DNA of 35,099 nt from Bacteroidota bacterium (lineage in GTDB: Bacteria > Bacteroidota > Bacteroidia > Chitinophagales > Chitinophagaceae), in the NCBI GenBank assembly GCA_029561305.1, contig JAKQJG010000226.1, positions 1 through 35,099 of the forward strand, given 5' to 3'. This document shows, piece by piece, positions 1 to 35,099 of this stretch. A program made the position numbers and the translations under genes. The notes below the pieces were generated by a model that was given only the letters and a program-made list of their open reading frames with translations, ran no database searches and was not told the DNA's origin. Position 1 is the first letter of the stretch. Each line of letters begins with the position of its first letter.

Positions 1-1
1 G

Positions 2-904
2 TTGCCTCTTGGTACGCAAGCCCGGTTGCTCCGTGTGTTAGAAACAGGTGAATATATCCGGGTGGGCAGCAGCAAGGTGCAGAAAACAGACGTAAGGGTA
101 ATTGCTGCCACTAATAAAGAACTATTGGAACATTCGCAAACCGGCAGGTTCAGGGAAGACCTCTACTACCGTTTGAACACCGTTCCTATAAGGGTACCGT
201 CTTTAAAAGACCGGAAGGAAGACATTGCACTCCTGTTTAGAAAATTTGCAGCTGATTTTGCAGACCGTTACAAAACATCCCCTGTTCAATTGAGCGAGGA
301 TGCAAGGGTGCTGCTGATGAATTATAGTTGGCCGGGCAATGTAAGAGAGTTGAAAAATATTGCAGAACAGATCTCTGTTTTGTCGAAAGATAAAAATGTA
401 TCTGCAACTGATCTGCAACAGTTTTTACCGGCAGATAACTTTAACAGGCTGCCCGTATTGGCAGGTGGTAAAGGCAGCGTAAGCCAGCAGGAATTTGCCA
501 ATGAAAGAGAGATATTATACAAGCTCTTTTTCGATATGAAAAAAGATGTGAATGAGCTGAAGAAGATGTTCTTTGATGTATTACAAAACCCCGGCGGCAT
601 GGGGCATCATATACCCATGTATAACGGCAACGACACCGCGATGCAGGATTTGAAACCTGCCGTAAGTTCCGGCAATTATATTTCTTCCACCGGGCAGCCT
701 GTACTGCTCAATCAAAATAACAATGAGGAAATGCACCACCACGAAGCTGTGGAAGAGTCATTGAGTATCATGGAAAAGGAAAAAGAACTTATTATTAAAG
801 CTTTGAAAAAACACAGGGGCAAAAGAAAAGATGCAGCGTCGGATTTGGGTATTAGTGAAAGAACATTGTATAGAAAATTAAAGGAGTATGATATTGAAGA
901 ATAA
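2..904 (+). CDS. sigma-54-dependent transcriptional activator, C-terminal part (5' truncated by window)
   Basis: The reading frame is open from the window edge, so the N-terminus is missing; the TTG at position 2 is not a real start. What remains is the second half of a sigma-54-interacting AAA+ domain: the QARLLRVLE helix, the VRVIAATN strand (sensor I region), FREDLYYRLN with the arginine-finger region, and the sensor II motif WPGNVRELKN near residues 109-118. A linker of about 130 residues follows, poor in recognisable motifs and with a Met/His/Asn-rich stretch. The last 40 residues are a Fis-type helix-turn-helix (KRKDAASDLGISERTLYRKL). Such proteins hydrolyse ATP to open promoters bound by RpoN holoenzyme. 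The receiver or sensor domain, if any, is outside the window, so the signal is unknown. The next gene overlaps its end by 17 nt, which suggests co-transcription. Confidence 0.93.
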   Translation: MPLGTQARLLRVLETGEYIRVGSSKVQKTDVRVIAATNKELLEHSQTGRFREDLYYRLNTVPIRVPSLKDRKEDIALLFRKFAADFADRYKTSPVQLSEDARVLLMNYSWPGNVRELKNIAEQISVLSKDKNVSATDLQQFLPADNFNRLPVLAGGKGSVSQQEFANEREILYKLFFDMKKDVNELKKMFFDVLQNPGGMGHHIPMYNGNDTAMQDLKPAVSSGNYISSTGQPVLLNQNNNEEMHHHEAVEESLSIMEKEKELIIKALKKHRGKRKDAASDLGISERTLYRKLKEYDIEE

Positions 905-1496
905 GATGGTCAATTGTGAACCTTGCCTACCGGCGGGCAGGTGGTCAGTGGTCAATGGACGAGCTGAATCAAAAGTTTCATATGCAGGGTGTCTATTGTC
1001 TATTGCCTATTGCCTATTGACAATTTTATTGCTCTCCGGCTGTTCTACCTGTAAGTATTCTTTCAATGACGTGTCTATTGATACAGAAGTAAAGACCTTC
1101 AGGGTAAATTACCTCGAGAACAAAGCAAGATATATCAACCCCCAGCTGAGCCCGCAGTTAACAGAAAGGCTAAAGCAAAAGATCATTGGTACCACCAGGC
1201 TGAAGCAAACCAATGACGACAATGCCCATTATGATATCAGCGGTTATGTATCCGATTATTCTGTAACCACTACGGGTATTACGGGTGGCAATTCAAGCAC
1301 CAACAGGCTCACGGTTTCTTTTCATGTTGTATTCAAGAATACACTGGATGAAAAGAAAAATTTTGAAAGCGATGTTACCAGTACATTCGACTTCAGTTCT
1401 AATCAAAACCTGTCGCAGGTAGAAAGCGAAAGAAATGATGAAATCGTGCGGAATATTGTGGATGCAGTATTCAATAAAATTTTCTCTAACTGGTAG
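888..1496 (+). CDS. lptE: LptE-family lipopolysaccharide-assembly lipoprotein
   Basis: The protein has up to 202 residues with a lipoprotein signal: a hydrophobic stretch ending in the lipobox LLSGC (Cys about residue 52), then a mature domain of about 150 residues. The mature part (YSFNDVSIDTEVKTFRVNYLENKA, a Q/L-rich helix, a middle beta strand DISGYVSDYSV and a C-terminal helix RNIVDAVFNKIFSNW) fits the Bacteroidota LptE-like family, the plug of the LptD outer-membrane LPS translocon. The start is uncertain: ATG 888 overlaps the upstream gene, ATG 906 and GTG 948 are alternatives. The signal peptide is unusual because its n-region is encoded by an intergenic-type palindromic repeat and its hydrophobic core by a heptanucleotide tandem repeat (993-1020). 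Function is assigned from family resemblance and from the order activator-lptE-repeat protein-secG. Confidence 0.75.
   Translation: MILKNKMVNCEPCLPAGRWSVVNGRAESKVSYAGCLLSIAYCLLTILLLSGCSTCKYSFNDVSIDTEVKTFRVNYLENKARYINPQLSPQLTERLKQKIIGTTRLKQTNDDNAHYDISGYVSDYSVTTTGITGGNSSTNRLTVSFHVVFKNTLDEKKNFESDVTSTFDFSSNQNLSQVESERNDEIVRNIVDAVFNKIFSNW
924..1020 (+). repeat. palindromic repeat and (CTATTGY)4 heptamer inside the lptE signal-peptide region
   Basis: Positions 924-939 (TGCCTACCGGCGGGCA) form an imperfect palindrome. It is flanked by GTCAATTGTGAA at 909-920, which recurs exactly at 6579-6590 in an intergenic region. Positions 993-1020 are four tandem copies of CTATTGY. Both sit within the reading frame upstream of the lipobox cysteine. 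The repeat identity is read directly; the idea that intergenic sequence has been captured as coding sequence is inference. Confidence 0.75.
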
Positions 1497-1540
1497 GCGT
1501 GAAACTTTATTCTTTGTTTTATAAACCATAGTTTTGACCG

Positions 1541-3085
1541 ATGGAAAAATACGGATTGCTTTTTGAGTCGATATTTAAAAGAAAACTTACAGATGAAGAT
1601 GCTGCCGGTTATCTGAAGAATATTACCAAAGAACACCCCTATTTTTCTGTTGCACAGTTTTACCTGCTCCGGCTGTCACAAAAAAATGTGAACGGGTATA
1701 AGAACCAGGCCAGGAAAACAGCTGTATTGTTCAACAACAATCACTGGCTCAACTTTCAACTGCTGGAGGCTGGCTTTGATAACAACACCGGCGCTGAAAG
1801 GGTAACAACCGCTCTCTCCTTCCCGGAAAAAATAGCGGATGATGTGTATGCATCAACAACCAGCACCATTGGCAATGATGAAACATCTGCCGAAACTTTC
1901 TCTTCCGTGCAGCCCCGTTATGACGCTGTAGTGGAAGATATACAGGCTACAGACATCGCTAAAGAAACAGCCATTGAAGAAGAAATAAAAGCCGAAGAAA
2001 GCGGTGTTGAAGAACCAATAGTGATCAATGATCCTTTGATTGTGGGAGAAGCGAATGCTGTGGAGGAGGTAATAAATGAGGAAGCCGAAGCGATGCCCAT
2101 TGAAGAGCAGTCTGCAGTTTTGAAAGAAGATGTAAACATCGAAGAAGAGATAAAAGCAGAAGAAAGCGTTGCTGAAGAGCTGGTATTGATCAATGATCCG
2201 TTGGTAGCGGGAGAAGACAATACGATAGATGGAGTGGTAAATGATGAAACAGCCAATGCGGCTTATGAGAAAAATGAGGCTGCTGCTACGATGGAAGAAA
2301 TAGCCTTAAAAGAAGAAATAAAAGCTGAAGAAGGTGGCACTGAAGAACCGGTTGTGATCAATGAGCCATTGATAGTGGGAGAAAATAATACCGTGGATGA
2401 GGTAGTTGCAGGTGACACAGCAACACTGGACGAAGAAATAAAAACGGTGGAAACTGCAACAGAAGATAATCACATAACAATTGAGGAAGTAATAGAGGAT
2501 GAACCCAAAACAACTGCTGAAGGTATAACCGCTGAGTCACCTGTTGAGAACAATGAACTAATTGCTGCCGGGGAGCATGTGGCCGCGGCTGAACAAAATG
2601 CAGTCATCGAAGACCCTTCAACCGGAGCAATTCCCAATGCTGGAGAAGAAAAGAAAACGGAGCAGGTTATTGCGGAAAAATCAGTTGAACCCGAACCTTT
2701 ACTTTTTGAGCCATTACACACTTCCGATTATTTTGCCAGTGTGGGCATCAAATTGAGCGAAGAAGAAAAAACTGCCGGCAACCTGGGCAAACAATTGAAA
2801 AGTTTTACTGATTGGTTAAAAACCATGAAAAAGGTACATGCTGAGCAATTGAAAAAAACCTCCAGTCCTGCGGAAGTAAACCTTTCGGCCACCGAAAGTA
2901 CTATCCAGAAAATGGCTGAAAAATCAAACCAGGAGAATGATGTGATCACCGAAGCCATGTCGGATGTGCTGCTTCAGCAGGGAAAAGCAGATAAAGCCAT
3001 TGAAATATTAGAAAAATTAAGTTTGCTCAATCCCGGTAAAAGTGCTTACTTTGCCGCCAAAATTAACCAGATAAAAGATAAGTGA
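1541..3085 (+). CDS. acidic-repeat protein with C-terminal TPR-like helices, function unknown
   Basis: The 514-residue protein has three parts. Residues 1-110 are a helical, ordered-looking N-domain (MEKYGLLFESIFKRKL, EHPYFSVAQFYLLRL). Residues about 140-390 are strongly acidic and low in complexity, with three copies of a unit of about 55 residues starting near 145, 200 and 256 (core EEIKAEES..EEPIVINDPLIVGE) and a degenerate fourth near 296. The C-terminal 120 residues are ordered, with a basic helix (DWLKTMKKVHAEQLKK) and a single TPR-like hairpin (LLQQGKADKAIEILEKLSLLNPGKSAYFAAKINQI). There is no signal peptide or membrane segment, so it is probably cytoplasmic. It lies 45 bp after lptE and one base before secG. 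I do not recognise a specific function; a link to envelope assembly is only suggested by position. Confidence 0.85.
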   Translation: MEKYGLLFESIFKRKLTDEDAAGYLKNITKEHPYFSVAQFYLLRLSQKNVNGYKNQARKTAVLFNNNHWLNFQLLEAGFDNNTGAERVTTALSFPEKIADDVYASTTSTIGNDETSAETFSSVQPRYDAVVEDIQATDIAKETAIEEEIKAEESGVEEPIVINDPLIVGEANAVEEVINEEAEAMPIEEQSAVLKEDVNIEEEIKAEESVAEELVLINDPLVAGEDNTIDGVVNDETANAAYEKNEAAATMEEIALKEEIKAEEGGTEEPVVINEPLIVGENNTVDEVVAGDTATLDEEIKTVETATEDNHITIEEVIEDEPKTTAEGITAESPVENNELIAAGEHVAAAEQNAVIEDPSTGAIPNAGEEKKTEQVIAEKSVEPEPLLFEPLHTSDYFASVGIKLSEEEKTAGNLGKQLKSFTDWLKTMKKVHAEQLKKTSSPAEVNLSATESTIQKMAEKSNQENDVITEAMSDVLLQQGKADKAIEILEKLSLLNPGKSAYFAAKINQIKDK

Positions 3086-3086
3086 T

Positions 3087-3449
3087 ATGTTGTTATTTGC
3101 TATTATAATCATCCTGTTCTCAGTAATATTAGGTCTCATCGTATTAGTACAAAATCCAAAAGGTGGCGGTCTATCCGGGACTTTTGGTGGTGTGGGTACC
3201 CAGTTAATGGGTGTAAAGCAAACAACCGATGTGCTTGAAAAAGGCACCTGGATCTTTGCAGGTGTGGTTGCCATTCTTTGTCTCATTTCACCTTTGTTCA
3301 TAAAAAGAGAAGGTAGTGCTTCTAAAAATTCTGAGTTGATGGAGAAAGCCTCTTCTACGGCTCCCGCTTCAAACAAACCAGCTGCAAATAATGCTACGCC
3401 GTTGCCTGGTACCACCCCGGCTGCAACTGATACTACTACCAACAAGTAA
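3087..3449 (+). CDS. secG: preprotein translocase subunit SecG
   Basis: The 120-residue protein has the two membrane segments of SecG (about residues 3-21 and 53-71). They are joined by the conserved cytoplasmic loop VQNPKGGGLSGTFGG and the following Q/L-M-G-V-K stretch. SecG binds SecYE in the inner membrane and stimulates SecA-driven protein export. The C-terminal tail after residue 72 is a low-complexity Ala/Ser/Thr/Asn-rich extension, common in Bacteroidota versions. The start ATG follows the upstream stop by one base, indicating translational coupling, and an intrinsic terminator lies just downstream. Confidence 0.95.
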   Translation: MLLFAIIIILFSVILGLIVLVQNPKGGGLSGTFGGVGTQLMGVKQTTDVLEKGTWIFAGVVAILCLISPLFIKREGSASKNSELMEKASSTAPASNKPAANNATPLPGTTPAATDTTTNK

Positions 3450-3468
3450 GTTTTTTTTTAAAATATTT

Positions 3469-3500
3469 TAAAGCCCCACCTTTTACCGGCGGGGTTTTTT
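3469..3500 (+). terminator. intrinsic terminator after secG
   Basis: AAAGCCCCACC pairs with GGCGGGGTTTTTT across an 8-nt loop, with one mismatch in the stem, and ends in a T-run. It closes the lptE-secG transcription unit 20 bp after the secG stop. Confidence 0.85.
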
Positions 3501-3531
3501 ATTTTACATTTATTAAATATTCAGTACTGAA

Positions 3532-4575
3532 ATGGCTATACGAAAACGGTTGTTACAATTATTTTTTCTCGTTATTATCGGTTCAGCCGCTTTTCTTGCA
3601 TGGCGCATCCTTGGTAGCGACACTATTTTTGAAGAATCAAAAAAAGCCCTTTATATCAGGACCGGCAGTGATTTCGCAAGAGTGCAAAGCCAGTTACAGA
3701 AAGGTGGCTTTATAACACATGCAGGCCTTTTTAATAAGCTGGCTTCTGTAAAAGGCTACACTGATGCAACGATACAACCGGGCAAGTACGTGATAGAGAA
3801 AGGCAGCAGCATTAACGGCATTATCAACCTGTTGAAGTCGGGCAAACAAACCCCCGTTACACTGGTCATCAGTAAGATCCGTACAAGAGAGGGACTTATA
3901 AAAAAATTAGCGGAGAACTTTGAATGTGAATCCGCCATCATCAGCAACTTTATCAATTCAAATGATTCTCTGCATTCTTTTGCTGTTGACACCAATACGG
4001 TAATGAGCCTTATAATGCCTGGTTCCTATAACATCCTTTGGAATGCATCTTTTCAAACTATTTTTAAAACCCTGCACCAGGAACACCAAAAATTCTGGAC
4101 CACCGAAAGACTTAAAAATGCAGCAGACCTTGGCTTCACACCGCAACAGGTGTATACCATTGCAAGTATCGTAGAGGAAGAAACCAATAAAGAAGAAGAC
4201 AAGGGAAAAATTGCGAGTGTGTACATCAACAGGCTTAACCAGGGAATGGCGCTGGGAGCAGATCCAACCATCAAATTTGCTTTAAGGGATTTTGAATTGC
4301 GTCGTATTTATGAAAAACATCTGTTTGTAAAATCGCCTTACAACACTTATCAGAATAAAGGCCTTCCGCCGGGCCCTATCTGCACTGCCACAGAAAAAAC
4401 GATTGATGCAGTACTGAATGCGCCGGCCACCAATTATTTGTTCTTTGTAGCCAAACCTGACTTTAATGGCTATTCAAATTTTGCTGAAACATATTCCGAA
4501 CATCTTCGCTACGCCAAAGCCTACCAGCAGGCATTGGATACGTTGATGAGAAAAAAAGCGGAAGGAAGGCAGTAG
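3532..4575 (+). CDS. mltG: endolytic murein transglycosylase MltG (YceG-like)
   Basis: The 347-residue protein has one N-terminal membrane anchor (about residues 8-25) and a periplasmic YceG/MltG domain. Recognisable blocks are the LysM-like N-part (YIRTGSDFARVQSQLQKGGFI), the catalytic region YTIASIVEEETNKEEDKGKIASVYINRL with the presumed catalytic glutamate at E215, GADPTIKFAL, and the conserved SPYNTYQNKGLPPGPI plus C-terminal ANFAETYSEHLRYAKAY-like segments. MltG cleaves nascent glycan strands and is thought to set their length. ATG 3532 is the only start that keeps the anchor. The gene lies between a terminator and an AT-rich repeat region, so it is probably transcribed on its own. Confidence 0.95.
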   Translation: MAIRKRLLQLFFLVIIGSAAFLAWRILGSDTIFEESKKALYIRTGSDFARVQSQLQKGGFITHAGLFNKLASVKGYTDATIQPGKYVIEKGSSINGIINLLKSGKQTPVTLVISKIRTREGLIKKLAENFECESAIISNFINSNDSLHSFAVDTNTVMSLIMPGSYNILWNASFQTIFKTLHQEHQKFWTTERLKNAADLGFTPQQVYTIASIVEEETNKEEDKGKIASVYINRLNQGMALGADPTIKFALRDFELRRIYEKHLFVKSPYNTYQNKGLPPGPICTATEKTIDAVLNAPATNYLFFVAKPDFNGYSNFAETYSEHLRYAKAYQQALDTLMRKKAEGRQ

Positions 4576-4926
4576 CGGGTGACAAAAAATCAAAGTGGCA
4601 AGGGGCAATGTGCAAAATTGCAAACTAGCAAAGACGCAAGGGAGCAAGGGAGCAAGTTAGCAAAGTATTTATTTTGCAAATGGCAAAGGCAAGAATGAAA
4701 AAATAAAAGTTGATAATAATAAAAACAAATCATATCAATCCAAAACAATCATCATATAAAAATTATCCTTTTCATAAAACAAATCATATCAATCATAATA
4801 ATCAAAAATAATCGTCATCCCAAAAAATACCTTATTTCATAAAACAAATCATATCAATCATACCAATCCAAAATAATCATCATCAAAAAAAATCATCTTC
4901 CAAAATAATCCTCATAATTAATTGAT
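4576..4926. repeat. AT-rich intergenic repeat region
   Basis: There is no gene here. The left part (about 4600-4690) has degenerate GCAAGGGA-type short repeats. The right part contains three exact copies of AAAACAAATCATATCAATC at 4722-4740, 4776-4794 and 4841-4859. The second and third copies match over 27 nt (4771-4797 and 4836-4862). Between them are AATCATCAT-type variants. The composition differs sharply from neighbouring genes. Confidence 0.85.
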
Positions 4927-5898
4927 TTGCTCAAAATTGAACGCATCATAATAACACTGCCGCCTGTGGCATTCCTTATCCGGAAAAGCAAGAAGCTGAT
5001 CCTGCCTGGTTTTGAAGGTGTGCCTTTGTTTGATGTACTGAATTTCTTTTACAAGCAAACAAAAACTATTGGACTTACTGAAAGGGCCTCGGCAGTAGCT
5101 TACAACTTTATCATGGCCATACCGCCCACTTTCCTGTTTTTATTTACACTGATACCAAGCCTGCCGCTGATTAAAAAAGCTGCTCTTAAACGTGAATTGC
5201 ATGCGCTGATACGTGACATCATCACTGACAAAGTGCACCATAAAAACCTCATTAATTTCGTAGACTCCTTTATTGATAATTCAAGGATCGGCCTGCTGTC
5301 ATTTGGTTTGGTGCTGGCCCTGTTCTTCGCCTCCAATGCGATGATGGGCCTGATGCGGTCATTCAATAAAAACTATATTGGCTTTGCCAAGCGAAAAGGT
5401 TTTCATAACAGGATCGTGGCACTGCGTTTAACAGCGTTGATTTTTTTATTGGTGCTGGCCTATCTAATTTTATTGATCACACAATCCGCTGTTTTAAAAT
5501 GGATGGGTATCAAAAGTGCCACCTTCCGGGAAGTCGTTTTTTATATCCGTTGGGTATTTATTGTCAGCCTTATTTTTTACTCTATCGCTTTTATTTATAA
5601 ATATGCCCCCGCTGTACAAAAGCGGTGGAAGATGGTAAGTCCCGGCACTATCCTTGCTACTTCACTCAGTATTCTTGCCACGCTGGGCTTTTCTTTTTTT
5701 GTAAGCAATTTTGGTAATTATAATGCTTTGTATGGTTCAATCGGAACCATCATTATGCTGATGGCGCTGGTATATATCAATTCACTGGTTTTGCTGATAG
5801 GTTTTGAATTGAATGTGAGTATCAAATCTTTAAAAGCCATTGCAGAAAACCGGAAAACAGAAGAAGAGGCAAAAGCTGCCGAAGCAAAAATTATATAG
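4927..5898 (+). CDS. YihY/BrkB-family inner-membrane protein
   Basis: The 323-residue polytopic membrane protein has about six hydrophobic segments: around FIMAIPPTFLFLFTLIP, IGLLSFGLVLALFFASNAMMGLM, LTALIFLLVLAYLILLI, VVFYIRWVFIVSLIFYSIAFIY, PGTILATSLSILATLGFSFFV and the C-terminal IIMLMALVYINSLVLLIGFELN. Hallmarks of the YihY/BrkB family are the ASAVAYNFIMAIPP start of the first segment, SNAMMGLMRSFN, and the FELN motif of the last one. The tail is short and charged (EEEAKAAEA). An in-frame stop at 4915-4917 forces a non-ATG start; TTG 4927 is the best candidate, because the next ATG would remove the first membrane segment. The family's biochemical role is unsettled. Confidence 0.88.
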   Translation: MLKIERIIITLPPVAFLIRKSKKLILPGFEGVPLFDVLNFFYKQTKTIGLTERASAVAYNFIMAIPPTFLFLFTLIPSLPLIKKAALKRELHALIRDIITDKVHHKNLINFVDSFIDNSRIGLLSFGLVLALFFASNAMMGLMRSFNKNYIGFAKRKGFHNRIVALRLTALIFLLVLAYLILLITQSAVLKWMGIKSATFREVVFYIRWVFIVSLIFYSIAFIYKYAPAVQKRWKMVSPGTILATSLSILATLGFSFFVSNFGNYNALYGSIGTIIMLMALVYINSLVLLIGFELNVSIKSLKAIAENRKTEEEAKAAEAKII

Positions 5899-5949
5899 GT
5901 GGTTTGCAAAAGCCGGTATCACATTGTAACTTGAATCAAATTTTATTGT

Positions 5950-6555
5950 ATGAAAAAAGTAATGCTCCCTGCGCTTATTGCACTTACTGTGACCTTGGTA
6001 TCTTTTACATTAGCCGACTCATTGCCCATTGGCAGTGCATTACCCAAGGCGGATAAAAAATTAAAAGATGTTTCTGGTAAAGAGATCAGTATGAAAGAAG
6101 CCAAACAGCAAAATGGCCTGCTGGTAATGTTTAGTTGTAATACCTGCCCCTTTGTTGTAAAAAACCAGGACCGTACCAAAGAAATTTGCGCCTATGCACA
6201 AAGCAAAAATATTGGTGTGGTGGTATTGAACAGCAACGAAGCATACCGGGGCAGTGCTGACAGTTATGAAGAGATGAAAAACTATGCCGGTGAACAAGGT
6301 TACAAATGGAATTATGTGGTGGATACCGACAGCGAAATGGCCAATGCATTTGGCGCCAACCGTACCCCGGAAGTGTACCTGTTTAATAAAGACCTGAAAC
6401 TTGTGTATCACGGTGCAATTGACAACAATCCTTCCGATGCAAATAACGTAACCCGGAAGCACTTGCAAATTGCTATTGATGAAACAGTGGAAGGAAAAGC
6501 AGTAAGTACAAGTGAAACAAAGAGTGTGGGTTGTGGGATTAAGAGAAAGGGGTAA
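5950..6555 (+). CDS. secreted thioredoxin-fold (AhpC/TSA-like) redoxin
   Basis: The 201-residue protein has an N-terminal Sec signal (KKVMLPALIALTVTLVSFTLA). A thioredoxin/AhpC-type domain follows with a C-x-x-C active site SCNTCP at Cys63 and Cys66, then a conserved RTPEVYLF strand containing the cis-proline, and a C-terminal NNPSDANNVTRKHL segment. The tail carries another Cys (VGCGIKRKG) that could be a resolving or accessory cysteine. It probably acts as a periplasmic or surface thiol-disulfide oxidoreductase. The partner is not indicated by neighbours: the gene stands 51 bp after the YihY-like gene and is followed by a structured repeat and a terminator. Confidence 0.88.
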   Translation: MKKVMLPALIALTVTLVSFTLADSLPIGSALPKADKKLKDVSGKEISMKEAKQQNGLLVMFSCNTCPFVVKNQDRTKEICAYAQSKNIGVVVLNSNEAYRGSADSYEEMKNYAGEQGYKWNYVVDTDSEMANAFGANRTPEVYLFNKDLKLVYHGAIDNNPSDANNVTRKHLQIAIDETVEGKAVSTSETKSVGCGIKRKG

Positions 6556-6590
6556 ATCTGCAGTGTGAATGGTCAATAGTCAATTGTGAA

Positions 6591-6726
6591 TCAATGTCGG
6601 TTACTTAAGAAAAACCGCCGTCAGGGTTTTTAACCGCTGACGGGGTTTGCTTCTACCCCGACCGCGGATTTTAGCCCCGTCGGCGGTTAGCAGAAATCTA
6701 ACATCTGCTTAATTAAACGACATTGA
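6591..6726. repeat. 136-bp element with 19-bp terminal inverted repeats and a nested hairpin core
   Basis: The left end TCAATGTCGGTTACTTAAG (6591-6609) and right end CTTAATTAAACGACATTGA (6708-6726) are inverted repeats matching at 17 of 19 positions. The core holds an outer stem (ACCGCCG near 6613 with CGGCGGT near 6680), a hairpin CCGTCAG..CTGACGG, and alternative pairings of GACGGGG with CCCC blocks and GCCCCGTC. No reading frame is evident. It could be a MITE-like non-autonomous mobile element or a structured RNA. It is flanked by short GTCAAT repeats on both sides. Confidence 0.7.
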
Positions 6727-6750
6727 ATTGTCAATGGTCAATAAAGAGTT

Positions 6751-6782
6751 TCCGGGGTGTAAGAGCCCCGGATTTTTTTTTT
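6751..6782 (+). terminator. strong intrinsic terminator
   Basis: TCCGGGG and CCCCGGA form a 7-bp GC-rich stem around a short loop, followed by ten or more T residues. It probably ends the redoxin transcript and any transcript of the 6591-6726 element. Confidence 0.9.
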
Positions 6783-6912
6783 GGCAGCTGACGAATAAAT
6801 ATGTTGTTTGAAACCTGCTAAGGGAGCTTCAAACCTTGTAGTAAAATCCGCTTTATCATCGCAGTGCCTTCACCATCCATATATTTCCCACCTCCCAATA
6901 AAAATCTTCCTG

Positions 6913-6920
6913 TACTTTTG
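6913..6920 (+). promoter_or_regulatory. possible Bacteroidota -7 box upstream of the permease gene
   Basis: TACTTTTG matches the Bacteroidota consensus TAnnTTTG exactly and ends 4 bp before ATG 6925, implying a leaderless or nearly leaderless message. No clear -33 TTTG element is visible, so the call is weak. Confidence 0.3.
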
Positions 6921-6924
6921 AATT

Positions 6925-8166
6925 ATGCGTAAAACGCTCAATATACTCAGTAACAGCCTGCGGCTCACCCTGCAGGAACTAAAAGTGAACAAACTCCGTA
7001 CAGCGTTGAGTCTTACCGGTGTGGCATTTGGCATTTTCTGTATTATCGGGGTATTGGCCACCGTTGGAAGCCTGGAACGTAATATTCAGCAGGAAGTGAG
7101 CTCATTGGGCTCCAACACCATCTACATAGACAAATGGGAATACAGCGGCGGACCAGATATGCCTTTCTGGAAATACAGGGCCAGGCCCGTGATGAAGTAC
7201 CCGGAGATGGACCAGATAAAACAACGCAGTACACTGGCAGCAGATGTGGCCTACCTGATGCAGACGGCGGACAATATCGGTTATAAAGATTACCTGGTTC
7301 AGAATGTTTCTCTCTACGGTATCGTAGAAGCACAAACGAATATACAGCCACTAACGTTTGAGGCTGGCCGCTATTTGTCAGCAGCAGAATTTAACAGCGG
7401 AAGCCCGGTTGGATTAATGGGTTTTGATAATGCAGAGCAATTATATGGCAGTGCCGAAAGAGCCATCGGCAAACAGTTTGAGATAAAAGGGAAACAGGTG
7501 ACCATTGTGGGAGTGATAAAAAAAGAAGGCAAAAATTTTGTGGGCTGGAACTATGACAATTGTGTGATGCTGCCCTATAAATTCTGCAAACAGATTGTAG
7601 AGGAAGATAACAGCAACCCCATCATCATAGTAAAAGGCAGAGATAATGTGAGTACCGAAGCGCTGGTGAGTGAACTCAGGGGTATCATGCGGCAGGTAAG
7701 AAAACTATCGCCCATGCAGGAAGATAATTTTTCGCTTAACAGCGTGGAGGCATTCAGCAAAGCGATCAACCAGTTATTCGGAACGGTTAATATTGTTGGC
7801 GGTGTAATTGGCGTGATCAGTTTGATCGTGGGTATGTTTGGCATTGCCAATATCATGTTTGTAACAGTGAAAGAAAGAACCAGTGTGATCGGTTTAAAAA
7901 AGGCCATTGGCGCAAAGAAAAGCAGCATCCTGTTTGAATTTTTAATGGAGGCCGCCATTCTATGTTTATTGGGTGGAGCATTTGGATTGCTGTTTGTTTA
8001 CATCCTTTCATTGATCTTAAGTGCCATGGATTTCCCCGTTTATATTTCTATACCTCTACTCATCAGTACCGTTATCATTTGTCTTGTGGTGGGAGTATTG
8101 GCTGGTATCTTCCCTGCATCAAGAGCTGCAAAGATGGACCCGGTGGTGGCGATCAGGAGTAAATAA
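6925..8166 (+). CDS. ABC transporter permease, MacB/FtsX type
   Basis: The 413-residue protein has the layout of MacB-type permeases: a cytoplasmic start (LRLTLQELKVNKLRTALSLTG), a first membrane helix near residues 30-52, a MacB-like periplasmic core of about 225 residues, and three C-terminal helices of the FtsX domain (GVIGVISLIVGMFGIANIMF, LMEAAILCLLGGAFGLLFVY, LLISTVIICLVVGVLAGIFP). It ends in the typical PASRAAKMDPVVAIRSK. MacB-type systems use mechanotransmission to move substrates or lipoproteins across the envelope. No ATPase gene is adjacent, so the nucleotide-binding partner must lie elsewhere. Substrate unknown. Confidence 0.92.
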   Translation: MRKTLNILSNSLRLTLQELKVNKLRTALSLTGVAFGIFCIIGVLATVGSLERNIQQEVSSLGSNTIYIDKWEYSGGPDMPFWKYRARPVMKYPEMDQIKQRSTLAADVAYLMQTADNIGYKDYLVQNVSLYGIVEAQTNIQPLTFEAGRYLSAAEFNSGSPVGLMGFDNAEQLYGSAERAIGKQFEIKGKQVTIVGVIKKEGKNFVGWNYDNCVMLPYKFCKQIVEEDNSNPIIIVKGRDNVSTEALVSELRGIMRQVRKLSPMQEDNFSLNSVEAFSKAINQLFGTVNIVGGVIGVISLIVGMFGIANIMFVTVKERTSVIGLKKAIGAKKSSILFEFLMEAAILCLLGGAFGLLFVYILSLILSAMDFPVYISIPLLISTVIICLVVGVLAGIFPASRAAKMDPVVAIRSK

Positions 8167-8167
8167 A

Positions 8168-8194
8168 ACCCCCTCCGCCCCCTGAAGGGGGAAC
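8168..8194 (-). repeat. 27-bp G/C-rich repeat, copy 1
   Basis: CCCCCTCCGCCCCCTGAAGG and following bases, immediately after the permease stop. Its reverse complement matches 8304-8330 at 25 of 27 positions. The copy is also internally self-complementary (CCCCCT..AGGGGG). Confidence 0.85.
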
Positions 8195-8252
8195 TTGGCG
8201 CCTACGAAAGTTTATCTCTTTTTATTCTTAGCACGACTTCAATTAATTTCGC

Positions 8253-9365
8253 ATGGTGAGTTTTACCAATACAAGTAATTTATCTTACTGCAGGGACTTG
8301 CAGGTACCCCCTTTAGGGGGCGGAGGGGGTGTCATTCTTGCCATTGAATCTTCCTGCGACGAAACATCTGCCTCTGTTTGCAAAAACGGGATTATTCTAT
8401 CTAATATTATTGCCGGCCAGGCCATTCATGAAAAATATGGCGGCGTGGTACCCGAACTGGCCAGCAGGGCACACATGGAAAATATTGTTCCTGTGGTGGA
8501 TGAGGCCTTAAAAACTGCTGGCATCGAATTAAAAAATATTGACGCCATTGCTTTTACACAGGCACCCGGTTTGATAGGCGCTTTATTAGTGGGCGCTGAA
8601 TTTGCAAAATCGCTGGCGCTGGCTTTGGAAAAACCCTTGATCGCAGTACACCATATGCAGGCGCATGTGCTGGCCAATATGATACCCGAAAAAAAGCCGG
8701 ACTTCCCCTTTCTGTGCCTGACAGTGAGTGGCGGGCATACACAAATTGTCCTTTGTGAATCTCCCGTGCAAATGAAAGTTATTGGTGAAACCATTGATGA
8801 TGCTGCAGGTGAAGCATTTGACAAAAGCGCCAAGCTCCTGGGTCTTCCCTACCCCGGCGGTCCGTTGATTGACAAACATGCAACTAACGGCAACCCACAA
8901 CGCTTTGCATTTCCGGAGCCACAAATACCTGGTCTGAACTTCAGTTTTAGTGGATTAAAAACGTCTATTCTTTATTTTCTGCAAAATGCAGGCGTCAGTA
9001 ACGTGTACAAAGAAGATTTTAAAGCTACAGAAGAAGAAAAGAAACAGTTTATTGATGATAACCTCAACGATATCTGCGCCAGTATTCAGCAACGCATCAT
9101 CAGCATATTGATCAATAAACTGAAGAAAGCAGCAAAAGAAACAGGCATCAAAAATATTTGTATCGCAGGTGGGGTAAGTGCCAACAGCGGTCTGCGAAAA
9201 GCTCTGGTTGAAACCGGTGATCAACTGGGCTGGCAAACTTTTATTCCTGCATTTGAATATTGTACCGACAATGCAGGGATGATCGCCATTACAGCCTATT
9301 ACAAATACCTGGCGAAAGATTTTGCTGACTTATCTGTTACGCCTACTGCAAGGGCGGAATGGTAA
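8253..9365 (+). CDS. tsaD: tRNA N6-adenosine threonylcarbamoyltransferase TsaD
   Basis: Clear TsaD (Kae1/Gcp family): ILAIESSCDETSASV at the ATPase-fold start, the metal-binding HxxxH at H134 and H138 (HHMQAHVLAN), SGGHTQI, GETIDDAAGEAFDK, PGGPLIDK, the C-terminal GGVSANSGLR, and YCTDNAGMIA with a metal-ligand Asp. It transfers the threonylcarbamoyl group to A37 of ANN-decoding tRNAs together with TsaB, TsaE and TsaC-made precursor. Family members start at ILAIES or a few residues before it, but here that codon run is preceded by GTC, not a start. The nearest usable starts are ATG 8253, GTG 8256 or TTG 8298, giving an N-terminal extension of 12-26 residues, part of it (VPPLGGGGG) encoded by an inverted repeat copy. 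The catalytic body is intact. Confidence 0.95.
   Translation: MVSFTNTSNLSYCRDLQVPPLGGGGGVILAIESSCDETSASVCKNGIILSNIIAGQAIHEKYGGVVPELASRAHMENIVPVVDEALKTAGIELKNIDAIAFTQAPGLIGALLVGAEFAKSLALALEKPLIAVHHMQAHVLANMIPEKKPDFPFLCLTVSGGHTQIVLCESPVQMKVIGETIDDAAGEAFDKSAKLLGLPYPGGPLIDKHATNGNPQRFAFPEPQIPGLNFSFSGLKTSILYFLQNAGVSNVYKEDFKATEEEKKQFIDDNLNDICASIQQRIISILINKLKKAAKETGIKNICIAGGVSANSGLRKALVETGDQLGWQTFIPAFEYCTDNAGMIAITAYYKYLAKDFADLSVTPTARAEW
8304..8330 (+). repeat. 27-bp G/C-rich repeat, copy 2, inside the tsaD reading frame
   Basis: It matches the reverse complement of 8168-8194 at 25 of 27 bases. It is read in the tsaD frame as VPPLGGGGG, directly before the conserved ILAIESSCDE. Together the two copies form a large inverted repeat around a 109-bp spacer. 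Confidence 0.85.
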
Positions 9366-9376
9366 AATAACATGCT

Positions 9377-10093
9377 ATGCCGAATAACTATTTTAAGTTT
9401 AAACAATTCACTATTCAACAGGAGCATTGTGCTATGAAGGTTTGCACCGATGCCTGCTTGTTTGGTGCTTATGTGGCCGACCAGGTAAAAACAAAATCAT
9501 CAGCCAAAATCCTGGATATTGGAACCGGCACAGGCCTGCTTAGTTTAATGCTGGCGCAAAGAGTTCCTGCCCTGATCGATGCCATTGAAATAGACGAAGC
9601 CGCTTCCTTGCAGGCCAACAAAAATTTTGAGCAGTCCCCGTGGAAGGAAAGGTTAACTGTTTTTAATACAGATGTGCTGCAATTTGACACGGATAAAAAC
9701 TATGATTATATCATCAGCAATCCTCCATTTTTTGAGAAAGATCTTAAAAGCAATGACAATAGTAAGAACAACGCCAAACACGATACTTCGCTAACATTGG
9801 AACAGTTGCTGTCCGTAACAAAATCTCTCTTGAAAGAAGACGGGACTTTTGCAGTACTGCTGCCCTGTCATCGGGTGGAAGAATTTATATCGATGGCATC
9901 GACTAATGATTTTCATCTTTCAAAAAAAATATTGGTAAAGCAAACAGAAAAGCATGATCCCTTCAGGGGAATTTTAATTTTCAGCAGGTTGCAGGCTGTA
10001 CAGTATGAAGAAACGATTGTTATAAAAAACATAGAGGAGAAATATTCAACACGGTTTGCAGAGTTGCTGAAAGATTACTATTTGTATTTATAA
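9377..10093 (+). CDS. trmN: tRNA1(Val) (adenine37-N6)-methyltransferase, TrmN6/YfiC-like
   Basis: The 238-residue class I SAM-dependent methyltransferase has an N-terminal FKFKQFTIQQ..AMKVCTDACLFGAY segment typical of YfiC, SAM motif I ILDIGTGTGLLSL at residues 45-57, an acidic IEIDE loop, and the N6-adenine methyltransferase catalytic motif NPPF at 115-118. The expected substrate is A37 of tRNA-Val. It lies 11 bp after tsaD, another A37 modification gene, so the two probably share a transcript. Its stop overlaps the 3' end of the opposite-strand gene by 6 nt. Specificity is assigned from the family; the related 23S rRNA methyltransferases are less likely given length and the N-terminal motif. 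Confidence 0.88.
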   Translation: MPNNYFKFKQFTIQQEHCAMKVCTDACLFGAYVADQVKTKSSAKILDIGTGTGLLSLMLAQRVPALIDAIEIDEAASLQANKNFEQSPWKERLTVFNTDVLQFDTDKNYDYIISNPPFFEKDLKSNDNSKNNAKHDTSLTLEQLLSVTKSLLKEDGTFAVLLPCHRVEEFISMASTNDFHLSKKILVKQTEKHDPFRGILIFSRLQAVQYEETIVIKNIEEKYSTRFAELLKDYYLYL

Positions 10094-10624
10094 AATCTCC
10101 TTAATCAGATGAATTACTAAAGTCCACTTACCATCTGCAAGTTCATAAAGCGAAAGTCGCCGGGATGCACAACGCTTTCCACAATAATCTTCAATATAAA
10201 AGATACATTTCTTTTGATTATCAAATAAAAAGGGTTTGCTATACCAAAAAAGAATTTCTCCTGGCGGAAGATTTTTCCTGGCATTGTCAACAATAATGGC
10301 ATTTTTAAAATACTTTTTTACCCAGGCACGAGCAGGTGTTTCCAGTTGATGTTTAAGTAAAGTAAGCAAACTTGTATCCTTGACATTTGAATCCAAAGCA
10401 GGGTCATCGGTCTTTTGTATGATTTTTCTGTGCTTGATCCTTTCAATGATTTTCAATACAGTTGATTCTTCTATACCCTCACAAATAAATGCTTTCCGCA
10501 TCAGATGTTCCTTGGGAAATATATCCATAAGGAAATTCCTGGTGACCTGCTCATTTGTACTGTCTTGTGTAAACGCATAATTGCTTTGAAGACATAAAAA
10601 CAATATCGAATAAAGAAACTTCAT
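10088..10624 (-). CDS. small secreted protein, unknown function
   Basis: The 178-residue product starts with a short Sec-type signal (KFLYSILFLCLQSNYAFTQ). The rest is a mixed alpha/beta domain ending in RRLSLYELADGKWTLVIHLIKEIL, with a few Cys residues (IFYIEDYCGKRC) that could form a disulfide in the periplasm. I do not recognise a family. It lies 4 bp downstream of the dehydrogenase-like gene on the same strand, so the two are probably co-transcribed, and it converges with trmN. Confidence 0.75.
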   Translation of the reverse strand: MKFLYSILFLCLQSNYAFTQDSTNEQVTRNFLMDIFPKEHLMRKAFICEGIEESTVLKIIERIKHRKIIQKTDDPALDSNVKDTSLLTLLKHQLETPARAWVKKYFKNAIIVDNARKNLPPGEILFWYSKPFLFDNQKKCIFYIEDYCGKRCASRRLSLYELADGKWTLVIHLIKEIL

Positions 10625-10628
10625 TTAT

Positions 10629-11831
10629 TTAATTAGTGATCCCTCCGTATTCTTTCATATGTTCAAATTCATCCGTAATCTCACCCTGCTTCACCATTGT
10701 TGCCCTGTCAATTAAAGCACTGTTACCTTTTACCAGGTCTTCCAATACATATTTGATTAACTGCTCACCAAAATACTGACTGGCATCTCTTGGCAATTCA
10801 TTGGGCAGGTTGCCAACGGCCATTACATCAATACTGTTGGTTTCGTAAGGGGCTGTTTTTTCAAATGTAATTTTATCTACACCGTATACAGGATCGTCAA
10901 TGGTTTGATCACCGAGATTAACGGGCACAGAGCCATGTTCATCATCCGTAATATCAGCAATGGTTTGTATGCTGAACGTATCATCAATGTCAGATGTTTC
11001 AAAAAGTCTTGGTACATGTTCATCCCAATAAACCCCATTCATCAGGATGTCTGTGCATTTGGTGAAAGGTAAAAAGCGGCTTCGGTATTCGGTTGGATGT
11101 TCATGAAAATGATCCCGCTTGTAGGTTCTTGTTTCTTTGTGGGTGTATAAGTCTGCTCCTTTTAATTGTACATACACCGGGTAACTGAATTTTCTTTCTA
11201 AGTATTCATCTGGTTCCACTTCGGTAATACCCACCAGGTTCATTACCTCTAATACACCATGTGCCACCCGGCCGCTGCCCGTAACCGCCACTTTTATATT
11301 CGGGACCTTCAAACCAAAATAAGTATGGATGAGTGTTCGGTAATCTTTACAGTCATGCACGGCACCAAGATGGAAGGCCCCTGTACGTTTGCCATAAGCC
11401 ATCAGTCCATTATGAGCGCCAACTATGCCTGCAAAAAAACCAAAGCCCAGTACCCGTTGACCGTCATCGTGTACTAAACACTCATAATCTACGAGGGTAA
11501 TTTTCTTCTCTATTACGGCTTTAAATAGTTTTTGATTGTGAGGCTGTAGTTTTTTTGTGTGAGAGAAGAACAAATAGGTTTTACCAGGTATCAGCATATC
11601 CACAGGCACTTCTTTTATGCCCATTAAAACATCACAACCGTTCATTTCTTCCATCACCTCCACTCCTGCCTGTATATATTCTTTATCGCTAAAACATCTT
11701 GTGGTGGAGTGTTGAGCCACCACTTTTATAGAAGGAAAATTCTTTTGCAGCCAGCGGCATTGGGCCGGTGTAAGTGCCACCCTGTTATCAGAAGGCTTTT
11801 TACCTTCTCTTATTAATCCAATAGTAAGCAT
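10629..11831 (-). CDS. AlaDH/PNT-like NAD(P)-dependent dehydrogenase (saccharopine dehydrogenase-like)
   Basis: The 400-residue enzyme begins with the AlaDH/PNT N-domain pattern (IGLIREGKKPSDNRVALTPAQ). The motif DVLMGIKEVP and the substrate-side FFSHTKK follow, then a Rossmann segment KVAVTGSGRVAHGVLEVM. The C-part has HGSVPVNLGDQ and NLPNELPRDASQYFGEQL, which resemble lysine-forming saccharopine dehydrogenases (LYS1 type) and related bacterial proteins more than alanine dehydrogenase. The reaction is therefore probably NAD(P)-dependent oxidation at an amino-acid C-N bond, but the substrate cannot be fixed from sequence. ATG 11831 is preferred over the TTG directly before it. No lysine-pathway gene is nearby. 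Confidence 0.8.
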   Translation of the reverse strand: MLTIGLIREGKKPSDNRVALTPAQCRWLQKNFPSIKVVAQHSTTRCFSDKEYIQAGVEVMEEMNGCDVLMGIKEVPVDMLIPGKTYLFFSHTKKLQPHNQKLFKAVIEKKITLVDYECLVHDDGQRVLGFGFFAGIVGAHNGLMAYGKRTGAFHLGAVHDCKDYRTLIHTYFGLKVPNIKVAVTGSGRVAHGVLEVMNLVGITEVEPDEYLERKFSYPVYVQLKGADLYTHKETRTYKRDHFHEHPTEYRSRFLPFTKCTDILMNGVYWDEHVPRLFETSDIDDTFSIQTIADITDDEHGSVPVNLGDQTIDDPVYGVDKITFEKTAPYETNSIDVMAVGNLPNELPRDASQYFGEQLIKYVLEDLVKGNSALIDRATMVKQGEITDEFEHMKEYGGITN

Positions 11832-11907
11832 CAATCGTCTGTTTTGAGCGGCAAGTTAATCAATCCTTCCCGTACCCTCATAAAGTGAAGTATCGGGCAA
11901 CCTTACC

Positions 11908-11915
11908 TATTTTTG
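11908..11915 (+). promoter_or_regulatory. possible Bacteroidota -7 box of hscB
   Basis: TATTTTTG fits TAnnTTTG and ends 4 bp before the hscB ATG, the same arrangement as at 6913. The -33 element is not evident. Confidence 0.3.
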
Positions 11916-11919
11916 CAGG

Positions 11920-12399
11920 ATGAACTATTTTGATTTATTTGAAATGCCTGTCAGCATTAACATTGACAAAACGCTGCTCACGAAAAAATATGTGGAGCTG
12001 CAGAAAAAATACCATCCGGATTTTTTTACGCAGGAAAATGAAGCGGCGCAGGACGATGCATTGGAAATATCGTCTGCCATCAACAAAGCAATGAAGGTTT
12101 TTAAAAAACCGGATGCAACACTTAAATATGTGCTGGAATTGAAAGGCATCGTGGAGGAAGAAGAGAAATATCCTTTGCCACCTGATTTTTTAATGGAGGT
12201 AATGGAACTGAATGAAAATTTATCTGAAGGTTCTTTAGCGGCTATCGAGGCTTTTGAAAAAAGCATTTATACTGAAGTTAGTTTGATAATTGAAAATTAT
12301 AATGACAAAACTGTCACCCCTGCTGAATTGCAGAAACTAAAGGAGTATTATTATAAGAAAAAATATTTGCACCGTATTTTGGAGAGATTGGAGGGATAA
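11920..12399 (+). CDS. hscB: Fe-S cluster assembly co-chaperone HscB
   Basis: The 159-residue protein starts with a J-domain (MNYFDLFEMPVSINIDKTLL) carrying the HPD motif at residues 32-34 (KKYHPDF). It has the HscB-type SSAINKAMKVFKKPDATLKYVLELKG and a C-terminal three-helix domain (LPPDFLMEVMELNE..LEAL-like region) that binds the IscU scaffold. HscB delivers IscU to the Hsp70 HscA for cluster transfer. No hscA, iscU or ferredoxin gene is adjacent, so it is a stand-alone copy, which is common in Bacteroidota. Confidence 0.93.
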   Translation: MNYFDLFEMPVSINIDKTLLTKKYVELQKKYHPDFFTQENEAAQDDALEISSAINKAMKVFKKPDATLKYVLELKGIVEEEEKYPLPPDFLMEVMELNENLSEGSLAAIEAFEKSIYTEVSLIIENYNDKTVTPAELQKLKEYYYKKKYLHRILERLEG

Positions 12400-12422
12400 T
12401 GTAATATTGCAGCCCTGAAAGA

Positions 12423-12492
12423 GTTTAAGGTTTAAGGTTTAAGGTTTAAGGTTTAAGGTTTAAGGTTTAAGGTTTAAAGTTTAAAGTTTAAA
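12423..12492. repeat. heptanucleotide tandem repeat (GTTTAAG)7(GTTTAAA)3
   Basis: Seven perfect copies of GTTTAAG are followed by three of GTTTAAA, 70 bp in all. The array is bordered by GAAAGAG on the left and ACTCTTC on the right, which are nearly complementary. It lies between hscB and tRNA-Leu, about 40 bp before the tRNA. Confidence 0.95.
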
Positions 12493-12531
12493 GACTCTTC
12501 GAATAATAAACGTATAGTTCTTTTTGTGCAA

Positions 12532-12614
12532 GCCCAGATGGCGGAATTGGTAGACGCAGCAGACTCAAAATCTGCCGCCCACAAGGTGTGCAGGTTCGAT
12601 TCCTGTTCTGGGCA
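12532..12614 (+). tRNA. tRNA-Leu(CAA)
   Basis: An 83-nt class II tRNA: acceptor stem GCCCAGA with TCTGGGC, D-arm with GGTAGACGC, anticodon loop CTCAAAA (12564-12570) giving anticodon CAA at 12566-12568, a long variable arm, and T-loop GGTTCGATTCC. The CCA end is not encoded. It reads UUG codons. Confidence 0.95.
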
Positions 12615-12617
12615 CGA

Positions 12618-12647
12618 AGCCTCTCAAGAAATTGAGGGGCTTTTTTT
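12618..12647 (+). terminator. intrinsic terminator of tRNA-Leu
   Basis: GCCTCTCAA and TTGAGGGGC form an eight- to nine-pair stem around GAAA, followed by seven T residues, four bases after the tRNA. Confidence 0.9.
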
Positions 12648-12685
12648 ATACTTCAAACTGAACAATTACAAGATGTGTCCCGATT

Positions 12686-12747
12686 GGTATCAGTATTCTT
12701 GATACCATAGCCTCTTAAGAAACTGAGGGGCAGTTTTATACTGGATA
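12686..12747. repeat. hairpin and degenerate second copy of the tRNA-Leu terminator
   Basis: TGGTATCA (12686-) and TGATACCA (to 12708) form a perfect 8-bp stem. Directly after, 12709-12740 repeats the tRNA-Leu terminator with a few changes (GCCTCTTAAGAAACTGAGGG), including the trailing TTTTATACT. The second stem is weaker. This fills most of the space before the minus-strand barrel gene. Confidence 0.7.
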
Positions 12748-12771
12748 ATCACTTGCATTCAGCAGGTATTC

Positions 12772-13896
12772 TCATTTTATATTATATAGCAAACTCAGCG
12801 AAAGCATTTGGTTTTTGCTGCCACTGCTGTTTCCTGCAGCAGGCGAACGCAACCCGTGCTGGTACATTAAACCTGCAGTCATTTTTTTGTATTGGTATTT
12901 CACTGCTGTTACAAAGCGATAATCAAATTTGCGTACACGTATATCAAATTCCTCTTGCGCACCAGCAGCCGCCCCTACCAGTGGCAGGGAGGGGTTATCC
13001 ACGCTGTTCATGCTGAAATCATAAGGATACAAAGATTTTTTTACAGACTTGCTTAAGAGGTACGATGCCTGTATACCTGCCTGCAAAGAAATATTTTTAT
13101 GCAGGTTTACCCCAACAAACAGGGGTACATCTGCATAGCGGAATTGATTGAGTTCTGTTACTTCCTTATACATCCTGATATTGTTCATTGTATCGTTCAC
13201 ATGAATCAATGTACTCACGCCAGATACGGTAGCAGGTGCAGGTGAAAACAGCGACACGCCGCCAGCAACAAAAAACTTCCGGCTTACATTAAATTTCCAT
13301 GCTGCAACAGGGTATGGCTGCAGGTGTTCCTGTTTACCGATTGGCATATTAATGCCCATACCTGCTGAAAATTCCCATCGCTTTGCAACTTTGCTTTTGT
13401 GTGCGGTAGCGTTAACAATTGGGAAATCAGGTGCAGGAAGACGCTTGATCACCGGGGAACTGTTTCTTAATTCGTTTTGTGCGGCCAATTGCAAAACATT
13501 ATCGGGTACCACCCTTCTGGCAATGTTAACAGCAAGACTATCTGTATGTGGGGGTACATTCATGTAACGAATGCTGTTTTCAGTATAAATATTAACAGGC
13601 AAGTTTTTTACAGCGGTATTTTTTTCACTGCGTTCCTGCACCAAAACTTCCTCTTCAGCCATGGGCATTATTTTACCGGATGCTGCATGAAAAGCATATT
13701 GATGCTCGTTGAGTGGCAAGAAAGCAATTATAAAAAATACTGATAACATTAATACAGGGCAAGATGAAATGGCTTTGCTGAATACAACACTTCTTTTACT
13801 AACCGGCATCCGCCTGTTGAGCAATGTTTTCATTTCTGCCCAGCCTTCATCTGCGGAGAATGACAAGTCACTATATATGTCATGATCATCAAGCAT
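12772..13896 (-). CDS. membrane-anchored protein with C-terminal outer-membrane-barrel-like domain
   Basis: The 374-residue protein has no cleavable signal. A cytoplasm-facing acidic N-terminus of about 40 residues (SFSADEGWAEMKTLLNRRMP) is followed by one membrane helix near 43-60, a linker of about 100 residues, and a C-terminal region (from about 170) of alternating beta strands (WEFSAGMGINMPIG, KFFVAGGVSLF, NISLQAGIQASYLL, KFDYRFVTAVKYQYKKMTAGLMYQHGL, MLSLSLLYNI) typical of PorT/OmpA-like barrels. The gene starts one base after the sigma-factor stop, so it is translationally coupled. By analogy with anti-sigma proteins the N-terminus could bind that sigma factor; this is inference. An inner-membrane anchor joined to a barrel domain is hard to reconcile topologically. 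Confidence 0.75.
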   Translation of the reverse strand: MLDDHDIYSDLSFSADEGWAEMKTLLNRRMPVSKRSVVFSKAISSCPVLMLSVFFIIAFLPLNEHQYAFHAASGKIMPMAEEEVLVQERSEKNTAVKNLPVNIYTENSIRYMNVPPHTDSLAVNIARRVVPDNVLQLAAQNELRNSSPVIKRLPAPDFPIVNATAHKSKVAKRWEFSAGMGINMPIGKQEHLQPYPVAAWKFNVSRKFFVAGGVSLFSPAPATVSGVSTLIHVNDTMNNIRMYKEVTELNQFRYADVPLFVGVNLHKNISLQAGIQASYLLSKSVKKSLYPYDFSMNSVDNPSLPLVGAAAGAQEEFDIRVRKFDYRFVTAVKYQYKKMTAGLMYQHGLRSPAAGNSSGSKNQMLSLSLLYNIK

Positions 13897-13897
13897 A

Positions 13898-14455
13898 TTA
13901 TACCTGTTTGGTTTGTTTAAACTGCATCGAACCTTTCAGCCGCTTTCTTGCTTCTGCGAGGTGCCACCTGCTGGTTGTTTCAGAAATATTCAGTTGCTGC
14001 GAAATGTCTTTATGGGTATACCCATCAAATGCAAAAAGATTTACTACGATTCGGGTAACTGACGGTAATAAATTAAAATGCTGCAATATTTCCTCCAGGT
14101 TGTTCTTGTAGGCAAGCCGGAAATCATCATCACCCTGCTCCTGCACCTGGTCGATATGAATAATATAAGTTTCCTTTTTATTACGCCGGGTGAAGTCAAT
14201 GGCTGTATTGATGATAATTGTTTTAAGCCAGGGTCTGAAATTTCCTAAACAGGAATTGTAGTTAGCAATATTGGAAAAAACTTTTAAGAACCCGTCATTT
14301 AAGATGGTTAATGCTTCATGCTGGTCACGGGCATAGCGTCTGCACAATGCAAACATGTCGTTGAAGAAATGTTTATATAATTTTTCCTGTGCAGCCCGGT
14401 CATTATGCCTGCACATTTCAATCCAATCCAATACGTTTTCATCAGCTATTGTCAT
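13898..14455 (-). CDS. ECF-like sigma-70 family RNA polymerase sigma factor
   Basis: The 185-residue protein has sigma region 2 at about residues 15-90 (AAQEKLYKHFFNDMFALCRRYARD, ALTILNDGFLKVFSNI, FRPWLKTIIINTAIDFTRRNKK) and region 4 at about 120-175 with a helix-turn-helix (FAFDGYTHKDISQQLNISETTSRWHLAEARKRLK). The two are separated by a short acidic linker, as in group 4 (ECF) factors. It probably directs a small regulon including the coupled barrel gene downstream. A strong hairpin separates it from the upstream lipoprotein gene. Confidence 0.92.
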   Translation of the reverse strand: MTIADENVLDWIEMCRHNDRAAQEKLYKHFFNDMFALCRRYARDQHEALTILNDGFLKVFSNIANYNSCLGNFRPWLKTIIINTAIDFTRRNKKETYIIHIDQVQEQGDDDFRLAYKNNLEEILQHFNLLPSVTRIVVNLFAFDGYTHKDISQQLNISETTSRWHLAEARKRLKGSMQFKQTKQV

Positions 14456-14476
14456 CCGGCGTACGTCTTTAAAAAT

Positions 14477-14520
14477 GATGCTGCAGCCTGTAACATTTTG
14501 TGCAGGCAGGCTGCAGCATC
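14477..14520 (-). terminator. hairpin terminator between lipoprotein and sigma-factor genes
   Basis: GATGCTGCAGCCTG at 14477-14490 and CAGGCTGCAGCATC at 14507-14520 are a perfect 14-bp inverted repeat with a 16-nt loop. Read on the minus strand, it is followed by ATTTTTAAAG, so it should end the lipoprotein transcript and limit read-through into the sigma gene. Confidence 0.75.
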
Positions 14521-14527
14521 CCGTTGA

Positions 14528-14989
14528 TTATTTTTTAAATTCAATTGTCTTGTTGAGTTTTTGGGCAGGGTTCAGGCTATCCACAAATCTCACCTTCAAT
14601 ACGGAATCATTGAGGGTCACAACCTTCCACGACACATATTTTGCAGGGTTGGTTGCATTTAATTTTAAAGAGTCATTGGTAAGATCATATACCCAGGAAC
14701 CTTTTGAATAATAAAAAATAGTTGAATCGCATTTATTGGCGGCATCCTGGAAATCAAAAGCAGTTTTATTGAACCGGATCACATCATCATTCATACACAC
14801 TTTGGTTAAAGCACTGTCTACGGTTGGCTGTCCTGCTTTAGGAACACTGATACTTTTGATCTTCCAGTCGAATAACATTTTTTTAACTTTCTCCGGGGTG
14901 TTGTCTACCGGATCATCTTTTTTACAGGATACAAATACAATGCTGCAGCACAGGGCCGTGGCCAGCATTTTTAACAGGGTGATTTTCAT
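14528..14989 (-). CDS. small lipoprotein, lipocalin-like size, unknown function
   Basis: The 153-residue protein has a lipoprotein signal (MKITLLKMLATALCCSIVFVSC) with the acylated Cys in VSCKK, followed by an acidic KDDPVD linker. That resembles surface-export signals of Bacteroidota lipoproteins, although the position directly after the Cys is KK. The remainder has beta-strand patterns (WKIKSISVP, VIRFNKTAFDF, STIFYYSKGSWVYDLTNDSLKL, YVSWKVVTLNDSVLKVRFVD), consistent with a lipocalin-like fold. It precedes the sigma-factor gene on the same strand. Confidence 0.78.
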   Translation of the reverse strand: MKITLLKMLATALCCSIVFVSCKKDDPVDNTPEKVKKMLFDWKIKSISVPKAGQPTVDSALTKVCMNDDVIRFNKTAFDFQDAANKCDSTIFYYSKGSWVYDLTNDSLKLNATNPAKYVSWKVVTLNDSVLKVRFVDSLNPAQKLNKTIEFKK

Positions 14990-15475
14990 AATTGAAATAG
15001 TTATTAATGTTTATAAATAATCCCGGGACGTGTACACATACGGGTACGGTTTTACAAAGCAGTTTGTTGGGAGAGATTGAAAATATTTTTTGAAACGAAG
15101 AGTTTCTTTGCGAAAGGATGGAGCAGGTCAGATTAGAAGACAGGCTTTACAGAACATATCTGCCTAACAAATACTTAGTTAAAATTGGCTTTGATACTGT
15201 AGAATAAAAACAGTATTTATCCCCCAGATTCTATATCGCCATAATCAGTTATTATATTTTGCATTATAATAATCTACCTATGCAAAAATGGATTCGGTGA
15301 TTTTACGGAATGAAAACATTGTTATTATAAATTCTCCTTCCATCGGTAGTCTTCCGCATGTTTGCATCCATAAATTTATAAGAGGTTTCTGATGCACAGT
15401 TAACAACTGCGGGGAATAATTGAACTAAAAGAAAGCTGCAGGAAGACCAACACTTGTTGCCGAAAAAATGAAAAA
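14990..15475. other. gene-free stretch
   Basis: This region of 486 bp lies between the minus-strand lipoprotein start and the Gfo/Idh stop. I see no convincing gene. An ATG at 15118 opens only 29 codons (to 15207), without recognisable similarity. The right half is AT-rich. The left end presumably holds the lipoprotein promoter, but I cannot identify its boxes. Confidence 0.6.
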
Positions 15476-16450
15476 CTATTTTGCAGTAAACGCTTCTATC
15501 CAGCGCATGATCTCCGCCCCTTCTGCTCCCGTACAGGGATTGGGGGTTTCATCTAAAAAGTATTTGACTACCTGCCCGATCATCGGCTCCTGCACATGCT
15601 GCAATGGTGCAAAATCAAAATGGGTTGTATGATCCCCGTTAGTTAAGGAAACAGTATGTCCACTAAAAAAGCCAAAACTGATTTTACCCTCACTGCCAAT
15701 GATTTCACAAATGTCACTGTTAGCCGCGGCAGTAAAACACCAGGCACCGCTGAATGCCACACCACTCTCAAACAGAATACTACCTGCTACCAGATCATCA
15801 GCTGCATACTGAGATGATTGGTTAGCGGCGATGCCATTTATTTTTCTGGCAGCCCCAAAAAAATGAAACATCAGGTCCAGCTGGTGTGGTGCCAGGTCAT
15901 GAAAAAGACCACCACCGGCTATTGCCGGATCCACCCGCCAGGCATTTTTTTCTATCAGCAATTCTTCCGGAAGTATGGGCATTTTATAAAATTCAAGCCG
16001 GGCCAGCCGGACTTCCCCTATCGCTTTTTCCTGTAGTAGTTGTTTTACTTTTTTAAACAACGGCCACTCCCTACGGTAGTGAGCAACCGTAAGTTTTACA
16101 ACAGCAGATTCAGCAGCGTGCCTCATTTGTTGGGCTGCTTCAAAGTTGAGTGCCATTGGTTTTTCTACGTACACGGACTTACCTGCACGGATAGCCGCTA
16201 ATGCATAGGCTTCGTGTGACGAAGGTGGCGTAGCGATATAAATAGCATTTATTTCCGGATCGTTGATCAATTGATTGGCATCGCTATACCACCTGGGTAC
16301 CTGGTGCCGGATTGCATAATCCCTGGCCCTGGCAGCATCCCGCCGCATCACTGCCACCAGCGAAGAGTTGGGAACCTTGTTAAAAGCAGGTCCGCTTTTC
16401 AATTCCGTTACATCCCCGCAACCAATGATACCCCAGTTTACTTTTTTCAT
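15476..16450 (-). CDS. Gfo/Idh/MocA-family oxidoreductase
   Basis: The 324-residue protein has an N-terminal Rossmann domain with WGIIGCGDVTE (residues 6-16), the YIATPPSSH strand, and the family signature EKPMAL with the presumed catalytic Lys97. The C-terminal alpha/beta domain includes GGGLFHDLAPHQLDLMFHFFG, with the conserved D-x-x-x-H pattern. These enzymes are NAD(P)-dependent sugar or cyclitol dehydrogenases or aldose oxidoreductases; the substrate cannot be told from sequence. It begins 6 bp after xerD on the same strand and is probably co-transcribed with it. Confidence 0.92.
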   Translation of the reverse strand: MKKVNWGIIGCGDVTELKSGPAFNKVPNSSLVAVMRRDAARARDYAIRHQVPRWYSDANQLINDPEINAIYIATPPSSHEAYALAAIRAGKSVYVEKPMALNFEAAQQMRHAAESAVVKLTVAHYRREWPLFKKVKQLLQEKAIGEVRLARLEFYKMPILPEELLIEKNAWRVDPAIAGGGLFHDLAPHQLDLMFHFFGAARKINGIAANQSSQYAADDLVAGSILFESGVAFSGAWCFTAAANSDICEIIGSEGKISFGFFSGHTVSLTNGDHTTHFDFAPLQHVQEPMIGQVVKYFLDETPNPCTGAEGAEIMRWIEAFTAK

Positions 16451-16456
16451 GAGCTT

Positions 16457-17356
16457 TTATTTAAACGCCGGATGAAATTTCTCCAATGTATTCCTCAAAA
16501 ATTTCCTGTCAAGATGCGTATAAATTTCGGTGGTCGTAATACTTTCATGTCCCAGCATTTCCTGCACTGCCCTCAGATCTGCACCACCTTCCACTAAGTG
16601 CGTGGCAAAGGAATGACGGAAGGTATGCGGTGAGATCACTTTCTTAATGCCCGCTTTTTTAGCCAGTTCTTTTATGATTAAAAACACCATCACCCGGCTG
16701 AGTCCTGCCCCTCTCCTGTTTAAAAATAAGATATCATGCTGTCCTGGTTTAATGGGCGTATGCACACGAATAGTATTTTTATAAATACCGATATATTTTA
16801 CCGCATCGCTGCCTATTGGTACCAGTCTTTCTTTATCTCCCTTACCGATCACCCTGATAAAACCTACATCCAGGTGAAGACAACTGATCCGCAGGTTAAC
16901 GAGTTCGGTTACACGAAGCCCGCAACTATACAATGTTTCCAGCATGGCTTTATTTCTGCCACCTTCTGCAGTGCTAAGATCAATTTGACCGATAATACTT
17001 TCTATTTCCTCGAAACTCAACACATCCGGCAGGTGCCTTTTTAGTTTGGGTGCTTCCAGTAAAGCTGTGGGATCGGCCGAAGTGATCTGTTCCATTAAAC
17101 AGTATTTAAAAAAACTCTTCAGACCAGAGATGATCCTTGCCTGCGAGCCAGGCATCATTCCCAATTCGGTGATCCATTTTAAAAAAAGTTCCAGGTCTTT
17201 CAGTTCAACTTCTTTGGGTGACCTTGTAATGCCGGCCTGTTCCAAATATGATGTGAGTTTATCAATATCATGCAGGTAGGCCTCCACCGAATTCTCACTC
17301 AATGATTTTTCTAATTGCAAATATGCTTTAAAACCTCTTTTATATGGCTCCCACAT
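16457..17356 (-). CDS. xerD: site-specific tyrosine recombinase XerD
   Basis: The 299-residue length is standard for XerC/D. The N-terminal SAM-like core-binding domain (residues 1-100) is followed by the catalytic domain with R148 (SCGLRVTEL), K172 (IGKGDKERLVP), H244 and R247 (HTFRHSFATHL), H270 (LGHESITTTEIYTH) and nucleophile Y279. All residues of the tyrosine-recombinase active site are present. XerD resolves chromosome dimers at dif with XerC and FtsK. ISPHTFRHSFATHLVEGGADLR and the ending KFHP fit XerD better than phage integrases. Confidence 0.93.
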   Translation of the reverse strand: MWEPYKRGFKAYLQLEKSLSENSVEAYLHDIDKLTSYLEQAGITRSPKEVELKDLELFLKWITELGMMPGSQARIISGLKSFFKYCLMEQITSADPTALLEAPKLKRHLPDVLSFEEIESIIGQIDLSTAEGGRNKAMLETLYSCGLRVTELVNLRISCLHLDVGFIRVIGKGDKERLVPIGSDAVKYIGIYKNTIRVHTPIKPGQHDILFLNRRGAGLSRVMVFLIIKELAKKAGIKKVISPHTFRHSFATHLVEGGADLRAVQEMLGHESITTTEIYTHLDRKFLRNTLEKFHPAFK

Positions 17357-17643
17357 ACTGCAAACATAATAAGGATTTAGAAGGATTGTTGATCGCAGAT
17401 TTTTATCGCAGATTTTTTATGAAGGATATGATGGGTATGATTTGTTGATGTAAATATGTACAAACTATCGCAGATCGTTATTGTAAAATACGAACGATTC
17501 GTTTTATCGCAGTTTTTTTTCTGAAGGATATGATGGGTGGGATTGGCAGATTGAATTCAATTGAATAACCCGGAAAAATTCTGAGATTCATTCATGATAA
17601 AGATGAGGGAATACGAGGAGCAAAAAAGATCAATATAAAGGTT
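17357..17643. repeat. intergenic repeat region
   Basis: No gene is present. Two related units of about 35 bp (17405-17439 and 17506-17540) share ATCGCAG, a T-run and GAAGGATATGATGGGT; shorter ATCGCAGAT fragments occur at 17391 and 17467. The pattern resembles the AT-rich repeats at 4722-4862 in style but not in sequence. Confidence 0.7.
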
Positions 17644-17678
17644 AAAAAAAAGGCCCTTCTTTCGAAGAGCCTTTTGCC
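17644..17678 (-). terminator. intrinsic terminator of tRNA-His
   Basis: On the minus strand AAAAGGCTCTTC pairs with GAAGGGCCTTTT around a GAAA tetraloop and runs into nine T residues, directly after the tRNA. Confidence 0.9.
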
Positions 17679-17679
17679 G

Positions 17680-17754
17680 GGTAACTGAGGGGGCTCGAAC
17701 CCCCGACCCTCAGAATCACAATCTGATGCTCTAACCAACTGAGCTACAGCTACC
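17680..17754 (-). tRNA. tRNA-His(GTG)
   Basis: The 75-nt minus-strand tRNA includes the His-specific extra G-1 (complement of 17754) opposite discriminator C73 (17680). The acceptor stem is GTAGCTG with CAGTTAC, T8-A9, D-stem GCTC, anticodon loop TTGTGAT giving GTG (17717-17719), and T-loop TTCGAGC. CCA is not encoded. Confidence 0.95.
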
Positions 17755-18024
17755 GTATTTTTTGCAGGGTGCAAAAGTAGTAAAAAACAGTTCTGCTCCA
17801 AAATCAAATTTTTAGTAGTTAAAAATGATCAGAGCGGGGCGCAAAGGGGCGAAAGATCAATTGGCTGTACGGCAAAGACCAAATTTGAATTGAGCAGGGA
17901 GGTAAAAGCAACATCAATTGGTACTAATAAAAGACTCCTGGCCGCCATGACCTCCCACTCAAACCCCTCACTTATTCCAGCTCACGGTCAATACCTTACC
18001 TTCGCAGTCCAAAAAAAATATTAC

Positions 18025-18633
18025 ATGCCCTGGACCAGTATTATCATCACTATACTTCTTACTACTTTCACTGGCTGGATCACCAACTGGGTAGCCATCA
18101 AAATGCTGTTTCATCCACGCAACCCGGTTAAGATACTGGGTATTACCTTTCATGGCGTGTTTCCTAAAAACCAGCAGCGGATTGCAGAACAATTAGGAAA
18201 AGTTGTTGGCAAAGAGCTTTTATCATTTGAAGAAATTGAACAAAAAATAACCAACCCTGAGAATCTACAGAAACTAAAACCCGAGATCGAGGCTCATATT
18301 GATAATTTTTTGACCCATAAACTCAAAGACGTATTCCCCATGCTTTCAATGTTCATTGGAGAAAAAACCATCACACAATTAAAAGATGCTTTTTTAAGTG
18401 AACTGGAAGCATTGTTCCCGATTTTAATGAAGGGCTATATGGCCAAACTGCAGAAAGACCTCGACCTGGAGAAGATTGTGACCGAAAAAGTAGCGGCTTT
18501 TTCTACGGAAAAATTAGAGTTTATCCTTATGCAGATCACTAAAAACGAATTTAAATTCCTGGAAATATTAGGGGGCGTACTGGGTTTTATTATCGGGGTT
18601 GTGCAGGTGCTGGCAAATATTTATCTTCATTAA
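18025..18633 (+). CDS. DUF445-family membrane protein
   Basis: The 202-residue protein has an N-terminal helix (WTSIIITILLTTFTGWITNWVAIKMLFHP) with the DUF445 hallmark TNWVAIKMLFHP. It continues with GVFPKNQQRIAEQLGKVVGKELLS, a long amphipathic alpha-helical middle, and a C-terminal membrane helix (LEILGGVLGFIIGVVQVLANIYL). The reading frame is open from TTG 17890, but ATG 18025 starts exactly at the first helix as in homologues, so I choose it. The family is widespread and uncharacterised; it is probably an inner-membrane protein with a long helical domain between the two anchors. Confidence 0.85.
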   Translation: MPWTSIIITILLTTFTGWITNWVAIKMLFHPRNPVKILGITFHGVFPKNQQRIAEQLGKVVGKELLSFEEIEQKITNPENLQKLKPEIEAHIDNFLTHKLKDVFPMLSMFIGEKTITQLKDAFLSELEALFPILMKGYMAKLQKDLDLEKIVTEKVAAFSTEKLEFILMQITKNEFKFLEILGGVLGFIIGVVQVLANIYLH

Positions 18634-18736
18634 TACTGTGCAACACATTTATTTGGGTCACCATTTATCCATAACGAAAAAATGCTTCAAAATAAATGAG
18701 TGACATTTGCAGCAGTTTGGCAATCAAAAAATACAG

Positions 18737-21406
18737 ATGAAAAATTTTCAAATAACCCTTTTTGTTCTCCTTTTTTCACTTTTGATGGCTCCTGTAAATG
18801 CCCAGCCAGGTGGTGGCAACCGGGGTGGAGGACAAAACATGAACATGGGTCATTTTTATGGCAAAATAGTTGATGCCAATAACAAACCCCTCGAAGCCGC
18901 TTCGGTGCAGTTGATCCAGAACAAACTGGATTCTTTTACCAAAAAAAGAAAAGACATAGTGATAGCAGGAATGCTTACCGATAAAAAAGGTGAGTTCAGT
19001 TTGGAAAACCTGCCTGTAATGGCAAGTTTTAAATTAAAAATAAGCGCTATTGGTTATAAATCAACCGAGCAGAAAGTAGCTTTTAATCTTAACATGAATG
19101 GAGCCAGGAGCGGCGATTTCAGTAGCATGGCTGCAGGCATGGATAAAGACCTGGGAAATATCAAACTGGAAATAGATGCACAGCAACTACAGGAGGTTAC
19201 CATCACCAATACCAAACCCCTGCTTACCATGGCCATCGACCGCAAAGTATTTAATGTTGAAAAAAATCTCACCAGCGTGGGCGGTACAGCCGTAGATGTG
19301 ATGAAAAATGTGCCGGGGTTAAATGTGGACATCGACGGCAATGTAACCATGCGGAATGCATCGCCACAGATCTTTGTAGATGGCCGTCCGACAACTATGA
19401 CACTGGAAGAAATTCCTGCAGATGCTATTGCAACTATTGAGATCATCACAAACCCTTCGGCAAAATTTGATGCCTCCGGCGGTGGGGCAGGAATATTAAA
19501 TGTAGTGATGAAGAAAAACCGGAAAGTGGGTTATAATGGTAACTTAAGGTCTGGTATCGACAGCCGGGCAAGGCCGCAATTTGGAGGCGATATTAACCTG
19601 AGACAACAAAAAGTAAACTTCTTTGCGTCCGCTAATGTGAACTTTCGGAAATCCATTACCAACTCTTTTACAGAAAGAACAGATTTTTTAGATAACGCAC
19701 AGGCCTTCCTGTTACAAACCAATAAACCTGTCGGAACCGGGTTATTTGCATTTGGCAGGGCTGGTGCTGATTATTTTATTGACAACCGGAACACCCTTAC
19801 CATTTCTGGTAATATGAGCGGTGGCCGGTTTAAAAACAGGGACCTGATCAATATCAACCGTGATACAATATTCAACGGATCGAATGGGTTGGATAGTATT
19901 ATGGCTGACTATGGATTCAGGAGCAGCAACTCTACCAGTAACTTCAGGAACTATGGAACAACGCTGGCCTTCAAACATAATTTTGCCAAACCCAGCCATT
20001 CTATCAGTGCTGATGTTAACTACAACTACAGTAAAAATAATAACGAGAATGAGCTTGGCACCCAATATTTTGAACCATCAAACGACCCGAAATCGCCCCT
20101 GATATTTCAAAAAAGTGAAGGTGGCGGCAATACCAGGTTCTTCACTTCTCAAATTGACTACGACAATGCTATAACAGATAAAATAAAAATAGAAGCTGGT
20201 GGAAGAATTGCCATCAGGAATTTTTATAGCTTCAACAATAATTTTATCAAATTACCATTTAATGCTGATTATCTGCCCCTTACAGCACTTAACAATGAGT
20301 ACAAATTTAACGACCGGGTACTGGCCGGTTACTTTACTTTTGCACAGCAGATCAACAAATTCAACTACCAACTGGGGCTGAGGATAGAGAGTTCTGAATA
20401 TAACGGGAGCCTCATCACCAGAAACCAGGCTTTTTCGAATGAGTTTCCCTTCAGCTTGTTTCCCAGTGCTTTTGCTACTTACAAACTCAATGATAAACAA
20501 GATCTGCAGCTGAATTATTCAAGAAAAATCAACAGGCCGAATTTCTTTCAATTGATACCATTTATTGACTACACCGATTCCTTAAATCTAAGCGTAGGCA
20601 ACCCCGGATTGACGCCTGAATTTACCAACCTGCTTGAGTTATCGTATCAAAACCAGCTGGCCGCCGGGCATAATCTCTTAGTCACGGGTTTCTTTAAAAA
20701 CACCAGTGATATCATTGCACGGTACCAGTATAAAGAAATTAATCCCAACCCGGATGCAAAGCCCGATTCGGTTATATTCACCACTTTTGCCAACGCAAGT
20801 AATACCTATACATTCGGACTTGAACTAACGAGCAAAAATAAGATCGCCAGTTGGTGGGATGTTACCAGTAATATTAATTTTTTTAACACCGCTTTAAAAG
20901 CAGGTAACCTTCCTGGTGGTATTGACGATGAGCAATTTAGTTGGTTTGCAAAAATGAATAATAATTTCAAACTCCCTTCTAATTACTCTATACAATTAAG
21001 TGGCGATTACCAGGCAAAGACCCTCGTTTCTCAAACGAATAGCGGCGGAGGCGGTGGTGGCGGCCGTCGTGGTGGTGGAGGCGGAATGTTTGGCGGTGGC
21101 AATACCCCTTCTGCCCAGGGCTTTATTCGCCCTTTGTATGGCGTTGATATAGCTATCAGAAAGGATTTCCTGAAAAACAATGCCGCGTCTTTAACACTGC
21201 AGGTAAACGATATTTTCCGTACCCGGCTCAACAGCGTTTTTTCCCAGTCTGTATTTTTTGAACAGAATGCAGAGCGCCGCCGGGATCCCCAGGTACTTCG
21301 CCTCAACTTTAACTGGCGTTTTGGGAAAGTGGACGTTTCCCTGTTTAAAAGGAAGAACAACCGGGTAGACACCGAAGGCATGCAGGGCATGGGAGGGGGA
21401 AATTAA
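18737..21406 (+). CDS. outer-membrane beta-barrel receptor, TonB-dependent-receptor-like (OMP_b-brl_3 type)
   Basis: The 889-residue protein has a signal peptide (KNFQITLFVLLFSLLMAPVNAQ), a Gly/Asn/Met-rich spacer, and a CarboxypepD_reg-like beta domain (FYGKIVDANNKPLEAASVQL..GEFSLENLP). A plug domain follows (VMKNVPGLNVDIDGNVTMRN, PQIFVDGRPTTMTLEEIPADAIATIEIITNPSAKFDASG), then a large barrel with many alternating strands (e.g. NYSRKINRPNFFQLIPFIDY, LEFT-like GNPGLTPEFTNLLELSYQNQ). This matches the Bacteroidota outer-membrane barrel family related to TonB receptors. The C-part contains a long Gly-rich loop, and the end (GMQGMGGGN) follows the last strand. ATG 18737 is preferred to the upstream TTG because it starts the signal peptide. 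Substrate unknown; no SusD partner is adjacent. Confidence 0.92.
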   Translation: MKNFQITLFVLLFSLLMAPVNAQPGGGNRGGGQNMNMGHFYGKIVDANNKPLEAASVQLIQNKLDSFTKKRKDIVIAGMLTDKKGEFSLENLPVMASFKLKISAIGYKSTEQKVAFNLNMNGARSGDFSSMAAGMDKDLGNIKLEIDAQQLQEVTITNTKPLLTMAIDRKVFNVEKNLTSVGGTAVDVMKNVPGLNVDIDGNVTMRNASPQIFVDGRPTTMTLEEIPADAIATIEIITNPSAKFDASGGGAGILNVVMKKNRKVGYNGNLRSGIDSRARPQFGGDINLRQQKVNFFASANVNFRKSITNSFTERTDFLDNAQAFLLQTNKPVGTGLFAFGRAGADYFIDNRNTLTISGNMSGGRFKNRDLININRDTIFNGSNGLDSIMADYGFRSSNSTSNFRNYGTTLAFKHNFAKPSHSISADVNYNYSKNNNENELGTQYFEPSNDPKSPLIFQKSEGGGNTRFFTSQIDYDNAITDKIKIEAGGRIAIRNFYSFNNNFIKLPFNADYLPLTALNNEYKFNDRVLAGYFTFAQQINKFNYQLGLRIESSEYNGSLITRNQAFSNEFPFSLFPSAFATYKLNDKQDLQLNYSRKINRPNFFQLIPFIDYTDSLNLSVGNPGLTPEFTNLLELSYQNQLAAGHNLLVTGFFKNTSDIIARYQYKEINPNPDAKPDSVIFTTFANASNTYTFGLELTSKNKIASWWDVTSNINFFNTALKAGNLPGGIDDEQFSWFAKMNNNFKLPSNYSIQLSGDYQAKTLVSQTNSGGGGGGGRRGGGGGMFGGGNTPSAQGFIRPLYGVDIAIRKDFLKNNAASLTLQVNDIFRTRLNSVFSQSVFFEQNAERRRDPQVLRLNFNWRFGKVDVSLFKRKNNRVDTEGMQGMGGGN

Positions 21407-21557
21407 TACAAACCGTTTAACCGGATTTTACATTTCGTGTGGATGTTTTCAACAGGCAGATTATTTTTGTATGATCTGGCTACTTTACTACAATTTATAT
21501 AGCATCGGGTAATTATTTTTGACTTCCATAAACCACATTACCACGAAAAACCGTTCT

Positions 21558-21779
21558 ATGTCTACAAAATTTTACCAGGTTGACTATGCCCAAATGATTG
21601 GGTTCGAAATAAAAAGCATGGGTATATTAAATATCCAGACTGACAAAGGAATTACAAGAGAACTGTTACGGGAGCAGGTAAGGCAACATGTAAATGATCC
21701 TGAGGCAAACATTGTAATATCGCATATTGCCAAATTAAACAGGGGTGAGTTTGAATTATTCACAACTAAAAAAGCCTGA
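21558..21779 (+). CDS. 73-residue protein, unknown function
   Basis: Starting at ATG 21558 the product has 73 residues: a beta-rich N-half (KFYQVDYAQMIGFEIKSMGILNIQTDKG), a predicted helix (ITRELLREQVRQHVNDPEA) and a C-terminal strand-rich end (NIVISHIAKLNRGEFELF). There is no signal peptide or membrane segment. It has its own downstream bidirectional terminator, and TATTTTTG boxes at 21472 and 21514 could be -7 elements. The codon pattern looks coding and the composition is ordinary, but I do not recognise a family. Confidence 0.65.
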   Translation: MSTKFYQVDYAQMIGFEIKSMGILNIQTDKGITRELLREQVRQHVNDPEANIVISHIAKLNRGEFELFTTKKA

Positions 21780-21801
21780 ACTCTAAAATAGTCTTATCAT
21801 G

Positions 21802-21836
21802 AAAAAGGATGACCCCACCCCGGGCCATCCTTTTTC
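21802..21836. terminator. bidirectional intrinsic terminator
   Basis: AAAAAGGATG and CATCCTTTTT form a 10-bp stem with a GC-rich loop. T-runs are present on both strands. It lies 23 bp after the 73-residue gene. Confidence 0.9.
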
Positions 21837-21885
21837 ATTTTAAATACCTATCTTGATTTCCAATTATTACCACTTAACTAACTGT

Positions 21886-22968
21886 ATGAAACGGACTTTA
21901 TACCCATTGGTCGCCCTTATTTTTTTATTAACGCAATGCAAACCCGAAGAACAAAAAGTAACAAAAGAAGAAGTAACAACATTCATTAAAGACATGGAAA
22001 GCGGTGCGCTCAAACGCAAACCGGACCTGATTACATCCCGCATTATTCTGCAGGCCCTTACTGACAGGATGCTGAAAGAAAAAGACATAAAGAACATTGC
22101 CGGCCTTGCAGAAGGGATGAAGACAGGAATACGGAATTCTGACCTGGATAATAGTGTATACTCAACCATTGGCAAAGGGGGCAGCTTTGAAAAAGTAAAA
22201 TCGTATGAAAAAAATGGTGTGCACAGGGTGATCTTCAGAATGTTTGGAGATAATGGCCTGAATTATCTTGACATGGAACTGACCAAACTGGAAGATAAGG
22301 TAGGCATCGCTGATATGTTTTCATACATATCTGGTGAAAATATCAGCCACACGATGGCAGACCTTGCAACAAGACTCACAGACGGTGTAAGTGAAAGTAA
22401 GGCACAGGAAGCAATCGATGCATTTCAATCTGTAAAGCGCCTGATGGCAAAAGAGAACTTTACCCAGGCCAAAAAAGAATTTGACAGGCTGCCGGGTTAT
22501 TTAAAAAACACCCGTGTAGCCGACATTTTAAATATCCAGATTTCAAGTAATCTTGACGAAGCGGTTTATGCAAAGGAGCTGAAACATTTTGAGATGAAGT
22601 ATGCCGGGGAGCCAAGTCTCCAATTATCGATGATTGACCTTTATCTTGTGCAAAAAGACTACGATAAAGCCATTAGGAGCATCGATATACTGGATTCACT
22701 CATTAACAAAGACAGCTTTTTAGATTATTACCGCGGTCTCATCATTTATTCCAAAGGTGAACCTGAAAAGGCAGTTGACTATTTTAAACAAGTAACCCTT
22801 AGCAACCCCGCCTTTCCGGGGGCTTATGAACAATTAACTGCTTACTATATTACACAGGATGACAAAGAAAATTCAAAACTATATTTCGAAAAATATAAGA
22901 AGTTACGAAATGCAGATAGCGAAATGATCAATACCTACGAAACGATCTATCCCTTTTTAAAGGAGTAA
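21886..22968 (+). CDS. lipoprotein with C-terminal TPR-like repeats
   Basis: The 360-residue protein has a lipoprotein signal (MKRTLYPLVALIFLLTQC, lipobox LLTQC, Cys18). An alpha/beta domain follows, then a helical region of TPR-type hairpins from about residue 175 (AIDAFQSVKRLMAKENFTQAKKEF, LYLVQKDYDKAIRSIDILDSL, GLIIYSKGEPEKAVDYFKQVTLSNPAFPGAYEQLTAYY). Such proteins usually scaffold envelope complexes. The start at 21886 is preferred over upstream codons because it begins the signal peptide. Partner and role are unknown. Confidence 0.82.
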   Translation: MKRTLYPLVALIFLLTQCKPEEQKVTKEEVTTFIKDMESGALKRKPDLITSRIILQALTDRMLKEKDIKNIAGLAEGMKTGIRNSDLDNSVYSTIGKGGSFEKVKSYEKNGVHRVIFRMFGDNGLNYLDMELTKLEDKVGIADMFSYISGENISHTMADLATRLTDGVSESKAQEAIDAFQSVKRLMAKENFTQAKKEFDRLPGYLKNTRVADILNIQISSNLDEAVYAKELKHFEMKYAGEPSLQLSMIDLYLVQKDYDKAIRSIDILDSLINKDSFLDYYRGLIIYSKGEPEKAVDYFKQVTLSNPAFPGAYEQLTAYYITQDDKENSKLYFEKYKKLRNADSEMINTYETIYPFLKE

Positions 22969-23072
22969 TATCATTTTGTAATAGCCAGTTACCAACAAAC
23001 CGAACTGCCCTTCCCTCTTTTTTACTCAACATATTTCAGTTAATTTGCCGCCTTATTTTATAAACGCCTTTC

Positions 23073-25715
23073 ATGAAAAATTTTAGTTTTAAATCCATCG
23101 TACCGCACCTGGTGGCAGTGGGTATCTTTTTATTAGTGACCGTGGTATTTTGCAAACCCGCCCTCGAAAGTGGTGTAATTCTTCAGCAGGGTGACGTAAC
23201 CGCTGTGGAAAGTATGAAACACCAAAGCGATATTTATAAAGAACAGCACGGCGTTTATCCGCTTTGGGTTACCAGTATGTTCAGCGGGATGCCCGCCTAT
23301 AATATCGCCTTTGATGGCCCGCCCTCTCCTTATGGTTATATCAACAAAACCATGCAGCTTTGGTTACCCAAACCGCTCAATTTTTTCTTTTTGTGCAGCA
23401 TCTGTTTTTATATTTTCTGTATGTGTGTTCGTATAAGGCCCTGGGTTGCCATTTTTGCCAGCCTGGCATTTGCTTATGCCACCTACAACCCTATACTGGT
23501 AGTGGCTGGTCACGACACCAAACTGCTTGCGCTGGCGTATGCCCCTGCATTGATTGGTGCGGTAATTTTAATTTTTGAAAAACAGTATATCAAAGGCTTT
23601 TTGCTGACCTCCTTATTTGCCACACTTCACTTATGGCAAAACCACCAGCAGGTTACTTATTATGTATTCATCATCGTTGGAATAATGGCCATTTCTTACC
23701 TGGTTAAATGGTTAAAGGAAAAAGATTTTGTACATATGGGCAAAGCTGGTGCGCTTACTGGTATTGCAGCAGGGTTTGCCCTGGCCATTTGCTCAATCTA
23801 TATTCTGCCGGTATATGATTATGCTAAGGACAGCAAACGTGGCGGGCAATTAATAATGGATAGTAAAAAAAGTGTGGTGGCCGATAAAACAACCGGCAAC
23901 AAAACCACCGGTCTTTCCATTGACTATGCTTTTCAATGGAGTAATACCAAATCAGAAGGTTTGAATGTGATATTTCCCGGGGTGCAGGGATACGGCAGTT
24001 ACCACTCAAAAAGAGGTGACGAAGATTATGTTTATCCCCTGCTGGGCGAAAATTCAAATGTTGCCACTTACCTGGCAGATGACCTGCGGATCAACGGAAA
24101 CGACCTGGATAGTTATGTAGGTTATATGTCCCAGTTTTTATATTGGGGCGACAAACCAGGCACCACCGGCCCTAATTATTTAGGAGCAGTGATCTGTTGC
24201 CTGTTTGTATTGGGAATGTTCTTTGCAGACAATAAATACCGTTGGTGGATACTGGCTGCAAGCCTTTTTGGGATCATACTGGCAATGGGCAAAAGCCTTC
24301 CTTCCATCAATAATTTCCTGTTTGAATATATGCCTGTTTATAACAAGTTCCGTACCCCGGAGATGGCGATGGTGATACCACAGGTTCTCTTCCCGATGCT
24401 TGCCGCTTTGGGTATGCAAAAAATTATCGAAGGTAATGTTACAGAAAGCGCTAAAAAATTAAGGCTGACGGCCATTACATTGGGTATTATTTTCGCTGTG
24501 GCAGCGGTGCTGTATTTTAGTTTTGATTACAGCAAAGAAAATAAAGCACGGACCAGGGAGTTTAATTCCATTATTGCCATACAGGACAGTTCAACAAACG
24601 GCAAACTGCAAATGCTGAATGAAAAAGAACAACCCCAGGGGGATAACCAGTTGTATGAAAATTTCACTTACCAGGCAAAAGGAGATACTAAAATAGCCAA
24701 AGGACTGTTGACGGCTTTGCAAAAAGACAGGGAGGGTTTGTTTAAAGCTGATTTGCTAAAAGCATTTGTTTTGGTGCTGCTCACACTTGGAATTGTTGGC
24801 TTATTTATATACAAAAAAATAAACAGTACTATTTTACTGGCCGCCTTGCCATTACTTGTGTTAATTGACCTTATACCCATAGGCAAAAATTACCTGAACG
24901 ATAAAAGTTTTGAATCTGAAGAGTTGTACGCCTCTAAAGAATTTTCTGAAAGCCCAACTGATAAAGAAATATTAAAAGACAAAGACCCCAATTACCGTGT
25001 ATTTGATATTAGTGGCGGCGATCCATTCCAGGATTCAAAGCCATCCTACTATCATAAATCATTAGGCGGTTATCACCCTGCTAAGATTGGCATTTATGAT
25101 GACCTGGCTACCTACCAGCTGAGCGGTAATTTCAACATGTCTGTAATCAATATGCTCAATGCAAAATACATTGTACAAAGCACGCCAGACAGGAAGGATA
25201 AAGTGGTAAGACAAAATCCTGATGCTTTGGGCAACTGCTGGTTTGTAAAAGGAGTAAGGTTTGTAAACGGACCCGTGGAAGAAATGAAGGCACTGGATAA
25301 CCTCAATCCAAAAGATACTGCCGTAATAGATAACAGCTTTAAGAATATGATCACGGGTGTGGTTTCGCCAGACAGCTCAGCCAGTATCCGGCAAACGAGT
25401 TTTGATAATATGGCGATTAAGTATGAAAGCAACAGCAGCAGTACTAACCTTGCTGTTTTCAGTGAAGTGTATTACCGTTACTGGAAGGCATATATTGATG
25501 GCAAGGAAGCACCTGTGGCAAAAGCCAACTATGTATTGAGGGCGCTGGTAATACCGGCTGGCAAACATACTATTGAATTTAAGTTTGAACCAACAGTATT
25601 CAATGTAAGTTACACTGTTTCAAAATATGCAGGCTGGTTGCTGTTCATTTTACTGATTGGCTTATCGGTTTACCTGGTTAAGAACAGCGCCGGCAAAAAA
25701 CAAGGTAATGCCTGA
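23073..25715 (+). CDS. YfhO-family polytopic membrane protein
   Basis: The 880-residue protein has an N-terminal helix (HLVAVGIFLLVTVVFCKPAL). The YfhO-like luminal loop follows (LQQGDVTAVESMKHQSDIY, PLWVTSMFSGMPAYNI), then about a dozen membrane segments up to residue 600, a large extracytoplasmic C-domain with beta strands (YRVFDISGGDPFQDSKPSYYHKSLGGYHPAKIGIYDDLA), and a final helix (AGWLLFILLIGLSVYLV). YfhO proteins have a GT-C-like architecture and are linked to glycosylation of cell-envelope polymers such as lipoteichoic acid in Firmicutes; in Bacteroidota the acceptor is unknown. The next gene overlaps its stop by 8 nt and two glycosyltransferases follow, supporting a role in surface-glycan synthesis. 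Confidence 0.9.
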   Translation: MKNFSFKSIVPHLVAVGIFLLVTVVFCKPALESGVILQQGDVTAVESMKHQSDIYKEQHGVYPLWVTSMFSGMPAYNIAFDGPPSPYGYINKTMQLWLPKPLNFFFLCSICFYIFCMCVRIRPWVAIFASLAFAYATYNPILVVAGHDTKLLALAYAPALIGAVILIFEKQYIKGFLLTSLFATLHLWQNHQQVTYYVFIIVGIMAISYLVKWLKEKDFVHMGKAGALTGIAAGFALAICSIYILPVYDYAKDSKRGGQLIMDSKKSVVADKTTGNKTTGLSIDYAFQWSNTKSEGLNVIFPGVQGYGSYHSKRGDEDYVYPLLGENSNVATYLADDLRINGNDLDSYVGYMSQFLYWGDKPGTTGPNYLGAVICCLFVLGMFFADNKYRWWILAASLFGIILAMGKSLPSINNFLFEYMPVYNKFRTPEMAMVIPQVLFPMLAALGMQKIIEGNVTESAKKLRLTAITLGIIFAVAAVLYFSFDYSKENKARTREFNSIIAIQDSSTNGKLQMLNEKEQPQGDNQLYENFTYQAKGDTKIAKGLLTALQKDREGLFKADLLKAFVLVLLTLGIVGLFIYKKINSTILLAALPLLVLIDLIPIGKNYLNDKSFESEELYASKEFSESPTDKEILKDKDPNYRVFDISGGDPFQDSKPSYYHKSLGGYHPAKIGIYDDLATYQLSGNFNMSVINMLNAKYIVQSTPDRKDKVVRQNPDALGNCWFVKGVRFVNGPVEEMKALDNLNPKDTAVIDNSFKNMITGVVSPDSSASIRQTSFDNMAIKYESNSSSTNLAVFSEVYYRYWKAYIDGKEAPVAKANYVLRALVIPAGKHTIEFKFEPTVFNVSYTVSKYAGWLLFILLIGLSVYLVKNSAGKKQGNA

Positions 25716-26757
25716 GGGAAAACAAGTTGATCCTTTTTTTATCAATAAGAAAGATGCTTTTGCAAATAATATAAATGCAAAGGCATATGAATTGTATTGC
25801 CAACTGCGGAGCCTCGACATCAGCAGGCTTGATACAGCCCCGTTATACAAAGATTACTTTTCTAAACATCATTTGGGAAAACGGCTTTTTTTTTCACTGC
25901 AAAACAGTGCCCATATTATTTACAACGCTGTGAACAAAACCAGCAGGCCGGTAATGGAACTTACGTTTATTGATTATGGCGCAGGGCTGGGCACTTTGTT
26001 CATGCTCGCCGGAAAGCTGGGTTTCAAAAGAATGGTTTATAACGATTATTTTCCTGAGTGGCACCAGCCGGCAAAAGCCCTTTGTACCACATTGGGGATA
26101 CAAATTGATGATTATGTAGAAGGAGATATTGAGGCAGTAACAGCATACGCCGCTGCCCGTGCCATTCAGCTTGACATTATTGCGTCCAGGAATGTCATTG
26201 AGCATATTTACAGTCTCCCGCATTTTTATCAATGCATTTTTGAGCACAACCGCCATGCTGTTACCTATTCCACCACTACTGCAAATTTTCATAATCCAGT
26301 GATGAGATGGTATCATATTTATGTGCATAAAAAATGGGAAAAAAGCACCTACCGGAAACAGCGGATGGCAGAAATAAAAAAAATGTACCCCGCTACAGCA
26401 GATCAGCAGCTGGCAGAACTAAGTGAACTAACACGGGGTAAAGGTCTGCAGGAATTTACAAATGCCGTGCATGATTTGCTGGCAGGAAAAACAATTGAAA
26501 AAGACAGAACATTAAGGAGCAATAGCTGCGATTGTATTACAGGGGTATGGAATGAACACCTGCTTAAAAAAACTGACTATGCACACATCATTAATTCCGC
26601 AGGCTTTAAAATGGATTACACCCCGGGCTATTGGGATACGCATTACGGTTCTGCTGCATTTAATATAGCCGCACGGCTTTTTAATAAACTGATCAGCCTT
26701 TTGGGAAACAGGGGTATCTTGCTTTCGCCTTTTGTAAATGTAATTGCATACAATTAA
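25708..26757 (+). CDS. class I SAM-dependent methyltransferase (glycan cluster)
   Basis: The 349-residue product from ATG 25708 overlaps the yfhO-like stop by 8 nt, indicating coupling. A helical N-domain of about 80 residues precedes a class I methyltransferase core with motif I FIDYGAGLGTLFMLAGKLG (residues 88-106), acidic YNDYFPEW after strand 2, and IIASRNVIEHIYSL as the motif IV/post region. The C-terminal third is helical and ends without membrane helices. Position between a YfhO protein and two glycosyltransferases suggests methylation of a sugar or lipid-linked precursor, but the substrate is not visible in the sequence. Confidence 0.82.
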   Translation: MPEGKQVDPFFINKKDAFANNINAKAYELYCQLRSLDISRLDTAPLYKDYFSKHHLGKRLFFSLQNSAHIIYNAVNKTSRPVMELTFIDYGAGLGTLFMLAGKLGFKRMVYNDYFPEWHQPAKALCTTLGIQIDDYVEGDIEAVTAYAAARAIQLDIIASRNVIEHIYSLPHFYQCIFEHNRHAVTYSTTTANFHNPVMRWYHIYVHKKWEKSTYRKQRMAEIKKMYPATADQQLAELSELTRGKGLQEFTNAVHDLLAGKTIEKDRTLRSNSCDCITGVWNEHLLKKTDYAHIINSAGFKMDYTPGYWDTHYGSAAFNIAARLFNKLISLLGNRGILLSPFVNVIAYN

Positions 26758-26760
26758 AGA

Positions 26761-27771
26761 ATGGATGTTTCCATCATTATAATAAACTATAAATCCTGTG
26801 CATTGGTGATGGACTGCATAGAAAGCATTGTGCAGCAGACCGGGCCCGGCAGTTATGAGATTATTGTGGTGGACAACGATTCAAAAGATGGCGCTAAAGA
26901 AAAAATACTAACGGCATATCCCGGCATACAATGGCTGCAACTTGACTATAATGCTGGTTTTGCGAGGGCTAATAATGCCGGTATGAAAGCCGCAAAAGGT
27001 GAGTACTATTTAATATTGAATGCAGATACGGTTATTCTTGACAATGCAATTAATAAAAGCCTGGCCTTACTCAAAAAATATCCGGGCGCTGTGGGTTGCG
27101 GCATCCAGTTATTAAATACAGACGGCAGTACACAAATAAGCGGTGCCCATTTTATAAAAGGAGGACTTAATACATTGCTTCCGCTACCCTACCTCGGCAA
27201 ACTGATCCGCTACCTGGGATACAAATTTAAAAGTACGGTTCCTAGTGTGCAACATGTAAAGCAGGATATTGAAGTTGATTGGATAGTGGGTGCTTATATG
27301 CTCGTACAAGCGGAAGCAGTAAAAAAAAGCGGCATGTTTGATGAAGATTTTTTTATGTATGCAGAAGAGATTGAATGGTGTGCCAGGTTGCGAAAGCAGG
27401 GTAAGCTTGTTTTATTTTCGGAACCAACAATCATTCATATTGGAGGCGGCACCAGTGCTGACTATTACAAAACGGAAGAATCGGAGAACGGAAAGAACTT
27501 ATGGAACCTGAAAGGAAGACAGATAATGGTAAGCAATATGGTAAGAATAAGAAAACAATTTGGTGCAGGCTGGTACTTATTCATTGCAGGTACTTACCTG
27601 GCTGAAATACCGGTATTTGCATGCTGCCTGCTTATAGACAAATTAATCAATGGAAGCGGCGCCCAATTCAAATGGAAGAATTTAAAAGATTATACAGCCA
27701 ACATGGCCGTTTTAATGAAATACTTTTTTACCATCCTGTATAACAAAAAATATTTTTATAAAGTCGCCTGA
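26761..27771 (+). CDS. family 2 glycosyltransferase, rhamnosyltransferase-like
   Basis: The 336-residue GT-A enzyme has MDVSIIIINYKSCALVMDCIESI at the start, nucleotide-binding VVDNDS (37-42), the metal-binding NADT (87-90), DWIVGAYMLVQAEAVKKSGMFDEDFFMYAEEIEWCARLRKQG with the acidic catalytic region, and HIGGGTSAD. This is the WbbL-type layout. A hydrophobic C-terminal stretch (WYLFIAGTYLAEIPVFACCLLID) suggests peripheral membrane contact. It begins 3 bp after the methyltransferase stop and is 4 bp from the next gene. Confidence 0.92.
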   Translation: MDVSIIIINYKSCALVMDCIESIVQQTGPGSYEIIVVDNDSKDGAKEKILTAYPGIQWLQLDYNAGFARANNAGMKAAKGEYYLILNADTVILDNAINKSLALLKKYPGAVGCGIQLLNTDGSTQISGAHFIKGGLNTLLPLPYLGKLIRYLGYKFKSTVPSVQHVKQDIEVDWIVGAYMLVQAEAVKKSGMFDEDFFMYAEEIEWCARLRKQGKLVLFSEPTIIHIGGGTSADYYKTEESENGKNLWNLKGRQIMVSNMVRIRKQFGAGWYLFIAGTYLAEIPVFACCLLIDKLINGSGAQFKWKNLKDYTANMAVLMKYFFTILYNKKYFYKVA

Positions 27772-27775
27772 CAGT

Positions 27776-28630
27776 ATGGAGTTATCAATCATCATCATCA
27801 ATTACAACACGTTTCAGCTTACCTGCAACTGTATTGCTTCTTTGCAGGAGAAGCTGGCGGGAGTTGAGTATGAGATCATCCTGGTTGATAACGCATCTGT
27901 TGAATGTAATGCTGACCTGTTCAAAGAGAAATTTCCCTTTATCAATTTAATTAAAAGCCCCACCAATACCGGATTTACCGGGGGCAATAACCTGGGCGTG
28001 GAAGCAGCTAAAGGTGAATACCTGCTGTTGCTCAACAGCGATACAGAACTCATCAACAATGCGCCAAAGATCTGTCTCGATCATATCAAAGCACATAAAG
28101 AAGCGGGAATGGTGAGCTGCCAGTTGCAGTACCCAGACGGAAGAGTACAACATACCTGCCGCCGGTTTCGTACCATTAGTTGGGAATTGCTGGAGATATT
28201 TCCTGTTTATAAACTGTTGCCAAAACACAAAAGGGAAATGCTGATGCTGCATCATTACTTTGATCATCAAAGTTTTGCCGAAGTGGATTGGGTTTGGGGT
28301 GCTTATATGTTGTTTCCCCGTTCCATCATCCAGCAATTGCCACAAAAAAAACTCTCCGATGATTTCTTTATGTATTGCGAAGACACACTGTGGTGCTGGG
28401 ATTTTAAACAGCTTGGATATAAGATCCATTTTTTGCCGAACGCAAAAGTGATGCACATTCACAAAGGCAGTGTAAGCAAAGACAAGTGGATCAAAATCAG
28501 AACCACTTCTATTAAAAACCACGCAACATTGATGAAGAAATTTTACCCGGACTTTCGCTGGTACATTTTTGCTGCTATCTATTTCACCAAGCAATATGGT
28601 GCATTATGGGCGGGTAAGTTATTTAAATAA
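27776..28630 (+). CDS. family 2 glycosyltransferase
   Basis: The 284-residue GT-A enzyme is paralogous to its upstream neighbour: MELSIIIINYNTFQLTCNCIASL, ILVDNAS, NSDT at 87-90, EVDWVWGAYMLFPRSI, SDDFFMYCEDTLWCWDFKQLGY and HIHKGSVS. It lacks the neighbour's C-terminal hydrophobic stretch. The two probably act on successive steps of the same glycan. It is the last gene of the 23073-28630 operon; I see no strong terminator immediately after it. Confidence 0.92.
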   Translation: MELSIIIINYNTFQLTCNCIASLQEKLAGVEYEIILVDNASVECNADLFKEKFPFINLIKSPTNTGFTGGNNLGVEAAKGEYLLLLNSDTELINNAPKICLDHIKAHKEAGMVSCQLQYPDGRVQHTCRRFRTISWELLEIFPVYKLLPKHKREMLMLHHYFDHQSFAEVDWVWGAYMLFPRSIIQQLPQKKLSDDFFMYCEDTLWCWDFKQLGYKIHFLPNAKVMHIHKGSVSKDKWIKIRTTSIKNHATLMKKFYPDFRWYIFAAIYFTKQYGALWAGKLFK

Positions 28631-29204
28631 CAACCGCTCACCGGCCCGCATTTCCACTATACTACCGCCGCCACCTACCTGCTTTTTTCCTTCTACAACT
28701 ATTTGTCTACTTTCCGCACTTTCATTCCAATATTCGGAATTTTTCGCCAGCTACAATTTTCCAACACATTCATTTTCAGCATTTTACATCCTGGCACGTT
28801 TTAGGAAATAAGATACAACACAAGCGATGAAGCGCCAGGAAAGAGAGGAGCAAAACACGATTAATTAAAATTACTATACAGGGTTTCTTCAGTGTAAAAT
28901 GCAAGTTTAAAAATGCCGTTTAATTTGGCCTGGATCTCCAAATTAAATGGCTTTCTTGTTTTGCGTACCCCTTGAAAGATCAAAATCCCAGACAACCTGC
29001 ACATACCCCCAAAAAAATTTATTGTAAATAACTCCGGAAATTATCCTCTTAATAAAATAAACCATTCGTTTTCAGCGTTTTAAAAAACTAGCTGGGTTAT
29101 GCAATACTGTTAGTACCAAAATAACAGTATTAACCAACCCGGTATTTATCCAAAAAACATCAGCAAACTTATCCCTTGCTGAGCAGGCAAACATCCATAC
29201 AAAA
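28631..29204. promoter_or_regulatory. gene-free leader before the giant surface-protein gene, with two perfect hairpins
   Basis: No gene is visible in 574 bp. Two inverted repeats stand out. TTTAATTTGG (28919-28928) with CCAAATTAAA (28938-28947) is perfect over 10 bp with a 9-nt spacer. AATACTGTTA (29103-29112) with TAACAGTATT (29122-29131) is perfect over 10 bp, and flanking GGTT/AACC could extend it. Neither has a T-run, so operators or 5'-leader structures are more likely than terminators. The first is symmetric enough to be a dimeric regulator site. The promoter itself is not identified. Confidence 0.5.
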
Positions 29205-32200
29205 ATGAGAAACGTATTAATCCGCTACGTCCTGGCAAAACTATTTGCAGGCGGCAATCTTTTTAAAAGCGCCCTGTTGGCTGCTATTATCGCTGGTCTG
29301 TTTTCCCCCATTACAATTTCCGCACAATGTACTGTTGGTTGTAACCAGTCCACTACCAGCAATACAATGCCGGGTACAAATAACTTTAGTAATACGTTTT
29401 GTATTACCACAGGTTCGTCGCTTACCTATAACCAGAATTTTGATATGAATGGCGGCACTGTTTGTGTTGGACTAAACGTAACGTTTAGTGCTGGTGGAGG
29501 CAATTACAATGGCAACTGGACCATCAACAACTATGGCAGTTTCTCCCGTGGTCTCACTTTAAACAGCGGCCAAACCTTTCACAATTACGGTACCTACACC
29601 GGATCACTGAGTCTCAATGGAGGTACTGTGATCAATTACAATGGTGCCACATTCACACCTTCATCCTTCAACTTCAACGGCGGTTCATTTACTAACAACA
29701 GTGGTGGAACTGCAAGTTTTGGTTCATCAGTAACTGTAAACTCAGGTGCCACGTTTGTGAATAACGGAACGCTCACAACTACCGGTTTAACACTAAACAG
29801 TTCAGCTTCCGCAACATTAGGAGGCACCACCAACATCAACGGCAGCATCAATAACAATGGCTCGATCAATATTACCGGTCTCATAACGGTAACGGGCAAC
29901 TACAATCAAAACAGCAGCGGCAGTATCAGCTCTTCCAGTAGTGCTCAATGCAATGCCTTAAATATCACTGGAACTATACAGGGGCAGGGCAGCTATAATG
30001 GAATAAACGGACTGTTGCTGAACAAAACGCTTTCTCCTGCCTGTGGAGGCTGTCTTATTAACGGCGCTGCAGTAGTAGGATCACCAGCCAATCAAATATC
30101 CGGGGCATCACTCACTGCGTCGGCCAATAATATCAGTGGTACCATCAGCAATCCTGGTGGAAGCCCGGCTGCAACACATTATATTGTTCTAAGAAGATTT
30201 GGCGCTGCGGTTACCGACCAGCCGGATGACTTCAGAAGTTATACGGTAGGGAATACAATAGGAAGCAGTACGGTGGTGGCAGTAAATGCGATATCCACGT
30301 TGAGTTTTACGGATGCAAACGTAATTGCCGCTAATGGTTGCGGCACCTATCACTATGCTGTTTTCCCATTAAACAACAATGGCAGTTGTGGTACTTACAA
30401 CCGAACAATCAATGCTACCAATAGAAGTTCTATAACGATTTCGGGTACAGGAGGTACTGTGGGTACCAGCACCGGTATTTGTTATGGCAATACCAGTGGA
30501 CTACTAACATTAAGCGGCTATGTGGGCTCTATTGTAAGATGGGAATCTTCTGTATCACCCTTTTCATCCTGGACAAGCATTGCCAATACAACTAACACTT
30601 ATACGTCAGGCGCATTAACCCAAACCACACAATTCAGGGCAGTGATAAACGCAGGTTCAGGATGTGGAAATATAAACGCTGCCGCAGCGACCATTACCAT
30701 GGATAATACTCCTCCTGTAATGAGTTGCCCGGCAAATATCACAGCCAACGCAACTGCAGGTATTTGCGGTGCAGTGGTTACTTACTCCGTATCTGCATCG
30801 GATGCATGCGATGGATCATCTTGTGCACCTTCCTCCATTACAGGATACACCTACATTGGTACTTACAATGGCCATACTTATTTCCGATCCAATTCAAGTT
30901 CACTCTGGCCCGTAGCCAACAGCAACGCACAGGCATTGGGTGCACACCTGGTTACCATTTCAAGTGCAGGTGAAAATACCTTCCTTGCAGGACTGGGGTA
31001 CCACTGGGGTGGAATGACAGACGAAGCAGTAGAAGGTACCTGGGCTTGGGTAACGGGCGAACCGGTGGTATACACTTCCTGGAACCCCGGCGAACCAAAC
31101 AACTCCGGCAACCAGGATTACCAGGTACTAAACTGGAGCGGCACTAACTGGGATGACCAGGGTACTACCACGGGAACTTCTTTACCTTCCATTATTGAAT
31201 TCGATTGCCTTAATTTAAACTTAGTGAGTGGTTTTAGCAGTGGAAGTGTTTTCCCGGTTGGTGTTACCACTGTTACATATAATGCCACTGATGCGGCCGG
31301 CAATACCAGCGCCGACTGCAGCTTTACCGTTACCGTTAATGACGCAACAGCACCTACCATTGTTTGCCCGGCAAATATTACTGTGAATGCTGCAGCAGGC
31401 GCCTGTGATGCAGTGGTAAATTACAATGCCCCCGTTGCAACTGACAATTGCGGTACCTGTACTTCTGCTCCAGCTATTACAGGTTACACCTCTTTAGGAT
31501 TGTATAACGGCAGCGCCTACTATATTTCCAATGCAACTGCCACACCGGCTGCTGCATTCAGTGCGGCCACTGCATTAGGCGCTTCTGTTGCAACCATTGC
31601 CAGTGCCACAGAAAATACTTTTGTAAGAAATGCAGCCAATACCGCTGGCTTTACAGGATCCTACATTATTGGCATTAACGATGTAGCAACAGAAGGTACT
31701 TTCCTTGGCTTCGCAGGTGAAACTATTTCTTACACCAACTGGAATTCAGGTGAACCTAACAACAGCGGGAATGAAGATTATATACAAGTATTAAATACCG
31801 GCCTTTGGAATGATATCGGTGCCGCTGCACAGAATTATATTATAAAGATCAGCTGTATTACTCCGGTATTAACCTCAGGCCTTTCCAGTGGAAGTACTTT
31901 CCCTGTTGGCACCAGTACGGTTAACTATTCTGCCACAGATCCAAACGGTAATACAGCCAACTGTTCCTTTACTGTAACGGTGGCGGTTAACCCAGCTTCT
32001 TTAGCCAGGGCAGTTTCAGCTTCCGCAACAGTTTGTGCCGGGTCAGGTACTAATATTAATATCGCCTTATCTGATATAGGTATCAGCTACCAGCTGCGTA
32101 ACAATGCAGGAAATATCAATATTGGCAGCCCCGTTATGGGCACGGGCGGCACCATCAGCTTACCTACAGGTAATTTATCGGCCACCACAACTTTTAATAT

Positions 32201-35099
32201 ACTTGCTACTGGCAGCAGTTGCAGTTACCAGTTAACCAACACTGTAACAGTTACGGTTAACCCCATTGCAACAGTAACAGCAGGCGCAGCATTAGCCGCT
32301 TGCCAGTCGGCATCACCAGCTGCTATTACTTTAACCGGTGCCAGTGTGGGTGGCAGTGCAACTACGGGTGCATGGTCTATAACATCTGGTGGTGGCTCAC
32401 TCAGCAGTACGGCGCAAACAGCCAATCCTGCTGCGGTAACCTATACAGCAGCGGCCAACTATAGCGGTTCCGTTACATTAACACTAACCAGCAATGACCC
32501 AGCAGGACCATGCGGCGCTGTGAGTGCAACAAGGACGATTACAATAAATCCTTTACCAACAAATATTACTCCTGCTGCAGCGGCAGCCTCTGTGTGCAGC
32601 GGCAGCGGAACCGATATACAAATCCCAGCTTCTGAACTGGGTGTAAATTATCAATTAAGAAACAACACAGGCAATATAAACATCGGCAGCCCTGTTGCCG
32701 GAACTGGTGGCACCATCAATTTGCCTACTGGCAACTTAACATCCGCCACTACTTTTAATGTACTGGCCACAAATGCAACTACCAGCTGCAACAGGCAACT
32801 CACTGCTACCGTAACAGTTTTAATGGATAATATTGCGCCAGTTATTACTTGTCCTGGCAATCAAACAATCAACCTGGATGCATCCTGTGACGCTAGTTTG
32901 CCAAACTATACTACCTTATTAACTGTTTCAGATAATTGCACCCCAACCGGATCAATTGTATTAACCCAGTCGCCAACAGCGGGTACCGTTTTAACAGGCA
33001 CAGGTTCACAAACGATTACACTCACGGCTACAGATGCAGCAGGCAATTCCACTAACTGTAATTTTACGCTCACAAGGCTGGATGTTACTGCACCAGTTAT
33101 AACTTGTCCAGCTAATATTACTACCAACGCAACAACAGGTATCTGTGGTGCGGTTGTTAACTATACCATAACCACCACTGACAACTGTTCAGGCCCGTCA
33201 TGCGCTCCGGCATCTATCCCCGGTTATACACTGATAGGCACTTACAACGACCATACCTATTTCCGTTCTAATACCAGTTCGCTCTGGTCCACAGCCAACA
33301 GCAACGCACAGGCATTGGGTGCACACCTGGTTACTATTTCAAGTGCAGGTGAAAGAGCATTCCTGGGTGGTTTGGGATACCATTGGGGTGGAATGACGGA
33401 TGAAGCCGTGGAGGGAACATGGGTATGGGTAACTGGCGAACCAGTAGTATATACTTCGTGGGCCAGCGGTGAACCAAACAACAGCGGTAACCAGGATTAC
33501 CTGGTAATTAACTATGCAGGTACTAACTGGGATGACCAGGGTACTACTGTTTCCGGTTCGCTGCCTTCTATGATTGAATTCGATTGTGGCCAGCCGGTTC
33601 TAAATTTAGTGAGTGGCTATTCAAGCGGGAGTGTTTTCCCCGTAGGTACCACCACCGTTACTTATAATACTACTGATGCCGCTGGCAATACCAGCGCTGA
33701 CTGCAGCTTTACCGTTACCGTTAATGATGCAACAGCACCTACCATTGTTTGCCCGGCAAATATTACTGTGAATGCTGCAGCAGGCGCCTGCGATGCAGTG
33801 GTAAATTACAATGCCCCCGTTGCAACTGACAACTGCGGCACCTGTACTTCTGCTCCAGTTATTACAGGCTACACCTCTTTAGGATTGTATAACGGCAGCG
33901 CCTATTATATTTCCAATACAACTGCCACACCGGTTGCTGCATTCAGTGCGGCCACTGCATTAGGCGCTTCTGTTGCAACCATTGCCAGTGCCACAGAAAA
34001 TACTTTTATCAGGAATGCTGCTAATACCGCTGGCTTTACCGGTTCTTACCTGATCGGCATCAACGATTTGGCTTTAGAAGGTACTTTTGCTGGATTTTCC
34101 GGAGAACCCATTTCCTATACCAACTGGAGTGCCGGCGAACCAAACAACAGCGGCGGCAATGAAGATTATACACAGGTATTAAACACCGGGGTATGGAATG
34201 ATATCGGTGCTGCCGCCCAGAACTACATTATTAAGATCAGCTGCATCACACCCGTACAAACCTCAGGGCTTGCGAGTGGAAGCAGCTTCCCTGTGGGAAC
34301 CAGCACAGTTAATTATTCGGCCACCGATCCCTATGGCAATACAGCCAACTGTTCCTTTACCGTAACGGTGGCGGTTAACCCAGCAGCTTTAGCAAGGTCG
34401 GTAACGGCGGCCACTGCAACTATTTGTGCAGGCAACAGTACTAATATCAATATCGCTTTATCTGATAACGGCATCAGTTACCAGTTGCGTAACAATGCTG
34501 GCAATATCAATATCGGCAGTCCTGTTATTGGCACGGGAGGCACAATCAGTTTACCTACAGGAAATTTGTTGAGCACCACCACTTTCAACATACTCGCTAC
34601 CGGCAGCAGTTGCAGTTACCAGTTAACCAATACTGTAACAGTTACGGTTAACCCGGTTGCTACAGTTACACCAGGCACCACTTTAACCGCCTGCCAGTCG
34701 GCATCACCAGCTGCTATCACTTTGACCGGTGCCAGTGTGGGTGGCAGTACAACTACAGGAGCATGGTCTGTTACATCCGGTGGCGGCACGCTCAGCAGCA
34801 CGGCACAAACAACCAATCCTGCGGCGGTTACTTATACACCTGCTGCTAACTACAGTGGCTCAGTTACATTAACACTAACCACAAATGATCCTGCCGGCCC
34901 ATGCGCCGCCGTGAGTGCAACAAGAACGATCACGGTGAATGCATTACCAACAAATATCACCCCTGCTGCAGCGGCAGCTTCTGTATGCAGCGGCAGCGCA
35001 ACCAATATACAAATCCCCGGATCGCAGGCAGGCGTAAACTATCAATTAAGAAACAACACCGGCAATGTAAACATTGGCAGCCCGGTAGCCGGTACCGGT
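29205..35099 (+). CDS. giant secreted modular protein with C-type-lectin domains nested in HYR domains (3' truncated by window)
   Basis: The frame from ATG 29205 stays open to the window edge: 1965 codons and no stop. Residues 1-40 are a signal peptide (cleavage about ISA-Q). Residues 42-290 are Asn/Gly/Thr/Ser-rich with short strand repeats, probably a beta-solenoid. Residues about 290-500 are Ig/fibronectin-like. From residue 500 the layout is modular: HYR with inserted C-type-lectin-like domain, type A (500-711); same, type B (712-926); Ig-like (927-1018); PKD-like (1019-1114); Ig-like (1115-1207); plain HYR (1208-1292). The same order then restarts at 1293 (A), 1507 (B), 1723, 1816 and 1912. 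Lectin parts carry GEPNN at E630, E850, E1423 and E1645 and WND or WDD about 18 residues later. It is probably a cell-surface or secreted glycan-binding adhesin. No export or anchor signal can be seen, since the C-terminus is missing. Confidence 0.9.
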   Translation, partial: MRNVLIRYVLAKLFAGGNLFKSALLAAIIAGLFSPITISAQCTVGCNQSTTSNTMPGTNNFSNTFCITTGSSLTYNQNFDMNGGTVCVGLNVTFSAGGGNYNGNWTINNYGSFSRGLTLNSGQTFHNYGTYTGSLSLNGGTVINYNGATFTPSSFNFNGGSFTNNSGGTASFGSSVTVNSGATFVNNGTLTTTGLTLNSSASATLGGTTNINGSINNNGSINITGLITVTGNYNQNSSGSISSSSSAQCNALNITGTIQGQGSYNGINGLLLNKTLSPACGGCLINGAAVVGSPANQISGASLTASANNISGTISNPGGSPAATHYIVLRRFGAAVTDQPDDFRSYTVGNTIGSSTVVAVNAISTLSFTDANVIAANGCGTYHYAVFPLNNNGSCGTYNRTINATNRSSITISGTGGTVGTSTGICYGNTSGLLTLSGYVGSIVRWESSVSPFSSWTSIANTTNTYTSGALTQTTQFRAVINAGSGCGNINAAAATITMDNTPPVMSCPANITANATAGICGAVVTYSVSASDACDGSSCAPSSITGYTYIGTYNGHTYFRSNSSSLWPVANSNAQALGAHLVTISSAGENTFLAGLGYHWGGMTDEAVEGTWAWVTGEPVVYTSWNPGEPNNSGNQDYQVLNWSGTNWDDQGTTTGTSLPSIIEFDCLNLNLVSGFSSGSVFPVGVTTVTYNATDAAGNTSADCSFTVTVNDATAPTIVCPANITVNAAAGACDAVVNYNAPVATDNCGTCTSAPAITGYTSLGLYNGSAYYISNATATPAAAFSAATALGASVATIASATENTFVRNAANTAGFTGSYIIGINDVATEGTFLGFAGETISYTNWNSGEPNNSGNEDYIQVLNTGLWNDIGAAAQNYIIKISCITPVLTSGLSSGSTFPVGTSTVNYSATDPNGNTANCSFTVTVAVNPASLARAVSASATVCAGSGTNINIALSDIGISYQLRNNAGNINIGSPVMGTGGTISLPTGNLSATTTFNILATGSSCSYQLTNTVTVTVNPIATVTAGAALAACQSASPAAITLTGASVGGSATTGAWSITSGGGSLSSTAQTANPAAVTYTAAANYSGSVTLTLTSNDPAGPCGAVSATRTITINPLPTNITPAAAAASVCSGSGTDIQIPASELGVNYQLRNNTGNINIGSPVAGTGGTINLPTGNLTSATTFNVLATNATTSCNRQLTATVTVLMDNIAPVITCPGNQTINLDASCDASLPNYTTLLTVSDNCTPTGSIVLTQSPTAGTVLTGTGSQTITLTATDAAGNSTNCNFTLTRLDVTAPVITCPANITTNATTGICGAVVNYTITTTDNCSGPSCAPASIPGYTLIGTYNDHTYFRSNTSSLWSTANSNAQALGAHLVTISSAGERAFLGGLGYHWGGMTDEAVEGTWVWVTGEPVVYTSWASGEPNNSGNQDYLVINYAGTNWDDQGTTVSGSLPSMIEFDCGQPVLNLVSGYSSGSVFPVGTTTVTYNTTDAAGNTSADCSFTVTVNDATAPTIVCPANITVNAAAGACDAVVNYNAPVATDNCGTCTSAPVITGYTSLGLYNGSAYYISNTTATPVAAFSAATALGASVATIASATENTFIRNAANTAGFTGSYLIGINDLALEGTFAGFSGEPISYTNWSAGEPNNSGGNEDYTQVLNTGVWNDIGAAAQNYIIKISCITPVQTSGLASGSSFPVGTSTVNYSATDPYGNTANCSFTVTVAVNPAALARSVTAATATICAGNSTNINIALSDNGISYQLRNNAGNINIGSPVIGTGGTISLPTGNLLSTTTFNILATGSSCSYQLTNTVTVTVNPVATVTPGTTLTACQSASPAAITLTGASVGGSTTTGAWSVTSGGGTLSSTAQTTNPAAVTYTPAANYSGSVTLTLTTNDPAGPCAAVSATRTITVNALPTNITPAAAAASVCSGSATNIQIPGSQAGVNYQLRNNTGNVNIGSPVAGTG
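30702..33080 (+). repeat. super-repeat unit 1 (about 793 codons)
   Basis: This unit contains A, B, Ig-like, PKD-like, Ig-like and plain HYR modules. It runs from DNTPPVMSCPANIT to the end of the plain HYR module. The same series restarts at 33081 in the same frame. Confidence 0.9.
33081..35099 (+). repeat. super-repeat unit 2 (continues past the window)
   Basis: It begins with DVTAPVITCPANIT. The offset to unit 1 is 2379 nt at the start and 2388-2391 nt from the third module on, so it carries a few extra codons. The first 45 codons of module B (31338 against 33723) differ at four positions, all synonymous. Confidence 0.9.

Follow-up and report, generated by a model that had tools for sequence, protein, structure and literature searches.

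Organization of the probable adhesin locus

The window, a stretch of 35,099 nucleotides, comprised the whole of contig C56 (JAKQJG010000226.1) from a Chitinophagaceae genome (GCA_029561305.1), and the adhesin gene at its 3' end extends beyond it. Upstream genes at 18707-28630 encoded a TonB-type outer-membrane barrel (OMP_b-brl_3), a YfhO-like membrane protein, and a methyltransferase-like protein scoring below the Pfam cut-off; two family 2 glycosyltransferases were located immediately ahead of the adhesin gene. The features of the adhesin frame, in which four composite HYR/C-type lectin units were designated D1 to D4, are as follows.

29205-35099, + strand: giant adhesin-like frame of 1965 aa that runs past the contig 3' end
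29205-30701, + strand: N-terminal region, residues 1-499, with a putative signal peptide start judged by eye
30708-30809, + strand: D1 HYR, N-terminal half
30810-31208, + strand: D1 guest, C-type lectin domain, Ca2+-site letters EPN/Q/DD (Lectin_C 37.6 bits)
31209-31340, + strand: D1 HYR, C-terminal half (profile 45-81)
31347-31451, + strand: D2 HYR, N-terminal half (scanned alone: profile 4-37, 21.0 bits)
31452-31856, + strand: D2 guest, C-type lectin domain, EPN/E/ND (Lectin_C 23.7 bits)
31857-31985, + strand: D2 HYR, C-terminal half (profile 41-81)
31986-32825, + strand: linker block of repeated units, from D2 to the plain HYR
32826-33095, + strand: plain HYR without insert, residues 1208-1297, internal control (single Pfam match)
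33087-35099, + strand: second copy of the block beginning at 30708 (82.4% DNA identity)
33087-33188, + strand: D3 HYR, N-terminal half
33189-33587, + strand: D3 guest, C-type lectin domain, EPN/Q/DD (Lectin_C 35.4 bits)
33588-33725, + strand: D3 HYR, C-terminal half (profile 44-81)
33732-33836, + strand: D4 HYR, N-terminal half
33837-34244, + strand: D4 guest, C-type lectin domain, EPN/E/ND (Lectin_C 26.6 bits)
34245-34373, + strand: D4 HYR, C-terminal half (profile 43-81)
34959-35099, + strand: terminal 141 bases, shared without mismatch with an end of contig C122

After the putative signal peptide, residues 1-499 consisted of repeats rich in Gly, Asn, Ser and Thr, and Pfam scans at E ≤ 0.01 returned no family for this region or for the linker block. 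The last 141 bases matched exactly one end of contig C122 (L203), in which a reverse-strand frame from 8736 onward encoded 1147 residues ending in a T9SS type A sorting domain (TIGR04183/PF18962). C122 likely carries the C-terminal 1147 residues of the gene, the join resting on repeat sequence shared over 141 bases; if C56 and C122 join there, the protein would be of about 3065 residues. Because the overlap lies in a repeat, as would be left by a node of the assembly graph, other paths are possible. The genome also encoded SprA (TIGR04189), the T9SS outer-membrane translocon (contig C144, 2410 bits), and type IX secretion of this adhesin is probable. NCBIfam scans of homologues showed that L008 and L026 share the T9SS type A sorting domain, and detected no sorting domain in the fetched stretches of L020 and L025. 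No RTX family was present in Pfam scans of the adhesin frame (E ≤ 1) or of the C122 frame (E ≤ 0.01).

C-type lectin domains within HYR domains

In Pfam, the whole frame possessed nine HYR (PF02494) and four Lectin_C (PF00059) stretches, which fits four HYR domains each in two pieces plus one plain HYR. Units D1 (30708-31340), D2 (31347-31985), D3 (33087-33725) and D4 (33732-34373), scanned singly, each gave two HYR stretches and one Lectin_C stretch; in this profile search, proposed in the initial annotation, each HYR was found split around one Lectin_C match (4 of 4 units). The HYR score was 209.1 bits for the whole frame and 54.5-64.4 for the four units (Pfam cut-off 21.7), while the Lectin_C scores listed above all exceeded the cut-off of 22.6. 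The HYR split site lay at about profile position 37/41, the best stretches of the C-terminal halves beginning at 41-45 and ending at 81. Upon excision of the lectin, D1, D2 and D3 each became one continuous HYR match over profile 4-81 (3 of 3), with Pfam scores raised from 54.5 to 63.2, from 64.4 to 69.6 and from 55.4 to 63.9 bits, respectively; the Pfam excision covered D1 to D3, and D4 behaved like them when scored with an HYR profile built in this study. The plain HYR proved suitable as the insert-free internal control for which it had been put forward, giving a single unbroken Pfam match of 32.2 bits.

Judged by these profile matches, the lectins are nested within HYR domains in this frame. 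The initial annotation had described C-type lectins within HYR domains four times, and split Pfam matches together with excision confirmed this for all four units, which are, more exactly, two kinds of unit and one block duplication. The HYR start quoted there, PANITVNAAAGACDAVVNYNAP, occurred in D2 and D4, but D1 reads PANITANATAGICGAVVTY and D3 reads PANITTNATTGICGAVVNY; the insert length, given as about 125 residues, was roughly right, the inserts being somewhat longer (133-136 residues with the cut points chosen here). A Lectin_C-like fold had also been expected, and all four inserts matched the CTLD profile, the CTLD fold being present in the models of D1 and D2. Two cysteines were found in every insert, close to its two ends. 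The models yield secondary structure and confidence, the tandem-unit model having a pTM of 0.51. Lists of matches from the structure library contained no HYR or Ig-like structures, and since they were filled by guest folds, they say nothing on the HYR host.

The two kinds of unit were D1/D3 and D2/D4. D2 and D4 were 92% identical, whereas D1 and D3 shared 54% and 53% identity with D2; the lectins of D1 and D3 were 83% identical. The block starting with D1 (30708) recurs from D3 (33087) as a tandem duplication, the DNA identity given above applying to 2001 aligned bases. Between the copies, dN/dS was 0.11 and 0.10 for the lectins and 0.10 for the linker block, and this excess of synonymous over non-synonymous differences indicates that the copies have been under purifying selection; the dS of D1 versus D3 was 1.19, close to saturation.

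EPN-type CTLDs follow a rule of mannose/GlcNAc/fucose-like specificity, and QPD in place of EPN goes with galactose-type specificity. By alignment, the set of Ca2+ ligands of the EPN type (E and N of EPN, E, and N and D of WND) was full in D2 and D4, whereas D1 and D3 carried Q and D at two of the canonical positions, and consequently their calcium site may be weak. The nested lectins would bind Ca2+ and sugar, with mannose/GlcNAc/fucose-like specificity for the EPN type. Two nested CTLDs elsewhere, L036:6477-7112 and L075:4893-5519, had QPD rather than EPN, which suggests a galactose-type specificity.

Occurrence in other genomes and variety of guests

From a contig search with the four inserts, the best 80 of 483 relatives were kept, and this sample is therefore biased to relatives of nested inserts. 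Two profiles were built, one for HYR from 125 sequences (81 positions) and one for CTLD from 139 sequences (136 positions). The HYR profile was seeded partly with three excised window domains and the plain HYR, so the window's own excision scores with it are inflated, and Pfam provided the independent check. Each CTLD, including those of the window gene and of two viral loci, was tested for whether its removal left one HYR over the junction; 128 of 139 were testable, the other 11 being too close to an end. The excision scores were two-humped, at least 35.8 bits for 34 CTLDs and at most 14.9 for 94, a separation on which HYR matching by chance was rejected. One of the 34, which barely gained over the uncut sequence, was set aside, leaving 33 nested CTLDs: four in the window and 29 from 24 named loci among the best 80 of the 483 relatives.

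A search of other genomes for the nested architecture had been advised at the outset, and the architecture recurred in 30 of the 80 named loci, all from Bacteroidota: the 24 with singly nested lectins and six more with several guests per HYR. The 24 comprised 13 Flavobacteriaceae, 4 other Flavobacteriia, 3 Marinifilaceae, 1 Chitinophagaceae and 3 others. The remaining 56 named loci included 25 from Bacteroidota, eight of these being Saprospiria loci that were doubtful or had multiple guests; the other 31 came from other phyla or had no phylum given. The viral contigs L087 and L088 (IMG/VR) encoded CTLD relatives (52% and 42% identity) outside HYR.

In the class sample of 295 genomes, PF00059 matched 30, the window's own included. 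Some matches were without a locus, and 29 loci (L166-L194) were fetched besides the window's own; class and family samples were scored on a wider search grid than in the 128-CTLD test. Three of the 29 were clearly nested (L175, L179 and L183; 53-74 bits) and L176 weakly (21.8), 19 scored at most 8.5, and six were too close to an end (L166, L185, L189, L192, L193 and L194). With three clear cases and one weak one among 29, nesting is a minority arrangement in Bacteroidota lectins. At the family level, 14 of 195 genomes, the window's own among them, had insert matches. L120 (103 bits) and L121 (90 bits) were strongly nested; L123-L126, L134-L137, L139-L141 and L143-L145, several of them overlapping, scored 15-43 and were read as nested in divergent HYR domains; L130 scored 57.7 for one of its two CTLD pieces; L122, L127-L129 and L132 scored at most 1.6; and L131 was too close to an end. 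The insert alignment matched nothing in the three further genomes of this genus within the family sample, indicating that this is not a core gene. The nested arrangement is recurrent yet sporadic.

A CTLD tree was calculated by a quick method from 191 CTLDs and 133 columns, leaving out exact duplicates and matches spanning fewer than 85 profile positions. Its rows were labelled nested at excision scores of at least 20 bits, a looser limit than in the 128-CTLD test, and 18 rows, L037 and L053 included, were labelled by hand as having multiple guests. The tree clustered the labels strongly, with 14 changes for three labels versus a shuffled mean of 62.8. The nested label needed 10 changes, two of them forced by well-supported branches, while 76 of 188 inner branches were open. 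The D1/D3 and D2/D4 lectins occupied separate parts of the tree, each nested. A single clade of nested lectins was rejected, since the tree does not unite them; gain is here indistinguishable from loss.

FBA, CBM4/9 and SUEL domains were also found inside split HYR domains. FBA is a mainly animal family of sugar-binding domains. In L026, from a Flavobacteriales MAG (frame from 4812), two FBA (Fbs1-like) domains at aa 276-431 and 513-673 were each nested in a HYR, and the protein ended in the T9SS sorting domain mentioned above. A PF04300 scan matched 0 of 295 class genomes, but the control genomes also gave 0, so that absence is not shown by this count; a SUEL scan of the same 295 gave two matches, one of them over the cut-off. 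A SUEL-type lectin occupied a later HYR loop in L120 (aa 942-1110, by Pfam), and a nested domain of SUEL type was recognized by resemblance in a later loop in L060 (frame from 2, aa 67-234). In L020 (frame from 3054), one split HYR enclosed four consecutive CTLDs at aa 469-1112, and L086, L064, L046 and L019 had mixed guests in a single HYR: the guest block of L086 contained CTLDs, CBM4/9 and, below the cut-off at E 0.057, a weak VHL-beta-like stretch, while those of L064 and L019 included stretches without Pfam match. The multi-guest L037 and L053 scored 64.5 and 60.4 after excision but were left out of the count, as one flank was something other than a bare HYR half. A CTLD in L017 (aa 1500-1716) lay in an earlier HYR loop, at profile about 12/13, which indicates that more than one HYR loop is in use. 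In L165 (aa 680-920), a HYR was apparently broken by an unnamed beta-rich stretch of ~150 aa; the excised sequence scored 56.8 versus 45.3 for the C-terminal half alone, a moderate support for interruption.

Proposed function and relation to known adhesins

The gene quite probably encodes a large cell-surface adhesin of Bacteroidota, exported by the T9SS, in which split HYR domains project Ca2+-dependent lectins sideways. The HYR (Ig-like) domains would form the stalk, with neighbouring domains as spacers; the chain would exit the HYR at its 'DNC' motif, build a full C-type lectin domain and re-enter to complete the HYR. Gripped at both ends by its split host, the lectin would face its Ca2+/sugar site off the fibre axis, the two cysteines near the ends of each insert could staple the neck by a disulfide, and the adhesin would attach to glycans on other cells or particles. 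The reading of a lectin grafted on an Ig-like stalk, already given in the initial annotation, is supported at the sequence level, and the two HYR halves would pack as one Ig-like beta-sandwich.

That the nested lectins are past sugar binding, serving as mere structural spacers or in protein-protein contacts, is unlikely, for D2 and D4 retain the EPN/E/ND positions of mannose-binding protein, as do 18 of 27 nested domains, and three of the further guest families in split HYR domains (FBA, SUEL and CBM4/9) are also glycan-binding. Far less probable is an arrangement as beads on a string, in which the lectin would lie between two separate small Ig-like domains with independent halves. Pfam does report the halves as distinct stretches; however, they are complementary parts of one 81-position profile that merge to a better match (3 of 3 in Pfam), and this arrangement was rejected because the HYR profile is continuous and excision raises the score. 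Moreover, 19 plain HYR domains from other loci aligned over a homologue with an FBA guest, with the gap falling at the insert, and the model of this homologue had pLDDT values of 89-95 (residues 1-30) and 86-97 (residues 201-240), which fits pairing of the halves but is no proof of it. A variable receptor-binding CTLD of the diversity-generating retroelement or phage-tail type, with HYR as its stalk, is the least credible reading: PMC12386605 describes phage tail fibres that combine Ig-like domains with CTLDs at their ends, but the lectin here is nested rather than terminal, a dN/dS of about 0.1 between copies is unlike a hypermutated region, and the two viral-contig relatives fetched were without nesting.

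For the projecting adhesin preferred here, the closest parallels are published. Titles and abstracts in the literature, with subscription journals and preprints mostly outside the scope, contained no lectin nested in HYR, and to that extent the arrangement is undescribed as had been supposed; split Ig-like hosts, however, are published for RTX adhesins. In AhLap, FrhA and MpIBP, a ligand-binding domain buds from a split Ig-like domain (PMC12077191, PMC10865825), and the guests include carbohydrate-binding modules. The words 'HYR', 'C-type lectin' and 'Bacteroid' occur nowhere in the main text of PMC12077191, nor do 'HYR' and 'Bacteroid' in PMC10865825. A discontinuous Ig-like domain with a ligand-binding guest, as in RTX adhesins, was found here at the level of sequence, and the guest here would likewise have neighbouring N and C termini and project off the fibre axis. 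In contrast to RTX adhesins, the host here is a recognizable HYR and the guest a CTLD, in Bacteroidota; one HYR can take several guests; and the chain exits in the middle of the host domain, at profile about 37/41, and not after a single N-terminal strand as in the sugar-binding unit of FrhA. This adhesin works like the RTX split-Ig group but, given the absence of an RTX family from the scans and a likely C-terminal signal for T9SS rather than type I secretion, is not a member of it.

With mannose-binding protein and other EPN-type C-type lectins, the nested domains have the CTLD fold in common, and D2 and D4 share the EPN/E/ND ligand positions; unlike those lectins, they are nested in another domain, D1 and D3 have Q and DD, and in alignment with human MBP, two MBP cysteines correspond to Y and A in the D2 insert. 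In intimin and invasin, a CTLD follows the last Ig-like domain of the stalk. The likeness is a CTLD borne by an Ig-like stalk on the bacterial surface, but here it lies repeatedly within the middle of an Ig-like domain. Ig-like domains of the pneumococcal pilus adhesin RrgA likewise grip an inserted ligand-binding domain at both its ends, in that case a von Willebrand A domain, although host, guest, secretion route and phylum all differ.

Split Ig-like domains of RTX adhesins may escape homology-dependent programs, according to PMC10865825. Since HYR already has its own Pfam model, sequence searches can reveal split hosts together with the guests they carry, giving a route to candidate glycan-binding domains of Bacteroidota surface proteins, nameless guests included. 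Nested CTLDs with complete EPN/E/ND sites are ready test cases, and it can be asked to which glycans these bacteria attach. The chances are about even that the Bacteroidota HYR is a general socket for interchangeable guests, mainly at profile about 37/41 and for some at other loops, which would accept C-type lectins (singly or up to four), F-box-associated sugar-binding domains, CBM4/9, SUEL lectins and unnamed beta domains. If so, such a socket would allow a lineage to alter the range of glycans bound by its T9SS adhesins through a swap of guests, with the fibre unchanged.
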